From assembly GCF_003148625.1 (NCBI RefSeq), contig NZ_QGGO01000022.1:1-64000 (forward strand): a stretch of 64,000 nt of DNA. The letters run 5' to 3'. Origin of the DNA: Arcicella aurantiaca. Lineage in GTDB: Bacteria > Bacteroidota > Bacteroidia > Cytophagales > Spirosomataceae. Below, in pieces: positions 1 through 64,000 of the stretch (the stretch's first letter is position 1; the number at the start of each line of letters is the position of its first letter). The notes beneath the pieces are model-generated. The model was given only the letters and a program-made list of their open reading frames with translations. It was not told the DNA's origin and did not search any database. A program made the translations under genes and the position numbers.

Positions 1-2
1 AT

Positions 3-95
3 TTATCAGAATCTAAAACACAAAATGTGGTTACGCTTTGGGAAACAAGAAATGTCGTTACTCTCTGGGAAACAAGAAACATTAATGTTATCTAA
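3..95 (+). CDS. 3' end of an unidentified gene with a 9-residue tandem repeat (partial)
   Basis: An open frame enters from the left edge and stops at TAA 93-95. Its last 30 codons include two copies of the nonapeptide NVVTLWETR followed by NINVI. The two copies are encoded by a 27-bp tandem repeat (24-50 and 51-77). The differences I can see between the copies fall at third codon positions and are synonymous, which favours a translated frame. The protein family is not recognised and the upstream part lies outside the window. It could still be a chance open frame in a DNA repeat. Confidence 0.5.
   Translation, partial: LSESKTQNVVTLWETRNVVTLWETRNINVI
24..77 (+). repeat. 27-bp tandem repeat, two copies
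   Basis: Two adjacent 27-bp units share the core CTGGGAAACAAGA or TTGGGAAACAAGA. They lie inside the partial reading frame that ends at 95 and encode a repeated nonapeptide. Between 96 and 277 I see no gene, only AT-rich sequence. Confidence 0.7.
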
Positions 96-277
96 ATACA
101 GATATACTTTATATAAGTATTTCACAACAATAAGAGAAAGCTCCACAGAACTATTTTTCATTAGAAAAAAGGGTATATTACTTAAACAGTTATTTTAAAT
201 AGAATCCACAAAAAAAACTCCCCCTCATACCTGTTATTAATACATGCAAGAGAAGGAGAATTTTGTAAAGCTATTAT

Positions 278-298
278 ATTTTTCTTAGAAAGAAAAAT
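278..298 (-). terminator. possible weak terminator after the DUF5686 gene
   Basis: A perfect 9-bp stem (ATTTTTCTT / AAGAAAAAT) with a 3-nt loop overlaps the stop codon of the minus-strand gene that ends at 285. The stem is almost all A-T, so termination is uncertain. Confidence 0.3.
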
Positions 299-2858
299 GT
301 ACAGAAGCTTTTAATGCAAAAGATTGTGGTAAATCTCCATTAGGAGCTTTATGGTCAAGATAGGTTAAGCGATGAAATGCTTGTAACCTAAATATTTTAA
401 AGATATTGTCGATGCCGTACCCAACTTCTACGTATGGAATGTTGGGTTCAAGAGCCGAGAAATTATATCTTGGACGAATGATGGGATTTCCATCTTTATC
501 AAAGGTTCGTCTTGGGTTAATTACAGGTATCGCTTCTTTCATTAAGTCAAGATTATCTTGACGTTGACTACCGAATAACACATTGGCTGATGCTATCAAA
601 CGCCATTTCAATTGCCTAATGGCAGGAATGCGGTTGAATAGTAATCCCTCGAAATTGTGATTGTAATTTAAAGACACAAATTTGTCACTCACAAATTCAA
701 AAAAGTGCATCGTATTGAAAGCGGCTCTATTGTAAAACAAGGTCTGATTTCCCAAATGTGGAAATAAGAGTGGAGCAGGTAATTCGGAAGGAATATAACC
801 TGCTTGAACAGTATAGTCTGAACGACCAAATGAGCCTACACGAAATGACTGATATATTTTTGCGGTGATGCGTTGATAATTAAAATTGCTACCCAATACT
901 CCTTTCATTCCGTGTTGATATACAATGGAAATTACGGGAATTCTTTTGGCACCCAAAGAGATTCGCTCGTTGCCGTCCATTAAAAAGGTTTCATTTTTAG
1001 CATATCTTGCTTCTACTGTAATGAAACTATCGTCATAACCATCTAATGATGGAGATTTGGGACCTAATTCTGGCTGAGTTCTAAACTGAAAATTAAATAA
1101 TGGGTCGAAATTTCGAGTAGTAAATGCTATATTAAAGGAAATTCCTTTGGTTGGCTCTGTCTTCAAAAAGATTTCACTTTCTCGGCGATAATACGCTCCC
1201 GTGAAACGCCCCCAACGAGTAAATGCGTAGAAAATCTTGTTGTCTCCTATCAATTCAGGGGTTAACCCTATCCGTTCAAGGTCATAGCTGTGTTTAATTC
1301 CAGCAACAGTCCAATGACGACGAGACAAGATATAATCCATTTCTCCGCCATATTTAAAAACTAAATCTTTGGTACCAAATCCAAGCCAACCTTTTAGTAT
1401 CCATTTTTTATCAAAACCAGCTAAGGTTTTAAAGCCAAAACGTGTACGAAGACCTTCTTCGGAATTTACAGCAAAAAGATTTATATAAGGCCCTACGGCA
1501 AACTTATTTCCAAAACGTTTGTAACCGCTTGCTATAATTTCGGCAATTTCAACGTATGTTTTTACAATTGGTACATTTCTTACGGTATCAATCAATTTTG
1601 CAGCAAGAATATCTTGTGCCGAAAGTGATTCATGACGTGCATTTAACCAAAAATTAGGGTCTGGTTCTTTAGAATCTTCTGCAACTTCAACGGGAATATC
1701 ATAAAAAGGTAAATCTCTTGGCTGATTGATTACAAAATTTTTATTGGAAATATACATTTTCAATAACATACCTGCGGAGTTTTTAGAAATCTCTGCAATA
1801 TCAATCAAAAAACGGGTTTTAGCGGGTAACCAAGCCCCTTCTTCTGTTTTCTCTAACTCTTGTGATATTTTAATTTTATCGATAAAGTTGATATTGGCTT
1901 GCTTTCCGATGGTTGCGTCTATTTGCACAAGGGCATACGAAGTGGTGTCGATATATGCTTTTCCTACAAATACTAAATCTTTATCATTTTTAGGGTCAAA
2001 TTCCATTCCATAACAAATATGACCGTCCACATCTGTCGTATCTGAAATATACCACGCATAAGTCCCTTTCCAGTTATTTCCAACTGGCGAAATAATATCT
2101 TTACCCAAAAAAGGAACGAAATTATCATAAAAATTATAGTTAGCAAATATGTTTCCGCCCACCAATTGAGATATAAAACTTCCTTCTTTTACACCCACTC
2201 CTTTAATATTATTTTTTAAAACAACCTCTTTTTTACGATTTGGCGTTTCTCGAAAATAAAATTTTGAAAGTGTCTCAGAAATAAATGTTGGAATAACAGC
2301 CTTTCCATCTTCACCAGCAATTTTTTCAAACTTTTCAATTGCTCCTTGAATTTGCTTCATGATTTTTTTTTCCTTAAACTTATCGGAAATATTGTCAACG
2401 TCTAATTCCATTTTTGAATATGAATCATACTCAAATGCGGTCAAACGTTTACGGTCATTCTTTTCTGCATTTTCACGAAGTCTTCTTAAAATTTTAAAAG
2501 CGGGATTTTCTCCAGAATAAACAACTACTTCATCCAAGGATTTTGCTTCTGCTTGCATCTGAAAATCGATTGTCTGTGCCGTAACAGTTTTATTAATGGC
2601 TTTAGATTTCTTCTTATAATTGACTGTACTTACATAAATAGAGTCAGAAAGGAATTTAGTTTTGATTGTATAAACACCATCAAAATTTGTTTGAGCTCCT
2701 ACATTTAGTCCTTTTAAACCAACCGATGCAAAAGGTAGTGGGTCGCCATTTTTAGCGTCCGTGATTCGTCCTGTAATCGTATATTGGGCAAAAATTGCTT
2801 GGTGTGTAAAAACGACTATACAGAATATCAGTAGTTTAATTAATTTATGTTGAATCAT
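285..2858 (-). CDS. DUF5686 / carboxypeptidase-regulatory-like outer membrane protein
   Basis: Predicted outer membrane protein of 857 residues. Starting at the ATG at 2858 gives a clean signal peptide (MIQHKLIKLLIFCIVVF then a cut after AQ near residue 25); an in-frame start at 2933 would bury it. Residues about 27-110 look like a carboxypeptidase regulatory-like beta-sandwich (GRITDAKNGDPLPFASV, NFDGVYTI). The rest resembles DUF5686, ending in aromatic-rich beta-strands and a terminal Phe (KASVHFSF) as in outer membrane barrels. In the family this arrangement is common in Bacteroidota and the function is unknown. It stands alone on the minus strand, with 215 bp of featureless sequence before rdgB. 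Confidence 0.85.
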   Translation of the reverse strand: MIQHKLIKLLIFCIVVFTHQAIFAQYTITGRITDAKNGDPLPFASVGLKGLNVGAQTNFDGVYTIKTKFLSDSIYVSTVNYKKKSKAINKTVTAQTIDFQMQAEAKSLDEVVVYSGENPAFKILRRLRENAEKNDRKRLTAFEYDSYSKMELDVDNISDKFKEKKIMKQIQGAIEKFEKIAGEDGKAVIPTFISETLSKFYFRETPNRKKEVVLKNNIKGVGVKEGSFISQLVGGNIFANYNFYDNFVPFLGKDIISPVGNNWKGTYAWYISDTTDVDGHICYGMEFDPKNDKDLVFVGKAYIDTTSYALVQIDATIGKQANINFIDKIKISQELEKTEEGAWLPAKTRFLIDIAEISKNSAGMLLKMYISNKNFVINQPRDLPFYDIPVEVAEDSKEPDPNFWLNARHESLSAQDILAAKLIDTVRNVPIVKTYVEIAEIIASGYKRFGNKFAVGPYINLFAVNSEEGLRTRFGFKTLAGFDKKWILKGWLGFGTKDLVFKYGGEMDYILSRRHWTVAGIKHSYDLERIGLTPELIGDNKIFYAFTRWGRFTGAYYRRESEIFLKTEPTKGISFNIAFTTRNFDPLFNFQFRTQPELGPKSPSLDGYDDSFITVEARYAKNETFLMDGNERISLGAKRIPVISIVYQHGMKGVLGSNFNYQRITAKIYQSFRVGSFGRSDYTVQAGYIPSELPAPLLFPHLGNQTLFYNRAAFNTMHFFEFVSDKFVSLNYNHNFEGLLFNRIPAIRQLKWRLIASANVLFGSQRQDNLDLMKEAIPVINPRRTFDKDGNPIIRPRYNFSALEPNIPYVEVGYGIDNIFKIFRLQAFHRLTYLDHKAPNGDLPQSFALKASVHFSF

Positions 2859-3073
2859 TATAATATTGAAGAGTTTGTTAAGCAATTGGGCTTTTTCTAT
2901 ATCGAAGATAATAGCTTTCGCCATACTTTGCAATTTGGTCGTACTTATCTGACAACTTATCTACACTTATCCCCTATGGCTTTAATATAACACACCATTA
3001 TAAAATCCAGTTTCAGTAAAGTTTGAACATTTTTTAGGACACCTTCCCCTTTTTTACCTCTTTTACAGAGAAA

Positions 3074-3649
3074 CTATTTTAAAAAGTTCATTAATTTCTC
3101 GAATGCCTTTGCTCGATGAGAAATTTTCCCTTTTTCTTCTAATGACATTTCCGCAAATGTTCTATCAAAGCCCTCTGGCATAAAAATTGGGTCATAACCA
3201 AAACCATCCGTTCCTCGTTGTTCTTCAATAATTTGCCCTTCTATTGCTCCTTCAAATTGGCTTATTTTTCCATCTTGAATGAGTGTTATTACGGTTCTGA
3301 ATTGTGCAGAGCGGTCAGACTTTCCTACTAAATTCTTTAATAGTAAATTCATATTATCCGCATGGCTACGTTGTTCTCCTGCATAACGTGCCGAATAAAC
3401 TCCGGGTTCTCTATTCAAAGCATTTACTTCTAAGCCTGAATCATCTGCAAAGCAATTTACCTGATAATGGTCGTATAAATACTGTGCTTTTTGTAATGAA
3501 TTGGCTTCTAAAGTATTTCCCGTCTCTGGCAATTCTTCATTACAATTAATATCTTTTAGACTCAACAAATTAAAACTATCACCCCAAATAGCTTGAATTT
3601 CTTCTAATTTATGAGCGTTATTGGTTGCGAAACATAGTGTTATTTTCAT
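3074..3649 (-). CDS. rdgB: non-canonical purine NTP pyrophosphatase (RdgB/HAM1)
   Basis: House-cleaning enzyme that hydrolyses dITP, ITP and XTP to monophosphates and so keeps deaminated purines out of nucleic acid. At 191 residues it is full length. The family motifs are all present: FATNN at residues 7-11 with Lys14, FADDSGLEV around 68-75 (metal-binding Asp69/Asp70), YSARYAG at 85-91, GFGYDPIF at 149-156 and SHR at 177-179. A strong hairpin terminator lies 16 nt upstream of its ATG, so it is probably not simply read through from the FKBP genes. No Shine-Dalgarno site is obvious. Confidence 0.96.
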
Positions 3650-3664
3650 ATTTAAAACGGAAAA

Positions 3665-3690
3665 AAGCCTTCTCTGTACAGAAAAGGCTT
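3665..3690 (-). terminator. terminator after the first FKBP gene, just before rdgB
   Basis: Thirteen-base arms (3665-3677 and 3678-3690) pair with one mismatch. On the minus strand they are followed by a run of T. It lies between the FKBP gene stop (3713) and the rdgB start (3649). Confidence 0.75.
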
Positions 3691-3712
3691 GATTTGACTC
3701 TAAAAAATATTT

Positions 3713-4591
3713 TTATTTTACTGCTGTAACCTCTATTTCAAACAATAGCGGTGTATATCCCGGAATGGTGCTTTTTCCAGCAGTTCCGTATCCTAATGAT
3801 GATGGAAATATAAATGTTCCTTTATCCCCAACTTTCATCAGTTTTATTGCTTCTTCAAAACCTGCTACATATCCACCACCACCAATAAGGAGTGAAAGGC
3901 TTCCTGAGTCAAATTTATCTGTATAAATCGGGAATCCATTTGAATCTGATGATTTATATTGGTACAAAAATTTACCTGTATAAGCTACGGTTGCTGTTTT
4001 TCCTGTTTTAGCAGTATCTCCTGATGCACTTGTTTTTGTCAATAAATAATTCAAACCAGAAACTGTCTTTTTAACTGGTAAACCTGCAAAATTTGTTTTT
4101 ACATATTCATCTATTTGCTCTGTTTCATTACGTGTTGACAACATAGTTATTTTCATGGCAACAGGCTCAATAGTGGTTGTTGATGTTGATATGGATGGGA
4201 AAACAAACACTGCTGATTCTCCTTCTTTCATGAACGAAACTCCATAATTGGGCAATGTAGTCGAAGACGATGAGTATAAAAGTGTTAATGGTATTTTACG
4301 ATTTAGAGCTGTACTGTCTAAAACTGTTCCATCTAATTTAGTAAATACATAATGAACTTTCACATATTCATTAAATTGAGGGGCTCTTCCTGCTGGGTTC
4401 GACGTCGTAATCTTATAAAATATTGATTCTGGTGATTTTGTAAAAGTTATTCCTTGTGCTGCACCATAAGCTGTAATTTTAGCTAATGTTTCCTCCGAAA
4501 CTTCTGTACTTGGCAATGTACTTTCAACTCCACAAGAACTCAAAAATCCAACGATACTTATTAAAAATATATAAATGATACTTTTGTTCAT
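3713..4591 (-). CDS. FKBP-type peptidyl-prolyl isomerase lipoprotein, two domains
   Basis: Predicted lipoprotein of 292 residues; the signal sequence ends in the lipobox LSSC (Cys20). Two FKBP-like domains follow: a degenerate one at about 70-150 (VKVHYVFTKLDGTVLDST, MKEGESAVFVFPS) and a better conserved one at about 190-292 (MKVGDKGTFIFPSSLGYG, STIPGYTPLLFEIEV). Such proteins isomerise X-Pro bonds or act as periplasmic chaperones; that role is inferred from the family. It follows the next FKBP gene by 12 nt, so the two form one transcription unit. Similar layout in three consecutive genes suggests duplication. Confidence 0.9.
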   Translation of the reverse strand: MNKSIIYIFLISIVGFLSSCGVESTLPSTEVSEETLAKITAYGAAQGITFTKSPESIFYKITTSNPAGRAPQFNEYVKVHYVFTKLDGTVLDSTALNRKIPLTLLYSSSSTTLPNYGVSFMKEGESAVFVFPSISTSTTTIEPVAMKITMLSTRNETEQIDEYVKTNFAGLPVKKTVSGLNYLLTKTSASGDTAKTGKTATVAYTGKFLYQYKSSDSNGFPIYTDKFDSGSLSLLIGGGGYVAGFEEAIKLMKVGDKGTFIFPSSLGYGTAGKSTIPGYTPLLFEIEVTAVK

Positions 4592-4603
4592 AATTTGCTG
4601 TGT

Positions 4604-5512
4604 TTATTTATCTTTCAAAGCTACAATTTCAATATCAAAAATTAGAGGTGATTCCCCCGGCACTTTACTACCACTTCCTGTTCTTCCATAGCCCAGTCCT
4701 GATGGGAAAATAATGGTTGCTTTTTCTCCAAGTCTCATTTTGGCAACACCAATTAAAAAACCTTGTACAAATGAGTTTGAACCTCCTACTGTATAGTTTA
4801 ACGAATCAGTTTTGTTTACATTGCTATCAAAAACGTAACCGTTCAAAAGTCTTCCTGTGTATTTTAATTTTGCTACTTTACCTGTCACTAAATCTGCCGC
4901 TCCGTCTTTTACTCTGATATAACGCACATAGTTTGTATAACCCGTTGTTGTACTCACAGCCTCTACTTTCTCCGTTACATTAATTTTATTTTGTGCAACG
5001 TAAGCATCAATATTTTGCTCTTCTCCATACGTTTTGAAAAATGTAATATCACATCTTACTGGTGAGTTTGCAGGTAAATTAGAAAAACTTTGACTTCCTC
5101 CTGCCAATTCTGAAGGCAAAATAAAGGTTGCTTGTTCTCCCTCTTTCATTAGTAGCAACATTTTCAGAAATATATTCGTATTTGAACCATTATGAAAAAA
5201 CACAAATGGTTGATTTTTAGCAACCGACGAACTTGCAATTACACTATCCGTCAATGATTTTATAACATAATGCAAACGTATTGTATCTCCATAAATCATT
5301 TGTCTTCCTGTAGGATTCGACTTTGTGATAGCATAATAAACTCCATTAGTAGCCTTTTGCATGGTCAGTTTTTGGCTACTGATATACTGCTGAATTTTAG
5401 CCTCATTTTGTTGTACAATAAGGTCATCTTCCAAAACAACTTTTGACAGACAAGAACTCAACGAGTAAATTAATACTCCTAACGCTAAACTTTGTAATAA
5501 TCTGATTTTCAT
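4604..5512 (-). CDS. FKBP-type peptidyl-prolyl isomerase lipoprotein, two domains
   Basis: Lipoprotein of 302 residues with lipobox LSSC (Cys21). The N-terminal FKBP-like domain (about 70-155) is degenerate (IRLHYVIKSLTDSVIASS, MKEGEQATFILPSEL). The C-terminal domain (about 200-300) keeps the family pattern KYTGRLLNGYVFDSN, MRLGEKATIIFPSGLGYG and VPGESPLIFDIEIV. It is first in a two-gene unit with the FKBP gene ending at 3713. The 182-bp gap upstream contains a weak stem (TTAGATTA / TAATCTAA near 5618-5625 and 5677-5684) that may end transcription of the third FKBP gene. Confidence 0.9.
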   Translation of the reverse strand: MKIRLLQSLALGVLIYSLSSCLSKVVLEDDLIVQQNEAKIQQYISSQKLTMQKATNGVYYAITKSNPTGRQMIYGDTIRLHYVIKSLTDSVIASSSVAKNQPFVFFHNGSNTNIFLKMLLLMKEGEQATFILPSELAGGSQSFSNLPANSPVRCDITFFKTYGEEQNIDAYVAQNKINVTEKVEAVSTTTGYTNYVRYIRVKDGAADLVTGKVAKLKYTGRLLNGYVFDSNVNKTDSLNYTVGGSNSFVQGFLIGVAKMRLGEKATIIFPSGLGYGRTGSGSKVPGESPLIFDIEIVALKDK

Positions 5513-5694
5513 TATATTATCTCAATATCAGAGACATAATTTTAGTTTCTATATAAAACGCAAAATAACGAATTTGATTGCGAATATTGGCGTTAAAAAC
5601 TGTTAAAAAGAAAAGGATTAGATTATAGACAAGGAGTTTTTTCAATTATTATGAAATAACTAAGCTCCAAAGCCATTAATCTAACCCTATAAAA

Positions 5695-6561
5695 TTATTG
5701 TCCAGCTGGTTTGAAATCCAACAATTCAACTTCAAATACTAAAGGAGTATTACCCGGAATTGGTCCACCACCTTGTTCTCCGTAACCAATAGCTGGAGGA
5801 ATCACGAATGTTGCTTTTCCACCTTTTTTCATCAACATCAATGCTTCGTTGAAACCCGGAATCATTCCACCAATTGGCATATCAATTCCTTTGTTTTGGT
5901 CGAAGATTTTTCCGTCTAAGAATTTACCTACATAGTTACATTTACAAACATCTCCATTTTTAGGGCTATTACCTGTTCCTTCTTGTGCAACTGTATATTG
6001 TAAGCCTGATGCAGTAGTCTTGAATGTTAAGCCTGTTTTCTTCACATAATCAGCAATCAATTGTGGTAATTGAGCTTTACGAGCATCAGATTCTACTTTT
6101 GCTTTTGCTTGCTCAGCTGCCATATCTTTCTCAAATTCAGCTTTTGACTGTACTTTCAAGATTTTGATTGAATATTTAATATCTGTACCTTTTTTCAAGA
6201 ATGGAGGTAATTGACCACCTGCTTTAGCGATTGAATCTACGGGTACATAAATTGTTGCACTATCTCCAACTGATAATAAACGTAAACCATCTTGTAATGA
6301 ACCTTTATATCCAGCTTGTCCAACAGGTTGAACCATGTCACGAGCAGGTTTTGTTACATCAATTGATTCTTGAAGAAGTGAATCTGATGATGTTTTAATA
6401 CGGATTAAAAAAGATACAATATCACCTTCCTTTAATTTTTTAGCTTTATCGTCATGGCTATGAATTTGGATTTTCACACCCTCTTTTACTTCAACACGAT
6501 TTTGGTTACAGCCCACCAATGCACTGGCAGCAAGCATTACTACACTTAGTTTTTTTAACAT
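5695..6561 (-). CDS. FKBP-type peptidyl-prolyl isomerase lipoprotein, two domains
   Basis: Lipoprotein of 288 residues with lipobox LVGC (Cys18). A degenerate FKBP-like domain (about 45-135) is joined by a charged, probably helical linker (EFEKDMAAEQAKAKVESDAR) to a well conserved FKBP domain at about 180-285 (CKCNYVGKFLDGKIFDQN, MKKGGKATFVIPPAIGYG, GPIPGNTPLVFEVELLDF). This is the most canonical of the three neighbouring FKBP proteins and the likeliest active isomerase. It lies 81 bp downstream of nrnA, with a repeat between. Confidence 0.93.
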   Translation of the reverse strand: MLKKLSVVMLAASALVGCNQNRVEVKEGVKIQIHSHDDKAKKLKEGDIVSFLIRIKTSSDSLLQESIDVTKPARDMVQPVGQAGYKGSLQDGLRLLSVGDSATIYVPVDSIAKAGGQLPPFLKKGTDIKYSIKILKVQSKAEFEKDMAAEQAKAKVESDARKAQLPQLIADYVKKTGLTFKTTASGLQYTVAQEGTGNSPKNGDVCKCNYVGKFLDGKIFDQNKGIDMPIGGMIPGFNEALMLMKKGGKATFVIPPAIGYGEQGGGPIPGNTPLVFEVELLDFKPAGQ

Positions 6562-6580
6562 TTTTTTGTTTTTTATTCGT

Positions 6581-6645
6581 TAGTTGTTTATTACTGGTTA
6601 TCTGTTATCGGTCACTGGTTATTAGGCATTGAGAACCAATAACTA
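6581..6645. repeat. TTATTGGTTA / TTATCAGT family intergenic repeat
   Basis: Text-like sequence made of variants of ACTGGTTAT, CTGTTATC and GGTTATTAG, with a complementary CCAATAACTAA at the end. The stop codon of nrnA (TAG, complement of 6643-6645) is part of it. The same vocabulary recurs at 8291, 15280, 19269 and 62461. Confidence 0.6.
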
Positions 6646-7668
6646 ACTCTTCACCGCCAAAAGACTTTCTTGATATTCGGGTAAAATACTTAATAATTTT
6701 TCAACGGTTGCTTCAAGCCCAATACCTGTGGTTTTTCCGCCTGAGGCATTTTTATGTCCACCTCCACTAAAATGTTTTGAGGCGATTTGATTCACCGCAA
6801 ATTCTTCTACCGAACGGAATGACATTTTCACAGCTTCGGGTCTATCCACAATTATTACAGACATCACAACGCCTTCAATTTGTAAACCGTAGTTTACAAT
6901 TCCTTCGGTATCTCCTGTTTGTGAATTAAATCTTTTTAGCTCTTCTGCAGTTACGGTAAAATACGCCACTCGGTATTGAGGAAGGACTACTAATTTTTCA
7001 GATAACACATATCCTAAAAACTTCATTCGTTCCATTGTCGAACTATCATAAATACGCCGATGAATCAGATTGGTATTTACGCCCAACTCCATAATATCTG
7101 CCGCAATACGATGCACCGCTGGCGTAGTGCTTGGATGGCGGAATGACCCTGTATCTGTCATAATTCCTGCGTAAAGACACTCACAAATTTCAACATCCAA
7201 CAAGTCTTTATCTCCCAATAATTCTATCAATTGAAATATAAGTTGAGCCGTTGCTGCTGCTTTAATGTCATGATAAACAAATTGAGCAAAATCTTCTGGA
7301 AAAGTATGATGGTCAATCATTACTTTTATCGCTTTAGATTGTCTCACTGGCTCAGCCATTGACTCTATGCGTGCCAAAACCGAGAAGTCGAGGCAAAAAA
7401 TAATATCTGCATGGGCAATAGCATGATTTGTTTTACCTCGAAGACGATAATCTTCGTAATTAATAACCTCTTCATTTCCAGCCATCCAAGCAATAAACTT
7501 CGGATAGTCAGACGGGGTAATTACGGTAACTTTATGTCCTTTCTTTTTAAGATACCCAGCCAAACCCAATGATGAACCCAGTGCATCTGCATCAGGTTTA
7601 AAATGAGTTGTGATGACAATGTTTCGGGGCGTGCTAATTAACTCACGAAAGGCTTCCAGATTTTGCAT
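6643..7668 (-). CDS. nrnA: DHH-family phosphoesterase, NrnA-like oligoribonuclease / pAp phosphatase
   Basis: Soluble 341-residue phosphoesterase. The ATG at 7668 is preferred to an in-frame TTG at 7689. DHH-family motifs are clear: THFKPDADALGSSLG near the N-terminus, FCLDFS, the DHH signature in MIDHHTFPEDF, TDTGSFRHPST, and the DHHA1 glycine-rich motif GGGHKNASGG. NrnA enzymes degrade nano-RNA and dephosphorylate 3'-phosphoadenosine 5'-phosphate; which activity dominates cannot be read here. Its stop codon lies inside an intergenic repeat, so the C-terminus may have been reset by the repeat. Confidence 0.9.
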   Translation of the reverse strand: MQNLEAFRELISTPRNIVITTHFKPDADALGSSLGLAGYLKKKGHKVTVITPSDYPKFIAWMAGNEEVINYEDYRLRGKTNHAIAHADIIFCLDFSVLARIESMAEPVRQSKAIKVMIDHHTFPEDFAQFVYHDIKAAATAQLIFQLIELLGDKDLLDVEICECLYAGIMTDTGSFRHPSTTPAVHRIAADIMELGVNTNLIHRRIYDSSTMERMKFLGYVLSEKLVVLPQYRVAYFTVTAEELKRFNSQTGDTEGIVNYGLQIEGVVMSVIIVDRPEAVKMSFRSVEEFAVNQIASKHFSGGGHKNASGGKTTGIGLEATVEKLLSILPEYQESLLAVKS

Positions 7669-7799
7669 TTGTTTTGATAGCGGTTGCAATTAATAGCTGA
7701 TTACATTTAGAATATACTGAATGAAATTAAACTAATAATCTAAAACCAAAAAATGAAGGACAAAGTTAGGCAGAAATCTTCATAAAAAAGACGGTAACG

Positions 7800-7830
7800 T
7801 TTCTAAAACAGTTTAGGTTGCGTAATTTTG
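7800..7830 (+). promoter_or_regulatory. probable ndk promoter
   Basis: TAATTTTG at 7823-7830 matches the Bacteroidota -7 element TAnnTTTG, with an imperfect -33 TTTC about 19 nt upstream. It lies 36 nt before the ndk ATG. Confidence 0.55.
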
Positions 7831-7866
7831 TAAAAAAAATTGAATTATCACTTAAAGACCTATCGC

Positions 7867-8286
7867 ATGGCAACTAACAGAACATTCACGATGATTAAAC
7901 CTGACGCAGTGGCTGACGGTAACTCTGGGGCAATTATTAAAATGATTGAGGAGGCAGGCTTCCGAATCGTGGCGATGAAAAAAGCATTATTAACACAAAC
8001 TCGTGCAGGAGAATTTTATGCAGTTCATGCTGAAAGACCATTTTACGCTGATTTATGTGAATATATGTCTTCTGGAGCGATTGTTCCTATGATTTTGGAG
8101 AAAGAAAATGCAGTGGCTGATTTCCGTAAGTTAATTGGTGCAACTGACCCAACTAAAGCTGATGAAGGAACTATCCGTAAATTATTTGCTAAATCAATGA
8201 GTGCAAATGCTATTCATGGTTCAGATTCTGATGAAAATGCAGCAATTGAAAGCTCATTTTTCTTTGCAGGTTTAGAGCAGTTTTAA
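7867..8286 (+). CDS. ndk: nucleoside diphosphate kinase
   Basis: Transfers the gamma-phosphate of ATP to other nucleoside diphosphates through a phosphohistidine. The ATG at 7867 gives the standard 139-residue protein; an upstream ATG at 7840 in frame would add nine residues not seen in the family. Motifs: [11 protein letters not shown] at the N-terminus, and NAIHGSDS with catalytic His117. It is a single-gene unit, convergent with ftsA across a long heptamer repeat. Confidence 0.97.
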
Positions 8287-8290
8287 TTTT

Positions 8291-8339
8291 ATCAGTTATC
8301 AGTTATCAGTTATCAGTTATCAGTTATCAGTTATCAGTT
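8291..8339 (+). repeat. seven perfect tandem copies of ATCAGTT
   Basis: The heptamer ATCAGTT is repeated seven times without error, starting 5 nt after the ndk stop codon. A perfect heptamer tract should vary in copy number by replication slippage. Confidence 0.95.
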
Positions 8340-8419
8340 TAAAAGATGATTTCTTGAATTGAAGTTCAATAATCAATTTATAATTTACTGATAATTGATA
8401 ACTGTTTACTGAAATCTGT
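8340..8419. repeat. right arm of the ndk/ftsA intergenic inverted repeat
   Basis: The segment near 8388-8417 (ACTGATAATTGATAACTG and TTTACTG) is complementary to the heptamer tract. The transcript of either convergent gene could therefore fold into a long imperfect hairpin and terminate there. Confidence 0.55.
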
Positions 8420-9799
8420 TTACGCTTTATCTTTGTCGTAAGCGTCTGAATCACCTAAATCTTCTCCAATTAATTTTCCTGCCACTTTTTTAATACTTCC
8501 CAAAAGACTCCAGCCTGTTTTTTTCGATTCTGTTTCTTTTTTGCCCGTGTTTCCATTGCTTACTACTGGAGCAACTGGTAAAGGAACGATAATTGGTGGA
8601 GCATCTTTACGCAATTCTTTGTAAACATCTTCTCGTTCATCAATATCTTTTAATCCTTTCCAAACCAAACCGACAGCCGTAGCATAGGTTGGATTCTTGA
8701 TTTCTTCGGTAAGGGTTTTTCCTAAATTTTCATTTGGGTGACCAATTCTTACATCACGTCCTGTTACACGCTCAAATAGTTCATCGATATAAGACATTTG
8801 TACACTTCCACCTGTCAAAACTATTCCGAAGTTCAAACGATTTCCGTATCCACAACGACTAATTTCAGCCTCTACTAAAGCTATAATTTCTTTTAAGCGT
8901 TCTTCTATGATAATTCCGATATTCTTAATTGAAATTGTCTTTGTTTTACGCCCATTAATACCTGGTATTGATACAACTTCTTCTACTGGAATTTCATCTG
9001 CAACGGCACAACCAAATTTTATTTTTAGTTGTTCTGCGTGTTCTGTTGAAATACCACATCCTTGTTCAATATCTGCCGTGATGGAATCTCCCGCAAATGG
9101 TAATACTGCAATATGACGAACAATTCCTTTATGAAAAATAACTATTTCAGTCATCCCACTACCAATATCTACCAAACACACGCCGCCTTTCTTCTCTTGG
9201 GGTGTCAGTACAGCCAAAGACGCTGCTAAAGGAGAAAATACCAATCCTCCTTCTATTTCCATCTTTCCTTTGGCACTCTCAATACATCTTTTAGTTTTGT
9301 CAAATTCAACTTGTGGCGACGTAATCATCATAAAGTCACACTGTAACTTTAGTCCACTAATTCCAACAGGGTCATAAATATTCCCAATTGAATCTACAAA
9401 ATACTCTTGTGGAAGCGTATGTACTATGGCATTGCCTTTAGAAATAAAGGTGCGTTTAGCGTCATTTGCTACTTGGTCAACATCGGTTACGGTTACTTCT
9501 TCACCTTCTGTTTGGCGAGTGATAATAGAACGATGTTTTATACTATGAATATTAGGCCCTGCAACGCTTGCAAAGACACCTCTAATATGAATATTTGCTT
9601 GATTTTCGACTTGTTCAATGGCGGATTGAACAGCCTCAATTGTCTTATTGACATTCAAAACGACACCCTTGGATACATGTCCAGTTGTATCTGCTTTTCC
9701 CAAACCAAGTATTTCCAGCTTGCCCAAATGGTCAAGTCTGCCCGCTACGACATTCACCTGCTTACTGCCTATGTCAAGTCCTACAATTATTTCACTCAT
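8420..9799 (-). CDS. ftsA: cell division protein FtsA
   Basis: Actin-like ATPase that tethers FtsZ to the membrane and recruits the divisome. At 459 residues it has the phosphate-1 motif VGLDIGSKQVNVVAG at the start, the SHS2 1C region at about 80-165, LVDIGSGMTEIVIF (phosphate 2) and VLTGGSVQMSYI (adenosine motif). The C-terminus holds a probable amphipathic membrane-targeting helix (WSLLGSIKKVAGKLIG) followed by an acidic tail. It lies 63 nt downstream of ftsQ. ftsZ, the usual next gene, is not here; the neighbour is convergent ndk. Confidence 0.97.
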   Translation of the reverse strand: MSEIIVGLDIGSKQVNVVAGRLDHLGKLEILGLGKADTTGHVSKGVVLNVNKTIEAVQSAIEQVENQANIHIRGVFASVAGPNIHSIKHRSIITRQTEGEEVTVTDVDQVANDAKRTFISKGNAIVHTLPQEYFVDSIGNIYDPVGISGLKLQCDFMMITSPQVEFDKTKRCIESAKGKMEIEGGLVFSPLAASLAVLTPQEKKGGVCLVDIGSGMTEIVIFHKGIVRHIAVLPFAGDSITADIEQGCGISTEHAEQLKIKFGCAVADEIPVEEVVSIPGINGRKTKTISIKNIGIIIEERLKEIIALVEAEISRCGYGNRLNFGIVLTGGSVQMSYIDELFERVTGRDVRIGHPNENLGKTLTEEIKNPTYATAVGLVWKGLKDIDEREDVYKELRKDAPPIIVPLPVAPVVSNGNTGKKETESKKTGWSLLGSIKKVAGKLIGEDLGDSDAYDKDKA

Positions 9800-9862
9800 G
9801 GGAGGGGTAGTTTTAATTTAGAAATTAGAGAGTAGGGGTCAATCCCTAAAGTCTAATCACTA

Positions 9863-10627
9863 TTATTCACACACAATCTGATTTCTATATTTAACGCTAA
9901 TCTTCTTATACTTATCCCAGCCTTTTGAAGGTAGGATTTCTTTATACAATATTTTTAATTTTTTAAATTTTGCTTCAATTTCAATACCCATTCCAAATTC
10001 AATTTGGTGATTACCAATTTCTGGAACAAGTGTTATCCCTCCGTCACTTTCCACAACTAATTGTGAAATTTGTGCTTTCCAAAAAGCGTCCTCATTAATC
10101 GCCTTAATTAAGTCGATTATAGGTTTGCTTTTAGGCTCTTTGAGACTTTGACTTTGTTCAAAATAACTACCTGACAATAATAAGGTTCTTACGGTATAGT
10201 GTGGTGACACTCCTATTAACTCTCCACTTTCTGTTACGTAATCATCTGGTTTATTGTTACTTACTATTCTTGCGATTGGGGTGTGTTCTTCGATATCTAC
10301 TGTCAATTCACCACTTAAATCACGGTGAACTTGACAATTTTTCACGAGCCTGTTAGCTCGTACTCTATTTTCAATTTTCTTGAAGTTAATCCTTTCAAAT
10401 GGTTTACCTTCAGGACTATCAACAATGGTTGGGGCTATTAGTGAATATATTTCTTGGGGTGTTATTAGGCGGTTTTCGTTGTTACCTACGATTTCTACAT
10501 TGATTTTTTTGCACTTCTGAAGACGGTGGATATTTTTTGCAAAAACCACCAGAGAGAGTGAAAGACAAGCTAACACTACGAACCATATCCATTTTTTAAA
10601 CTTCAGTAAGGATTTCAAAGCAATCAT
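9863..10627 (-). CDS. ftsQ: cell division protein FtsQ/DivIB-like
   Basis: Divisome protein of 254 residues with a short cytoplasmic N-terminus, one membrane helix (about 13-31, IWFVVLACLSLSLVVFA) and a periplasmic POTRA-like region (INVEIVGNNENRLITPQEI, about 42-110). Sequence similarity is modest, as usual for FtsQ, but the position directly before ftsA supports the call. The rest of the division/cell-wall cluster is absent. Confidence 0.88.
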   Translation of the reverse strand: MIALKSLLKFKKWIWFVVLACLSLSLVVFAKNIHRLQKCKKINVEIVGNNENRLITPQEIYSLIAPTIVDSPEGKPFERINFKKIENRVRANRLVKNCQVHRDLSGELTVDIEEHTPIARIVSNNKPDDYVTESGELIGVSPHYTVRTLLLSGSYFEQSQSLKEPKSKPIIDLIKAINEDAFWKAQISQLVVESDGGITLVPEIGNHQIEFGMGIEIEAKFKKLKILYKEILPSKGWDKYKKISVKYRNQIVCE

Positions 10628-10838
10628 TAAAATAATAGATTGGACTGTAAAGATGCTAATATTTTTTCATCTAAATTCCTAATCTGTTCAAAACTATAAC
10701 GAAATTAAAAAAAAATAGCTAAAACTTTATAATTTTTTATTAAATGGGAAAATGAAGAGAAGATAGAGTTATTTCCTGTATTGACTATTTTGCTTTATAT
10801 TTTACGCTTGTTTTTCATGGTTTTATATAAAAATGAAA

Positions 10839-10866
10839 AAGCCCTCAGAAATGAATCTGAGGGCTT
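10839..10866 (-). terminator. rpoC terminator
   Basis: A perfect 10-bp stem (AAGCCCTCAG / CTGAGGGCTT) with an 8-nt loop, followed on the minus strand by a T-rich tract. It lies 40 nt beyond the rpoC stop codon. The remaining gap to ftsQ (10628-10838) shows nothing else. Confidence 0.9.
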
Positions 10867-10905
10867 GATTCGTTTAACATTTTATGGCTAAACCATAATT
10901 TATAA

Positions 10906-13900
10906 CTATACCGACCAACGAGCTTTGCGGTAGTTTCCTACTCTCTCGGCTGCTTTGGCTTCTTTGGCTGCTTCTACTTGTTGCAATTCTTCTTTTGAAG
11001 TAATTACGTAGTCTGCATACTTGCGTACACCTGTTCCCGCAGGGATTAAGTGACCAACAATTACGTTTTCTTTTAAGCCGTCTAATGTATCTGCCTTCGC
11101 ACGGATTGATGCTTCTGACAATACTTTAGTTGTCTCTTGGAATGACGCCGCTGAGATGAATGAATCTGTACCTAAAGATGCTTGTGTGATACCTTGCAAG
11201 TTTGGTTGTGAAACGGCCGGAGAAGCATCACGAACTTGTACGATTTTCAAGTCACGGCGTTTCAATGATGAGTTTTCATCACGTAATGCACGAGCAGATA
11301 CAATCATACCTTCTTTCATTTTGTCTGAATCACCAGCGTCTGTAACAACTTTCTTATCCATGATTTTATCGTTTTCCTCACGGAATAAGAATCTATCAAC
11401 ATTTTGTCCGTTCAAGAACATGGTATCTCCTGATTCTACGATAATTACTTTTTGCATCATTTGACGAACGATAGACTCAATGTGTTTATCGTTAATCTTC
11501 ACACCTTGAAGACGGTAAACGTCTTGGATTTCATTTACCAAATACTCTTGTACAGCAGTTGGTCCTTTAATCGCCAAGATGTCTGAAGGCGTAATAGCTC
11601 CATCTGAAAGTGGCACACCTGCACGCACAAAGTCATTGTTTTGTACAAGGATGTGTTTCGACAATGGTACAAGATATTTACGTTCCGCACCGTCTTTTGC
11701 ACGGATATAAATTTCACGGTTACCACGTTTGATACCACCTAAAGTTACTACACCGTCAATTTCAGATACAACCGCAGGGTTAGATGGGTTACGAGCTTCG
11801 AATAATTCCGTTACACGTGGAAGACCACCCGTAATGTCACGAGTTTTACCCGCTGCACGTGGAATTTTCGCCAAGATTTGACCTGGTTTAATTTTCGCTC
11901 CATTTTCAACTGCTAAACGAGCCGCTACTGGTACGTTATAAGCTACTGGTTCGTCAGCACCTTTTACGTTGATTAAGATTGTAGGGTTTTTCGTTTTATC
12001 TTTCGATTCAATGATTACTTTCTCACGAAGACCTGTTTGTTCATCGGCTTCTTCTTTGTAAGTAATATTTTCTTCGATGGCATCAAATTCAGCTTTACCT
12101 TCAACTTCTGAAAGGATTACAGCGTTGTATGGGTCCCAAGCACAAATTTCTTCTCCTTTCGTAATCGTCTGTCCGTCTTTTACTCTTAAATAAGAACCAT
12201 AAGGTACGTTATTTGCGATAAATACTTGTTGAGGATTATTAGCATTCAAGATTTGAACTTCACCAGAACGCCCCATCACGATATCTACTTCGTTTCCTTC
12301 TGGGTCGATAGAACCTACAGTACGAACTTCTTCAAACTTGATGATACCGTCAAATTTAGCTTTGATGGCTGCATCTAAAGTTACGTTTTGGGCAGTACCC
12401 CCAACGTGGAATGTACGAAGTGTAAGCTGTGTTCCTGGTTCACCGATTGACTGAGATGCAATTACACCTACTGCTTCACCGATACCTACCATTCTACCTG
12501 TTGAAAGGTTACGTCCATAACACTTAGCACAAACACCACTACGAGTTTCGCAAGTTAATACTGAACGAATTTCAATTGAATCAATCGCTGTATCATCTAC
12601 TTTTGCAGCCATTTCTTCAGTGATTTCTTCTCCTGCTGTGATTAATAACTCATTAGTTACTGGGTCATAAACATCATGGATTGAAACACGTCCTAAAATA
12701 CGTTCTGATAATGGTTCGATGATTTCTTCGTTGTCTTTCAACGCTGCAATCTGGATACCACGAAGTGTACCACAGTCATCTTCATTAACAATTACGTCTT
12801 GAGCTACGTCATGCAAACGACGAGTTAAGTAACCCGCATCGGCAGTTTTCAAGGCAGTATCGGCAAGACCCTTACGAGCACCGTGCGTTGAGATAAAGTA
12901 TTCAAGTACGTCAAGACCTTCTTTAAAGTTAGAAAGGATTGGGTTTTCGATGATTTCACCAACTGAACCTGCTAAGTTCTTCTGAGGTTTTGCCATCAAA
13001 CCACGCATACCACCTAACTGACGAATCTGTTCACGAGAACCACGAGCTCCAGAGTGCATCATCATAAAGATGGCATTGAAACCTTGTTTGTCATTCTCCA
13101 TTTGTTTCATCAAGGTATCCGTAATTTTCGAGTTTACCTTTGTCCAAATGTCAATAACGGCGTTATAACGTTCGTTATCTGTGATTAAACCCATCAAATA
13201 GTTTTCTGTTACCGAAGCAACATCAGCTTTGGCTTTTACTACAAGTTCGGCTTTTTCTTCTGGAACGATAATATCGCCAAGACCCATTGAAAGACCGCCT
13301 TTGAATGCCATTTGATAACCTAATTCTTTAATATCATCTAAGAATTTAGCTGTACGAGCTACACCTGAAATCTTAAATACTTGAGCAATGATTTGTTGTA
13401 ATTTTTTCTTTGTCAACAATTCATTGATATATCCTACTTCTTCTGGAACGCAAAGGTTAAATAATACACGACCTGCAACAGTTTCTACCATTTGAGATTT
13501 CAATGTACCATCTTCTTGACGAACGTTTGTTTTTACGGTAATATTTGCGTGTTTAGAAACAACGCCTTCATTCATACCGATAACAACTTCTTCAAAACCA
13601 TAGAATTTCATTCCTTCACCTGGAACTCTGTATTCTGGTGTATCTCTACGTCCTTTTGTTACGTAGTATAAACCAAGAACCATATCCTGAGATGGTACCG
13701 TAATAGGAGCACCATTGGCAGGGTTCAAGATGTTGTGTGAACCCAACATTAATAAAGAGGCTTCCAAGATTGCTTCTTGTCCAAGTGGTACGTGTACCGC
13801 CATCTGGTCACCATCAAAATCGGCGTTAAATGCCGTACAAGTTAATGGGTGCAATTGGATTGCTTTTCCTTCAATTAATTTAGGTTGGAATGCTTGGATA

Positions 13901-15240
13901 CCCAAACGGTGAAGTGTTGGGGCACGGTTTAGAAGAACTGGATGTCCTTTCATTACGTTTTCCAAAATATCCCAAACTACTGGGTCTTTTCTATCAACAA
14001 TTTTCTTGGCAGATTTTACCGTTTTCACGATACCTCTTTCAATCAATTTTCTGATAACAAATGGTTTGAAAAGCTCGGCTGCCATGTCTTTTGGAAGACC
14101 ACATTCGTGCATTTTCAATTCAGGACCTACTACGATTACCGAACGACCAGAATAATCGACACGTTTACCTAATAAGTTCTGACGGAAACGACCTTGCTTT
14201 CCTTTCAACATATCTGAAAGTGATTTCAAGGCACGGTTACCTTCTGAACGAACCGCATTTACTTTACGTGAGTTATCGAATAATGAATCGACAGCTTCTT
14301 GTAACATACGTTTTTCGTTACGTAAGATTACTTCTGGAGCTTTGATTTCGATAAGACGTTTCAAACGGTTGTTACGGATAATTACACGACGGTAAAGGTC
14401 GTTCAAATCCGAAGTCGCAAAACGACCACCATCTAAAGGTACAAGCGGACGTAATTCTGGTGGAATTACTGGAACCATCTTGATAACCATCCATTCTGGC
14501 TTGTTCTCAATACGAGTACCTGCTTCACGGAATGCTTCAACTACTTTCAAACGTTTTAAAGCTTCTGCCTTACGTTGTTGAGAAGTATCGTTTGCAGCCG
14601 AGTGACGTAATGTATAAGATAAGTTATCTAATTCAGTACGTTTCAACAACATATCCAAAGCTTCAGCACCCATCTTAGCGATGAATTTCTGAGGGTCTTC
14701 GTCTGGTAACAATTGGTTTTCACGAGGCAATTTGTCGATGATGTCCAAATATTCGTCTTCTGTTAAGAAGTCCATTTTGTTCACACCGTCTTCTGCCTTA
14801 ACACCTGCCTGTACAACTACGTATCTTTCGTAATAAATTACTTGGTCAAGTTTTTTCGTAGAAAGTCCTAACAAATAACCAATTTTGTTAGGTAAGCTAC
14901 GGAAGTACCAAATATGGGCAACAGGCACAACTAATTCGATGTGTCCCATACGCTCACGACGTACTTTTTTCTCGGTAACTTCTACACCACAACGGTCGCA
15001 GATGATACCTTTATAGCGAATACGCTTGTATTTGCCACAGTGACATTCCCAGTCTTTTGTTGGTCCGAAAATTCTTTCACAGAACAAACCGCCCATTTCA
15101 GGCTTGTAAGTACGGTAATTGATAGTTTCGGGTTGAGTAACTTCTCCGTGCGAGCCTTCAAGGATTGATTCTGGCGACGCTAAAGAGATGGTTACTTTTT
15201 GAAAATCACTATTTAATTTTCTATTCTTTTTGAATGACAT
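10906..15240 (-). CDS. rpoC: DNA-directed RNA polymerase subunit beta'
   Basis: Catalytic largest subunit of RNA polymerase, 1444 residues. The N-terminal zinc ribbon has Cys66, Cys68, Cys81 and Cys84. The catalytic Mg-binding motif [12 protein letters not shown] places the three aspartates at 474, 476 and 478. The second zinc site shows [13 protein letters not shown], followed by the bridge/trigger-loop region ([21 protein letters not shown]). It follows rpoB by 114 nt, and this gap contains a repeat hairpin. Confidence 0.99.
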
Positions 15241-15279
15241 TTTCGTGTTTGTTTGTGTTGAAAATGGTTCTAATATTTT

Positions 15280-15351
15280 CAGTAAACAGTTGTCAATTAT
15301 CAGTAAATAATATTGTTTTCACTTTATATATTTACTGATAATTGTTCACTG
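15280..15351. repeat. imperfect inverted repeat between rpoB and rpoC
   Basis: Inner arms of 15 bp (15295-15309 and 15329-15343) pair perfectly; outer sequence pairs again after a 7-nt bulge equal to one repeat unit. The words are those of the TTATCAGT family seen after ndk. In the rpoB-rpoC transcript this would form a hairpin between the two cistrons. Confidence 0.75.
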
Positions 15352-15354
15352 AAA

Positions 15355-18300
15355 TTACTCTAATGTAATTTCAAGAGCTAAACCTCTTAATTCATGAATC
15401 AATACGTTGAATGATTCTGGAATTCCCGGTTTTGGCATGGCTTCTCCTTTAACGATGGCTTCGTAGGCTTTTGCTCTACCAATCACGTCATCAGATTTCA
15501 CCGTTAAGATTTCTTGTAGGATATTAGCTGCACCAAATGCTTCTAATGCCCAAACCTCCATCTCTCCAAAACGCTGACCACCGAATTGTGCTTTACCTCC
15601 TAATGGTTGTTGAGTAATTAATGAGTATGGTCCGATTGAACGGGCGTGCATTTTATCATCAACTAAGTGACCAAGTTTCAACATATAGATAATACCTACT
15701 GTAATTGGTTGGTCGAACATATCGCCCGTTAAACCATTGTACAAATAAGTACGTCCCCATGCTGGTAAACCTGCTTCTTCTAATTCTTTAGCAACTTCAG
15801 TAGATGATGCACCGTCAAAGATTGGTGTTGCGTACTTACGACCCAATTTCTCACCAGCCCATGCTAATACGGTTTCATAAATCTGACCGATGTTCATACG
15901 TGAAGGTACCCCAAGTGGGTTCAATACGATGTCCATTGGTGTTCCGTCTTCCAAGAATGGCATATCTTCATCACGTACAATACGGGCTACAACCCCTTTG
16001 TTACCGTGACGACCCGCCATCTTATCACCTACTTTCAATTTACGTTTCTTAGCAATATATACTTTTGCTAATTTCACGATACCCGCTGGAAGTTCGTCTC
16101 CTACTTCCAATACGAATTTCTCACGCTTATAGCGACCTACTACTTCGTTACGACGAACGTTGTAGTTTTTCACCATTTGCAATAATAAAACGTTAGTATC
16201 TGCATCTTCAGTAGCATTTTCCAAGATTAAGTCAGCAATTAAGTTAGCTTCTTCTGGAACGCTATATGAACTATCATCACGGTAAAGGTTTTTAGCTGGG
16301 AATAAAGCCTCCTCGATGTTACGAGATGAGAATTTTGTTCCTGCTTCAATAATTACTGTACCGAATTTGTGTTTGATACCGCTTGAAACTTTGCCATCTA
16401 ACAATTCTACCATTTTCGTAATCATCTTCGCACGGATAGATGTTAAGTCTTTTGATAGTTGTTTAGATAAAGCTGCGATTTCTTTTTTGGCTTTCTCACG
16501 TTCGTCTTTATCTTTCTTAGGACGGCTGAAAAGTTTTGTATCAATAACAACCCCTTTCAATGATGGAGGTGCTTTTTTAGAAGCATCTTTTACATCACCT
16601 GCTTTATCTCCGAAGATTGCACGAAGAAGTTTTTCTTCTGGTGTTGGGTCAGATTCTCCTTTTGGTGTAATCTTACCAATCAAGATGTCTCCTTCTTTTA
16701 CATCAGAACCTACACGAATTACACCGCTTTCATCCAAGTTTTTAACTGTTTCTTCAGCTACGTTTGGAATCTCCGCTGTTAATTCTTCTTCTCCACGTTT
16801 TGTATCACGTACTTCCAATTCAAATTCTTCAATGTGAATAGAAGTAAAAATATCGTCACGTACTACACGCTCAGAAATTACAATCGCATCTTCAAAGTTG
16901 TATCCTTGCCAAGGCATGAAGGCAACTTTCATGTTACGACCTAATGCTAATTCTCCTTGTTGTGTTGCATAACCTTCACAAAGTGCTTGTCCTTTATTAA
17001 CACGCTGACCTTTACGAACGATTGGCTTCAAGTTGATAGTAGTATCTTGGTTGGTACGACGGAATTTAATCATTTGATATTCCTTCGTATCTCCTTCAAA
17101 ACTTACTAAATATTCTTCTGGAGACATATCGTATTTTACTACGATTTTGATAGAATCCACATATTCAATAACACCATCAGCTTCTGCAACTACTAATGTA
17201 CGAGAGTCAAGAGCAACACTTGCTTCCAAACCAGTACCCACGATTGGAGCTTCTGGACGTAACAATGGTACTGCTTGACGTTGCATGTTTGAACCCATCA
17301 AGGCACGGTTGGCATCATCATGTTCTAAGAAAGGAATCAATGAAGCCGCAACCGATACAATTTGGTTTGGTGCAATATCCATTAATTGAGCCTCATTAGG
17401 GTCAACTAAAGGGAAGTCACCTTCAAAACGTGCTTTTACTCTATCTGCTTGGAAAACACCGTTTTCATCATAACGAGCATTAGCTTGTACAATGTTTTTC
17501 CCGTCTTCTTCTTCAGCCGTTAAATAAGTAATTTCTTCAACTTTAACTTTACCATTATCAACTGTACGATATGGTGTTTCAATGAAGCCCATTGAGTTGA
17601 TTTTCGCATGAACACAAAGTGACGAAATCAAACCAATGTTTGGACCTTCTGGCGTTTCAATCGTACACAAACGACCGTAGTGCGTATAGTGAACGTCACG
17701 AACCTCGAAACCTGCACGCTCACGAGAAAGACCACCTGGCCCAAGTGCCGAAAGACGACGCTTGTGCGTAATCTCTGCCAATGGGTTTGTTTGGTCCATG
17801 AACTGTGATAACTGGTTTGTTCCGAAGAATGAGTTAATTACCGACGATAAGGTACGTGCGTTAATCAAATCAACTGGCTTAAAGTCTTCGTTATCACGAA
17901 CGTTCATACGTTCTTTAATGGTACGAGCCATACGAGCCAAACCAACACCAAACTGAGCGTATAATTGCTCACCTACTGTACGAACACGACGGTTTGACAA
18001 GTGGTCAATATCATCGACAACCGCTTTTGAGTTGATAAGTCCGATTAAGTATTTAACGATTGAGATAATATCTGATTTCGTTAAAACTTTTGTTTCCATC
18101 GGAATATCATGGCCTAATTTTTTGTTGATACGGTAACGACCAACTTCACCTAAGTCATAACGTTTGTCAGAGAAGAACAAGTTTTGAATAATATCACGAG
18201 CAGTTTGCTCATCAGGTGCTTCTGTGTTACGCAACTGACGGTAGATTTGCTCAACGGCTTCTTTCTCTGAGTTCGATGAATCTTTTTGTAACGTATTATA

Positions 18301-19230
18301 AATGATGTTATAGTCATTCACGTTCATATCTTCTTTGTGAAGAATGATTGTGTCTAAACCAGCATCAAGAATTGTCTCGATATCGTCAGAAGAGATAGTT
18401 GAGTCACGTTCCATCAATACCTCGTTACGGTCGATAGAAACTACTTCACCTGTATCTTCATCTACGAAGTCTTCTTGCCAAGTTCTTAAAACCCTTGCCG
18501 CCAAACGACGACCTACGGCTTTTTTCAAGTTAGCTTGGTCAGCTTTGATTTCTTCAGAAAGACCGAACAAATCCAAAATGTCTTTGTCAGAACCATAACC
18601 AATAGCACGTAAAAGTGTTGTTACTGGAAACTTCTTCTTACGGTCAATATAAGCGTACATTACGCTGTTTACGTCTGTCGCAAATTCAATCCAAGAACCT
18701 TTGAATGGAATGATACGAGCCGAGTACAATTTTGTTCCGTTTGTGTGACGGCTTTGAGAGAAGAATACCCCCGGAGAACGGTGTAATTGAGATACAATAA
18801 CACGTTCAGCTCCATTGATTACGAACGAACCACGTTCGGTCATATAAGGAATATTTCCTAAGAATACTTCCTGCTCGATGGTCTCGAAATCTTCGTTGTC
18901 GGTATCGTTACAGATAAGGCGTAACTTTGCTTTTAAAGGCACTGAGTACGTCAATCCACGGTCAATACACTCATCAACTGAGTATTTCGGAGGGTCAACA
19001 GAATAATCAATAAAGTGAAGGACGAAGTTTTCACGAGAATCCGCAATTGGGAAGTTCTCAGCGAATACTTTGAAAAGACCTTCATCTGTACGATTTTCGG
19101 CTGCGGTTTCCAACTGGAAGAAATCCTGAAACGACTTCACCTGAATATCCAAGAAATCTGGGTATTCGAGTAAGTTTTTGACTTTGGCAAAATTAATTCT
19201 GCCTGTTGCGGGACGCCGCCCGTTTGTCAT
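15355..19230 (-). CDS. rpoB: DNA-directed RNA polymerase subunit beta
   Basis: Second largest RNA polymerase subunit. The ATG at 19230 gives 1291 residues; an in-frame TTG at 19239 is also possible. The rifampicin pocket reads [20 protein letters not shown] and then LSALGPGG, with Asp, His and Ser at the classical resistance positions, so it looks rifampicin-sensitive. The C-terminus carries [20 protein letters not shown]. Divergent rpsJ lies upstream, so the usual rplJ/rplL genes do not precede rpoB. It has its own promoter. Confidence 0.99.
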
Positions 19231-19521
19231 CTGTGTCAAGGCTTTTTACTGTTTTGAAGTTTGAATTTGGTTATCAGTTATTGGTTAATAGTTATTACAC
19301 TGAACTTAGAAATAAATACCGATAAAACAGTTATTTCTAAACTTACGCTAATAACCAGTAACTAATCACTAATAACAGGGTAAAATACCCAAAAAAAGAG
19401 AGCCTCGTAGAAGTGAGTATTTCGTTTCCCTTTGCTTCTTTCCTACGAAAAAAAGAGGTGTTTCAGAAACGATTACCTTTTATAAACTGATTTATCTTTA
19501 AAAACGTTGCAAATCAGCCTG
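19231..19521 (-). other. long untranslated leader of rpoBC
   Basis: About 285 nt separate the predicted promoter from the rpoB start. The leader contains the repeat at 19269-19378 and an unexplained stretch at 19380-19500. I see no ORF and no recognised riboswitch. A long structured leader before rpoB is compatible with post-transcriptional control, but this is inference. Confidence 0.45.
19269..19378. repeat. TTATCAGT / TTATTGG family repeat in the rpoB leader
   Basis: The left part has variants of GGTTATCAGTTATTGG and the right part has variants of AATAACCAGTAACTAA. The centre pairs perfectly over 10 bp (TTAGAAATAA / TTATTTCTAA). It belongs to the same vocabulary as the repeats at 8291 and 15280. 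Confidence 0.65.
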
Positions 19522-19553
19522 CAAAAGTACAACTTTTTTTCTTGATTTTCAAA
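19522..19553 (-). promoter_or_regulatory. rpoB promoter
   Basis: On the minus strand, TTTG (complement of 19550-19553), a 20-nt spacer and TACTTTTG (complement of 19522-19529) match the Bacteroidota -33/-7 consensus. Transcription would start near 19515. Confidence 0.8.
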
Positions 19554-19702
19554 GAGTTGAGCGTTTTTTTTATCATTTCTCGTTCGGATAATTGTCCGTC
19601 TGGTTTGAAGCTATACAGTAAGCATTTTTTCGCAAAGGAGGTTTATATAAATTTGTTTTTGTTTTTTTTATCCCTAAACTATTAACTTTCAAGGTTTTCT
19701 CT

Positions 19703-19710
19703 TAATTTTG
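19703..19710 (+). promoter_or_regulatory. rpsJ promoter, -7 element
   Basis: TAATTTTG matches TAnnTTTG and lies 62 nt before the rpsJ ATG. A convincing -33 box is not visible. Confidence 0.5.
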
Positions 19711-19771
19711 CAGTCCCAAAATCGAAGCAAATGGTACTTTCGCTTTTGGATTAAATTAATGTACCAATACA

Positions 19772-20077
19772 ATGAATCAAAAAATCAGAATTAAATTGAA
19801 GTCATTTGACCACACTTTGGTGGACAAATCGGCTGAGAAAATCGTTAAGGCGGTTAAAGCTACAGGTGCTGTTGTTTCGGGTCCTATTCCGTTGCCAACT
19901 AAAGTTGAGAAATTCACAGTTTTACGTTCTCCACACGTTAACAAAAAAGCTCGTGAACAATTCCAATTGTGTACTTACAAGCGTTTAATTGACATTTTCT
20001 CATCTTCTCCAAAAACAGTTGATGCGTTAATGAAATTAGAATTGCCTTCAGGTGTTGACGTTGAAATCAAAGTGTAG
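19772..20077 (+). CDS. rpsJ: 30S ribosomal protein S10
   Basis: Small-subunit protein S10 (also NusE), 101 residues, normal length. The sequence [18 protein letters not shown], the loop VSGPIPLPT and the motif [12 protein letters not shown] are diagnostic. In most bacteria rpsJ leads or joins the S10/str operons; here it is a single-gene unit with its own promoter and terminator, divergent from rpoB. A second copy elsewhere in the genome cannot be excluded. Confidence 0.98.
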
Positions 20078-20104
20078 TTTACCTTGATTAGACGTTAAAA
20101 CGAT

Positions 20105-20164
20105 AAAAAGGTGAAGCGTAAATATTAAGGAGTTAAATCCTGATTATTTACGTTTCACCTTTTT
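20105..20164. terminator. bidirectional terminator between rpsJ and the DoxX gene
   Basis: Twenty-base arms (20105-20124, 20145-20164) pair with a single mismatch and begin and end in A and T runs, so the hairpin can serve both convergent genes. Confidence 0.88.
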
Positions 20165-20203
20165 ATTTTATACACTTATCCCATTTACTGCTCCTTTCCT
20201 CCA

Positions 20204-20650
20204 TCACTTCATCTTATAAGCAGGATGATTTCTTACGTATTCATCAAAAGAGAATTTTCCAGAACCTATTATCCAAAAAACAATTAACAAAACTAATACT
20301 ACTAAAGACAACCAAAGTTCTGAATTAACTGCGGTGAAACCATTGCGGATATTGGTAAAGAAAACCGCAACGAACAAAATCGGAACTTGCAAAGCCGAAG
20401 CCAGTCGAGTAAGACAACCAAGCGTAATCAATAAACCACCTACTAAATGGGCAAATGCTACGTAATGTACCGCAACATAACTCCATGCGTTAAAATGCAA
20501 ACCTTCAGTAAGAGCCGATAATTGAGATGTATCTCCAATGAAGCTCATTCCTTTGAAAAACAATAAAAGCCCTAATCCAATTCTTACGATGTCAAGCCAA
20601 GCGGGGTGATGTGCGTCGCCCCAATGTTCAATGCGTTCGATTGCTGTCAT
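20204..20650 (-). CDS. DoxX family membrane protein
   Basis: Small integral membrane protein, 148 residues from the ATG at 20650; an upstream in-frame start at 20680 would add ten residues. Four hydrophobic segments are visible (about 20-37, 58-80, 85-103 and 112-132). The pattern DIVRIGLGLLLFFKGMSFI and VGGLLITLGCLTRLAS is typical of DoxX/SURF4-like proteins. Functions in the family range from quinone-linked oxidation to unknown. It points away from the YHS-DoxX-Crp operon, which holds a second DoxX-like protein. Confidence 0.85.
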   Translation of the reverse strand: MTAIERIEHWGDAHHPAWLDIVRIGLGLLLFFKGMSFIGDTSQLSALTEGLHFNAWSYVAVHYVAFAHLVGGLLITLGCLTRLASALQVPILFVAVFFTNIRNGFTAVNSELWLSLVVLVLLIVFWIIGSGKFSFDEYVRNHPAYKMK

Positions 20651-20822
20651 GGTAATAATAAGTTTTGTTAAATTTTTCAATTGAATTTAACGACAAAATA
20701 CCAAATTTCCAATCAAAAATTGTACTTTTTTACGAAAACATATTTATATTAAAAGGCAATCTTCCCGACAATTCATTTCGCCACAATCTGCCAACTTTGT
20801 CATGTTAAACAATCAGAACAAC

Positions 20823-21284
20823 ATGAAAACATTATTAAACTTCACCTTCTTGGTATTATTTACTTTTTCAAGTTTTAGTCAAGACGCCAATTTTCGGAAA
20901 AAAGAATTTTTATTAGAAAAAGGAATTGCCATTAGTGGCTATGACCCAACAAGCTATTTTTCGGGGAAAGCACAAAAAGGCAAAAAGGAGTTTTCAGTAG
21001 TACATGAAGGCATTATTTATCAATTTTTGAATGCCAATAATTTAGAGACCTTTAAGAAAAACCCTACTAAATACGAGCCTCAATATGGCGGTTGGTGTGC
21101 TTACGCAATGGGTTCAAAAGGCGAAAAAGTGGAGGTTGACCCCGAAACTTTCAAAATTGTAAATGGCAAACTCTATTTATTTTATCACACACTTTTCAGC
21201 AATACCCTTACCGATTGGAACAAAGACGAAAACTCGTTGAAATCAAAAGCAGATATTAACTGGAATAAATTTATCAAACGATGA
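20823..21284 (+). CDS. secreted YHS domain protein
   Basis: Predicted exported protein of 153 residues from the ATG at 20823, which begins a signal peptide (MKTLLNFTFLVLFTFSSFSQ); an upstream ATG at 20802 would extend it by seven residues. The YHS-like region (AISGYDPTSYFSGKAQKGKK, IYQFLNANNLETFKKNPTKY, PQYGGWCAYAMGSKG) is of the kind found in probable metal-binding proteins. Its stop overlaps the next start (ATGA at 21281-21284), so it is co-translated with a DoxX-like protein. Confidence 0.85.
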   Translation: MKTLLNFTFLVLFTFSSFSQDANFRKKEFLLEKGIAISGYDPTSYFSGKAQKGKKEFSVVHEGIIYQFLNANNLETFKKNPTKYEPQYGGWCAYAMGSKGEKVEVDPETFKIVNGKLYLFYHTLFSNTLTDWNKDENSLKSKADINWNKFIKR

Positions 21285-21676
21285 AGCATCAACAAATCTA
21301 TATTTCGTGGGCTGCTCAAATTATAGCAGCCCTCATTTTAGCACAAACGCTTTTCTTTAAATTTTCGGGAGCAACAGAAAGTGTGGCACTTTTTACCAAA
21401 TTGGGCGTTGAGCCATTCGGAAGATATGGTGCAGGCATAATGGAATTAATAACGGTTATTTTATTGCTAAATGCTCGTTGGGCATGGATTGGGGCAATTT
21501 TGGGCATTGGTACAATGTCTGGAGCAATTTTGGCACATCTCATTATTTTGGGAATCGAAAGTGCAGGCGATGGCGGTTATTTATTTTTCTTAGCATTAAT
21601 TACGCTAACTTGCTGTTTGACGGTGGCTTACATTCGCAAAAGTGATATATTAGCAAAATTTTATTTTTTAACTTAA
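21281..21676 (+). CDS. DoxX-like membrane protein
   Basis: 131 residues with four predicted membrane segments (about 8-26, 44-62, 66-90 and 100-118). The opening with a Phe-Lys-Phe-Ser-Gly motif (AQTLFFKFSGATESVALF) is typical of the DoxX/DoxD superfamily. Overlap with the YHS gene and a 1-nt gap to the Crp-like gene make this a tight three-gene operon. A role in redox or membrane homeostasis is inference from context. Confidence 0.8.
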   Translation: MKHQQIYISWAAQIIAALILAQTLFFKFSGATESVALFTKLGVEPFGRYGAGIMELITVILLLNARWAWIGAILGIGTMSGAILAHLIILGIESAGDGGYLFFLALITLTCCLTVAYIRKSDILAKFYFLT

Positions 21677-21677
21677 A

Positions 21678-22364
21678 ATGCAAGAAGACGCAAAATATTG
21701 GTACCTCCACGACCATCAATTATTCTCTGTTTTATCTCGGGAAGAAAATCGAGCTTTATGTTTAATTCCGAGTTTTAAAACGGTTAAAAAAAATGAAATT
21801 CTATATTTCTCTCATGACGAAGAACAACGCCTTTATACTATCAAAAGTGGAACTTTAAAAATTGTACGAGTCGATAACGACGGTAATGAAACGGTGAAAG
21901 ACGTTTTGAGGTCAGGGGATTTATTTGGACAATATACTTTTGATGAAATTGAAGATGAAAATCAAGATGAATACGCCGTTGCAGTTTCAGACAAAGTGGT
22001 GTTTTGTAGTTTCAGAATTAATGATTTTGAAGAAATCTTGAAACGAAATCCGCAGTTAGCAATTCGTTATACAAAATTGGTGGGTTTCAGAATTAAACGT
22101 ATCTCAAATAATTACGCCAATTTAATGTTTAAAGACGTCAAAACTCGCTTTGCATTATTTCTGAAAGATTGGGCAATGAAAGAAGGAAACGGAAAAGATA
22201 AAGATGTCGTTATCAAAAATTATTTAACTCACAACGACATTGCAGGACTCATTTGTAGCACTCGGCAAACGGTAACATTGTTATTTAATGAATTAAAAAA
22301 CGTTGGATTGATTGACTATAACCGCAATGAAATAACCATTTATGATGTGGCAAAATTGGCTTAA
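21678..22364 (+). CDS. Crp/Fnr family transcriptional regulator
   Basis: 228 residues. The N-terminal half is a cyclic-nucleotide-binding-like beta roll (LYTIKSGTLKIVRVDNDGNE, VLRSGDLFGQYTF), followed by a dimerisation helix and a winged HTH at about 180-222 (HNDIAGLICSTRQTVTLLFN). No cysteine cluster for an Fe-S centre is seen near the N-terminus, so an oxygen-sensing Fnr role is not supported. As the last gene of the YHS-DoxX operon it may regulate that operon. Confidence 0.88.
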   Translation: MQEDAKYWYLHDHQLFSVLSREENRALCLIPSFKTVKKNEILYFSHDEEQRLYTIKSGTLKIVRVDNDGNETVKDVLRSGDLFGQYTFDEIEDENQDEYAVAVSDKVVFCSFRINDFEEILKRNPQLAIRYTKLVGFRIKRISNNYANLMFKDVKTRFALFLKDWAMKEGNGKDKDVVIKNYLTHNDIAGLICSTRQTVTLLFNELKNVGLIDYNRNEITIYDVAKLA

Positions 22365-22375
22365 AACATAAAAAC

Positions 22376-22415
22376 TCTTTTACGATTTATCGGAATTCTG
22401 ATAAATCGTAAAAGA
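22376..22415. terminator. bidirectional terminator
   Basis: A perfect 16-bp stem (TCTTTTACGATTTATC / GATAAATCGTAAAAGA) with an 8-nt loop lies between the convergent Crp-like and response regulator genes. Confidence 0.92.
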
Positions 22416-22422
22416 ACCCAAA

Positions 22423-23112
22423 TTACTTATGTTTCAACATATAACCCATCCCTACCACCGTATGAATCAATTTATTTGGAAAGTTTTTATCTACTTTATT
22501 TCGTAAATAATTAATATAAACCTCCACGAAATTTGTACCTGTATCAAAATTGATGTCCCATACTTTTTCTGCAATATCCACCTTCGACACGACTTTTCCT
22601 TTGTTTCTCATCAAATATTCTAACAGACTAAATTCACGGGCGGTAAGTTCAACAACATTCCCTCCTCTTCTGGCTACTTTTTCGTCTAAATCCAATTCTA
22701 AATCCGCCACTTGTAATTTTTCAACTGGCTGAGGAATTTCTTCAGTTCTTTTCAAGAGAGCTTTTACTCGTACCAACAACTCCATAAAATCAAATGGTTT
22801 TACCATATAATCATCCGTTCCTACTTCAAAACCTGATAATTTATCCGCCATCGTTCCTAAGGCAGTCAACATCAAGATAGGAACACGAGTATTGCTCTCT
22901 CGAACATGTTTACAAACATCCAAACCACTCATATCAGGCAAGTTCAAGTCCAGAATAATAAGGTCGAAATTTTGTTCCGAAAGGAGCGAAATAGCTTCTT
23001 CTCCGTCTGAGGCAATTGTTGCCTCAAAAGATTGTGTTTGCAAACCCTTTTTAATGAAGGTTGCCACTTTCAACTCGTCTTCTACAACTAAAATATGCTT
23101 GTTATTTGTCAT
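22423..23112 (-). CDS. OmpR-family response regulator
   Basis: 229 residues: receiver domain at 1-120 with phosphoacceptor Asp55 in LIILDLNLPD, and a conserved Lys in DDYMVKPFDF; winged-helix DNA-binding domain at about 130-228 (LTAREFSLLEYLMRNKGKVV, NFVEVYINYLRNKVD). It is the last gene of a minus-strand run with a 59-residue gene, a 92-residue exported protein and, further upstream, the sensor kinase. The kinase at 23757-25112 is the probable partner. Confidence 0.96.
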   Translation of the reverse strand: MTNNKHILVVEDELKVATFIKKGLQTQSFEATIASDGEEAISLLSEQNFDLIILDLNLPDMSGLDVCKHVRESNTRVPILMLTALGTMADKLSGFEVGTDDYMVKPFDFMELLVRVKALLKRTEEIPQPVEKLQVADLELDLDEKVARRGGNVVELTAREFSLLEYLMRNKGKVVSKVDIAEKVWDINFDTGTNFVEVYINYLRNKVDKNFPNKLIHTVVGMGYMLKHK

Positions 23113-23141
23113 TTTGATGTTTTTTGCAATTTTAAATCAAA

Positions 23142-23321
23142 CTACTGCTTTTTCTTTCCAAATCGTTCTCGACACCAATCCATTAAGTGTTTAAAATCTC
23201 TTTTCGAGGAATTTCTGAGAGCTTTTCTCAATTCTTTTTTAAAAATTTTAGGTTCAAAGCTTACTTTTTCTAAAATCATTTTGGCATATTCTATTGGCGA
23301 CATTCTGGTGGCTGTATTCAT
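23142..23321 (-). CDS. small 59-residue basic protein between sensor kinase and regulator
   Basis: Small ORF from ATG at 23321 to TAG at 23142. It begins MNTATRMSPIEYAKMILEKV and ends RERFGKKKQ. It is rich in Lys, Arg and Glu, is probably helical and has no signal or membrane segment. It sits 8 nt after the preceding gene and 29 nt before the response regulator, which strongly suggests cotranscription. The family is not recognised. It could modulate the kinase-regulator pair, but that is inference from position only. Confidence 0.65.
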   Translation of the reverse strand: MNTATRMSPIEYAKMILEKVSFEPKIFKKELRKALRNSSKRDFKHLMDWCRERFGKKKQ

Positions 23322-23329
23322 AAAGTTAG

Positions 23330-23608
23330 TTAATTATTAGGCATTTTGTAGTTTACTCTTTTTAGATTACTTTCCTTTTGCTCAATTTTCAAAACGCTCT
23401 CAGTTTGCTTTGATGCTATCTTTTTATAATCACGGCTTGTTTCGTCAATCGAAACTCTTACGCCTTTGGTTGAATCCCTTTTGGCAGCCGCAGCAGCTTT
23501 ATTGGGATGTTTATAATTATGAACACTATAGCCTGGGTCATTAAGGGGAATTTCTTGTAAAAATAGGCTAAAATTAAAAATGCTGATGAATAAAATAACT
23601 GTTTTCAT
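23330..23608 (-). CDS. small exported hypothetical protein
   Basis: 92 residues from the ATG at 23608, which opens a hydrophobic signal-like segment (MKTVILFISIFNFSLFLQ). The rest is polar and Lys-rich with a run of five alanines (KAAAAAKRDSTKG). No family is recognised. It is the first gene after a promoter-like site at 23674 and is followed within 8 nt by the 59-residue gene and then the response regulator. A periplasmic ligand or sensor partner for the neighbouring kinase is conceivable, but unproven. Confidence 0.6.
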   Translation of the reverse strand: MKTVILFISIFNFSLFLQEIPLNDPGYSVHNYKHPNKAAAAAKRDSTKGVRVSIDETSRDYKKIASKQTESVLKIEQKESNLKRVNYKMPNN

Positions 23609-23673
23609 GATTGTTTCAGGTTTAATTACAAACACTCAAAAAAGGCAAATCAATGATGTCTTTTTTGATGAAA

Positions 23674-23681
23674 CAAAGTTA
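23674..23681 (-). promoter_or_regulatory. promoter-like -7 element for the small-gene/regulator unit
   Basis: The complement reads TAACTTTG, matching TAnnTTTG, 66 nt before the 92-residue gene. It would give the small genes and the regulator a promoter separate from the kinase. Confidence 0.5.
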
Positions 23682-23756
23682 TTTAGCTAAAATTAACGTC
23701 GCATTAAAGCGAAATTAGAATGATATTAGATTCAAAACGAGTATTTATCCTTATGC

Positions 23757-25112
23757 CTATCGGGGAAGTTTTAAGGTAAAAATCGTCCCTTCATTTTCGG
23801 TAGATTGTACCAAAACGTTACCATTATGTAACTTGGCAATTTTTTGAGTCAATGATAAACCAACGCCATGCCCTTTAATATTTCTGGCATTTGAACCACG
23901 ACGGAATGGCTCAAAAATTAGACCTAATTCTTTTTCAGGAATCACAGCACCATCATTATGAAATGATAAAATGAGTTCTTTTTGAGTAATTTGAAATCTA
24001 ATATCTACTCGATTTTTAGGTGAAAACTTTACCCCATTTTCTATCAAATTCAAAAGAACGGTATAAAGTAGAGCTTCATTCGCTTTTACTTCGGGTAATA
24101 GGTCAGGGTTTTCGTCAAGTTCTGTAACAATTTGATAATGAGGACTTTTCTTTAATAAAACTTCACGTACTTGCCAAACTAATTCAGCTACATTGACCAA
24201 CGAAAACTTAATTTGAGCATCGTCTGAATCAATACTTGTCATTTCTAAAAGATTATTGGTCAATCGGTTCAATTGTTGTACATCATCTAAAACAGACTGA
24301 ATCATCATTTTGAGTTCTTGTGGGTCGTCTTCTGCCAAAAGTGATACCTGAATTTGACCTGTAATGGCAGTGAGTGGAGTCCGCAATTCATGCGAGGCAT
24401 GAGCCACAAAGGAACGTTGTAATTTAAAGGCTTTTTCAATACGGTCGAGCATACGATTGAAACGCTGAGAAAGTTGGGCAATTTCATCGGTTTTATTTCC
24501 TTCATCCAATCTCAAATTCAATTGCGAAGCTCCAATGCTATCTACTTTTTTAATGATATTCTGAATAGGTTTCAACGCTCTTCCTGCAAAAAACCAACCA
24601 ACATAACTCACAATTAAAAGCATTAATAAACCACCAAAAGCTAAAGTTAAACCTAAATTACGTTGTTCACTTAATCCGTATTTATCTAAAGCAGAAGCCA
24701 CAATGACCAATTCTTCTTTGCCATTATTAAAGACCATTCCAAATACTTCTCGGTCTTTTTTCTGAAAAGAAAGTTCTTTTTCTTGGCGAATCTGAACAAG
24801 TGTGGCTAATTCAATTGTCAAATAATCTGTCCCACTTTCATAGACAATTTTATTTTTATTATTGTAAATGACAATTTCTTCCTGTGTTAAAACTGTCATT
24901 TGGTTTTTATCCAACAGTTTTAATAAATCAGGACTGATTTCATCTTTTCCAAATAAAATTTCGGCAGAAGTTCGGGCTTCTTCTCTCAAACGTGTTTCAA
25001 ATTCTTTCTGACGGTGAAACTCGCCTTCGAGATAAATCACCACACAAAAAATCAATAGCAAGGTAGAAACAATGCCTAAGAAAAGGAGCGTTATTCGGGT
25101 ACGGATGGTCAT
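23757..25112 (-). CDS. membrane sensor histidine kinase
   Basis: 451 residues. Two membrane helices (about 8-28 and 154-176) enclose a periplasmic sensor region of about 125 residues; HAMP at about 177-230; HisKA with phosphoacceptor His241 in HASHELRTPLTAI; ATPase domain with the N box NLIENGVKFSP and glycine box GHGVGLSLTQKI. Likely partner of the OmpR-type regulator encoded downstream. Unusually, two small genes and a promoter-like site separate the pair. Confidence 0.95.
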   Translation of the reverse strand: MTIRTRITLLFLGIVSTLLLIFCVVIYLEGEFHRQKEFETRLREEARTSAEILFGKDEISPDLLKLLDKNQMTVLTQEEIVIYNNKNKIVYESGTDYLTIELATLVQIRQEKELSFQKKDREVFGMVFNNGKEELVIVASALDKYGLSEQRNLGLTLAFGGLLMLLIVSYVGWFFAGRALKPIQNIIKKVDSIGASQLNLRLDEGNKTDEIAQLSQRFNRMLDRIEKAFKLQRSFVAHASHELRTPLTAITGQIQVSLLAEDDPQELKMMIQSVLDDVQQLNRLTNNLLEMTSIDSDDAQIKFSLVNVAELVWQVREVLLKKSPHYQIVTELDENPDLLPEVKANEALLYTVLLNLIENGVKFSPKNRVDIRFQITQKELILSFHNDGAVIPEKELGLIFEPFRRGSNARNIKGHGVGLSLTQKIAKLHNGNVLVQSTENEGTIFTLKLPR

Positions 25113-25190
25113 AATGTAAATTTACGAGAAAGCAGAAACGTTTTTGGGCATTATCGCATTAGATTTTCTTTAGAGTTTTTATTTGTTGAT

Positions 25191-25198
25191 TATCTTTG
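25191..25198 (+). promoter_or_regulatory. ridA-family gene promoter, -7 element
   Basis: TATCTTTG matches TAnnTTTG and lies 24 nt before the ATG of the RidA-like gene. The -33 region is poor. Confidence 0.5.
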
Positions 25199-25222
25199 TG
25201 GCTTAACCAAAAAATACAGAAA

Positions 25223-25603
25223 ATGTCAAGACAAAATATCCTTACAGGTTCACCTTGGGAAGACAAAATGGGCTATTGCCGTGCAGTACGTATCGGAAAT
25301 ATTATCGAAGTTTCGGGAACAGTTGCTATTGTTGATGGAGAAACAGTAAAAGCTGACGACGCTTTTGCTCAAACAAATAACATCATTGAACGTATCGCTA
25401 AGGTTTTGGAAGAAGCAGGAGCAAGTTTAAATGACGTAGTAAGAACTCGTATTTTCACAACTGATATTGCTCAATTTGATAATATCGCAAAAGCTCACGG
25501 AGCATTTTTCAAAGACATCAAACCTACAACAGGTATTTATGAAATCAGCAAATTGGTTTCTCCTGACTATTTGGTAGAAATTGAATTCACGGCAGTTGTT
25601 TAA
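25223..25603 (+). CDS. RidA family protein (YjgF/YER057c/UK114)
   Basis: 126-residue RidA-like protein, from ATG at 25223; an in-frame TTG upstream overlaps the promoter and is rejected. RidA proteins hydrolyse reactive enamine/imine intermediates, but many paralogues differ in substrate. Visible features: AVRIGNIIEVSGTVAI, the run DVVRTRIFTTDIAQF containing the conserved Arg, and LVSPDYLVEIEFTAV at the end. It is a single-gene unit followed by a conserved 67-nt element and a strong terminator. Confidence 0.9.
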   Translation: MSRQNILTGSPWEDKMGYCRAVRIGNIIEVSGTVAIVDGETVKADDAFAQTNNIIERIAKVLEEAGASLNDVVRTRIFTTDIAQFDNIAKAHGAFFKDIKPTTGIYEISKLVSPDYLVEIEFTAVV

Positions 25604-25612
25604 GCTATAAGT

Positions 25613-25645
25613 AGGGATTGGGGGTTGGGATTTAGGTGTTAGTAA
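25613..25645 (+). repeat. GGGGTTGGGATTTAGG family repeat
   Basis: Text-like G/T-rich sequence (GGGATTGGGGGTTGGGATTT). Its complement family (CTAAATCCCAAAACCTA) recurs at 46795, 48508, 51617, 55556 and inside prmC. Confidence 0.55.
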
Positions 25646-25648
25646 TAC

Positions 25649-25715
25649 CATAAACTTGATTATCAATCATTTATGAAACATCAAAGCAGCACTCTATTTT
25701 ATCTCATTACTTACT
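25649..25715 (+). ncRNA. conserved 67-nt 3'-element, copy A (after the RidA gene)
   Basis: A 67-nt sequence starting CATAAACTTGATTATCAAT and ending CTCATTACTTACT recurs with the same length at 48314-48380 and, on the other strand, at 29065-29131. Each copy follows a gene on the same strand. Positions 1-6 and 22-27 can pair in all three copies, with T-G or G-T replacing A-T pairs. Whether it acts as RNA, as a protein-binding site or as a mobile repeat is unknown. Confidence 0.5.
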
Positions 25716-25730
25716 AAGAATTTGACCAAT

Positions 25731-25762
25731 AAAAAAGCCTCGCTTTCAAGCGGGGCTTTTTT
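25731..25762 (+). terminator. terminator after the RidA gene
   Basis: A GC-rich stem (AAGCCTCGCTT / AAGCGGGGCTT, with one G-U pair) is followed by a run of six T. Confidence 0.92.
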
Positions 25763-25783
25763 GTCTTATTTCAGACGTATGAT

Positions 25784-25849
25784 GTTAAAACGCTAAATGT
25801 TTACAAAAAGTTTTACGTTTGAAAAATAGTGAAATAGTTTTTCATTTTT
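25784..25849 (+). repeat. 66-bp direct repeat, left copy
   Basis: This stretch closely matches 26351-26415, on the other side of the small gene at 25936. Both contain AAAAAGTTTTA, then TTGAAAAATAGT and TTTTTCATTTTT. The core TGAAAAA...TTTTTCA can form a hairpin. Confidence 0.7.
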
Positions 25850-25934
25850 GTAACACAGACTTCAGTCTGTAAGTATATTTGTGTTACAGACTGAAGTTTG
25901 TGTTACAATTTTTACAGACTAAAGTCTGTGCTAC
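25850..25934. repeat. ACAGACT(N)AAGTCTGT palindrome cluster
   Basis: Three related palindromes (near 25854-25871, 25885-25902 and 25914-25929) carry words such as CACAGACTTCAGTCTGTAA and ACAGACTAAAGTCTGT. The last ends 6 nt before the ATG at 25936, where a ribosome-binding site would lie. With the direct repeat, terminator and 67-nt element, this accounts for the 332-bp gap 25604-25935. Confidence 0.75.
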
Positions 25935-25935
25935 T

Positions 25936-26247
25936 ATGAAGCAACAAACAATATATGAAGTAGCCGTAATTCCGATTGGCTCATTAAATTCTATCCGACA
26001 AAAAGAAACCGTTTTGAGTTATTTCTCAAACCTCAGCAAGTGCCTCGACCAAGTTTCAACGGCTTTGGCAATTAATGGCTGGGACTCTAAAATAAATTAT
26101 ACGGCAGTTTACAGAAGTTTGAAGGAAAAGGAAAAATACGTAGCCGAATTCAATTTAGCAGGGAATAAAATTTTCAAAATTGTGATAACGTGTAGAACGA
26201 TAAACCCTGCATTGACGATGTTAGGAATTGAAGAAAAACCTGTGTAA
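25936..26247 (+). CDS. small hypothetical protein
   Basis: 103 residues from ATG at 25936 (MKQQTIYEVAVIPIGSLNSI). Extension upstream would run through the palindrome cluster and is rejected. No signal peptide or membrane segment; the C-terminal half reads like alternating strands (KYVAEFNLAGNKIFKIVITC). The family is not recognised. The gene is flanked by a 66-bp direct repeat and has its own terminator. Its start codon follows a palindrome with no room for a normal ribosome-binding site. Confidence 0.6.
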   Translation: MKQQTIYEVAVIPIGSLNSIRQKETVLSYFSNLSKCLDQVSTALAINGWDSKINYTAVYRSLKEKEKYVAEFNLAGNKIFKIVITCRTINPALTMLGIEEKPV

Positions 26248-26302
26248 CTCGATTTCCATTTAGGATAAATCAGGGAATTGACACCAATTTTTAGGCATAA
26301 AA

Positions 26303-26326
26303 AAAGACCTACATGAGCAGGTCTTT
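26303..26326 (+). terminator. terminator after the small hypothetical gene
   Basis: Stem AAAGACCT / AGGTCTTT with an 8-nt loop, 55 nt beyond the stop codon. Confidence 0.7.
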
Positions 26327-26350
26327 CAAAATCATTTTTGGAGATATAAT

Positions 26351-26415
26351 AGTAAAACGTTTATCTGAGGAAAAAGTTTTATACTTGAAAAATAGTTAAA
26401 TTATTTTTCATTTTT
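26351..26415 (+). repeat. direct repeat, right copy
   Basis: Near-copy of 25784-25849, with shared blocks AAAAAGTTTTA, CTTGAAAAATAGTTAAA and TTTTTCATTTTT. The two copies bracket the small gene and its palindromes. Confidence 0.7.
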
Positions 26416-26485
26416 ATTTCATTTATTTTCAAAACCTTGTTTAAAAGGTAATTAAAGGCATTTTTAGCTAAGAAATTATTTTTCT

Positions 26486-27463
26486 TTACAAGCTCAATAA
26501 GGCTTCTTTTTTCAGCAGTTCTTTGTCAATTGGTACTACCCCCACAAACTCACAAACTAAACCACCACCTAAATTGGAAAGTCCTGCAATAAGTTCGGGC
26601 GAAAGTCCCAAAGCTAAACAACAAGCCGCAATTGAAATAACAGTATCTCCCGCACCCGACACATCCGAAATGGTACGAATATGAGCAGGAATTGCTTTTT
26701 TCTGTCCGTTAAAATCAATATAAACACCCTGTTCGGAAAGCGTAACAAAAACACCTTTAAGCTCTAAAGTTTTCTTTAAAATCGAAACGGCATCAGTTAA
26801 TTCATCTGGATTTTTTACGTCAAAAGAAATAGATAAACCCTCTTTCAATTCCTTCAAATTTGGCTTGAAAAGCGTTGCGTGCTGATAGTAAAGAAAGTTG
26901 CGTTTTTTGGGGTCAACAATGGTTGGAATATTATTATCATTGGCAAAAGTGATAATATCAAAGATTAATTCTTTAGACAAAACGCCTTTGTCATAATCTT
27001 CAAAAATGATAACGTCTGCCTCTTTCGACAACTCAATTATTTTGTTGGCAAGTATTTGGCGTTCAGCCTCATTAATAAGTTTATCCGTTTCAGTATCAAC
27101 TCTTACAATTTGTTGAGAACCTGCAATAATTCGTTCTTTTACGGTTGTAATTCGAGTTTCAGATTGGATAATTCCTTCGGTTGAGAGGTTTTGTTCTTTC
27201 AGTAAATTTAACAAAGAATCACCGTAAGAATCCGCCCCGATAACCGAACAAATAATTGGCTTTGCTCCAAGCGACTGTACATTCATCACAACGTTTCCTG
27301 CACCGCCCAAACGTATTTCACGACTACGGACATTCACAACGGGTACGGGAGCTTCGGGTGAAATTCGTTCTACTTTACCCCATGTATAGGCATCAAGCAT
27401 TACGTCGCCAATGATGAGAACTTTAAGATTATTGAAATTATCAAATATTTCTGGAATAGTCAT
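26486..27463 (-). CDS. rfaE1: PfkB-family sugar kinase, RfaE1/HldE kinase-domain-like
   Basis: 325 residues, the size of the kinase half of HldE (D-glycero-D-manno-heptose 7-phosphate kinase) without the nucleotidyltransferase half. Motifs: IIGDVMLDAYTWGKVERISP, RLGGAGNVVMNVQSLGA (PfkB signature 1), IVDPKKRNFLYYQHATLFKP, and DVSGAGDTVISIAA with the catalytic Asp (signature 2). It probably phosphorylates a heptose phosphate for lipopolysaccharide or glycan synthesis, but no other heptose genes are nearby. Divergent from the AAA ATPase. Confidence 0.85.
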   Translation of the reverse strand: MTIPEIFDNFNNLKVLIIGDVMLDAYTWGKVERISPEAPVPVVNVRSREIRLGGAGNVVMNVQSLGAKPIICSVIGADSYGDSLLNLLKEQNLSTEGIIQSETRITTVKERIIAGSQQIVRVDTETDKLINEAERQILANKIIELSKEADVIIFEDYDKGVLSKELIFDIITFANDNNIPTIVDPKKRNFLYYQHATLFKPNLKELKEGLSISFDVKNPDELTDAVSILKKTLELKGVFVTLSEQGVYIDFNGQKKAIPAHIRTISDVSGAGDTVISIAACCLALGLSPELIAGLSNLGGGLVCEFVGVVPIDKELLKKEALLSL

Positions 27464-27577
27464 TTTTCGGTAATTAGATATAACACAAAAGTACCAAAAC
27501 TTTATAAAAGAATTAGTAAAAATCCTTTATTGATAAGTTTAACAAATTGAAAAACGCAATAAATTCAACTATATTTC

Positions 27578-27609
27578 GCTGAAAGTATATATATTTACAC
27601 AGATTCAGC
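27578..27609. promoter_or_regulatory. dyad in front of the AAA ATPase gene
   Basis: GCTGAA (27578-27583) and TTCAGC (27604-27609) enclose a near-palindromic GTATATATATTTAC. The dyad ends 17 nt before the ATG at 27627, so it overlaps the expected promoter and could be an operator. Confidence 0.4.
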
Positions 27610-27626
27610 CATATATAATTAAAATT

Positions 27627-29069
27627 ATGCAAAAAGAGCTAATTGGTCGAGAAAAAGAGAAAGAAATACTTTTAAAAGTTTTAGAAACTCCCGAAGCAGA
27701 ATTGGTGGCTGTTGTGGGCAGACGGCGAGTAGGAAAAACATTTTTGGTGCGTTCCGTTTATGATTCATTAATTCGATTTGAAATAACGGGTCTGCAAAAT
27801 GTGACTGCCAAAAAGCAATTAAATAATTTCTCAATCCATCTTCGCAATGCCTTCGGAGCAATTGCCCCAAAAGAAAAACCGATTGATTGGCTTGAAGCAT
27901 TCCAACAGTTGATTGAATGTTGGGAAAAAACGGTAAACCCTTCAACAAAGTCGGTCATTTTCTTAGATGAATTACCTTGGTTAGCAGGACGAAAATCGGG
28001 CTTTTTGGATGGACTGAGTTATTTTTGGAATTCTTGGGCAGTAAAAAACAATGTTATTATTATCATTTGTGGTTCGGCTGCTTCATGGATGATTCAACAA
28101 GTGGTTTACAACAAAGGTGGCTTACACAATAGAATTACCCGAAGAATTCATCTGATGCCATTCAATTTGTATGAAACAGATTTATTCCTCAAGAATAAAA
28201 ACATTTTTTTAGATAAATATCAGATTGTGCAATTATACATGGCAATGGGTGGTATTCCTCATTATTTGAAAGAAGTAGAGGCTGGAAAAAGTGCTATTCA
28301 AAATATAGAACAAATTTGTTTTTCGAGTACGGGTTTGCTCAATGATGAGTTTATGAAATTGTACCCAGCTTTGTTTGAAAACGCCACACACCATATTAGT
28401 ATTATTAACGCTTTGGGGCATAAATGGAAAGGTTTGACAAGGCAAGAAATCATTAAGGAAACCTATTTATCAGATGGTGGAAATCTAAGTCGTTACTTGG
28501 ATGAATTACTTTATTCTGGTTTTATTTCTGCTTATAATGCTTTCGGAAAGAAGCAAAAAGATGCCTTATACCGTCTTACAGATGAATATTCGTTGTTTTA
28601 TCTTCATTTTATTCAACATCAAAATCAATTCACAAAAGATAGCTGGCAAAATTTGAGTCAAACATTCATGTTTAAGAGTTGGACAGGTTATGCTTTTGAA
28701 AATTTATGTCTGAAACATATCGACCAAATAAAAAAAGCATTGGGCATTTCAGGAATTTATTCAGAAACGAGCAGTTATTATCACAAAGGAACGTCAGAAC
28801 AACAGGGTGTACAAATTGATTTATTGATAGACCGAAAAGATAATGTCATCAATTTATTTGAACTGAAATTTTATGCCGAACCATTTATTTTAACTAAAAA
28901 ATATGCCGACATTTTGCGTGAAAAAGTCGGCACATTTAAACAATTGACGGGTACTCGTAAACAGATTTTTTTGAGTTTACTCAGTATTTATGGCTCAAAA
29001 CCCAATGAAAACAGCATCGGGCTAATCAATAATTCTTTGGAAGTTGATGTTTTATTTGAAAATCAATAA
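27627..29069 (+). CDS. AAA ATPase with C-terminal nuclease-like domain (DUF234-type)
   Basis: 480 residues. Walker A GRRRVGKT at 31-38, Walker B with Asp114-Glu115 (SVIFLDELPWLAG), then a winged-helix-like region at about 270-330 and a C-terminal domain with the PD-(D/E)xK-like pattern Asp398 (QIDLLID) and Glu412-Leu-Lys414 (FELKF). Proteins of this type are frequent, scattered and of unknown function; the nuclease fold is inferred from the motif. The last codons overlap the end of the conserved 67-nt element that lies on the opposite strand. Confidence 0.85.
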   Translation: MQKELIGREKEKEILLKVLETPEAELVAVVGRRRVGKTFLVRSVYDSLIRFEITGLQNVTAKKQLNNFSIHLRNAFGAIAPKEKPIDWLEAFQQLIECWEKTVNPSTKSVIFLDELPWLAGRKSGFLDGLSYFWNSWAVKNNVIIIICGSAASWMIQQVVYNKGGLHNRITRRIHLMPFNLYETDLFLKNKNIFLDKYQIVQLYMAMGGIPHYLKEVEAGKSAIQNIEQICFSSTGLLNDEFMKLYPALFENATHHISIINALGHKWKGLTRQEIIKETYLSDGGNLSRYLDELLYSGFISAYNAFGKKQKDALYRLTDEYSLFYLHFIQHQNQFTKDSWQNLSQTFMFKSWTGYAFENLCLKHIDQIKKALGISGIYSETSSYYHKGTSEQQGVQIDLLIDRKDNVINLFELKFYAEPFILTKKYADILREKVGTFKQLTGTRKQIFLSLLSIYGSKPNENSIGLINNSLEVDVLFENQ

Positions 29070-29165
29070 GTAATGGGACAAAATAAAGCACTATTTTGAG
29101 ATTTCATAAATAATTGATAATCAGACTTATGACAATCGTAAATTCTTAAATCGTCCTTCTACTTA
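29065..29165 (-). ncRNA. conserved 3'-element, copy C (after moaA), long form
   Basis: The 67-nt core occupies 29065-29131 on the minus strand. A 5' extension (AGGACGATTTAAGAA then TTACGATTGTC) reaches 29165, just after the moaA stop codon. The same extension is found before copy B, interrupted there by 22 nt. In copy C the core also overlaps the stop codon of the convergent ATPase gene. Confidence 0.5.
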
Positions 29166-29166
29166 A

Positions 29167-30171
29167 TTACCCACCAATTGTAGTCATGGATTCTGTAATG
29201 ACAGATTTACGATTGCGTTCGGCTTCAAAACCATCTTTTGGACGATTTTTGAAGGCTTGTAAAAAGGTCGATTTCAAGTCTTCATTCGTAATGCCGTCTC
29301 GTAATAAATCTCTAATATTCAGTACGCCTTCATCGTACAAACAAGTTTTTAAATCGCCCGTTGCTGTGAGGCGGATACGGTTACAAGTTCCACAAAATGT
29401 ACGAGAAAAGGCAGCAATTACACCAATATTTCCTTGAAAATCAGGAACTTGATAATTATAAGAAGTTGAATTTGGAGAATCTACAAGTTTTTGCAAATCA
29501 GGATATTGACTTTTTATTTCGGCTAAAATACGATGTAAATTCCACGCTAATTTTGGATAATGATTGCCTTCTCCGTTGAAAGGCATTTCTTCAATAAAAC
29601 GAATGGAAACGTTATGATTTTGCGTTAATCCGACCAAAGGCAAAATGTCTTCGGTATTTTTTCCGTCCATAACAACGGCATTTACTTTTACCTCAAAACC
29701 TGCATCAATTAACTGAAAAAGTGTATCGTAAACTTTATCAAATTCATCTCGACGAGTGATTTCAAAAAAGCGTTTTTTGTCTAAGGTATCTAAACTTAAA
29801 TTAACAGCACGCACGCCCATTTCTTTCATTTGGCGAATATATTGCCCCGTCAAAATTCCGTTAGTGGTAATATTGAGTTCGTCAATTCCATTGATTTCAG
29901 ATAATTGATACATGAAATCAATCATATTATGCCGAACAAATGGTTCTCCACCTGTAATTCTCACTTTTGAAATTCCCAACTCAGAAAGCACCGAAACCGT
30001 CCGAATCATTTCTTCGTAAGTCAATAACTTAGATTTGTGCAGATATTTTACGCCTTCTTCGGGCATACAATAAAAACAACGCAAATTACAACGGTCAGTT
30101 ACCGCCAAACGTAAGTAGGTTATCGGGCGACCATGATTGTCGTAAATGATATTTTGAGTTTGAGTATTCAA
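29167..30171 (-). CDS. moaA: GTP 3',8-cyclase MoaA
   Basis: Radical-SAM enzyme for the first step of molybdenum cofactor synthesis. It has 334 residues with the SAM cluster CNLRCFYC (Cys28, Cys32, Cys35), ITGGEPFVR, the second cluster FCGTCNRIRL plus a later Cys in LKTCLYDE, and the required Gly-Gly C-terminus. The only in-frame start is TTG at 30171; a TGA stop lies three codons upstream and there is no Met before the SAM motif. Divergent from moaD; no moaB, moaC, moaE or moeA in this window. Confidence 0.96.
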   Translation of the reverse strand: MNTQTQNIIYDNHGRPITYLRLAVTDRCNLRCFYCMPEEGVKYLHKSKLLTYEEMIRTVSVLSELGISKVRITGGEPFVRHNMIDFMYQLSEINGIDELNITTNGILTGQYIRQMKEMGVRAVNLSLDTLDKKRFFEITRRDEFDKVYDTLFQLIDAGFEVKVNAVVMDGKNTEDILPLVGLTQNHNVSIRFIEEMPFNGEGNHYPKLAWNLHRILAEIKSQYPDLQKLVDSPNSTSYNYQVPDFQGNIGVIAAFSRTFCGTCNRIRLTATGDLKTCLYDEGVLNIRDLLRDGITNEDLKSTFLQAFKNRPKDGFEAERNRKSVITESMTTIGG

Positions 30172-30214
30172 TTTTAATCAGTTTCTTTGTTGAACAAATT
30201 TAGCGAATATATTC

Positions 30215-30375
30215 AGAGTAGCAAAGGAAAGGAACAGAGTGCTTTAGTAGCAGAGGAACATAGGGATAAAGGAGTAACTTATAAAGTTAAAATTGAGTGT
30301 TGTTTCTCATTTTATTATATGTTCATTTTTCTTATTATACTCTTTTATCTCTCTGCTACTTTGCCCCTCCGTTCT
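30215..30375. repeat. AGTAGCAGAGG / CCTCTGCTACT family inverted repeat
   Basis: The left side holds variants of GAGTAGCAAAGGAAAGGAAC and TAGTAGCAGAGGAACATAGG; the right side carries the complement (CTCTGCTACTTTGCCCCTCC). It fills most of the gap between the divergent moaA and moaD genes, so it is not simply a terminator. Confidence 0.65.
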
Positions 30376-30391
30376 TAAAAAAAACTAAAAC

Positions 30392-30634
30392 ATGAAATAT
30401 AAAATTAATCTTTTCGGAATAACTCGTGATATTGTTGGCAAAAACATCACAGAGGTAGAAGTAAATCAAGAATCAGACGTTCAAACGGTTTTGGGAATCC
30501 TAAAAACTGACTTCCCAAAATTGCAAGAAATAAAATCACTTTTGATTGCCGTTAATAGTGAATACGCAGAAGCAGATTTAATGCTATCAGAAAGAGATGA
30601 AATTGCTTTAATTCCGCCTGTAAGTGGAGGCTAA
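30392..30634 (+). CDS. moaD: MoaD/ThiS-like sulfur carrier
   Basis: 80-residue beta-grasp protein (MKYKINLFGITRDIVGKNIT) ending in ALIPPVSGG. The terminal Gly-Gly is the site of adenylation and thiocarboxylation. With moaA next door it is most likely the small subunit of molybdopterin synthase; a ThiS-type role is less likely. The ATG is 14 nt after the adjoining repeat. Confidence 0.9.
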   Translation: MKYKINLFGITRDIVGKNITEVEVNQESDVQTVLGILKTDFPKLQEIKSLLIAVNSEYAEADLMLSERDEIALIPPVSGG

Positions 30635-30737
30635 AAACAGAAAAAGGAAAGGTTGAACAATAGAATTCCCATAAGTAAAAACACTCATTTTTTTACATTT
30701 TATCACATCTTTAATTTATGATAATTCCCAATTTTAA

Positions 30738-30770
30738 TTTGGAAATCTCCCTAAAATTTGCCTAATTTTG
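30738..30770 (+). promoter_or_regulatory. purF promoter
   Basis: TTTG at 30738-30741, a 21-nt spacer and TAATTTTG at 30763-30770 fit the Bacteroidota consensus well. The leader is about 140 nt. Nothing else is seen between moaD and purF. Confidence 0.75.
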
Positions 30771-30915
30771 TTCATAGAAAAATAACCTCCCCATAATTAT
30801 AATTTAACCAAGATTTATTGCGAAAATTTACTGAACCCTCATATAATACAGTTGGTTTACGGAACTTTTTTTTCTTGAAATAAGGTTCTTTCAATTCAAA
30901 ATCTTAATTAAGGTC

Positions 30916-32808
30916 ATGTCTGACGCAATTAAACACGAGTGCGGTATAGCACTTATCCGTCTTCGGAAGGATTACCAGTATTATATCAACAAATACAACA
31001 CGCCCCTTTACGGACTCAACAAGTTGTATTTGATGATGGAAAAACAAGTAAACCGAGGGCAAGACGGTGCTGGTGTTGCTAACATCAAAATTGATGTACC
31101 GCCTGGTCATCGTTATATTAGTCGCTATCGTTCAGTCGAACAAAATGCCGTACCTGACATATTCAGGAAAATCCACAAAAAATTCCAGAAAGCCATCAAA
31201 GGCAACAAAGAAAAAGCAAAAGATGCTCATTGGATTCAAGAGAACATCGCTTTTTCGGGAGAAGTTTTGTTAGGACACCTCCGTTATGGTACGCACGGAC
31301 AGAACGAAATCGAAAACTGCCACCCAATGCTTAGACAAAGCAATTGGAGAAGTAGAAACTTAGTAATGGCTGGAAACTTCAATATGACCAATGTCGATGA
31401 ATTGTTCGACAAATTGGTTTCATTGGGGCAACATCCAAAAGAAAAAGTGGACACGGTGACGGTAATGGAAAAAATCGGACACTTTTTGGACGAAGAAAAT
31501 CAACGTCAGTTTGATTACTTCAAAAGTGAACATCACAATCCAGAATTGTCTGATATTATTGAAGAAAACATTGATTTACAGAGAGTTTTACAACGTTCTT
31601 GCCGAGATTTTGACGGTGGATACGCCATGTGTGGACTTACTGGATACGGTGCGGCTTTTGTAGCAAGAGACCCTGCGGGAATCAGACCAGCATTTTATTA
31701 TGCCGATGATGAAGTTGTGGTAGTTGCTTCTGAAAAACAAGCTATCAAAACAAGTTTCAACTGTAATTACGATGACATTAAAGAAGTTCAACCAGGACAC
31801 GCTTTAATCGTAAACAAAGATGGTTCTTATTCTGAAAAGCAGTTCATCGAGCCAATCGAAAGAAAATCTTGTAGTTTTGAACGCATTTATTTCTCTCGTG
31901 CTTCAGACCCAAATATCTATGCTGAACGTAAGCAATTAGGACGTTTAGTAATTCCTCAGGTATTACAAGAAGTTGATTACGACTTAAAAAATACAGTATT
32001 CTCTTATATTCCAAATACTGCCGAAACTGCCTTTTTGGGTATGATTGAAGGTTTGGAAGACCATCTTGCCAAAGAACGTAAAAAGGCAATTTTAGAAGGA
32101 ATTATCTTTGAAAAAGACCTTGAAGATTTATTGACGTTCCGCCCAAGAGTTGAGAAACTGATTTCAAAAGATGTAAAATTACGTACTTTCATCACTAACG
32201 ATGCCGACCGTAATGATATGGTGGCTCATGTGTATGATACTACTTTTGAGGTAATCAAGAAGGGCGTTGATAATGTAGTTTTAATTGATGACTCAATTGT
32301 TAGAGGAACAACATTAGAGCGTTCAATTGTAAGTCTTTTAGATAAATTAGGACCAAAGAAAATTGTTATTGTTTCGTCTGCTCCACAAATTCGTTATCCT
32401 GACTGTTACGGAATTGATATGTCGAGAATGAAGGAATTTGTTGCTTTCCGTGCAGCTTATGAATTATTGACAGAACGTAACATGGACGATGTTTTAGAAG
32501 ATACTTTAGGACGTTGTTTGGCAGCTATTGAAATGGGAACGGCTTCAGAAGAAAACTTAGTAAAAGCCATTTATAAGCCGTTTACCACTGAAGAAATTTC
32601 TGATAAAATTGCAGAATTAGTAAAACCTAAAAATTTGAAAGCCGAGTTAGCAATTGTTTATCAAACCGTTGAAAACCTTAACAAAGCTTGTCCGAATGAT
32701 ACAGGAGACTGGTATTTTACAGGAAATTATCCAACACCTGGAGGAAATAAAGTAGTAAATACTGCTTTCGTAAACTTCATGAAAGGCGTTGAAATTAGAG
32801 CGTATTAG
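30916..32808 (+). CDS. purF: amidophosphoribosyltransferase, long Bacteroidota form
   Basis: First committed enzyme of purine synthesis, forming phosphoribosylamine from PRPP and glutamine. The glutaminase nucleophile is probably Cys9 in KHECGIALIRL, so a short leader is removed or an extended N-terminus is used. RGQDGAGVA and GHLRYGTHG follow; the PRPP loop is VVLIDDSIVRGTT. At 630 residues it is well above the usual 470-510, with additional sequence in the glutaminase half and at the C-terminus. It may be a second PurF-like paralogue rather than the housekeeping enzyme. Confidence 0.88.
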   Translation: MSDAIKHECGIALIRLRKDYQYYINKYNTPLYGLNKLYLMMEKQVNRGQDGAGVANIKIDVPPGHRYISRYRSVEQNAVPDIFRKIHKKFQKAIKGNKEKAKDAHWIQENIAFSGEVLLGHLRYGTHGQNEIENCHPMLRQSNWRSRNLVMAGNFNMTNVDELFDKLVSLGQHPKEKVDTVTVMEKIGHFLDEENQRQFDYFKSEHHNPELSDIIEENIDLQRVLQRSCRDFDGGYAMCGLTGYGAAFVARDPAGIRPAFYYADDEVVVVASEKQAIKTSFNCNYDDIKEVQPGHALIVNKDGSYSEKQFIEPIERKSCSFERIYFSRASDPNIYAERKQLGRLVIPQVLQEVDYDLKNTVFSYIPNTAETAFLGMIEGLEDHLAKERKKAILEGIIFEKDLEDLLTFRPRVEKLISKDVKLRTFITNDADRNDMVAHVYDTTFEVIKKGVDNVVLIDDSIVRGTTLERSIVSLLDKLGPKKIVIVSSAPQIRYPDCYGIDMSRMKEFVAFRAAYELLTERNMDDVLEDTLGRCLAAIEMGTASEENLVKAIYKPFTTEEISDKIAELVKPKNLKAELAIVYQTVENLNKACPNDTGDWYFTGNYPTPGGNKVVNTAFVNFMKGVEIRAY

Positions 32809-32810
32809 TC

Positions 32811-33006
32811 AGTTTTTTAGAGAATAGATGTTAGAGGATAGAGTTTAGAGAATAGAGAACAGATTTTAGAGAATAGAGGATAGATGTTAGAGAATGGAGT
32901 TTAGAAAAATCAGCTTCATTTCACAATTAAAATATTCTCTAATATCTACTAAACTCTAACATCTATTCTCTATTCTCTAACATCTATTCTCTAACATCTG
33001 TTCTCT
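32811..33006. repeat. TTAGAGAATAGATG family inverted repeat
   Basis: The left side repeats TAGAGAATAGATGTTAGAG-like words; the right side is their complement (CTCTAACATCTATTCTC). It fills the gap between convergent purF and prmC, reaches the prmC stop codon, and can form a long imperfect hairpin acting as a terminator in both directions. Confidence 0.8.
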
Positions 33007-33868
33007 ACCTAATCGCTTTCACGATTCTATCTTTTCCAAACATATCTTTCACCACTTCTACGTAGTGAAAACCTTGATTCCAAAACAATTCTGCGGTTTC
33101 TAAACCAAGAGCTTGGTTAATTTCTACCACACACAAGCCATTTTTTATTAGGTTTTTAGCGGCAAACTCTGCAATTTTTTTGTAGAATATCAAAGGATTA
33201 TCATCTTCCACAAAAAGAGCTAAATGTGGCTCATATTCCAACACGTTTTTCTCCATTTCCGCCTTTTCAGCGTTCATTACATAAGGTGGATTACTGACGA
33301 TAATAGTAGGTTTTAGGGGTTGGGGATTAGGTTTTAGGGTTAAAAAATCCGTCTTTTCAAAAATTACCTTTACGCCATTTCTTTCAGCATTTTCTTTTGC
33401 CACTTTTAACGCATCTTCTGAAATATCATAGGCATACACTTGTGCTTCTGGGATTTCACAAGCCAAAGAAATTGCAATACACCCCGACCCTGTACCAATA
33501 TCTAAAATCTTTGCTTCTACCCCAAAATGTCTCTTGTTTACTTCTAACTGATAACTGCTAACTGTTAACTGTACAAGCTCCTCTGTTTCAGGTCTTGGGA
33601 TTAAAGTAGCTGGCGTAACTTTAAATGTTCGTCCATAAAATTCTGTTGTACCAATGATATATTGTACAGGTTCTTGGGCTTTTATTCTTTGTATTATCTC
33701 CGTAAAATCAAATAGTTGAGCAACTGGATTATCTAATAAAATATCCGTTTTAGAGATTTTCAGATAATGTTCTAAGAGTAAATAAACAATGCTTTTTGCT
33801 TCGTTTTCTTCGTAAACGGAAGTAATTTCGGCAATTAATTGACTGAAAAGTGTCTTTGTTGAATTCAT
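33005..33868 (-). CDS. prmC: peptide chain release factor N5-glutamine methyltransferase
   Basis: Methylates the GGQ glutamine of release factors. 287 residues from ATG at 33868 (MNSTKTLFSQLIAEI); an upstream in-frame start at 33913 is rejected. Motifs: LIPRPETEELV, ILDIGTGSGCIAI (SAM motif I, 121-133) and the catalytic NPPY at 193-196. Two stretches of coding DNA read like the intergenic repeats: residues about 100-111 (QLTVSSYQLEV) and 176-187 (LTLKPNPQPLKP). Both lie in loops, in frame, and the protein appears intact. Confidence 0.95.
   Translation of the reverse strand: MNSTKTLFSQLIAEITSVYEENEAKSIVYLLLEHYLKISKTDILLDNPVAQLFDFTEIIQRIKAQEPVQYIIGTTEFYGRTFKVTPATLIPRPETEELVQLTVSSYQLEVNKRHFGVEAKILDIGTGSGCIAISLACEIPEAQVYAYDISEDALKVAKENAERNGVKVIFEKTDFLTLKPNPQPLKPTIIVSNPPYVMNAEKAEMEKNVLEYEPHLALFVEDDNPLIFYKKIAEFAAKNLIKNGLCVVEINQALGLETAELFWNQGFHYVEVVKDMFGKDRIVKAIR
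33308..33345 (+). repeat. GGGGTTGGGGATTAGG family repeat inside prmC
   Basis: The plus strand reads TTTTAGGGGTTGGGGATTAG followed by GTTTTAGGGTT, the same words as the intergenic family at 25613 and 55556. It encodes residues about 175-188 of PrmC, just before the NPPY motif. Confidence 0.65.
33544..33574 (+). repeat. AACTGNT heptamer repeat inside prmC
   Basis: Four heptameric variants (CTAACTGATAACTGCTAACT and then GTTAACTG) match the complement of the CAGTTAT heptamer seen after ndk. It encodes the loop before SAM motif I of PrmC. Confidence 0.65.
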
Positions 33869-33917
33869 ATTTTTAGCATAAAAGACAAAGTTAAGCCTTA
33901 AAACCAAGAACAACTAA

Positions 33918-33959
33918 ATGCCCAACTCACCACTCACCATTCATCATTCACAATTATAT
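33918..33959 (+). repeat. CACTCACCATTCATCATTCA family fragment
   Basis: Text-like sequence directly in front of the ribD ATG. An in-frame ATG at 33918 would translate it, but the extra 14 residues are not part of the RibD family. Confidence 0.4.
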
Positions 33960-34964
33960 ATGAAACGAGCCTTACAAATGGCACGTTTAGGAGCTGGCTA
34001 TGTTTCTCCAAATCCAATGGTGGGTTGTGTGATTGTACATAATGGTAAAATCATTGGAGAAGGTTGGCACAAAAAATACGGCGAAGGTCATGCCGAAGTA
34101 AATGCTGTCAATTCGGTTGAAGACAAATCATTACTTTCAGAATCAGAGGTTTACGTTACACTTGAACCTTGTTCGCATTATGGGAAAACGCCTCCGTGTG
34201 CCGATTTACTGATAAAACATCATGTAAAAAAAGTGATTATTTGTAATCTCGACCCTAACCCATTGGTGGCAGGAAAAGGTATTGAAAAACTTCGTCAGGC
34301 AGGAATTGAGGTGGAAACAGGAGTTTTAGAAGCAGAAGGACGAGAAGTAAACAAGCGTTTTTTTACTTTTATCGAAAAACAAAGACCATATATTATTTTG
34401 AAATGGGCGGAATCTGCGGATGGTTTTATTGCTAAACCCAATTATCAAGCCGTTCAGATTTCTAATAATCTTTCCCGAAGATTTGTCCATAAAATGCGTG
34501 CCGAAGAAGACGCCATTATGGTCGGGACAAATACCGCTCGATATGATAATCCTAAATTAGATACTCGCTTCTGGACTGGGAAAAATGCCATTCGAGTAGT
34601 GATTGACAAGGATTTATCTTTATCCAAAGACTTAAATATTTTTGATGATTCACAAGTAACTATTTGTTATAATTTACTGGAAAACAAGATTTTAAACAAT
34701 AATATTTGGGTAAAAATTGAAGAGAGTCATTCATTTGAAAAGTTTATTATTCAAGACCTTTATCAAAGAAAAGTACAATCTGTCATTATTGAAGGAGGAA
34801 CGGTTTTATTACAAAGTTTCATCGATTTAGGACTTTGGGACGAAGCTATCATTTTGAAAAGCAAAAAGATTTTAGGCGAAGGAATTAACGCTCCGAAATT
34901 GAATAAACCCGAACATTCAAGAGAATATTTGTCAGGAGATAGTGTTGTTTATTATAAATTTTAG
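33960..34964 (+). CDS. ribD: bifunctional riboflavin deaminase/reductase RibD
   Basis: Second and third steps of riboflavin synthesis. 334 residues from ATG at 33960 (MKRALQMARLGAGYVSPNPM). The deaminase zinc site is His44-Ala-Glu46, Cys71 and Cys80 (GHAEVNAV; EPCSHYGKTPPC). The reductase domain begins about residue 145 (ILKWAESADGFIA) and includes VIIEGGTVLLQSFI. Other rib genes are not nearby. It diverges from prmC with 91 bp between. Confidence 0.95.
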   Translation: MKRALQMARLGAGYVSPNPMVGCVIVHNGKIIGEGWHKKYGEGHAEVNAVNSVEDKSLLSESEVYVTLEPCSHYGKTPPCADLLIKHHVKKVIICNLDPNPLVAGKGIEKLRQAGIEVETGVLEAEGREVNKRFFTFIEKQRPYIILKWAESADGFIAKPNYQAVQISNNLSRRFVHKMRAEEDAIMVGTNTARYDNPKLDTRFWTGKNAIRVVIDKDLSLSKDLNIFDDSQVTICYNLLENKILNNNIWVKIEESHSFEKFIIQDLYQRKVQSVIIEGGTVLLQSFIDLGLWDEAIILKSKKILGEGINAPKLNKPEHSREYLSGDSVVYYKF

Positions 34965-35136
34965 GAACGACAAACTATTTGTCGCAAACAAATTTAGACC
35001 ACAGATTGAACGGATTTTACCGATTTACACAGGGATGCACAGTCGGATAAAGTAAAGAAAAATCAGCGAAAATCAGCATAATCTGTTCAATCTGTGGTCT
35101 ATCTTTTGTCTTGTGACAAACCCTTTATCGTTCCGT
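34965..35136. repeat. composite inverted repeat, ACCACAGATTGAAC family, copy 1
   Basis: Nested palindrome. Inner arms are TTTAGACCACAGATTGAAC and TTCAATCTGTGGTCTA; outer words are GTCGCAAACAAA and TTTTGTCTTGTGACAAAC; the end words are GGAACGA and TCGTTCC. Most of it recurs at 41229-41392. It lies between convergent ribD and the T9SS cargo gene and covers the last codons of the latter. Confidence 0.8.
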
Positions 35137-36216
35137 AAATTCTTTCAACACCAAAAGTTTGTGCCTTTTCATACTTCCTAAAGTCTGAACTTGTAGTAAA
35201 TACATTCCCATTTTCAGATTCTCTAAGGGTTTTATTTCTAAAATCGTCTGCGTTAATTTATCCGACTTTATCTTTATTTCATTTTCTTCAAAATCTGTCA
35301 ATAGCAATCGAGTTTCGTCGGAATCTTCAACTTTTACATAAAATTTATCGGCTGAAGATGGATTTGGGAAAATACCAAAAGGTACATTTACATCTTCAAT
35401 AATGACCGATTGTGGTCTAAAAACTTGTTGCGTTCCGTCTTTATCAATCTGTTTTAAACGATAATAATTTGTTCCGAAAAGGGCATTTTCATCTATAAAA
35501 TTGTACAACTTCTTGGTTTGAGATAAACCTGCGGCTTCAATATTGGCAATCATTTTATAGTTTACGGCATCTCTACTATGTTCCAAAATGAAATAATTGC
35601 TATTAATTTCTGAAGCCGTTTCCCAACGAATATTCACTTTTTGATTGTCTGAAACTTGGGTTTGAAAAGACGTAATTTCTACGGGAACTGCTGAGGCTTT
35701 CAGCATAATATTGTCTAATCGTAAGCGATTCAAAGCGGTTACGGCATCATTTTTCTTGTAAAATCGGAAGTAAATATTGGGAAGATTATTGTAGTTTGTT
35801 CCTAAAATCATAGGCCCAGAGCTATTACATCCTGCGGTTGGAGCAGTGGCGTTTAGGTCGCCAATTTTAGAGAAATTTGCTCCATCAGAACTAACTTGAA
35901 TTTCAAAATTACCTAAATCAATATCCGACATTCGGTAGTCGTAACTAAAGTTGAAAGGACCTATAAAACCAAGTGTACTCGACTGAATTTGAAGATAATC
36001 TCCAGCATTCCAGCTATTTACTGAAAATCCTTTACCTGTACAGGCATCTTCGGCAAAATTACTGAGTCCGTTTTGGGTCAAAGTTGCTGAACCTGTTGAG
36101 GCTGATATTGGCGGGGGTGTTCCTGCATATCCATTAAATTCAAAACTAAAAACGGTTTGGGCAGTACAAGCCCAAGAAAGCCCCAAAATAAGGCAAATCG
36201 TGAGAAACGTTTTCAT
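35125..36216 (-). CDS. secreted protein with type IX secretion C-terminal domain
   Basis: 363 residues with a signal peptide (MKTFLTICLILGLSWACTAQ), an N-terminal beta-rich region (about 22-190) without a recognised family, a fibronectin-like segment (about 195-280, ITSFQTQVSDNQKVNIRWET and YYRLKQIDKDG) and a C-terminal sorting-like domain (FGIFPNPSSADKFYV ... MGMYLLQVQTLGSMKRHKLL). It would be exported by Sec and then by the type IX system. The function of the cargo is unknown. The 3' end overlaps a composite repeat. Confidence 0.85.
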   Translation of the reverse strand: MKTFLTICLILGLSWACTAQTVFSFEFNGYAGTPPPISASTGSATLTQNGLSNFAEDACTGKGFSVNSWNAGDYLQIQSSTLGFIGPFNFSYDYRMSDIDLGNFEIQVSSDGANFSKIGDLNATAPTAGCNSSGPMILGTNYNNLPNIYFRFYKKNDAVTALNRLRLDNIMLKASAVPVEITSFQTQVSDNQKVNIRWETASEINSNYFILEHSRDAVNYKMIANIEAAGLSQTKKLYNFIDENALFGTNYYRLKQIDKDGTQQVFRPQSVIIEDVNVPFGIFPNPSSADKFYVKVEDSDETRLLLTDFEENEIKIKSDKLTQTILEIKPLENLKMGMYLLQVQTLGSMKRHKLLVLKEFTER

Positions 36217-36280
36217 AAAATTTTATATATTGAAAGTGAGAATCTTCTTTAGGAAAATTGTAAAAATAAGACTATCGGTT

Positions 36281-36314
36281 AACTTCCCGAAAATTTTAGA
36301 ACTTTCGGGAAGTT
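36281..36314. repeat. AACTTCCCGAAA / TTTCGGGAAGTT hairpin, copy 1
   Basis: Perfect 12-bp arms with a 10-nt loop, upstream of the T9SS cargo gene. The same arms, with a longer loop, occur at 52559-52603 in front of the ABC-F gene. Confidence 0.8.
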
Positions 36315-36390
36315 CCAAGTCGAACATGGTACGTTTAAATTTATAATCTTCTTTAACACAAAATTAAAAATATCTACTAATTGGGCAATA

Positions 36391-36420
36391 AAAAAGGGGA
36401 AAAAGGTCTTGCCCCCTTTT
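36391..36420 (-). terminator. hemE terminator
   Basis: AAAAGGGG and CCCCCTTTT arms separated by about 12 nt, 28 nt beyond the hemE stop codon. Confidence 0.65.
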
Positions 36421-36447
36421 CCCCTCCATTAATAAATCTTTGCTATT

Positions 36448-37473
36448 TTACCCTTCCTTCACAGTGTCAATAAAGCATTTTACATTATCTGGATTGGTGT
36501 CTGGATAAACGCCGTGTCCAAGATTAGCGATATGTCTGTGTCCGCCAAATTGTTGTAACATTGAGCGAGTTTGTTTTTTGATTTCGTCAAACGAGCCGTA
36601 TAATACACACGGGTCAAGATTGCCTTGTAACGTTTTGGTATCCCCAATCAATTGACGAGATTCGGCAATGTCCATATTCCAGTCCAAACCAATTACTTCG
36701 CAATTTAATTTACCCATTTCTTCACGGGCAAAAAATGCACCTTTGGCAAAAACCGTTACAGGAACTTCCGTGATAGCATCGCAAATTTGAGAAATATACG
36801 GAAGCGAATAAATACGATATTGCTCTGGTGAAAGAATACCCGCCCATGAGTCAAAAATCTGCACTAAATTTGCTCCTGCGGCAATTTGAGCTTTCAGATA
36901 GGCAATGGTTGTATCTGTAATTTTCTGTAAAAGTGCGTGCGAAAGTTCTGGTTCAGTATAAAGTGCTTTTTTCGCTTTTGAGAAAGTTTTTGACCCACGA
37001 CCTTCAATCATGTAGCAAAGCAAAGTAAATGGAGCTCCTGCAAAACCAATCAAAGGCACACGTCCATTTAATTCTTTTTTTACAATTTTGATGGCATCTA
37101 AAACGTATTTTAATTCCTCTTCTGGATTAGCAACTATCAATTTATCCACATCTGCCATTGATTTGATGACATTTGGAAAAATCGGCCCAACTTTTTCTTC
37201 CATGATATAAGGCAAGCCCATTGCTTCGGGAACAACCAAAATATCTGAGAAAATAATGGCGGCATCAACGCCCAAAATATCAACGGGTTGAATAGTTACC
37301 TCCGCTGCTAATTCTGGATTTGTCGCCAATTGGATAAAACTCCCTGCTTTCTCACGAACAGCACGGTATTCTGCCAAAATTCTTCCTGCCTGACGCATCA
37401 TCCAAACGGGAGTGCGTTCTACACGCTCACCACGAGCGGCACGTAATAATAAATCGTTTTGTAAAATTTCCAT
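36448..37473 (-). CDS. hemE: uroporphyrinogen decarboxylase
   Basis: Converts uroporphyrinogen III to coproporphyrinogen III in heme synthesis. 341 residues, full length. Motifs: [16 protein letters not shown] (signature 1, substrate-binding Arg), [16 protein letters not shown] (signature 2), the Asp in [14 protein letters not shown], and [13 protein letters not shown] near the C-terminus. No other hem gene adjoins it. Confidence 0.97.
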
Positions 37474-37525
37474 AAAGAAATGTATCTCGACTCTCCTGAA
37501 CCGAATAAGGATATTCTTTTTAATA

Positions 37526-37556
37526 TCCGATGCAGAAGCATCGGACTACAAAGATA
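37526..37556 (-). promoter_or_regulatory. hemE promoter -7 element and adjoining hairpin
   Basis: The complement of 37549-37556 is TATCTTTG, matching TAnnTTTG. Just downstream in the leader a palindrome (TCCGATGC / GCATCGGA, 37526-37545) would form a hairpin in the hemE mRNA. A further small stem (GGATATT / AATATCC) lies next to it. Confidence 0.5.
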
Positions 37557-37726
37557 CGATTGAAAGATGAGAATGGATTTTAATTCAAGAAGGAATTATC
37601 GAATACCTTAAACAATTTGTTAAATATACGTTCGTTGTGAGTAGGGGTTTCTATATTTTTGAATGTCAATTTTATAAAATCTTATTCTCTAAATTACGCT
37701 ATTAACACTTAAACTACTCTTATCTA

Positions 37727-40159
37727 ATGAAAAAATGCCTACAATGGTCTATTCTCTATCTTATTTTTATTATTCCTTTCACCTCTAAAGCCCAATCAAA
37801 CGACCGATTTACGATTAACGGATATGTCCGTGAAAAAGGCTCTGGTGAGTTACTTCCAGGGGTAAGCGTCTATGTAAAAAATAAGAAAATTGGTATTCAA
37901 ACCAATAATTATGGTTTCTACTCTTTGACCCTCAATACCTCCGAAGAAATTACAATTGTGTACAGTTTTGTGGGGTATCGTTCGGAAACGAAAACACTGA
38001 AAGTTCCGAAGAAATTAGAAATGAATATCGAACTTACACCTGATATTCAAGAACTTAAAGAAATAATTGTTCGAGGAAATTCTCCTGAGCAACAAAAGGT
38101 TTCAGAGAATGTTCAGATGTCGCAAGTTTCTGTTCCTATTCAACAAATCAAAGAAATCCCTGCTCTTTTGGGCGAAAAAGATGTTTTGAAAGTCTTGCAA
38201 CTCATGCCAGGCGTTCAGAAAGGTTCGGAAGGAAATTCGGGGATTTATGTACGTGGTGGTGGTGCAGACCAAAATCTGTTGATTTTAGATGATGCTCCTG
38301 TTTATAATGCGTCTCACCTTTTTGGATTTTTCTCTGTTTTTAATGGCGATGCCCTCAAGTCGGTTGAACTGACCAAAGGTGGTTTTCCTGCTCGTTTTGG
38401 TGGGCGATTATCGTCCGTTATTGAGATGCAAATGAAAGAAGGAAATCGTGAAAAACTGCACGTGGAGGGTGGCATTGGCTTAATTTCGAGTCGGCTTTTG
38501 GTAGAATCTCCGATTGGAAAAAATAAAAAATCGTCTTTTCTAATTTCGGGAAGACGGACGTACATTGATGCTTTAGTGCGTCCATTCATCAATAAAAAAG
38601 ATGGTGATGGTGGTTATTATTTTTATGACCTTAATGCCAAAGTTAATTACGATTTTGGGCAGAATAACAAACTATATTTGAGTGGCTATTTTGGAAAAGA
38701 CGTTTTCTTTGGCATTGATAAACAAACCGATGGCACACAAAATGAATTTGGGCTTGATTGGGGAAATCAGACGGCTACACTTCGTTGGAATCATTTGTAC
38801 AATGAACGCCTTTTTATGAATTCTTCGTTCATTTTTAGTAATTATCAGTTTAAAATTTACGCCGTTGACCAGTCTTTGCAACAAAATAAAAAGGTTGAAT
38901 ATGAGCTAAGTTACCTTTCAAATATTCGAGATGTAGGTTTTAAAACGGACTTTGATTATTTGCCAAACCCTCAACATTCTATCAAATTCGGCTTTTCGGG
39001 AACATTTCACCAATTTTCGCCAAGTTCAATCGTGGTAAAAGATGATGTCATTAGTAAATATCAAAATAATGTTGAAAACATTGATGCTACCGAAAGTGGC
39101 ATTTACGCAGAAGACACTTATAAACCTTTTGATAGGCTGAAAATCAATGCGGGACTTCGTTTAAGCTCTTTTGTTACCAATAAAGTAAAATATTTTAACC
39201 CCGAACCTCGTGTAGCAATGGCATATTCTGCCCGTAATGACTTGGCTTTCAAGGCTTCATTTGCTACGATGAATCAATACATTCATTTGCTTTCTAACTC
39301 TGGTGCAAGCCTTCCGACTGACTTATGGGTTCCTTCTACGGATAAACTTCCAGCCCAACGGTCACGCCAATTTGCGATGGGTATGGCTAAAGATTTTGAT
39401 GAAAAAAATCTTGCCTTGACTGTTGAAGGGTATTACAAGGAAATGGATAATATCGTGGCATATAAAGAAGGTTCTTCGTCGTTGTTGCAAGATGGGCCAG
39501 AAGAATTAGCGAAGGAAAAAGAACAAGGAAAATCTTGGGATGACCAAGTGACTTCGGGCAAAGGGCGGTCTTATGGGGCGGAAATTTTACTACAACGAAA
39601 AGTTGGAAAATTGACAGGCTGGATTGGCTACACACTTTCATGGACAAAACATCAGTTTGATGAATTGAATTTTGGGAAAGAATTTTGGGCAAAAAATGAC
39701 CGTCGCCATGATTTATCTGTGGTTGGTGTTTATCATTTGTCACCTCGAATTACGCTTTCTGGTACTTGGGTTTATGGTACAGGAAATGCTCTCACAATTC
39801 CTACGGCATCTTATTCTGCCAATGTGCATAATCCCGGTATTTCTCCTTTTGGTATCCCCGGAAGTACGGGTTACACTTATAATTATTTCAGAGAATATCC
39901 TGATTATGGCGAACGTAATAATTTTAGGGCTGAGGCTTATCACCGCTTGGATATTGGCGTGCAGTTTCATAAAATCATGAAAAAAGGACATGAACGAACT
40001 TGGGAATTTAGTATTTACAACCTTTATAATCGTAAAAACCCTTATTTCTATTCTTTTACGAATACTTATAATAATGCCACTCAAACAACGACTCGAAATC
40101 TAACTCGCTATTCTTTATTAGGGATTATTCCTTCGCTAAGTTATAGTTTTAAATTCTAA
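37727..40159 (+). CDS. TonB-dependent receptor with carboxypeptidase-like N-domain
   Basis: Outer membrane receptor of 810 residues. Signal peptide 1-23 (ending SKAQ), carboxypeptidase-regulatory-like domain about 28-112 (TINGYVREKGSGELLPGVSV), plug at about 140-235 (GVQKGSEGNSGIYVRGGG; DDAPVYNASHLFGFF) and a beta-barrel to the terminal Phe (SLSYSFKF). It is followed 12 nt later by a DUF4249 lipoprotein, a common pair in Bacteroidota. The substrate is unknown. No SusD, FecI or FecR homologue is adjacent, so a sugar polymer system is not indicated. Confidence 0.93.
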   Translation: MKKCLQWSILYLIFIIPFTSKAQSNDRFTINGYVREKGSGELLPGVSVYVKNKKIGIQTNNYGFYSLTLNTSEEITIVYSFVGYRSETKTLKVPKKLEMNIELTPDIQELKEIIVRGNSPEQQKVSENVQMSQVSVPIQQIKEIPALLGEKDVLKVLQLMPGVQKGSEGNSGIYVRGGGADQNLLILDDAPVYNASHLFGFFSVFNGDALKSVELTKGGFPARFGGRLSSVIEMQMKEGNREKLHVEGGIGLISSRLLVESPIGKNKKSSFLISGRRTYIDALVRPFINKKDGDGGYYFYDLNAKVNYDFGQNNKLYLSGYFGKDVFFGIDKQTDGTQNEFGLDWGNQTATLRWNHLYNERLFMNSSFIFSNYQFKIYAVDQSLQQNKKVEYELSYLSNIRDVGFKTDFDYLPNPQHSIKFGFSGTFHQFSPSSIVVKDDVISKYQNNVENIDATESGIYAEDTYKPFDRLKINAGLRLSSFVTNKVKYFNPEPRVAMAYSARNDLAFKASFATMNQYIHLLSNSGASLPTDLWVPSTDKLPAQRSRQFAMGMAKDFDEKNLALTVEGYYKEMDNIVAYKEGSSSLLQDGPEELAKEKEQGKSWDDQVTSGKGRSYGAEILLQRKVGKLTGWIGYTLSWTKHQFDELNFGKEFWAKNDRRHDLSVVGVYHLSPRITLSGTWVYGTGNALTIPTASYSANVHNPGISPFGIPGSTGYTYNYFREYPDYGERNNFRAEAYHRLDIGVQFHKIMKKGHERTWEFSIYNLYNRKNPYFYSFTNTYNNATQTTTRNLTRYSLLGIIPSLSYSFKF

Positions 40160-40171
40160 TCCTCAACACCG

Positions 40172-41221
40172 ATGAAAACACTTAAATATCTCTTTTTTAT
40201 AGCATCAACCTGTACAATGCTTTCATGCCAAACCGTTGTTGAAAATATTAATTTACCCTACGAAGAACGTTTGGTAATCGAATCTTTTATTTCCCCACAG
40301 GATACACTTTTGGAAGTAAAAGTGTCTAAAACCAAACCCGTTGTTGGCACTTTTCCAAGCAATCAGTATAGTCCGTATAGTGGAAATGAAGTAAGACCAA
40401 TTATTGAAGGGGCAATTGTGGAAATTTCTGACGGACAGAAAAAAGCGACTTTTCAATTACAAACCATTGTTAATCCTTTTGGAACAGAGTATGACCCATC
40501 AACAGGGAAACCCATTCCTCAATCACGTAGGGGATATTTTTTAAAGACAAAAGATTTCCCCATCGTAGCAGGGAAAACTTATACGCTTACTGCCAAAGCT
40601 CCCAATTTACCCGAAGTTTCGGCTACTTGTACTGTACCTAATAAACAATTAATAAATGGTAATGATTTTACTATATTGAAAGGAAGTACCATTGATTCTA
40701 TTCAGAATGGTTATTCAAGTACGGATGGCGTGATTACCAACAGATATTATAATTTATCCAGAAGATTTGATGTAACGGCGAAAGATTTAGTATCCGAAGA
40801 AAATTACTACGCCATTGCCTACTATACTCATAAAGGATATAAATACAATGATGGGAAAGGCGGTTTTATTACACAAACTATTACAGAGCAACAGCCATAT
40901 AGTGATTTTATCAGTGATTATAAACAAGATGGTAAAACGTTAAATTTTAAGAAGGCAAATATTTCTTTGGGATACTATTCTACTGACTCCAATAATCCAA
41001 ATCCTCAAAATACGCAGGTTTTGTCACACAACCTTTCTATTTATTTAGCCATAACGGATAAGGCTTATTATCAGTACAATAAGGGTTTAATTAACTCGCA
41101 AGGCATCAATAATGACGACCCATTTAGTGAAGCCGTTTTGACGTATTCTAATGTAAAAGGCGGATTGGGCGTTTTTTCGGGATATAATATGACTAAAATA
41201 GAATTTGATTTGTTGAAGTGA
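40172..41221 (+). CDS. DUF4249 lipoprotein, partner of the TonB receptor
   Basis: 349-residue lipoprotein; lipobox LSC with Cys19. The N-terminal half has the DUF4249 pattern (LPYEERLVIESFISPQDTLL then VKVSKTKPV) and a segment VEISDGQKKATFQL. In the family these proteins are encoded next to TonB receptors and probably act at the cell surface in uptake; the mechanism is unknown. The gene ends before a long set of nested repeats. Confidence 0.88.
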   Translation: MKTLKYLFFIASTCTMLSCQTVVENINLPYEERLVIESFISPQDTLLEVKVSKTKPVVGTFPSNQYSPYSGNEVRPIIEGAIVEISDGQKKATFQLQTIVNPFGTEYDPSTGKPIPQSRRGYFLKTKDFPIVAGKTYTLTAKAPNLPEVSATCTVPNKQLINGNDFTILKGSTIDSIQNGYSSTDGVITNRYYNLSRRFDVTAKDLVSEENYYAIAYYTHKGYKYNDGKGGFITQTITEQQPYSDFISDYKQDGKTLNFKKANISLGYYSTDSNNPNPQNTQVLSHNLSIYLAITDKAYYQYNKGLINSQGINNDDPFSEAVLTYSNVKGGLGVFSGYNMTKIEFDLLK

Positions 41222-41228
41222 TAAAATA

Positions 41229-41392
41229 ACGGAACTATCAACTATTTTTTGCAGACAAATTTAGACCACAGATTGAACTGATTTTACGGATTTACACTGG
41301 GGATAAAATCAAGAAAAATCAGCGAAAATTAGTATAATCCGTTTTATCAGTGGGCTATCGTTTGTCTTGTGACAAACCCGTTATAATTCCGA
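41229..41392. repeat. composite inverted repeat, ACCACAGATTGAAC family, copy 2
   Basis: Near-copy of 34965-35136 including the inner words (TTAGACCACAGATTGAACTG, AAATCAGCGAAAAT) and outer words (TTTGTCTTGTGACAAACCCG). Both copies sit after a plus-strand gene and before a minus-strand gene. Confidence 0.8.
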
Positions 41393-41398
41393 AATAAT

Positions 41399-41430
41399 AA
41401 CGCAGACAAGGTTTAAACCCTGTCTGCGTT
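41399..41430. terminator. hairpin terminator after DUF4249 gene
   Basis: Sixteen-base arms (AACGCAGACAAGGTTT / AAACCCTGTCTGCGTT) pair with one mismatch. The same type of word (ACGCAGG) forms the palindrome inside the GDPD gene at 51512. Confidence 0.7.
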
Positions 41431-41465
41431 GAAAGTGAAATCATCTAAATTTTGGAACAATTAAT

Positions 41466-41623
41466 CGGAAGTATATACTTAATGTCGCAAGTTAAATTTG
41501 AGTCGAAAAAACCTCACCCCCAACCCCTCTCCGATGGAGAGGGGAGCATTCGACCCATTTTTCTCCCCTCTCCATCGGAGAGGGGTCGGGGGTGAGGTTT
41601 TGCGACATTAAGTACATACTTCC
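41466..41623. repeat. nested inverted repeat, CCTCACCCCCAACCCCTCTCC type
   Basis: Outer 25-bp arms (41466-41490 and 41599-41623, one mismatch) enclose inner 35-bp arms (41511-41545 and 41562-41596, one mismatch) with words CCTCACCCCCAACCCCTCTC and CCGATGGAGAGGGG. With the two preceding entries this accounts for the 406-bp gap 41222-41627. Translated on the minus strand it gives the familiar spurious peptide LTPDPSPMERG. Confidence 0.92.
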
Positions 41624-41627
41624 GTAT

Positions 41628-44372
41628 TTAAAACTTATACTCAAACACATACTCCCCCGCCCCCGCATCAAATTCAAGTCCTTTTTCTATTGTTTTAATA
41701 TTCTGAAAACCTGATTGTGCGATTGTTTTTCCACCTTCTGTTGCCTCATTTGTGCCTTTGGGTAGTGTTATCGTGGCGATGGTATTGGCAGGAATTTTAA
41801 CGGTTAATTTGATTTTTCCATCTTTCAATTCCCAACCCGAAGCAATTTCTCCGTAAGGACTATTTAACGAAGATTTTGCGTAAGATAATTTCGTTGAAGG
41901 TTCTGGCTTGATATAAAAATGTTTATAACCAGTTGATTTTGAATCTATTTCTATTCCTGTAACTACCCGATACATCCAGTCGCCGATTGCTCCATAAGCG
42001 TAATGATTAAATGAATTCATGCCAATATCTTGGAAAGTGCTATCCACTTTTTGTCCGTCCCAACGTTCCCAAATGGTGGTTGCTCCCATTTTTACAGGAT
42101 AAAGCCACGAAGGATACGTTTCTTGTAAAAGCAAATCATAAGCAACATCGGTATGTCCGCTTTGTGAAAGTACGTGGCATAAATAAGGCGTTCCTAAAAA
42201 GCCCGTAGAAAGGTGATTTTGGCGACTTTTTATATCTTTTACCAAATATTCTGCGGCTTTACTTTGAAGATTTTGAGGTAATAAATCAAACATCAAAGCC
42301 AAAACGTAAGCCGTTTGAGAATCCGAAGCGATGCGTCCCGAAGGCGTAACGTATTGTTCGTTAAAGGCTTTTTTGATGTTTTCAAACAACTGAGCATACA
42401 TTTTTGCATCTTCTGTCTTTCCCAAAGCCACCGCCGATTCTTGCAATAAATGGGTTGAATACGCAAAAAATGCCTGACACAAATAATCTCGGTCGGTGTA
42501 TCCATCGGGTTCGGTGTGGCTATTCATGGCAGGTTTATAGTACAACCAATCGCCAAAAACGCTACCATTTTTCCACAAATAACTATCCCCTGCTTTTTTA
42601 CGCATAAATTCAACGTAGGCTTTCATGCTTGGATATTGTGTTTCGAGCAATTGTTTATCGCCATAAGTCAAATACATTGTCCATGGAGCAATCACGGCTA
42701 CATCGCCCCAACCCGCTGAACCTTGAACTGTTTTTGCATCTATTTTATTCAAAATATCTGGCACGACAAAAGGCACTGTCCCGTCTGGACGTTGGTCGGC
42801 GGCTACGTCTTTTAACCATTTTGTGAAAAATGCGGCTACGTCAAAATTATAAGCTGCCGTTCTGCAAAATGCTTGTGCGTCGCCCGTCCAACCCAAACGC
42901 TCATCTCTTTGTGGGCAGTCGGTTGGCACATCTACAAAATTACCTTTTTGCCCCCATTGAATATTATGTTGTAATTGATTTACAAGCGGATTTGAACATT
43001 CAAAAGTGCCTGTCGGCTTCATGCCCGAATGTACCACTACGCCCATCAAATTTTCAGGTTTTAAATCCATTCCTTCAATGGAAACATAACGAAAACCCAT
43101 GAAAGTAAAATGCGGTTCGTAGGTTTCTACGCCTTCGCCTTTGAGCGTGTAGGTGAGCGTAACTTTGGCAGTTCTAAGATTTTCGATGTAAAAATTACCG
43201 TATTTATCCAACACTTCGGCATGGCGTAAAACGATTTTTGTACCCTTCGCTCCCGACACTTTCAAACGCATCCAACCAACCATATTTTGCCCCATATCGG
43301 CAACTAAAAGTCCTTTGGGTGTACGGAAAATTTTAAGAGGTTTTATTTCTTCAATACGCTCAATTTTTGCTCCTTCCGACGATACCAAATTACTATTATC
43401 AAAAGTAGCCGTTGCCACATTTGCCCATTGATTATCGCTAAAAGTTGGTTCATTCCAGCCTTTTATTTCACGAGTAGCGTCGTAACTTTCTCCGTCATAA
43501 ATTTCGTTTACGGTTATTGGAGTTTCATTTGTGTATTTCCAAGAACCGTCAGAAATAATCGTTTCTTCTGTTCCATTGGCATATTTTACATTGATTTGGC
43601 ATAAAAGTCCCAAGCGTTTTCCGTAAAAACCTCTGTTATTTGTCCAACCCAACGTACTTCTAAACCAACCTTCACCCAACATTGCCCCAACGGCATTTGC
43701 TCCCGAACGTAACATATTGGTCACATCATAAGACTGATATTGCAAGCGTTTTTGATAGGCTGTCCAACCCGGCGTAAGGACTTCATTGCCTACTTTTTGT
43801 CCATTCAAACTCAACTCATAATATCCGTGACTTGTTACGTAGGCACGAGCAGATACAATTTTTCCTTTCAACGAAAAACCTTTCCTAAGCATTGACGCAG
43901 GAGATTTTCCAACTTCTGCCATTACTTGATTGGCTGGTTCTATCCATTGAGCTTTCCAATCGTTAAGCGATAAAAGTCCCATTTCCCATGATGCAGCATT
44001 GCTCCAAGCTGATTCACGGTTTTGATTATCCCAAATTTTTACTTGCCAAAAATAGGTTTTGCCAGATTGCAAAGCTGTACCTTTGTAGGCTTGTAAAATA
44101 GATTCGCCTGATGTGATTTTACCTGAATCCCAAACTAAGTTTTTCTTATCAAAAGTTTGGTTTAAGGATACTCTAATTTGATAAGCAGTTTGTAAAATAT
44201 TGCGTTCGGAAGACTTCAATTTCCAGCTTAATCGTGGATTTTGTGCATCTACCCCCATCGGATTTTGTTTGTGTTCGCAGGTCATTTCTGAAATCTGAAC
44301 TTGAGCAAAAGCTGAGGAACATATTAAGGAAAAAAGAAGAAAATAAGCGAGTATTTTTTGAGTAATTTTCAT
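41628..44372 (-). CDS. alpha-L-rhamnosidase, GH78
   Basis: 914-residue exported glycosidase; signal peptide ends at SSAFAQ (residue 24). The N-terminal beta domains (about 27-400) include YFWQVKIWDNQNRESAWSN. The catalytic (alpha/alpha)6 barrel begins near 450 and has the family block TDCPQRDERLGWTGDAQAF and GATTIWERWDG, which carry the acidic active-site residues in the family. A C-terminal beta-sandwich closes the protein. It would release terminal rhamnose from plant or bacterial glycans. The divergent GntR-type gene is the likely regulator. Confidence 0.93.
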   Translation of the reverse strand: MKITQKILAYFLLFSLICSSAFAQVQISEMTCEHKQNPMGVDAQNPRLSWKLKSSERNILQTAYQIRVSLNQTFDKKNLVWDSGKITSGESILQAYKGTALQSGKTYFWQVKIWDNQNRESAWSNAASWEMGLLSLNDWKAQWIEPANQVMAEVGKSPASMLRKGFSLKGKIVSARAYVTSHGYYELSLNGQKVGNEVLTPGWTAYQKRLQYQSYDVTNMLRSGANAVGAMLGEGWFRSTLGWTNNRGFYGKRLGLLCQINVKYANGTEETIISDGSWKYTNETPITVNEIYDGESYDATREIKGWNEPTFSDNQWANVATATFDNSNLVSSEGAKIERIEEIKPLKIFRTPKGLLVADMGQNMVGWMRLKVSGAKGTKIVLRHAEVLDKYGNFYIENLRTAKVTLTYTLKGEGVETYEPHFTFMGFRYVSIEGMDLKPENLMGVVVHSGMKPTGTFECSNPLVNQLQHNIQWGQKGNFVDVPTDCPQRDERLGWTGDAQAFCRTAAYNFDVAAFFTKWLKDVAADQRPDGTVPFVVPDILNKIDAKTVQGSAGWGDVAVIAPWTMYLTYGDKQLLETQYPSMKAYVEFMRKKAGDSYLWKNGSVFGDWLYYKPAMNSHTEPDGYTDRDYLCQAFFAYSTHLLQESAVALGKTEDAKMYAQLFENIKKAFNEQYVTPSGRIASDSQTAYVLALMFDLLPQNLQSKAAEYLVKDIKSRQNHLSTGFLGTPYLCHVLSQSGHTDVAYDLLLQETYPSWLYPVKMGATTIWERWDGQKVDSTFQDIGMNSFNHYAYGAIGDWMYRVVTGIEIDSKSTGYKHFYIKPEPSTKLSYAKSSLNSPYGEIASGWELKDGKIKLTVKIPANTIATITLPKGTNEATEGGKTIAQSGFQNIKTIEKGLEFDAGAGEYVFEYKF

Positions 44373-44463
44373 GCTATCAAGTGTTTTGAAATAAGGTTAC
44401 GTTTATTAATTCTTAGTAAATTTTAAGTTTATACAAGAATAAGTCAAAAAACTACAAAATGTA

Positions 44464-44496
44464 TCATGGACTTGCCTGTTTAAACCAAGCCCAATG
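44464..44496. promoter_or_regulatory. inverted repeat between rhamnosidase and GntR regulator
   Basis: GGACTTG (44468-44474) and CAAGCCC (44486-44492) pair at 6 of 7 positions with an 11-nt spacer, and the outer TCAT / ATGA extend the pairing past a bulge. In a divergent gap next to a GntR gene this is a fair operator candidate. Confidence 0.45.
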
Positions 44497-44540
44497 ATGC
44501 AAGAGTCACATAATCGGGCGTATGTAATTGCCCTACTAAA

Positions 44541-45551
44541 ATGTACCAGTTAAAACTAAATACAAGCGATAAAACGCCTAAATACAAACAGATTATCCAG
44601 TCTGTAATTGCTGATATTGAGCGTAATGTTTTGAAGAAAAACGAACAACTCCCTTCTATCAGCGAACTTAGTGAAGAGTATTATTTAGCTCGTGACACCG
44701 TCGAAAAAGCCTATCGAGAACTGCGTGAAAGGGGCTTTATTACCTCAGTACAAGGAAAAGGGTATTATGTGAATAGTGGAGAATCCAGAAAAATGCGTAT
44801 TCTTCTGATTTTCAACAAACTAAGCTCATACAAAAAGCTTATTTATTATGCTTTTTTGAAAGTTTTGGGTGATAAAGCTTCGGTTGATTTGCAAATTCAT
44901 CACTACAACGCCCGACTTTTCGAGGAAATTATTGATAAAAATTTAGGAAAATATAATTACTATGTGATAATGCCACATTTTTTTCCAGAAGAAGAAAAAG
45001 GTTTGGCAATCAAAACTTTAGAGAAAATTCCTGCCAATGAATTAATCCTTTTAGACAAAGATTTACCCGACTTCAAAAACGAATGTCTTTCTGTTTATCA
45101 AGATTTTGAACGTGATGTTTCGGAAGCTTTAGAAAGTGCCAACGACTTATTGACTAAGTATCAGCGACTTGTCTTGGTTTTTCCGAGTGACGGTAATTAT
45201 CCTGTCGAAATTGTGCGTGGTGTTCGTTACTTTTGTGTAAATGCTCATAAAGAATTTGTGATTAAAGAGAGTGTTGAGGCTGAAATTTTACAGGCTCAAA
45301 CCATTTATTTGGTCGTGGAAGAAACCGATTTGGCAGAATTGGTAAAAAAAGCCCGAATGTCGAGTTTTGAAGTTGGAAAAGATATTGGCATTATCTCTTT
45401 TAACGATACTACATTGAAGGAATTATTGGGAATTACCGTAATTACGACCGACTTTGAAACGATGGGCAGAACGGCAGCGGCATTGTTGTTAGACAAGAAA
45501 AAAATCAAAGTAAAAAATCCGTTTTACATGATTCGGAGAGAAACGTTGTGA
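44541..45551 (+). CDS. GntR-type regulator with sugar-binding-like C-terminal domain
   Basis: 336 residues. N-terminal GntR winged helix (about 10-75: PKYKQIIQSVIADIE, LPSISELSEEYYLARDTVEK, GFITSVQGKGYYV) joined to a periplasmic-binding-protein-like domain (about 85-336: IGIISFNDTTLKELLGITVI, ETMGRTAAALLLDKKK), as in LacI-type effector domains. Bacteroidota use this hybrid for carbohydrate regulons. Divergence from the GH78 gene suggests that it controls rhamnoside use. Confidence 0.87.
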   Translation: MYQLKLNTSDKTPKYKQIIQSVIADIERNVLKKNEQLPSISELSEEYYLARDTVEKAYRELRERGFITSVQGKGYYVNSGESRKMRILLIFNKLSSYKKLIYYAFLKVLGDKASVDLQIHHYNARLFEEIIDKNLGKYNYYVIMPHFFPEEEKGLAIKTLEKIPANELILLDKDLPDFKNECLSVYQDFERDVSEALESANDLLTKYQRLVLVFPSDGNYPVEIVRGVRYFCVNAHKEFVIKESVEAEILQAQTIYLVVEETDLAELVKKARMSSFEVGKDIGIISFNDTTLKELLGITVITTDFETMGRTAAALLLDKKKIKVKNPFYMIRRETL

Positions 45552-45560
45552 GTCAAATGG

Positions 45561-45690
45561 AACACGGTTTTTACAGATTAGACACTGATTTTTTCTTTTT
45601 ACTCAAACAACAAAATACTCATTTTTTAATTACATATAGAGATTAGGAAAAATAAAAATCCGTGTCCAATTCGTAAAATCCGTGTGCTAT
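45561..45690. repeat. degenerate CACGGATTTTAC inverted repeat
   Basis: Left words ACACGGTTTTTACAGATTAG and right words CCGTGTCCAATTCGTAAAATC are loosely complementary, and are related to the ACCACAGATT family. A single arm recurs at 61866-61896. The element fills the gap after the GntR gene. Confidence 0.5.
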
Positions 45691-45702
45691 TAATCACAAA
45701 TC

Positions 45703-46146
45703 ATGAAATCAGAAATTCTTCAATACGTAAAAAACTATTTAGACCAACGAATGCAAACTTCTTTGGACGCTATGCAAGCAGCCCAAGAATCAGCCAATGG
45801 TGAGTCTAAATCTTCAGCAGGCGATAAATATGAAACTTCTCGTGCCATGGGGCAACTCGACCGTGATATGCACGCACGTATGTATCAGCAAACGCTTGAG
45901 GAACGTAAATTGGTAGAACGTATTGATGAAACTGCTCCTTTCAGAAAGGGGGCTTTGGGAGCTTTCTTAAAAACCTCAATGGGTGATTTTTTCCTTTCGG
46001 TGAGTATTGGTCAGGTGGATTTTGAAGGCAAAAAAATCATGATTATTTCGCCACAATCACCCATTGGGGCTTTATTGATGGGAAAAGGCGTTGATGATAA
46101 ATTTAGTTTTAGGGGGAAAGAATCAGTTATTTTAGAGGTTTTGTAA
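45703..46146 (+). CDS. GreA/GreB-like C-terminal-domain protein
   Basis: 147 residues. A helical N-terminal part contains the conserved ESKSSAGDKYETSRAMGQLD, and the C-terminal part looks like the FKBP-like fold of Gre factors (KIMIISPQSPIGALLMGK). It is shorter than GreA and lacks the full coiled coil, so transcript cleavage activity is doubtful. Related proteins are often labelled 3-oxoacyl-ACP synthase in databases, which the sequence does not support. Single-gene unit. Confidence 0.6.
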   Translation: MKSEILQYVKNYLDQRMQTSLDAMQAAQESANGESKSSAGDKYETSRAMGQLDRDMHARMYQQTLEERKLVERIDETAPFRKGALGAFLKTSMGDFFLSVSIGQVDFEGKKIMIISPQSPIGALLMGKGVDDKFSFRGKESVILEVL

Positions 46147-46168
46147 TGATTTACGAATTCCAGAATTA

Positions 46169-46201
46169 CGATTGACGATTCAAGTTTAAAAGCGTCAATC
46201 G
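46169..46201. terminator. bidirectional hairpin
   Basis: CGATTGACG / CGTCAATCG, a perfect 9-bp stem, lies between two convergent genes. It is embedded in TTACGATT-type text that also appears near 48295-48315. Confidence 0.6.
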
Positions 46202-46213
46202 AATTATCCAAAA

Positions 46214-46780
46214 TCAATTTAATCTCCTCACAATCAAACTATTAATTACTTCAAAAAACTGCAAAGGCTTCATCGTTCGCCAATTATTCACATTCAATGT
46301 ACCGCCCATATTGACGTAAATATCAAGGTTATATTTAGCAAATTCTCTTTCTACGTGTTCTTGAAAATTACAAGCCGCAATCCAACCATCTTCCACATCT
46401 TCAAACCATTCAGCATAATATTCATCGTCTGAACCGTGAAAATTTAAAACATTTTCGCCCAATAAAATGAATTTATTGATACCTTGATACGTAAGATGGT
46501 CGATAACTTCACGCTTAAAAAACATGATGTCATTGTGTAGCGTATCATTCCATTCTCCAAACATTTCGATGATGGCAAATTTGCGGTCATAATCAGCAAA
46601 AAGGATTTTACAATAAAGCGTTTCCGAGCCAATTTCATCCCACATTGGGTGAATATAATAACCGTAAATGGTGTTTTCGTAATAATCCAAATTATAAAGT
46701 CGCTCATAAAAAGGTGAGCGTGGGTCACGGGAAGCCACATAAAACTCTTCCCAACGATAATGAGGTTCAAGGTCTTGCAT
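46214..46780 (-). CDS. conserved hypothetical protein
   Basis: 188 residues, acidic and rich in Tyr, Trp and Phe (HYRWEEFYVASRDPRSPFY; DEYYAEWFEDVEDGWIAACN). No signal peptide, membrane segment or catalytic motif is seen; a soluble alpha/beta protein is likely (KFILLGENVLNF; NLDIYVNMGGTLNV). The family is not recognised. Composition and codon use look like its neighbours, so recent transfer is not indicated. Confidence 0.75.
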   Translation of the reverse strand: MQDLEPHYRWEEFYVASRDPRSPFYERLYNLDYYENTIYGYYIHPMWDEIGSETLYCKILFADYDRKFAIIEMFGEWNDTLHNDIMFFKREVIDHLTYQGINKFILLGENVLNFHGSDDEYYAEWFEDVEDGWIAACNFQEHVEREFAKYNLDIYVNMGGTLNVNNWRTMKPLQFFEVINSLIVRRLN

Positions 46781-47127
46781 TAATTATATTTTGGTTATAA
46801 TGGGGTTGGGATTTGGTTATTAGCATTTTATTCTACCAAAGAATCATTTTCAGACATTTGAACAAATTCAAAAATGCCGTTTAAATTTTAAGTATTCGGG
46901 TAAAATTAGTTTATGTTTGAAAGGGTTATAATTTACTGATTAACAACACCCTATAATACTAATGCCTAACAACTAAACCCTAAAACCTACTTTCTTATAG
47001 TTTTCAACGATATATTTTTCTATTTTGTTACACCAAATGACAATCTTTTACGGAGAAAACAGCAATCAGAGTCAGGTTTAAATCATTGAAGTATTTAGGC
47101 TCACGAAAAATGTTTTAACTTTACAAC
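46781..47127. other. 347-bp gap with GGGGTTGGGATTT-type words
   Basis: Near 46802-46830 it carries GGGGTTGGGATTTGGTTATT and near 46962-46992 the complement-like CTAACAACTAAACCCTAAAAC, giving a weak long-range inverted repeat. No ORF is supported. The last part should contain the gpsA promoter, but no clear TAnnTTTG is found. Confidence 0.5.
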
Positions 47128-48153
47128 ATGACAGAAATACCAGCATTTAAAAAGAATCTCCCCACCCAAATTGCAGTATTGGGTGGTGGTAGTTGGGCTA
47201 CGGCAATCATTAAGATTTTAACCGAAAATAACGTAAAAATCAAATGGTGGTTACGCCGTAAATCTGACGTAGATTTTATCAAAAAATACAACCACAATCC
47301 GTCATATTTGACAGATGCTCCACTAAATCCACGTAAAGTAAAAGCATATTATAAAATGTACGATGCCCTTCAAGGGGTTGACTATGTGATATTGGCTGTA
47401 CCTGCGGCGTTTATTCCCGATGCCTTGAAAAACTTAACTCGCAATCATTTTGCGGGTAAAAAAGTTGTTTCGGCAATTAAAGGGATGATTCCCGAAGAAA
47501 ATATGCTGGTGACCGACTGGATGGAAAAAGTCTTTGGCGTACCCATTACGCAAATGTGCGTGATAGCAGGACCTTGCCATGCAGAAGAGGTTGCACAAGA
47601 AAAACAATCGTATTTGACTATTGGCTCGCCTAATATTCAATTGGCTCAGGAATTTTCAAACTTGATGACTTGCCGATACATTCAGGCAAATCCTGTGGCA
47701 GATTTATACGGTGTTGAATACTGTGCGGTTATTAAAAATATTGTGGCTATGGCTTGTGGAATTACGCACGGACTGGGTTTTGGAGACAATTTCCAAGCCG
47801 TGATGGTTTCTAATGCGATGCAGGAAATCAAACGTTTTTTAGACATTGTTTATCCACAAGTAAATAGAGATTTACACAGTTCTGGCTATTTGGGTGACTT
47901 ATTGGTAACGGCTTATTCGCAATTTTCAAGAAACCGAACTTTCGGAAATATGATTGGTCGGGGGTATTCGGTAAAGTCGGCACAAATAGAAATGAACATG
48001 GTTGCCGAAGGATATTACGCTGTGAAAAGTATTTATAAAATCAATGAACAGCATGATGTAGAAATGCCTATTATTGATTCGGTTTATAGAATTCTTTATG
48101 AAAAAGCTAATCCAATGGCTGAAATTGGCGTTTTGAAAGGATTTTTAAAATAG
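47128..48153 (+). CDS. gpsA: glycerol-3-phosphate dehydrogenase (NAD(P)+)
   Basis: Makes sn-glycerol 3-phosphate from dihydroxyacetone phosphate for phospholipid synthesis. 341 residues. Nucleotide-binding loop GGGSWATA at 19-26, VISAIKGM-type motif (VVSAIKGMIPEE), YCAVIKNIVAMACGI with the catalytic Lys, and a DLLVTAYSQFSRNRTFG segment that matches the family block around GDLxxTC. The first glycine of the usual GAG motif is kept and the second position is Gly rather than Ala. Confidence 0.96.
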   Translation: MTEIPAFKKNLPTQIAVLGGGSWATAIIKILTENNVKIKWWLRRKSDVDFIKKYNHNPSYLTDAPLNPRKVKAYYKMYDALQGVDYVILAVPAAFIPDALKNLTRNHFAGKKVVSAIKGMIPEENMLVTDWMEKVFGVPITQMCVIAGPCHAEEVAQEKQSYLTIGSPNIQLAQEFSNLMTCRYIQANPVADLYGVEYCAVIKNIVAMACGITHGLGFGDNFQAVMVSNAMQEIKRFLDIVYPQVNRDLHSSGYLGDLLVTAYSQFSRNRTFGNMIGRGYSVKSAQIEMNMVAEGYYAVKSIYKINEQHDVEMPIIDSVYRILYEKANPMAEIGVLKGFLK

Positions 48154-48257
48154 AAATTAACGTATTTGGTGATTAGTTATTGGTGATTAGAAAACTGGTA
48201 AAATGCTTATTATCAATCTATTATATCATGTGTAATTACCAGATAAATTTGAGAATC

Positions 48258-48380
48258 TAAGTACAAGGACGATTTAAGAACGGTTCGCCGTAGCGATTAC
48301 GATTTACGATTATCATAAACTTGATTATCAATGGTTTGTGAGATTTTAAAATGTTGTTTTATTTTGTCTCATTACTTACT
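48258..48380 (+). ncRNA. conserved 3'-element, copy B (after gpsA), long form
   Basis: The 67-nt core is 48314-48380. A 5' extension (TAAGTACAAGGACGATTTAA at 48258, then TTTACGATTAT at 48303) matches copy C except for 22 extra nt (48281-48302). The stem CATAAA / TTTGTG keeps pairing through a T-G pair. The gene before it on this strand is gpsA. Confidence 0.5.
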
Positions 48381-48390
48381 CACATATTTG

Positions 48391-48422
48391 AGAATAGCCA
48401 ACTTTTAAAAGTTGGCTATTCT
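48391..48422. terminator. perfect 16-bp palindromic hairpin
   Basis: AGAATAGCCAACTTTT and AAAAGTTGGCTATTCT are adjacent and fully complementary. It lies 11 nt after conserved element copy B. Confidence 0.75.
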
Positions 48423-48441
48423 GATTTTAGGAATTATTAGG

Positions 48442-48483
48442 GACTGATGCAAAATTAAAATGTATTTTAATTTTGCATCAGTC
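48442..48483. terminator. perfect 19-bp hairpin
   Basis: GACTGATGCAAAATTAAAA pairs without mismatch with 48465-48483 across a TGTA loop. It sits between convergent gpsA and the DUF4382 gene, 58 nt from the stop of the latter. With the conserved element, the other hairpin and the repeat at 48508 it accounts for the gap 48154-48540. Confidence 0.8.
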
Positions 48484-48507
48484 ATTGATAACTAAGCTCA
48501 TGAAAAT

Positions 48508-48540
48508 ACTAAATCCTAACACCTAAATCCCAAAACCTAC
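48508..48540. repeat. AAATCCTAACACCTAAATCC fragment
   Basis: Complement-type words of the GGGATTTAGG family, adjoining the stop codon of the DUF4382 gene. A TTAGTTATTGGTGATTAG fragment of the other text family lies near 48170-48190. Confidence 0.5.
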
Positions 48541-49518
48541 TTACAAAGATAAAAAGCCTAAAATGGTTACGTTCAGCGTTACAGACGCATTAGCTTTTAC
48601 TGAAACGCTATTCAAACTAATTAAGCTATTAATATTAGCCATACTTTGTAAAGAGAATTGACCGCTTCCCGAATTTTTGTAATTGGCAAATTGAAGTTCG
48701 TAGTCGCCTTCTTCCAAAAATGCTAAATTATAATTCCCATTTCCGTCGGCTACGCAACTGGTTACAGCATTTTTAAATTGTACGTTTCCACTGCCTTGTC
48801 CTTTCGTTTCCGAAGATGAATAAGTCCCTTTTTTGTAAGCGTAAACAATCAACTTACTGTTGGTTTCTTTGTAATTGGCACAAGTTCCTTTAATTGCCCC
48901 AGCTTGTGCTTTTACCAACACACGAGTAGAAGCGTTTAAGTCGCCAGAACTCACAAAGCGATAGCCTCCCGAAGCACTTCCATTTTCATCCATTACGGCT
49001 TTCCGAATGTCAAAATCAAGTACCAAATTGGTTTGCTGATTTTCTTTTACTTCAAAAGCTTTTGAGCTTACTACTTCCGTTTGTCCCGTCACTGAACCTG
49101 TCAAATTATACTTGGTGTTATCAGTAGCCAAAGCATAACAACCCGGAGCATTTCCGTTTTGGTCGGTAGCATTATCCAAAATCAAGGAAATATTATTGTA
49201 TGAACCTGTTTTGATATTTCCCAAACCTAAAGCTGCCACATTTCCATTTTGATACGCCGATAATTCAATTGTTTTCTTACCGCTAAATCCACTAAATTTC
49301 TTACCGTCAATTCTTACTTCTGTTACCGTTACAAATGTACCTTTTAAGTTTGCATCGTCAGAAGGAGCATCTGTGATTTCTACATTTACCGACCCTTGTA
49401 CGCCCGTTGTTGTGTCGTCAGGACTTACAGAATCTTCTGTTTTTTTGCAAGATTGTGTTACGAAGGTTGCCATCAAAATGGTCATTACAGCCAAGAAGCT
49501 TTTCTTTAATTTAATCAT
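48541..49518 (-). CDS. DUF4382 lipoprotein
   Basis: 325 residues with a lipoprotein signal (LMATFVTQSC, Cys24). The domain at about 43-190 (GSVNVEITDAPSDDANLKGT, VTVTEVRIDGKKFSG) matches DUF4382 as I know it. The C-terminal part (about 205-325) looks like a carboxypeptidase-like beta-sandwich that would bind or present at the surface (GNGNYNLAFLEEGDYELQF). Function unknown. Last gene of a minus-strand group of envelope proteins. Confidence 0.85.
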   Translation of the reverse strand: MIKLKKSFLAVMTILMATFVTQSCKKTEDSVSPDDTTTGVQGSVNVEITDAPSDDANLKGTFVTVTEVRIDGKKFSGFSGKKTIELSAYQNGNVAALGLGNIKTGSYNNISLILDNATDQNGNAPGCYALATDNTKYNLTGSVTGQTEVVSSKAFEVKENQQTNLVLDFDIRKAVMDENGSASGGYRFVSSGDLNASTRVLVKAQAGAIKGTCANYKETNSKLIVYAYKKGTYSSSETKGQGSGNVQFKNAVTSCVADGNGNYNLAFLEEGDYELQFANYKNSGSGQFSLQSMANINSLISLNSVSVKANASVTLNVTILGFLSL

Positions 49519-49652
49519 GTTTGTTGTTTGTTTGATTTAAAAAACAAACGAAAACAACTATTTGTCAGATTGCTTTCAATGAGTAAACGGTCTATTTTTG
49601 AAAACAAAAAATAGTAATCAACTCAAAATCAACAATTTAAAAAAAACAGCTT

Positions 49653-50273
49653 TTATACACGTTCTCTGATACGTTTGAACCTCCTCTTAAACTGATAACG
49701 GGCTACTGCTTCAACGGCAAAAACCATATCTTCGGTTTTGTTTTCACTTAAAAACTTGGTTTGAAGCCCCAAACCAAAGCTTTTTGAAATGGGATAAATG
49801 TAACCTGCCGAAAACTGTAAATTTGAAAATGCCATTGTAGAACTTTCTGATTGATTGCCAAGTGCATTTGCCAAAGCATGATGAATAGAAACGCCCGTAG
49901 CCGCAGAAGCATAAAACCGTTTAAAAATCCGCATTTGCACACAAAATAAAATGGGCGTTACGGATAAACTGGCGGTATTTACATTTCTTCCTTCCGACAA
50001 TTGGACTTCATAAATTTGATAATGTCCTGCTTCAATTCCCAAACTCAAACGATGTTCGGGTTCCCACATAAAACGGACAGAAGAGCAACTGAAATTTTGT
50101 CGTAATCCTACCCTTCGGGAGTCAATTTGTAAGGTATTTATGTAATGACTAACGCCTGTTCCTGCGGTAATGCTCACGCCTCTGGCTACGCTATCACGGG
50201 TATTCCATGTTTTTTGAGCCATTCCCACCTGAGCCATTGAGCAAATGAATAGTATGTATAATATTTTCCTCAT
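49653..50273 (-). CDS. predicted outer membrane beta-barrel protein
   Basis: 206 residues; signal peptide MRKILYILFICSMAQVGMAQ. The mature part has amphipathic strands typical of small barrels (GVSITAGTGVSHYINTLQID; LQFSAGYIYPISKSFGLGLQ; VFAVEAVARYQFKRRF) but ends in a basic segment rather than a terminal aromatic. Starts 4 nt after the GDPD gene stop, so the two are cotranscribed. The family is not recognised. Confidence 0.7.
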   Translation of the reverse strand: MRKILYILFICSMAQVGMAQKTWNTRDSVARGVSITAGTGVSHYINTLQIDSRRVGLRQNFSCSSVRFMWEPEHRLSLGIEAGHYQIYEVQLSEGRNVNTASLSVTPILFCVQMRIFKRFYASAATGVSIHHALANALGNQSESSTMAFSNLQFSAGYIYPISKSFGLGLQTKFLSENKTEDMVFAVEAVARYQFKRRFKRIRERV

Positions 50274-50277
50274 GGTA

Positions 50278-51582
50278 TTATCTCAAATAATGATAGTAAG
50301 CTACGATGGTCGGATAATTCGTCAGAATACCGTCAAAATCACCTTCTCGAACGTATTTTTTGATGAAAGCCTCATTGTCTAATGTCCAACAAAAAACCTT
50401 TCTATTTTGGGCGTGCATTGTATTTACTTCGGGCGTTAATAAACCCAAAGTCCACCTTGGAGCCCAAACTTGTGCATTAATATTCGTCACATCATCAACG
50501 GTCAATTCACATAATGATGGAACAGTCTGATAATTTGGATAAGTCTTGAAGAAATCTAACACTTGTTGTTCGGGTAAGCCGATGTAAATGGATAAATCTC
50601 GATTTTTCTGTTTGGCACGCTCCAGCATTTTTTGCTGAATCGGAATAACTTTCGCCATTGCATTATTGACCGATTTCATATCCAACCAAACCACATTCAA
50701 ACTTGTACTATCAACAACTTTCAAAAGGGCATCTTCCAAAGTAGGGATTTTCTCTCCATTGACTAAGCGAATAAATCTTGATATTTCGGCAAAAGTATAA
50801 TCTGCAATTGGACCATTGAAAGGGCTTTTTTTTGTCAATCTAATATTAATATCTTCATCATGATACAGCACTGGCACATTGTCTTTGGTTAATCTCACAT
50901 CAATCTCAATGCCCGTTGAACCAAAATTTTCTGTAAAACCAATCATTTCTAAGGTATTTTCAGAAATGGATAATAAGTCTGACGTTCTTCCACCCGAACG
51001 ATGGGCTAAAATTTTGAAATCATCTTTTAAAACTTTCTTTGAAAATGGTCTTACATAAACCATTTCAAATTCTTCTTTCGCTGAATTATTCCCAAAACCG
51101 TAACTTCCTTTTATTATCAAATTAGGTACTCGTGCTTGATTTTGGCTCAAAATAACATTGCTCCCATCACTTGGATTTAGTTGTAAATTAAAACCTCCCG
51201 TTTCGCTATTCAGAGCGTATCGCCAATAACCATAAACGTAAATTGAGGAATCTTTTTTAACGCCTTTGGTCACGGCATAAAGTCCGTTTATTCCTCCGAA
51301 AATGGATAAATTATTTTGATTATTCCATTTCAAAATAAGCGTATCTCCAAAAACAGCACGTCCTTTCGTAACCTTGTAAATTCCTTCTAATTTTTGTTTT
51401 GAAATTGCACTTAATGATTGCCCATCGCTAATGGGGGGCGTAATATTTACCGTTTCGGGGAGGTCATAATCGTTGCAACTACTCAGGAAAGCAATAAGTA
51501 TGAGCAGGATAACGCAGGTAGCGTTTTGAACGCTACCTGCGTCTGTATTTTTAAACGTTTTATAAAATTTATATTCTTTCAT
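50278..51582 (-). CDS. glycerophosphodiester phosphodiesterase family lipoprotein
   Basis: 434 residues from ATG at 51582; a TTG two codons upstream is less likely. The lipobox is LSSC (Cys36). Residues about 50-170 are a beta-rich region of unknown role. The GDPD domain from about 185 has LAHRSGGR (catalytic His-Arg), GIEIDVRLTKDNVPVLYHDE (Glu, Asp, His) and VFCWTLDNEAF. It would hydrolyse glycerophosphodiesters at the envelope. A perfect palindrome encodes DAGSVQNAT in the n-region of the signal peptide, which is therefore unusually long. Confidence 0.9.
   Translation of the reverse strand: MKEYKFYKTFKNTDAGSVQNATCVILLILIAFLSSCNDYDLPETVNITPPISDGQSLSAISKQKLEGIYKVTKGRAVFGDTLILKWNNQNNLSIFGGINGLYAVTKGVKKDSSIYVYGYWRYALNSETGGFNLQLNPSDGSNVILSQNQARVPNLIIKGSYGFGNNSAKEEFEMVYVRPFSKKVLKDDFKILAHRSGGRTSDLLSISENTLEMIGFTENFGSTGIEIDVRLTKDNVPVLYHDEDINIRLTKKSPFNGPIADYTFAEISRFIRLVNGEKIPTLEDALLKVVDSTSLNVVWLDMKSVNNAMAKVIPIQQKMLERAKQKNRDLSIYIGLPEQQVLDFFKTYPNYQTVPSLCELTVDDVTNINAQVWAPRWTLGLLTPEVNTMHAQNRKVFCWTLDNEAFIKKYVREGDFDGILTNYPTIVAYYHYLR
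51512..51542. repeat. perfect palindrome inside the GDPD signal-peptide codons
   Basis: ACGCAGGTAGCGTT and AACGCTACCTGCGT are complementary over 14 bp with a TTG loop. The element is of intergenic type and is read in frame as part of the signal peptide. Confidence 0.9.
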
Positions 51583-51616
51583 AAACAAGCTAACTTCTTA
51601 AAAATCAAAAAATTGA

Positions 51617-51652
51617 ACTACTAACCCCCAACCCCTAAAACCTAAGACCTAT
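51617..51652. repeat. CTAACCCCCAACCCCTAAAA family fragment
   Basis: Text-like C/A-rich sequence adjoining the stop codon of the 245-residue outer membrane protein gene. It belongs to the same family as 25613 and 55556. Confidence 0.55.
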
Positions 51653-52386
51653 TTAATAATCAATCCCAAGAAAAACTCTATGTTGTGATATTTTCGATTG
51701 AATGACGTAAAGGCAGGCCAAACTGGATAATAATATTTCACATAATTATCCCGACAACCAACTATCATCACATGGTTTGCCCAAAGGCGTTGCTCAACAT
51801 ATACGCCTAACGCCCCGCCATTGAAAAAATCCTTAAATTCTGTCACTTTTATACCGCCTGCCGTGGTGTTTATGTAGGTAATTGCATTAAGTTCTGATTT
51901 CACCGTAATAGCAACATCTTTTACTTTAAATCCAATGGAAGCATTGGGATAATGCGACCAAGCAGAGGTTCTATTATCAAAACCGTATTGGGTTAATGCT
52001 CCGAAAATAAAACCTACATCGTAGCCCATTTTGGCAGAAAAAACTTTGCCTTGTTTGTTCCAATGCAAGCCTCCACGCACCTGATTTGCCATATAAATTG
52101 AACTGATATTTACAGAAGCATCAAAACCTTTGGGAAGCCCGATAGTTGCGTACAAATCAATTAAAGGAATTCGTAGTGCAGATTCTACATAATCTAAAGG
52201 GAATTTTGTGGAAGAAAGTCCTACCGCTGCTTTTAATTCCCCTGATTTCCACACATGAGGAAGTACAAAACTGTTCTTTTCGATGTTAAATACTCTTCTC
52301 GGACGCACAGAAATACTGTCAGTTTGGGCAGCCAAATTGAGGGTAAGAAAAGTCAAAAGAAAGAGTTGTATAAATCGTAAATTCAT
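51649..52386 (-). CDS. predicted outer membrane protein
   Basis: 245 residues; signal peptide MNLRFIQLFLLTFLTLNLAAQ. The rest alternates like a beta-barrel (GELKAAVGLSSTKFPLDYVE; GFIFGALTQYGFDNRTSAWS) with several Trp and Tyr. No family is recognised. First gene of a minus-strand group with the GDPD lipoprotein (66 nt downstream) and a second barrel protein, so the group may build or remodel the outer membrane. Confidence 0.7.
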   Translation of the reverse strand: MNLRFIQLFLLTFLTLNLAAQTDSISVRPRRVFNIEKNSFVLPHVWKSGELKAAVGLSSTKFPLDYVESALRIPLIDLYATIGLPKGFDASVNISSIYMANQVRGGLHWNKQGKVFSAKMGYDVGFIFGALTQYGFDNRTSAWSHYPNASIGFKVKDVAITVKSELNAITYINTTAGGIKVTEFKDFFNGGALGVYVEQRLWANHVMIVGCRDNYVKYYYPVWPAFTSFNRKYHNIEFFLGLIIK

Positions 52387-52518
52387 ATAAATTGAGCCAA
52401 GAAATCATTGGAATGTGGTTAGGGAATTAAAAGTTTATAAGAAATTGTGCTTGTTATCGAAAAACGTTGTTTCGCTTTCACTCATTTACCCATAAAACTA
52501 AAACTCATTATAGACTGC

Positions 52519-52624
52519 GACATAACTTTATTAGAAGTAAAATTTAATAATTTGGCTCAACTTCCCGAAAGTTTAACCCCTAACGGAGTTATTTCGGGAA
52601 GTTCCAATTCCAATAAGTTATGTC
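52519..52624. repeat. nested inverted repeat, AACTTCCCGAAA copy 2
   Basis: Outer arms GACATAACTT / AAGTTATGTC (52519-52528, 52615-52624) and inner arms AACTTCCCGAAA / TTTCGGGAAGTT (52559-52570, 52592-52603). The inner arms are identical to those at 36281-36314. Confidence 0.8.
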
Positions 52625-52713
52625 ATACTCTATAACTATTTAATCCCGCACAAGTTTACATTAAAAATTGTGCCTTTCTCAAATACTTCGTATAAATCTC
52701 AGCAGAAGCCCTG

Positions 52714-52721
52714 TATCTTTG
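52714..52721 (+). promoter_or_regulatory. ABC-F gene promoter, -7 element
   Basis: TATCTTTG followed by GCACC, as is common in Bacteroidota promoters, 66 nt before the ATG. Confidence 0.55.
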
Positions 52722-52786
52722 CACCTTATTTCATTCTTAAAAAGAATATTAGCGTTTAGAACAAACCTAAATACTAATTCCCAAAT

Positions 52787-54427
52787 ATGATTTCAGTAGA
52801 TAATGTAACGGTTGAGTTCGGTGGACGAGCTTTGTTTAGTGATGTAACTTTCAACATCAACGAAAAAGATAGAATAGCCCTCATGGGTAAAAATGGAGCA
52901 GGGAAATCTACGCTCTTAAAAATTATTGCAGGAGCTGACAAAGCAACACGAGGTAAAATTTCTGCCCCTGGAGATGCCGTAATTGCGTATCTTCCTCAGC
53001 ATCTTTTGATGGAAGATGACAGCACCGTTTTTGAAGAAACGACGAAGGCTTTTTCAAAAATCTTAGATATGAAAAACGAAATTGATGAATTAAATCATCA
53101 ATTGGAAACTCGTACCGACTACGAATCTGACGAATACATGGCTATTATTGAGCGTGTTTCGGAAGTAAGTGAGAAATATTATTCTATCGAAGAAATCAAT
53201 TTTGATGCGGAGGTTGAGAAAACTTTATTGGGTTTAGGCTTTGTTCGTGCTGATTTTACTCGTAAAACATCTGAATTTAGTGGTGGCTGGCGTATGCGTA
53301 TTGAATTAGCGAAAATTCTTTTGCAAAACCCTGATTTGATTCTTTTAGATGAGCCTACCAACCACTTGGATATTGAGTCGATTCAGTGGTTAGAAGAGTT
53401 TTTGATGAATTCTGCTAAAGCCGTAATCGTTATTTCTCACGATAGAGCTTTTGTGGATAACATTACAAATCGTACCATTGAAATCACGATGGGACGTATT
53501 TACGACTATAAAGTAAACTATTCGCACTATCTCCAACTTCGCAGAGAACGTCAGGAACAACAGCAAAAACAGTTTGCGGAACAACAAAAATTCATTGCTG
53601 AAACTACTGAATTTATTGACCGTTTCAAAGGAACATATTCAAAGACTTTACAGGTACAATCAAGAGTAAAAATGCTTGAAAAATTGGATATTGTGGAAGT
53701 TGACGAAGTTGATACTTCAGCATTAAATCTTAAATTTCCGCCTGCTCCACGTTCTGGAAATTATCCTGTAATTGTGGAAGATTTAACGAAAAGTTACGGC
53801 GACCATTTAGTTTTCAAAGATGCAAGATTGACCATAGAAAGAGGCGAAAAAGTAGCTTTTGTGGGTAAAAACGGAGAAGGAAAATCTACACTTGTGAAAG
53901 CCATCATGGGTGAAATTGATTTTGAAGGCGAAATGAAATTGGGACATAATTCAATGATTGGTTATTTTGCCCAAAATCAAGCAGCACTTTTAGACGGAGA
54001 TTTAACGATTTTCCAAACAATTGATAATATTGCAGTTGGCGAAATCAGAACAAAAATCAAAGATATTTTGGGTGCATTTATGTTCGGTGGTGATGATGTT
54101 CACAAGAAAGTAAACGTATTGTCGGGAGGAGAAAGAACTCGTTTGGCAATGGTCAAACTTTTGCTTGAACCTGTAAACTTATTAATCTTAGATGAGCCAA
54201 CAAACCATTTGGATTTAAAAACCAAGGATATTCTAAAAGATGCTTTAAAGGCTTTTGAAGGAACCGTAATCTTGATTTCTCACGATAGAGATTTCTTGGA
54301 CGGACTTGCTGAAAAAGTGTTTGAATTTGGTAACAAACGAGTTTTAGAGCATTTTGAAGACATTAATGGTTTCTTGCGAAATAAGAAAATGGAGAATTTG
54401 AAGGAGATTGAGCGGAAGGGAAAATAG
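52787..54427 (+). CDS. ABC-F family ATPase
   Basis: 546-residue soluble protein with two ABC domains and no membrane segment. P-loops GKNGAGKST and GKNGEGKST; signatures FSGGWRMRIELAKILLQNP and LSGGERTRLAMVKLLLEP; both have LLDEPTNHLD or LILDEPTNHLD. The basic linker at about 245-310 (KFIAETTEFIDRFKGTYSKT) is the ABC-F interdomain arm that reaches into the ribosome. Probably a translation factor (YbiT/Uup-like) rather than an antibiotic-resistance factor; which subgroup is uncertain. Confidence 0.92.
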   Translation: MISVDNVTVEFGGRALFSDVTFNINEKDRIALMGKNGAGKSTLLKIIAGADKATRGKISAPGDAVIAYLPQHLLMEDDSTVFEETTKAFSKILDMKNEIDELNHQLETRTDYESDEYMAIIERVSEVSEKYYSIEEINFDAEVEKTLLGLGFVRADFTRKTSEFSGGWRMRIELAKILLQNPDLILLDEPTNHLDIESIQWLEEFLMNSAKAVIVISHDRAFVDNITNRTIEITMGRIYDYKVNYSHYLQLRRERQEQQQKQFAEQQKFIAETTEFIDRFKGTYSKTLQVQSRVKMLEKLDIVEVDEVDTSALNLKFPPAPRSGNYPVIVEDLTKSYGDHLVFKDARLTIERGEKVAFVGKNGEGKSTLVKAIMGEIDFEGEMKLGHNSMIGYFAQNQAALLDGDLTIFQTIDNIAVGEIRTKIKDILGAFMFGGDDVHKKVNVLSGGERTRLAMVKLLLEPVNLLILDEPTNHLDLKTKDILKDALKAFEGTVILISHDRDFLDGLAEKVFEFGNKRVLEHFEDINGFLRNKKMENLKEIERKGK

Positions 54428-54429
54428 AT

Positions 54430-54466
54430 AAAACGCCGTTGTTAGAGATTCTGACAACGGCGTTTT
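54430..54466. terminator. terminator after ABC-F
   Basis: Perfect arms AAAACGCCGTTGT / ACAACGGCGTTTT with an 11-nt loop, 2 nt beyond the stop codon. It also lies just beyond the stop of the convergent higA. Confidence 0.92.
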
Positions 54467-54472
54467 TATTGC

Positions 54473-54775
54473 TTAAAACTTTATTGATATTTCGAGTTCG
54501 CCCCCAAGTCCTTCATGAATTATCTTTTGAAGTGTTGAGAAACGAATGTCTTTTAAGTTTTTTTCAAGTTTTGAGATATAAGATTTATTTGTTCCCACTA
54601 AGTTTGCAAGTTGTTCTTGAGTCAAACCTTTTTTCTGACGTGCCTCTTGAAGAAGAACAGCAATCTTAAATGTCTGATATTCTGTTTCAAACAATTCTCG
54701 TTCAGTTGTTCCTTTTACGCCAACCTCTGAGTCTAAAAGTTGAGAAAGACTTGTTAAATTATTGCTTTTCTTCAT
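54473..54775 (-). CDS. higA: HigA-type antitoxin (XRE HTH)
   Basis: 100 residues with a helix-turn-helix at about 40-80 (LLQEARQKKGLTQEQLANLV, TNKSYISKLEKN). It overlaps the toxin gene by 17 nt in the toxin-first order typical of HigBA. It should bind and neutralise the toxin and repress the operon. Confidence 0.87.
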   Translation of the reverse strand: MKKSNNLTSLSQLLDSEVGVKGTTERELFETEYQTFKIAVLLQEARQKKGLTQEQLANLVGTNKSYISKLEKNLKDIRFSTLQKIIHEGLGGELEISIKF

Positions 54776-55100
54776 AATATTCCTCTCTGATTTTTAACGC
54801 TTTTATAATTTCTTGTGAAGGTGTTTTTTGTGTCTTTTTCTGAAATCCGTTACCAACTACAACCAGATTATCTTCATCAAAAAAACAAAAGATTCTAAAA
54901 ATATTACTTCCCATTTGTACCCTAATCTCATAAAGACCGTCCGTACCTTCCAAATGCTTTAAATACGTTTCGGGGACTCGTTGTAGTTCTTCAACAATCT
55001 TTAAAGTCCACAGGATTTTGGTCTTTACTTTGGGATTTTGTTTTGCAAAAAAGTCTATAAAATAGTTTTTGTAGAAAAACAGTTCTCGGATTTTATTCAT
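54759..55100 (-). CDS. higB: HigB/RelE-like toxin
   Basis: 113 residues of the RelE/HigB fold: FIDFFAKQNPKVKTKILWTL, then LEGTDGLYEIRVQMGSNIFR and IFCFFDEDNLVVVGNGFQKK, with KTPSQEIIKALKIREEY at the end. Such toxins cut mRNA at the ribosome. The conserved Arg and Lys positions are present, so it looks intact. Confidence 0.87.
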   Translation of the reverse strand: MNKIRELFFYKNYFIDFFAKQNPKVKTKILWTLKIVEELQRVPETYLKHLEGTDGLYEIRVQMGSNIFRIFCFFDEDNLVVVGNGFQKKTQKTPSQEIIKALKIREEYYEEKQ

Positions 55101-55155
55101 GATTTTAAAAGCATTGCAGAAAAGTAGCCCAATAGTACAACTTTTATTGGTAAAA

Positions 55156-55551
55156 TCAAATTAAATAACCTCTAATTCTATCCGCCGTAGCCTTCAATTC
55201 TTCTTGCGTAGGCTTCAATTTTTCTCTCGTGAAATTAATATCATTCATCGAATTCAGCGGAATCAAATGCACGTGTGCATGAGGAACTTCTAAGCCAATT
55301 ACTGAAACGCCCACTTTCCGACAAGGACACGCTTGTGCGATAGCAGGAGCAATTTTCTTAGCAAATACCATCAATCCCGATAGTAAATCATCTTCTAAAT
55401 CAAAGATATAATCAACCTCTTTTTTCGGAATTACGAGCGTGTGTCCGTCTGCCAAAGGCGTAATATCTAAGAACGCTAAAAAACGTTCATCTTCTGCAAT
55501 TTTATGGCAAGGAATTTCGCCATTAACGATTTTTGTGAATATGGTGGGCAT
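55156..55551 (-). CDS. HIT family hydrolase
   Basis: 131 residues, HINT/Hit-like nucleotide-binding hydrolase of purine nucleoside phosphoramidates. The histidine triad is HAHVHLIPL with His91, His93 and His95. ITPLADGHTLVIPKKEV is also typical. A CxC pair (ACPCRK) before it may not be a metal site. Separated from the gamma-carbonic anhydrase gene by a repeat. Confidence 0.93.
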   Translation of the reverse strand: MPTIFTKIVNGEIPCHKIAEDERFLAFLDITPLADGHTLVIPKKEVDYIFDLEDDLLSGLMVFAKKIAPAIAQACPCRKVGVSVIGLEVPHAHVHLIPLNSMNDINFTREKLKPTQEELKATADRIRGYLI

Positions 55552-55555
55552 GGAT

Positions 55556-55672
55556 ATCTGGGGGTTAATGGGTTTAAGGGGTTTGGGGGATTAAAGGTCA
55601 AAATGGAATAATTTGTGGAGAAGTCATTTTAACTTCAACCCCTAAACCCAACAATCCCTAAACCCCTAAAAA
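55556..55672. repeat. GGGTTTAAGGGGTTTGGGGG / CCCCTAAACCC inverted repeat
   Basis: The left half has GGGGGTTAATGGGTTTAAGG and the right half CAACCCCTAAACCCAACAAT with CCCTAAACCCCTAAA. The whole 121-bp gap between two co-oriented genes is filled by this family, the same as at 25613 and inside prmC. Confidence 0.75.
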
Positions 55673-56182
55673 TTATTTAAACCATTCTGAATACATTACA
55701 TAATTATTTGCGGTTCGCATAAAAACTTCTGAGGCTTCGGGCGATACGGGTTTTAATAATTTAGCGGGATTTCCTGCATAAATTGAACCTGCGGGTACAC
55801 GAGTATTTTGCGTAACAATTGCCCCTGCGGCAATAATTGAGCCTGTTTCTATCACTGCTCCGTCCATTACGATTGCTCCCATGCCAATCAAAACTTTATC
55901 TTCAATCGTGCATCCATGAACGACTGCGTTATGGGCAATTGATACATAATTCCCAATAATGGTTTGTGATTTTTGGTAAGTACAATGAATCACCGCTCCA
56001 TCTTGAATATTAGAATTATGACCGATGATGATAGAATTAACGTCTCCACGCACAACAGCATTGAACCAAATGGTACAATTATCTCCCATCGTTACGTCTC
56101 CTACAATGGTTGAGTTTTCGGCAAACCAACAGTTTTCTCCGAATTTGGGAGAAATTCCTTTTACGGGCTTTATTAACGGCAT
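55673..56182 (-). CDS. gamma-carbonic-anhydrase-like hexapeptide protein
   Basis: 169 residues from ATG at 56182 (MPLIKPVKGISPKFGENCWF); an in-frame ATG at 56209 would add nine residues. Left-handed beta-helix repeats (STIVGDVTMGDNCTIWFNAV; IGHNSNIQDGAVIHCTYQ) with the metal-type histidines in IGHNSN, VIHC and SIAHNAVVHG. This is the YrdA/PaaY group; real carbonic anhydrase activity is not certain. Confidence 0.9.
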   Translation of the reverse strand: MPLIKPVKGISPKFGENCWFAENSTIVGDVTMGDNCTIWFNAVVRGDVNSIIIGHNSNIQDGAVIHCTYQKSQTIIGNYVSIAHNAVVHGCTIEDKVLIGMGAIVMDGAVIETGSIIAAGAIVTQNTRVPAGSIYAGNPAKLLKPVSPEASEVFMRTANNYVMYSEWFK

Positions 56183-56275
56183 CTCGAAAGTATTAAGTAT
56201 TGAGTCCAAAATATCAAATATTCTGAACTGTATTTATTTCCAGACAAATATACACCTCCACATTTTGAAGACAAT

Positions 56276-56306
56276 AAAAAAGGCTAACGAAGATTTATCG
56301 TTAGCC
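56276..56306 (-). terminator. terminator after the DinB gene
   Basis: GGCTAACGA / TCGTTAGCC (56282-56290, 56298-56306), followed on the minus strand by TTTTTT. Confidence 0.85.
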
Positions 56307-56318
56307 CAAATTGATTTG

Positions 56319-56408
56319 TAGTGGCGAATCGCATTCGCCATACACTCAATAAAATGACGAATAGCATTCGCCATACTCAATGAAATGGCGAATGCTATTC
56401 GCCACTAC
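56319..56408. repeat. GGCGAATGCNATTCGCC palindrome array
   Basis: Three related palindromes of the type GGCGAATNGCATTCGCCAT lie in tandem (from 56322, about 56355 and 56387), and the outer two form a larger inverted repeat beginning TAGTGGCGAAT. The right end enters the DinB gene. Confidence 0.88.
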
Positions 56409-56925
56409 TGTTCAAATATCTTGCGTCAATTATTTGTAAATGGTGAATACAATGCCCTAAAATAGCAAAACCTAACGCTCGTACTGAAACCTCAAAGTTG
56501 CTCGCAATACCTCTTTCTTCAAGCATTTCTTCGGTAAAACTTTCAAAAAGCAAAATCGTTCCCTGACGAACTGCGGTAAATTCTGCCACTAATTTCTGAA
56601 TATCTCTTTGTCCTGCATTTGACGTATCTCCATAAAGCACTTCGTCATAACCAGGTAAAGGCGTTTTGTCTTTTCGTGCAAAACGCATAGCACGATACGC
56701 AAAAACACGCTCAGTATCAATAAGATGCCCAATCACTTCTTTGATTGACCATTTGCCAACTTGGTATTTATGGTTTAGTTGTTCTTCGGAAAGAGCAAGC
56801 ATTTTTTGCTCAACAACTTGCAGATTTTCTTGTAAACCTGTCAGCAAATCTTGGGCTGTAACTTTGTTGATATAATTACTAAAATTGCCAAAATTCTCAT
56901 TTGGCGATGGTGGTAAAATGTTCAT
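56395..56925 (-). CDS. DinB family protein
   Basis: 176-residue four-helix-bundle protein. Three histidines at the expected places (His67 in IGHLIDTE; His158 and His162 in GHCIHHLQ) suggest a metal site as in DinB/YfiT-like thiol transferases or hydrolases; substrate unknown. The final residues NSSGE and the stop codon are encoded by the palindrome array, so the native C-terminus has been replaced or extended by a repeat. Confidence 0.88.
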   Translation of the reverse strand: MNILPPSPNENFGNFSNYINKVTAQDLLTGLQENLQVVEQKMLALSEEQLNHKYQVGKWSIKEVIGHLIDTERVFAYRAMRFARKDKTPLPGYDEVLYGDTSNAGQRDIQKLVAEFTAVRQGTILLFESFTEEMLEERGIASNFEVSVRALGFAILGHCIHHLQIIDARYLNSSGE

Positions 56926-56953
56926 GGTTTGTTAGATTCTAAAATGATATAAA

Positions 56954-57048
56954 TTAGACCACAGATAACGCAGATTTTACGGATTTTCACGGATAAATAT
57001 TCATAAAATCAGCGAAAATCAGTCAAATCTGTGTCATCTGTGGTCTAA
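56954..57048. repeat. ACCACAGATAACGCAGATTT inverted repeat, copy 3 of the family
   Basis: Left arm TTAGACCACAGATAACGCAG, right arm ATCTGTGTCATCTGTGGTC; the centre has AAATCAGCGAAAATCAG as in the copies at 34965 and 41229, but the outer GACAAAC arms are absent. It lies between two co-oriented minus-strand genes. Confidence 0.8.
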
Positions 57049-57050
57049 TC

Positions 57051-57686
57051 TTAGTTCGATAAATGCGAAGGTAAAGGAATATTTACACTTAATTCGTCAG
57101 GAATGGGCGTTAATCTTTTACTTGGAATGGGAATCAATCCCGACCAAATCGGTAAACTTTGGTCTTCTTCATCATCGCTTGGCATTCCTTCACGAGTTTT
57201 AGCAGAAGCCTCCGAAATATCAAATACCAAAAGCATCGTTTTGTCAACTTCTTTGGACTTCATCGGACGTAAATATTCCCAACTATTGGGAACAATTTTC
57301 TCGGTCAATTCTTTGAAAAAAGAGGCTTTCGCTTCATAATCATCAATTCTTTGAGCATTTGAAAAAATCACAACCGAACGATAATTTACCGAATGATGAA
57401 AGGCAGATTTTGCCACTACCAAAGCATCGGTAAGCATCACCGAAATACAAACAGGGATTCCACTCTCAATCTGACGCAGAAAATGACTTCCTACCGAACC
57501 ATGAATATATAATTTATTTTCTTTACGGACAAATGCCGTTGGAATACTAAATGGCTGATTATCTACCGAATAGCTGATTGTGCAAAATAGAGCTTCGTCT
57601 AAAATTGGAAAAACGATGGCTTCATCATAGTGCATCCGCTGATTTGCGTAACGGCTTGGCGTTGTTTTGGGCGTTTTTTGTAACAT
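57051..57686 (-). CDS. pyridoxamine 5'-phosphate oxidase-like flavin protein
   Basis: 211 residues. The split-barrel flavin-binding pattern is DEALFCTISYSVDNQPFSIP, LYIHGSVGSHFLRQIESG and HHSVNYRSVVIFSNAQ. It resembles the NimA-like/PNPOx-like group rather than true PdxH. It diverges from the MocR/PdxR regulator, and PdxR-type regulators are often paired with vitamin B6 genes, which supports a link to B6 metabolism; that is inference. Confidence 0.82.
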   Translation of the reverse strand: MLQKTPKTTPSRYANQRMHYDEAIVFPILDEALFCTISYSVDNQPFSIPTAFVRKENKLYIHGSVGSHFLRQIESGIPVCISVMLTDALVVAKSAFHHSVNYRSVVIFSNAQRIDDYEAKASFFKELTEKIVPNSWEYLRPMKSKEVDKTMLLVFDISEASAKTREGMPSDDEEDQSLPIWSGLIPIPSKRLTPIPDELSVNIPLPSHLSN

Positions 57687-57731
57687 ATCTTTGAAAATTA
57701 AGTATCGCTTTTAATCAATAAACTTTGGTTT

Positions 57732-57786
57732 GGTTCTGTTAAAATTTACACGTGAGTTGTCATCCCGTATAAATTTTAACAGAACC
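57732..57786. promoter_or_regulatory. perfect 17-bp inverted repeat, probable MocR operator
   Basis: GGTTCTGTTAAAATTTA (57732-57748) is the exact complement of 57770-57786, with a 21-nt spacer. It lies midway between the divergent flavin-protein and MocR genes and just upstream of the regulator's -7 element. Confidence 0.7.
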
Positions 57787-57814
57787 CAAACTTTCTAATT
57801 TTTCAACAAATTTA

Positions 57815-57822
57815 TATCTTTA
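57815..57822 (+). promoter_or_regulatory. MocR gene promoter, -7-like element
   Basis: TATCTTTA is one base off TAnnTTTG, 45 nt before the ATG and 28 nt after the inverted repeat. Confidence 0.45.
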
Positions 57823-57867
57823 CTGGATACCCACACTACTCCACAATCAAACCACCAAGTAGTCCAG

Positions 57868-59328
57868 ATGCAAATACCTTTCAAAACATTACTCGAAATC
57901 AACAAAGAATCGTCTTTGCCAATTTACGTTCAAATTGCCAATGGAATCAGTCAAAATATTCAAGCTGGAATTCTGAAAACAGGTACAAAATTGTTAGGTA
58001 CTCGACAAATGGCAGAACTTTTGGAAGTTCATCGCAAAACAGTCGTAGCGGCTTATGACGAACTTTATTCGGAAGGTTGGATTGAGGTTTTTCCACAAAA
58101 AGGAACATTCGTTGCTCAACATTTGCCCACTGTAAAACCTGTTGAATTTTCCGTAAAACAAGAAAATACAAGCCATGAAATTCCTAATTTGACTATTGCT
58201 CAAAACGCCATTATTAAAATTCCGCCAGTTATTACACATCGCTTGGCTTTCAATGATGGATTACCCGATATACGCCTTGCTCCTCGTGAAGAATTGGCTC
58301 GTTTGTACGCCCATTATATCAAATTCGGCGATTCGTCTATTCTTCAATACACAAATCCTTATGGGCATATTCGGTTTCGAGAAGTGTTTTCTGCTTTCTT
58401 GAATGAAACTCGTGGCATGAATATTTTGCCACAAAATATCCTAACAACACGAGGAAGTCAAATGGCTTTTTACTTGATTGGTTCGGCTCTTTTTCAGAAA
58501 AATGATGAAATGCTGGTCGGTTCTCTAAATTATCCTGCTGCCAATATGACATTTGAAAGTTTAGGCTTAAAACTGAACATCGTTCCAATTGATGAAGATG
58601 GAATTGTAGTGGATGCAGTGGAGGAAATTTGTAAGCAAAAATCCATGAGCAATACACCAATTAAAGCGATTTATATCACCTCACACCATTATCATCCGAC
58701 GACCGTAACGCTCAAACCCGAACGGAGAATTAAATTATTGGCTTTGGCTGAAAAATATGATTTTTATATCATTGAAGACGATTATGATTACGATTATCAC
58801 TATGCCAATCGCCCAGTTTTGCCTTTAGCCAGTGCCGACCGTCATGGTTTGGTCATTTATTTAGGCTCATTTACCAAACGAATTGCTCCGACTTTTCGAG
58901 TTGGGTACATCGTGGCAAAACAAGAAATCATTGATGAATTAGCTAAATATCGCAGAATTATGGACAGACAAGGCGATACAATTTTGGAGTTATCGTTAGC
59001 CGATATGTTGGAAGACGGCACATTAAAACGATATACCACAAAGGCTGTAAAAACCTACCGAGAAAGACGAGATTTTACGTGCGATTTACTCAAAAATGAA
59101 TTAGGAAACATCATTGATTTTAAAATTCCAGATGGAGGAATGGCTATTTGGGCAAAGTTCGACAAAAGCATTTCTTTGATGGAATTATCCGAAAAAGTAG
59201 GTAAAAAAGGGCTTTATCTATCAAACGGCTCAGCTTACGGAGATTTAAACGCTTGCCGAATGGGATTTTCTTCGATGAATTTGAAGGAGATGGAAGAATC
59301 GGTGGGGATTTTGAAAGTGGTCATTTGA
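57868..59328 (+). CDS. pdxR: MocR/PdxR-type regulator (GntR HTH plus aminotransferase domain)
   Basis: 486 residues: GntR winged helix at about 12-78 (LPIYVQIANGISQNIQAGIL, GTRQMAELLEVHRKTVVAAY) joined to a fold-type I aminotransferase domain (about 115-486) with IIEDDYDYDYHYANRPV and the PLP lysine Lys337 in YLGSFTKRIAPTFR. PdxR proteins sense pyridoxal 5'-phosphate. The symbol is tentative, as other MocR members control unrelated pathways; the divergent PNPOx-like gene favours a B6 role. Confidence 0.87.
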   Translation: MQIPFKTLLEINKESSLPIYVQIANGISQNIQAGILKTGTKLLGTRQMAELLEVHRKTVVAAYDELYSEGWIEVFPQKGTFVAQHLPTVKPVEFSVKQENTSHEIPNLTIAQNAIIKIPPVITHRLAFNDGLPDIRLAPREELARLYAHYIKFGDSSILQYTNPYGHIRFREVFSAFLNETRGMNILPQNILTTRGSQMAFYLIGSALFQKNDEMLVGSLNYPAANMTFESLGLKLNIVPIDEDGIVVDAVEEICKQKSMSNTPIKAIYITSHHYHPTTVTLKPERRIKLLALAEKYDFYIIEDDYDYDYHYANRPVLPLASADRHGLVIYLGSFTKRIAPTFRVGYIVAKQEIIDELAKYRRIMDRQGDTILELSLADMLEDGTLKRYTTKAVKTYRERRDFTCDLLKNELGNIIDFKIPDGGMAIWAKFDKSISLMELSEKVGKKGLYLSNGSAYGDLNACRMGFSSMNLKEMEESVGILKVVI

Positions 59329-59409
59329 ACAAAGTATAAATCAAATAGATACTATATTTGAAAAATAATTTCGGCTTAGTCTTTGTTATGTTTATATAAC
59401 ATTAAAGCG

Positions 59410-59417
59410 TACTTTTG
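59410..59417 (+). promoter_or_regulatory. promoter -7 element of the DUF488 cassette
   Basis: TACTTTTG lies only 7 nt before the ATG at 59425, so the transcript would be nearly leaderless. TTTG at 59382-59385 is a possible -33 box with a long 24-nt spacer. Confidence 0.5.
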
Positions 59418-59424
59418 TAACACC

Positions 59425-60312
59425 ATGATGTACTATAGACGAAAAATATTACTTTCAATTTTTGAAGCATTTGGGGGCCAACTAAGTAAAATTAGTCTCC
59501 AAAAACTTTTATTATTATTTACCAAATACCAAGAAAAGCCTGCTTATGAATTCGTTCCCCATAGATTTGGTTGTTTTTCCTTTCAGGCAAACTGGGACTT
59601 GCAAGCTTTAAAAACTTACGGCAAAATAAAAGATACAGCCAAGGGATGGGAGTTAACAAATGAAACTTTTTTTCGGAATGAGTTAACTGTTGAAGATAAA
59701 AACAGAGTTTCACACTTGTTTAGAACATATGAAAACTTCTCCGCAGATGAACTCATGCGAGAAACCTATATAAAGTTCCCCTACTATGCCATTCGTAGCG
59801 AAAAGGCAAGTGAAATTCTAAATAGTGCCGAGCTTTCAAGAGTATTAAAACAAAAACCTATTAAAGAAAAAACCGCACTTTTTACTCTTGGATACGAAGG
59901 AATCACGATAGAAAAGTATTTTAATAAACTATTACTTAACGACGTAAAAGTATTATGTGATGTCAGAAGAAATCCACTAAGCCAAAAGGTTGGTTTTTCA
60001 AAAAATCAACTAAAATCGGTATGTGACGCACTTGATATCACCTATATCCATATCCCACAACTTGGTATTCCAAGTGAAAAACGCCAAAGTTTAAATAGTC
60101 AAAAAGACTACGATGCTTTATTCTTAGACTATGAAGCTAATTATTTAATAAACCAAAGTGAATCTGTTAGTGCTATTTTTGATATATTAGAAAAAAATAA
60201 ACGAATTGCACTAACTTGTTTCGAAGCTTCTTTTTGTCAATGTCATAGAAGTAAAGTTGCTAAAGCAATCACTAAATTAGAAAACTGGAAATACGAACTT
60301 ATACACTTATAA
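59425..60312 (+). CDS. DUF488 protein with N-terminal SocA/Panacea-like domain
   Basis: 295 residues from ATG at 59425 (a second ATG follows at once). The N-terminal 110 residues (LLSIFEAFGGQLSKISLQKL, VPHRFGCFSFQANWDLQAL) recall the Panacea/SocA fold. The C-terminal half is DUF488: FTLGYEGITIEKYFNKLL, Cys178 in CDVRRNPLS, HIPQLGIPSEKRQ, and the cluster Cys265, Cys271, Cys273, His274 (CFEASFCQCHRSK). A redox or metal role for these residues is inference. The next gene begins 1 nt after its stop. Confidence 0.8.
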   Translation: MMYYRRKILLSIFEAFGGQLSKISLQKLLLLFTKYQEKPAYEFVPHRFGCFSFQANWDLQALKTYGKIKDTAKGWELTNETFFRNELTVEDKNRVSHLFRTYENFSADELMRETYIKFPYYAIRSEKASEILNSAELSRVLKQKPIKEKTALFTLGYEGITIEKYFNKLLLNDVKVLCDVRRNPLSQKVGFSKNQLKSVCDALDITYIHIPQLGIPSEKRQSLNSQKDYDALFLDYEANYLINQSESVSAIFDILEKNKRIALTCFEASFCQCHRSKVAKAITKLENWKYELIHL

Positions 60313-60313
60313 A

Positions 60314-61126
60314 ATGGCTAAAATACGTGTTTTAATTACGGTTAAGACTTACCCTACACTTTCAGGCAAATACGATGAACTTGTTTGCACAGCAGGATTT
60401 ACAGAATCGGGAGAATGGATTCGAATATATCCTATTCAATTTCGTAAATTAGGCTATTTAAGTCAATATAAAAAGTACGAGTGGATAGAGATAGACTTAG
60501 TTAAAAACACAAGTGATTTTCGTCCCGAGAGTTATCGCCCTGCAACTCTTGAAACACAGCCAAGTATTGTTGGCTCTGTTTCAACAGAAAACAATTGGGC
60601 AGAGAGAAAAAATATTATTCTTAAAAATGTTTACACTGATTTAGAGTTACTAATAGCCGATTCAAAGGATAAAAATAAAAGAACTTCTCTCGCAGTTTTT
60701 AAACCAACAAAAATTTTAGATTTTGTATGGGAAGCTGTTGATAGAGATTGGGATAAGGCTAAAATAGCCGCAATGAATCAAATGAGTATATTTGAACAAC
60801 GTGGAAGTGAAATAAAGGTTGTACGAAAACTACCATATAAGTTCAGTTATAAACTTGAAGATATTAATGGTCGTCAAAGTAAAATGATGATTGAAGATTG
60901 GGAAGTTGGTGCCTTATTTTGGAGGTATGAGAATGAAGAAGAAGCTTGTCAAAAGGTGCGTCAGAAATATTTTGATGATTTTGCAAAAACTAAGGATTTA
61001 CATTTTTTCTTGGGAACTACACAATCTTTTCACTTGCAAGCAAAAAACCCATTTATGATTATTGGAACATTTCATCCAACTTTCCCCAAACCGACAAAAA
61101 TTGACCCACAAATGACGTTATTTTAA
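60314..61126 (+). CDS. conserved protein encoded with DUF488
   Basis: 270 residues, soluble, no signal peptide. It opens with MAKIRVLITVKTYPTLSGKY and GESGEWIRIYPIQFR-like sequence, has LEDINGRQSKMMIEDWEVGA in the middle and ends with DLHFFLGTTQSFHLQAKNPF. I recall similar proteins next to DUF488 genes but no assigned function. The 1-nt spacing implies translational coupling with the DUF488 gene. A two-protein machine is likely; linkage to defence or nucleic-acid repair is only speculation. Confidence 0.7.
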   Translation: MAKIRVLITVKTYPTLSGKYDELVCTAGFTESGEWIRIYPIQFRKLGYLSQYKKYEWIEIDLVKNTSDFRPESYRPATLETQPSIVGSVSTENNWAERKNIILKNVYTDLELLIADSKDKNKRTSLAVFKPTKILDFVWEAVDRDWDKAKIAAMNQMSIFEQRGSEIKVVRKLPYKFSYKLEDINGRQSKMMIEDWEVGALFWRYENEEEACQKVRQKYFDDFAKTKDLHFFLGTTQSFHLQAKNPFMIIGTFHPTFPKPTKIDPQMTLF

Positions 61127-61146
61127 GCCTAAACAGAATAAATTAC

Positions 61147-61182
61147 AAAAGGAGGACAGTTTCAAGAAATTGTCCTCCTTTT
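61147..61182. terminator. terminator after the DUF488 cassette
   Basis: Perfect 12-bp arms AAAAGGAGGACA / TGTCCTCCTTTT, with a second small stem in the loop. It also serves the convergent lipoprotein gene. Confidence 0.93.
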
Positions 61183-61187
61183 ATAAT

Positions 61188-61748
61188 TTACTCCCCCCTC
61201 ACATCAAACCGCCCATCTTTCAAAGTAAATATTTCCGAAGGGTTATCTTTATTGTGAAAAGTTACTTTGAATGTTCCTGCATAAATTTTTGTAATTGGGT
61301 CGAAATGGGTAATTGACACTTCGTTTTCACCCGTTTGTGCAATTGGGTATTGCCCGCAATTTCCACCTACACAACGCTGATACACACTTGCATAAGGCGT
61401 AAATTCAATGGCATTCTTTGGGAAATACGTCATGAATTTATATGTTCCAACGCCTTTTACTTTATCAACCATCAAACTAATCGACTCACGAGTTTCTTGA
61501 TTGGTAACGGTCAATCTCAACGTTTCATTTTGTAAGCGTCCCCACACAACAGGCACAGGTTTAAAATTTGGATTGGATTTATATCGTTGGAAAGGAGTCC
61601 AAATAGCGTCATTAATTTTCACGCCAAAAGTTTGTTTGCCACTTTCAGTAACTGCTGGTAATTCTGTGGGTTGTACATAATCGTTTATTTCACAGCCTGT
61701 TAGGACTACAAAAGCAAATAATGTGAATATGTACGTCGTAATTTTCAT
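61188..61748 (-). CDS. small hypothetical lipoprotein
   Basis: 186 residues; lipobox LTGC (Cys19). The mature protein is beta-rich (TFGVKINDAIWTPFQRYKSN; GTFKVTFHNKDNPSEIFTLK), in the style of DUF6252/DUF5025-type lipoproteins of Bacteroidota, but the exact family is uncertain. One Cys pair (RCVGGNCGQY) may form a disulfide. Single-gene unit. Confidence 0.78.
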   Translation of the reverse strand: MKITTYIFTLFAFVVLTGCEINDYVQPTELPAVTESGKQTFGVKINDAIWTPFQRYKSNPNFKPVPVVWGRLQNETLRLTVTNQETRESISLMVDKVKGVGTYKFMTYFPKNAIEFTPYASVYQRCVGGNCGQYPIAQTGENEVSITHFDPITKIYAGTFKVTFHNKDNPSEIFTLKDGRFDVRGE

Positions 61749-61865
61749 AAAATTTCGATTGAATCAGAATTCTAAATTATACATTATTTTGAAACAATTG
61801 TACAATTCATGGAAATTTAATATTGATTCTTATTCTACGGTAATTTGATAGCATATAGATTTAAT

Positions 61866-61896
61866 ACGTGTCTAATCCGTAAAATCCGTGTGCCAT
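61866..61896 (+). repeat. single arm of the CACGGATTTTAC family
   Basis: TACGTGTCTAATCCGTAAAA then TCCGTGTGCC. It matches the right arm of the element at 45561-45690 but has no visible left arm. The rest of the gap 61749-61983 shows only AT-rich sequence and a small AATTGTACAATT palindrome. Confidence 0.5.
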
Positions 61897-61983
61897 AGAC
61901 AACTTTGAACTATTATTATCAGAAATTAGTTATCATTTTCCCCATCTCAAAATCTGATAAAAACAAACAACTAATGAACTGAT

Positions 61984-62460
61984 ATGCAGAAACTTAATTT
62001 AACCATTTCGCTTGAGAAGTACGATAACGAAAACGAACTTACACCCATCGAACAAAAACTTTTGTCGGAAGCCCGTAGAGCCACTTATAAATCTTATGCT
62101 CCGTATTCAAAATTTCATGTAGGAGCAGCCGTATTGTTGGACGATGACCAAATCATCACTGCCAATAATCAAGAAAATGCCGCTTTCCCTTCAGGTTCTT
62201 GTGCGGAACAATCTGCTATTTTTTGGGTTGGTGCTAATTATCCAAATCATAAAATTAAATCTATTGCCGTAATTGCCCGTCCGGGTGCTGGCGATGATTT
62301 CAGAGGCGTTCCACCCTGCGGAGCGTGTCGTCAGGCAATGTTGGAATATGAATACCGTCAAAAGCAATCCATACGTTTACTCATGTTGGGTGCCGACAAT
62401 CAAATATTAATCACCGATTCTATTGGAGATTTACTACCTTTGAAATTTAATGAATTTTAG
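61984..62460 (+). CDS. cdd: cytidine deaminase
   Basis: Pyrimidine salvage: cytidine or deoxycytidine to uridine. 158 residues with the zinc site Cys73-Ala-Glu75 (SCAEQSAIF) and PCGACRQAML (Cys112, Cys115), plus YAPYSKFHVGAAV. The usual CAER is CAEQ here. The protein is slightly longer than dimeric-type CDDs. It is followed by a repeat and the VTT gene on the same strand. Confidence 0.95.
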   Translation: MQKLNLTISLEKYDNENELTPIEQKLLSEARRATYKSYAPYSKFHVGAAVLLDDDQIITANNQENAAFPSGSCAEQSAIFWVGANYPNHKIKSIAVIARPGAGDDFRGVPPCGACRQAMLEYEYRQKQSIRLLMLGADNQILITDSIGDLLPLKFNEF

Positions 62461-62568
62461 ATTGGTTATCGGTTATTGGGGAATTAGTTATCGGTTGTTA
62501 CGGAATAAAACAGAATCATTATTCCCAAATAACCAATTTCCCAATAACTAATAACCAATAACCAACCC
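62461..62568. repeat. GGTTATTGGGGAATTAG / AACCAATAACC inverted repeat
   Basis: The left half has ATTGGTTATCGGTTATTGGG; the right half has CCCAATAACTAATAACCAAT. The right arm reaches the ATG at 62570, leaving no normal ribosome-binding site for the VTT gene. Confidence 0.82.
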
Positions 62569-62569
62569 C

Positions 62570-63244
62570 ATGCTTGACTTTATCCGTAAAAACTCATTCA
62601 CCATCCTTTATACTTTCTTCTTGGGATTAATGCCTTTATTGGTGAGTTCTTCGATTAGTTATTGGGTTATTACGCATGAGCAAGAAATTCAGGCTTTTAC
62701 TTTTCAGAATTGGATTTTGGCTTTCGTTGTCGCTTGTTTTACGATGGCATTCGCCCTCACTCCTACTACTTTTATTGCTTTACTGAGTGGATATTTTTTA
62801 GGTTGGAAAGCCTTTTTGCCCATTGCCATCACTTATTGGATTGCCTCATTTTTAGGTTTTAAAACTGCCCAAGTGATTGATGGAGGTCGATTTTTACAGA
62901 TTCTTTCTGAAAAACCCAAAGTAAAACAAGTGTTGGAAAATTTGCAAAAAGACGAATTCAAAATTATTCTCCTTGCTCGACTATCCCCTGTCCTTCCTTT
63001 TGCTGTAACCAATGTTTTATTCTCCTTCTCTGGAACAAAATTACGTAATTTTTTGACGGCTGGTTTTCTCGGAATGCTACCAAGAACCATGCTTTCAATT
63101 TGGATTGGCACACAAGCCCAAGAGATAAAAAAACTCATCGAACATCCCAGCGAAGGGAGTTTATCACAAATCCTTATTTTAGGATTAATTGGCGGTTCAA
63201 TTTTAGGATTAGGCTATTTTATCAAGAAAGCTGTGGAAAAGTAA
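62570..63244 (+). CDS. VTT-domain (TVP38/TMEM64, DedA superfamily) membrane protein
   Basis: 224 residues with several membrane segments (about 10-32, 46-68, 70-88, 137-156, 164-180 and 196-216). The VTT core includes TPTTFIALLSGYFLGWKAFL and LARLSPVLPFAVTNVLFSFS, with the Arg and Pro typical of DedA-like lipid flippases. The translation start directly follows a repeat arm, so initiation is unusual or coupled to upstream translation. Confidence 0.88.
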   Translation: MLDFIRKNSFTILYTFFLGLMPLLVSSSISYWVITHEQEIQAFTFQNWILAFVVACFTMAFALTPTTFIALLSGYFLGWKAFLPIAITYWIASFLGFKTAQVIDGGRFLQILSEKPKVKQVLENLQKDEFKIILLARLSPVLPFAVTNVLFSFSGTKLRNFLTAGFLGMLPRTMLSIWIGTQAQEIKKLIEHPSEGSLSQILILGLIGGSILGLGYFIKKAVEK

Positions 63245-63352
63245 GACAGGGTTCCATACTGTCAACAACTCTCTACAATATAACAAGGTAGAATTTCATC
63301 TTACTTTTAAAAATTTTCTTCCTCATTTTCAAATCATTACAGAAATTTTCTG

Positions 63353-63360
63353 TATCTTTG
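63353..63360 (+). promoter_or_regulatory. rpsA promoter, -7 element
   Basis: TATCTTTG followed by CACC; a TTTTC about 22 nt upstream could serve as -33. Confidence 0.6.
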
Positions 63361-63445
63361 CACCCCCAATTCAAACGGGGAATTTAACTAAATTTCTTCG
63401 CCCTTTGCCCGAGGCGATGATGTAAACAGGGTTTTTTATTCGCAC
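63361..63445 (+). promoter_or_regulatory. structured rpsA leader
   Basis: The leader of about 80 nt contains CCCC...CGGGG (near 63364-63380) and TCGCC...GGCGA (near 63399-63418), two small GC stems in an AT-rich setting. S1 is known to regulate its own synthesis in other bacteria, so the leader is a candidate for such control; this is inference. Confidence 0.4.
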
Positions 63446-64000
63446 ATGGCTAATCAATTAGCAGATTTCGACTGGGATTCGGTCGGTACTAAAGGTTTCG
63501 GTGGAGGTTACTCAGCTGAACAAAGAGCTCAATTAGAAGCACTTATCGAGGGAACTTTAAACCAAGTTACTGAGAAAGCAGTAGTAAAAGGTACGGTTGT
63601 AGGGATTACTGACCGTGAAGTAATTATGAACATTGGTTTCAAATCAGATGGTTTGGTTCCAACTTCAGAATTCAGAGATATGCCTGACTTAAAAGTAGGC
63701 GATGTAGTTGACGTTTACGTAGAAAACCAAGAAGACAAATCAGGTCAATTGATTCTTTCTCGTAAGTTAGCTAAAGTAATGACAGCTTGGAAAAACATTG
63801 AAGACGCTCTTGACCAAGACGTTATCATCGATGGTTTCGTAAAACGTCGTACAAAAGGTGGTCTTATCGTGGATATCTATGGTGTAGAAGCATTCTTACC
63901 AGGTTCACAAATTGATGTGAAACCAATCCGTGATTTTGACATCTTCGTTGGAAAGAAAATGGAAGTTAAAGTGGTTAAAATCAACCACGCTAACGATAAC
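63446..64000 (+). CDS. rpsA: 30S ribosomal protein S1 (5' part, runs off the window)
   Basis: The first 185 codons from ATG at 63446 are present: MANQLADFDWDSVGTKGFGG, then OB-fold S1 repeats beginning with VVKGTVVGITDREVIMNIGF and VIIDGFVKRRTKGGLIVDIY (VEAFLPGSQID). S1 unwinds and recruits mRNA on the ribosome. Bacteroidota lack strong Shine-Dalgarno usage, which fits an important role for S1. The 3' part is outside the window. Confidence 0.96.
   Translation, partial: MANQLADFDWDSVGTKGFGGGYSAEQRAQLEALIEGTLNQVTEKAVVKGTVVGITDREVIMNIGFKSDGLVPTSEFRDMPDLKVGDVVDVYVENQEDKSGQLILSRKLAKVMTAWKNIEDALDQDVIIDGFVKRRTKGGLIVDIYGVEAFLPGSQIDVKPIRDFDIFVGKKMEVKVVKINHANDN

Follow-up and report, generated by a model that had tools for sequence, protein, structure and literature searches.

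The conserved 67-nt element that recurs behind unrelated genes of Arcicella aurantiaca is part of a longer, dispersed repeat, which very probably represents a new IS630-dependent MITE family that is RUP-like and functionally resembles the RUP and Correia elements. The evidence favours a new family of a familiar type over a regulatory RNA; the recurring conserved 3' element would then be explained as mobile DNA, which argues against a regulatory-RNA annotation. Here, "the window" denotes the whole stretch of DNA that was analysed (64,000 nt, positions 1 to 64,000 of contig NZ_QGGO01000022.1), and fetched stretches and other genomes carry the labels L and G, respectively.

Element copies in the window

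The three 67-nt cores of the initial annotation are present at 25649-25715 (+), 29065-29131 (-) and 48314-48380 (+), with pairwise identities of 53, 51 and 53 of 67 positions and with 46 of the 67 positions invariant across all three. Their length was borne out, but 67 nt is not the unit of the repeat: the cores comprise the centre and right arm of a longer element, whose left start (TAAGTA) lies 34-56 nt beyond the core and whose right end (TACTTA) falls 2 nt short of the core's end. The additional 5' block that had been described as common to two copies exists as well, but it is arm A, a left arm that occurs in two forms; the RidA copy carries the other form, arm B (Table 1).

All three copies had been placed after the stop codon of a gene on their own strand. 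Copies 1 and 2 do so immediately, starting 4 nt and 1 nt beyond the RidA-family and moaA stops, respectively; the gpsA copy lies about 100 nt downstream. The right-end TAA of copy 2 also forms the stop codon of the convergent gene at 27627-29069 (stop offset 0), and a degraded fourth copy, with its core at 48476-48502 (3 mismatches), has a TAA that is the stop codon of the gene at 48541-49518 (stop offset 0). Separate terminator-like hairpins could be read by eye downstream of two window copies, as had been reported, and one such hairpin comes after copy 1.

Table 1. Positions of the repeat copies and of the genes next to them in the window.
Feature	Position	Strand	Description and basis
MITE copy 1	25608..25713	+	left arm B, right arm C; ends by motif, arm typing
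MITE copy 2	29067..29165	-	left arm A, right arm C; 1 nt past moaA stop
MITE copy 3	48258..48378	+	long form of left arm A carrying a CGGTTCGCCG insert; arm C on the right; ~100 nt past gpsA
Degraded fourth copy	48436..48543	-	left arm B; right end not definable, lower coordinate approximate
Central hairpin motif CATAARC-TTGATTATCAA-TGGTTTRTG	48314..48340	+	core pattern, folds
RidA-family gene (Ribonuc_L-PSP)	25196..25603	+	Pfam PF01042, E=1.6e-26
moaA-like gene (radical SAM + Mob_synth_C)	29167..30171	-	Pfam
ATPase gene, stop coincides with right end of copy 2	27627..29069	+	Pfam PF01637
gpsA (NAD-dependent glycerol-3-phosphate dehydrogenase)	47128..48153	+	Pfam
DUF4382 protein gene ending within fourth copy	48541..49518	-	Pfam PF14321

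Copy number and anatomy

A search of the host genome (a 5.93-Mb draft in 70 contigs) with positions 48258-48380 as the query returned at least 43 matches (E ≤ 0.001), 40 of the 131 candidates having been scored, which puts the likeness of the copies far beyond chance. With ≤ 3 mismatches allowed, the degenerate core CATRARNYTGATTATCAATNRYTTRTG was found at 56 places in the genome, 29 forward and 27 reverse, and the reversed core pattern, used as a control in the same genome with the same tolerance, gave no match. Within stretches fetched from the genome, a tolerance of ≤ 4 mismatches yielded 59 cores, which occupy 58 places because a pair in L021 overlaps on opposite strands, and further, more degraded copies may be present.

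The element runs from TAAGTA to TACTTA, a terminal inverted repeat of about 6 nt. Outer ends were located by this motif itself and are exact at 45 of the 59 cores on the left (TAAGTA, TAAGCA or TAAATA) and at 28 on the right (TACTTA); among the 34 copies for which both ends could be defined, lengths range from 97 to 130 nt and are mostly 98-109 (about 105 bp). The centre consists of TTGATTATCAA between CATAARC and GGTTTATG, and is flanked by left arms of type A (TAAGTACAAGGACGATTTAAGAATTACGATTTACG...) or B (TAAGTAGGTGTTGGGATTTAGGTGTTAGGATTTAG...) and, usually, by right arm C, which reads TAAGTAATGAGACAAAATAAAAC... from its outer end inward. Arm typing of the 59 cores against shuffled thresholds gave 20 A-C, 11 B-C, 18 B with an untyped right arm, two B-B, one B-A, two A with an untyped right arm and five others. 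None of the 59 core centres lies within an ORF of ≥ 70 aa; the copies are short, dispersed and outside genes, as in a MITE. An autonomous copy with the element's own arms was sought beside five half copies (L022, L028, L033, L035 and L037) and rejected, as no transposase was recognised by eye in the following 300 nt.

Empty sites in related genomes

For 14 insertion sites (3 in the window and 11 elsewhere, with L024, L045 and L102 left out), we compared the neighbourhood with that in genomes of the same genus, using 1-6 relatives per site, and the element was absent from the relatives at 14 of 14. Scanning the relatives' stretches for the core (≤ 5 mismatches) gave a single match, L174 with 5 mismatches, which was taken as chance. 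Both flanks are conserved in at least one relative at seven sites (RidA, gpsA, L020, L025, L032, L043 and L093), and at the remaining sites only the upstream gene was comparable. Copy 2 is absent from relatives, in which the gene neighbouring moaA differs, and copy 3 is absent after gpsA in G003, G005, G006 and G007.

At the RidA site, joining the two flanks with a single TA gives a gap-free alignment to G005 of 122 nt, with 105 positions identical (86%); this join was the one aligned, the join without TA being judged by eye. At L093, the empty site in G005 is CATTTATAAAAA (CATTTA-TA-AAAA) and the filled site reads CATTTA-TA-[AGTAGG...TACT]-TA-AAAA. As far as aligned sequence can tell, both sites are consistent with a TA target that was duplicated, and the duplication is presumably general across sites; the L025 empty site in G005 (GAAGGA^CTAC) does not fit, as it has no TA, contrary to the model. 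Taken together, the family looks mobile.

A probable resident IS630 partner

IS630 elements have TA targets. The domain of IS630 transposases, DDE_3 (PF13358), was detected in seven of eight genomes of the genus, with only two matches in this genome. At six DDE_3 loci we searched for inverted repeats with a flanking TA as the only requirement, and this revealed perfect 18-nt repeats in L186, starting AGTAATTAAGC and with TA outside; the best pair in L187 was AGTAG... with 5 of 18 positions mismatched, and the other four loci had no such ends. L186:1392-2503 is an IS630-type element with the TIR TAAGTAATTAAGCAGAATTAAATT at both ends and a DDE_3 match at E = 8e-36, and its ends, found without asking for the motif, read TA-AGTA...TACT-TA, as in the repeat. 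The transposase in L186:1392-2503 is divided between two ORFs that overlap, which hints at frameshifted expression or at decay.

When 12 loci were asked for ends with ≤ 1 mismatch from TAAGTA, six had ≥ 18 of 26 end-to-end matches (four TAAGTA, two TAAGTG); this search favours the TAAGTA motif, so that the independent ends are those of L186 only and, weakly, L187. Over the 18 nt after TAAGTA, arm C matches the six IS630 ends at 10-12 of 18 positions (shuffle p 0.0002-0.03). Among the left arms, arm A resembles none of these ends and arm B one, which indicates a true terminal repeat of about 6 nt. The repeat thus has ends like those of a resident IS630 transposon (L186), with a similar right arm and largely dissimilar left arms, and we infer that an IS630 transposase moves it.

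Excess of copies at stop codons

The stop codon of the adjoining gene is the left-end TAA in 8 copies and the right-end TAA in 2, so that 10 of 59 cores end exactly on a TAA stop, two of them with an imperfect end (L024 and L030), compared with 3.97% expected (p = 1e-4), and 23 of 59 end ≤ 12 nt from a stop compared with 7.8% expected (p = 3e-11); the null was formed by the 4,730 TA sites that fall outside coding sequence in these stretches, of which these percentages lie in stop codons or within 12 nt of one, with an ORF cut-off of 70 codons for the observed counts and 80 aa for the null. At five of six exact-overlap sites that were followed in relatives (L017, L020, L039, L043 and L093), a relative has its stop at the same codon; at L019 the stop of G005 lies one codon earlier. 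Three of the five relatives compared at L020 use TGA, a codon without TA; the findings at L019 and L020 speak against the model. Stops at the same codon in relatives point to entry into existing stop codons rather than truncation, and the element seems mostly to enter such stops and rebuild them (TA-A) without truncating proteins. At these sites, whose stops are conserved in relatives, a stop codon appears to have been hit by a TA-targeting element and restored by it.

Of 45 copies, 10 have the trinucleotide AAG directly before the terminal TA, compared with 2.4% of non-coding TA sites (p = 9e-8), and seven of these ten lie away from stops. Lys-stop gene ends of the form AAG-TAA are ordinary.

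In the mechanism that we propose, the element would insert at TA and duplicate it, yielding copies of the form TA-AGTA...TACT-TA. Because the element begins with A, an in-frame TAA would be rebuilt whenever it inserted into the TA of a stop codon, be this TAA or TAG. Such an insertion would leave the protein unchanged; insertions inside genes would break them and be lost, selection presumably removing these other insertions. A preference for AAG-TA, which matches Lys-stop ends, combined with this harmlessness would place copies directly behind stops.

Orientation, RNA folding and alternative explanations

Another observation that stands against this mechanism is a strand-asymmetric RNA fold, which the IS630-MITE reading does not predict. 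Only one strand, the top one, folds end to end as RNA, and it is the more stable of the two in 32 of the 34 copies with both ends defined (mean -21.1 kcal/mol, compared with -12.8 for the bottom strand, p = 1.3e-6; L021 and L026 are exceptions). Arm-to-arm alignments contain 200 G.U-type and 70 A.C-type differences, although the copies are akin to one another and these counts are not independent. Folded as RNA, the window copies reach z-scores of -2.0, -2.4 and -1.4; folded as DNA, they reach -0.8, -1.0 and -0.2, no better than shuffles. These properties would suit a 3'-UTR RNA element, in which the top strand, once transcribed, would form a hairpin from end to end, serve to stabilise, process or terminate the mRNA, and be retained for this role. 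The same reading draws on orientation: of the cores that have a stop no more than about 60 nt away, 22 are sense and 6 antisense (p = 0.004; two copies counted in both). Part of this bias is explicable by the AAG preference, and around all 59 cores the neighbouring genes are arranged as +E+ in 22 cases, -E- in 18, convergent in 11 and divergent in 8, without overall strand bias. Random orientation, which the initial annotation had named as a refuting result, is thus found in part: it applies to co-directional neighbours as a whole (22 sense, 18 antisense) and not to the cores near stops. An RNA role retained by selection is nevertheless improbable in our assessment, given that the element is missing from relatives at all 14 sites compared and that two window copies are followed by terminator-like hairpins of their own. 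Applied to 18 A-C copies, RNAalifold predicted 28 pairs, 3 of them with double changes, and the main double change (columns 63-77) divides the copies into two groups, implying few independent events. The small stem that had been described exists, but its covariation is no higher than in shuffles: among 51 distinct cores, selected with a pattern in which several pairs are free to change, 13 two-sided changes compare with a shuffle mean of 12 (reached by 352 of 1000 column shuffles), and the percentage paired was reached by 218 of 1000. Compensatory change was accordingly rejected as proof of an RNA. A search of the window against Rfam gave no match at gathering scores. As for the asymmetry itself, antisense copies (L023, L025 and L030) also fold asymmetrically, so we attribute it to the founder sequences, whose G-rich left arms could have produced it; singleton counts, which bear on strand-biased deamination as a cause, are few (five C>T for 10 consensus C, two G>A for 13 consensus G). 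A conserved 3'-UTR RNA as the primary nature of the repeat, as the initial annotation had considered, finds no support: none of the 14 sites compared is shared with a relative, Rfam gave no match in the window and core covariation stays at shuffle level. Its guess of a small non-autonomous repeat agrees with the dispersed copies, the relatives' sites without the element, the TA target at two well-aligned sites and the IS630-like ends, and its interpretation as a whole is partly supported.

An intermediate possibility, which we regard as doubtful, is that the MITE uses stop codons as safe harbours and in addition supplies a sense-strand RNA hairpin to the 3' ends of host mRNAs. If this were true, the G.U-kept top-strand fold and the sense bias near stops would reflect selection on RNA, for example by keeping host transcripts stable so that insertions are tolerated; strand-asymmetric folding offers a connection, open to testing, between elements of this sort and the 3' ends of mRNAs. 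Very little credence can be given to a REP/BIME-type repeat mobilised by a RAYT (Y1 HUH) transposase. The element is palindromic, intergenic and dispersed, and the genome has seven Y1_Tnp matches, but when the flanks of these genes were searched a half element was found near just one of the seven (about 350 bp away, in C40) and the other six had only weak matches (best E = 0.009). The TA duplicated at two sites and the TA-AGTA ends shared with the resident IS630 also speak against it, as does the unit of about 105 bp, REPs being 20-40 bp according to the description in PMC3733652.

Distribution and relation to known elements

The family is narrow, being confined to this genome, G005 of the same genus (18 matches) and traces elsewhere. 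Among 200 genomes of the taxonomic family scanned with ≤ 2 mismatches, 10 had any match: 41 in this genome, 5 in G005, 2 in G006 and one each in seven others. An exact-pattern scan of a contig collection, from which records near this genome are possibly absent, returned 5 stretches. No description of this MITE family was found in the literature searched, which lay mostly outside subscription journals.

By description, the nearest counterpart is RUP, given in the consulted sections of PMC2229807 and PMC3049150 as about 107 bp, AT-rich and present in about 110 copies, with TA termini and TA-containing targets, and proposed to be moved by IS630-Spn1. The two are alike in size, AT-richness, TA termini and targets, and presumed IS630 partner; the repeat described here differs in its unrelated host phylum, two left arms, terminal repeat of about 6 nt and excess at stop codons. 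Correia/NEMIS elements, MITEs of about 107 and about 155 bp with TA termini and target duplications (PMC2229807, in part), are likewise similar by description, but their terminal repeats are 24-26 bp and their host is another. The BOX elements of S. pneumoniae are modular repeats that supply the gene stop codon in 36 cases, with no strong evidence of truncation in the part of PMC3049150 that treats them, and are thereby a precedent for the stop habit of our element; this similar pattern appears there without a stop-rebuilding explanation. BOX differs in its boxA-B-C modules and in some likeness to ISSpn2 ends, whereas the arms of the present element vary around a fixed centre and its ends are IS630-like. 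Within Bacteroidota, MITECca01 of Cardinium is lineage-restricted and thought to depend on a resident IS (PMC9769881, in part), a likeness in distribution and presumed partner; it measures about 240 bp and its parent belongs to the IS982 family.

Other repeats in the genome

Several other repeats were noticed. A hairpin repeat, TAGACTTCCTGCGAAAGTGTTTTA...TAAAACACTTTCGCAGGAAGTCTA, is located at L028, L033, L105 and L021, sometimes inside or beside element copies, and a GGGCGTATCGCATACGCCC-like palindromic repeat adjoins element copies at L015 and L106. Hairpin repeats of CCCGAAATTCATTTCGGGG occur at L039 and L012 and have many matches in the genome (query about 2107-2179). In the window, positions 25848-25936 hold another dispersed palindromic repeat (ACAGACTTCAGTCTG...CAGACTGAAG type), for which, among the matches listed, many are in this genome and others in G005.
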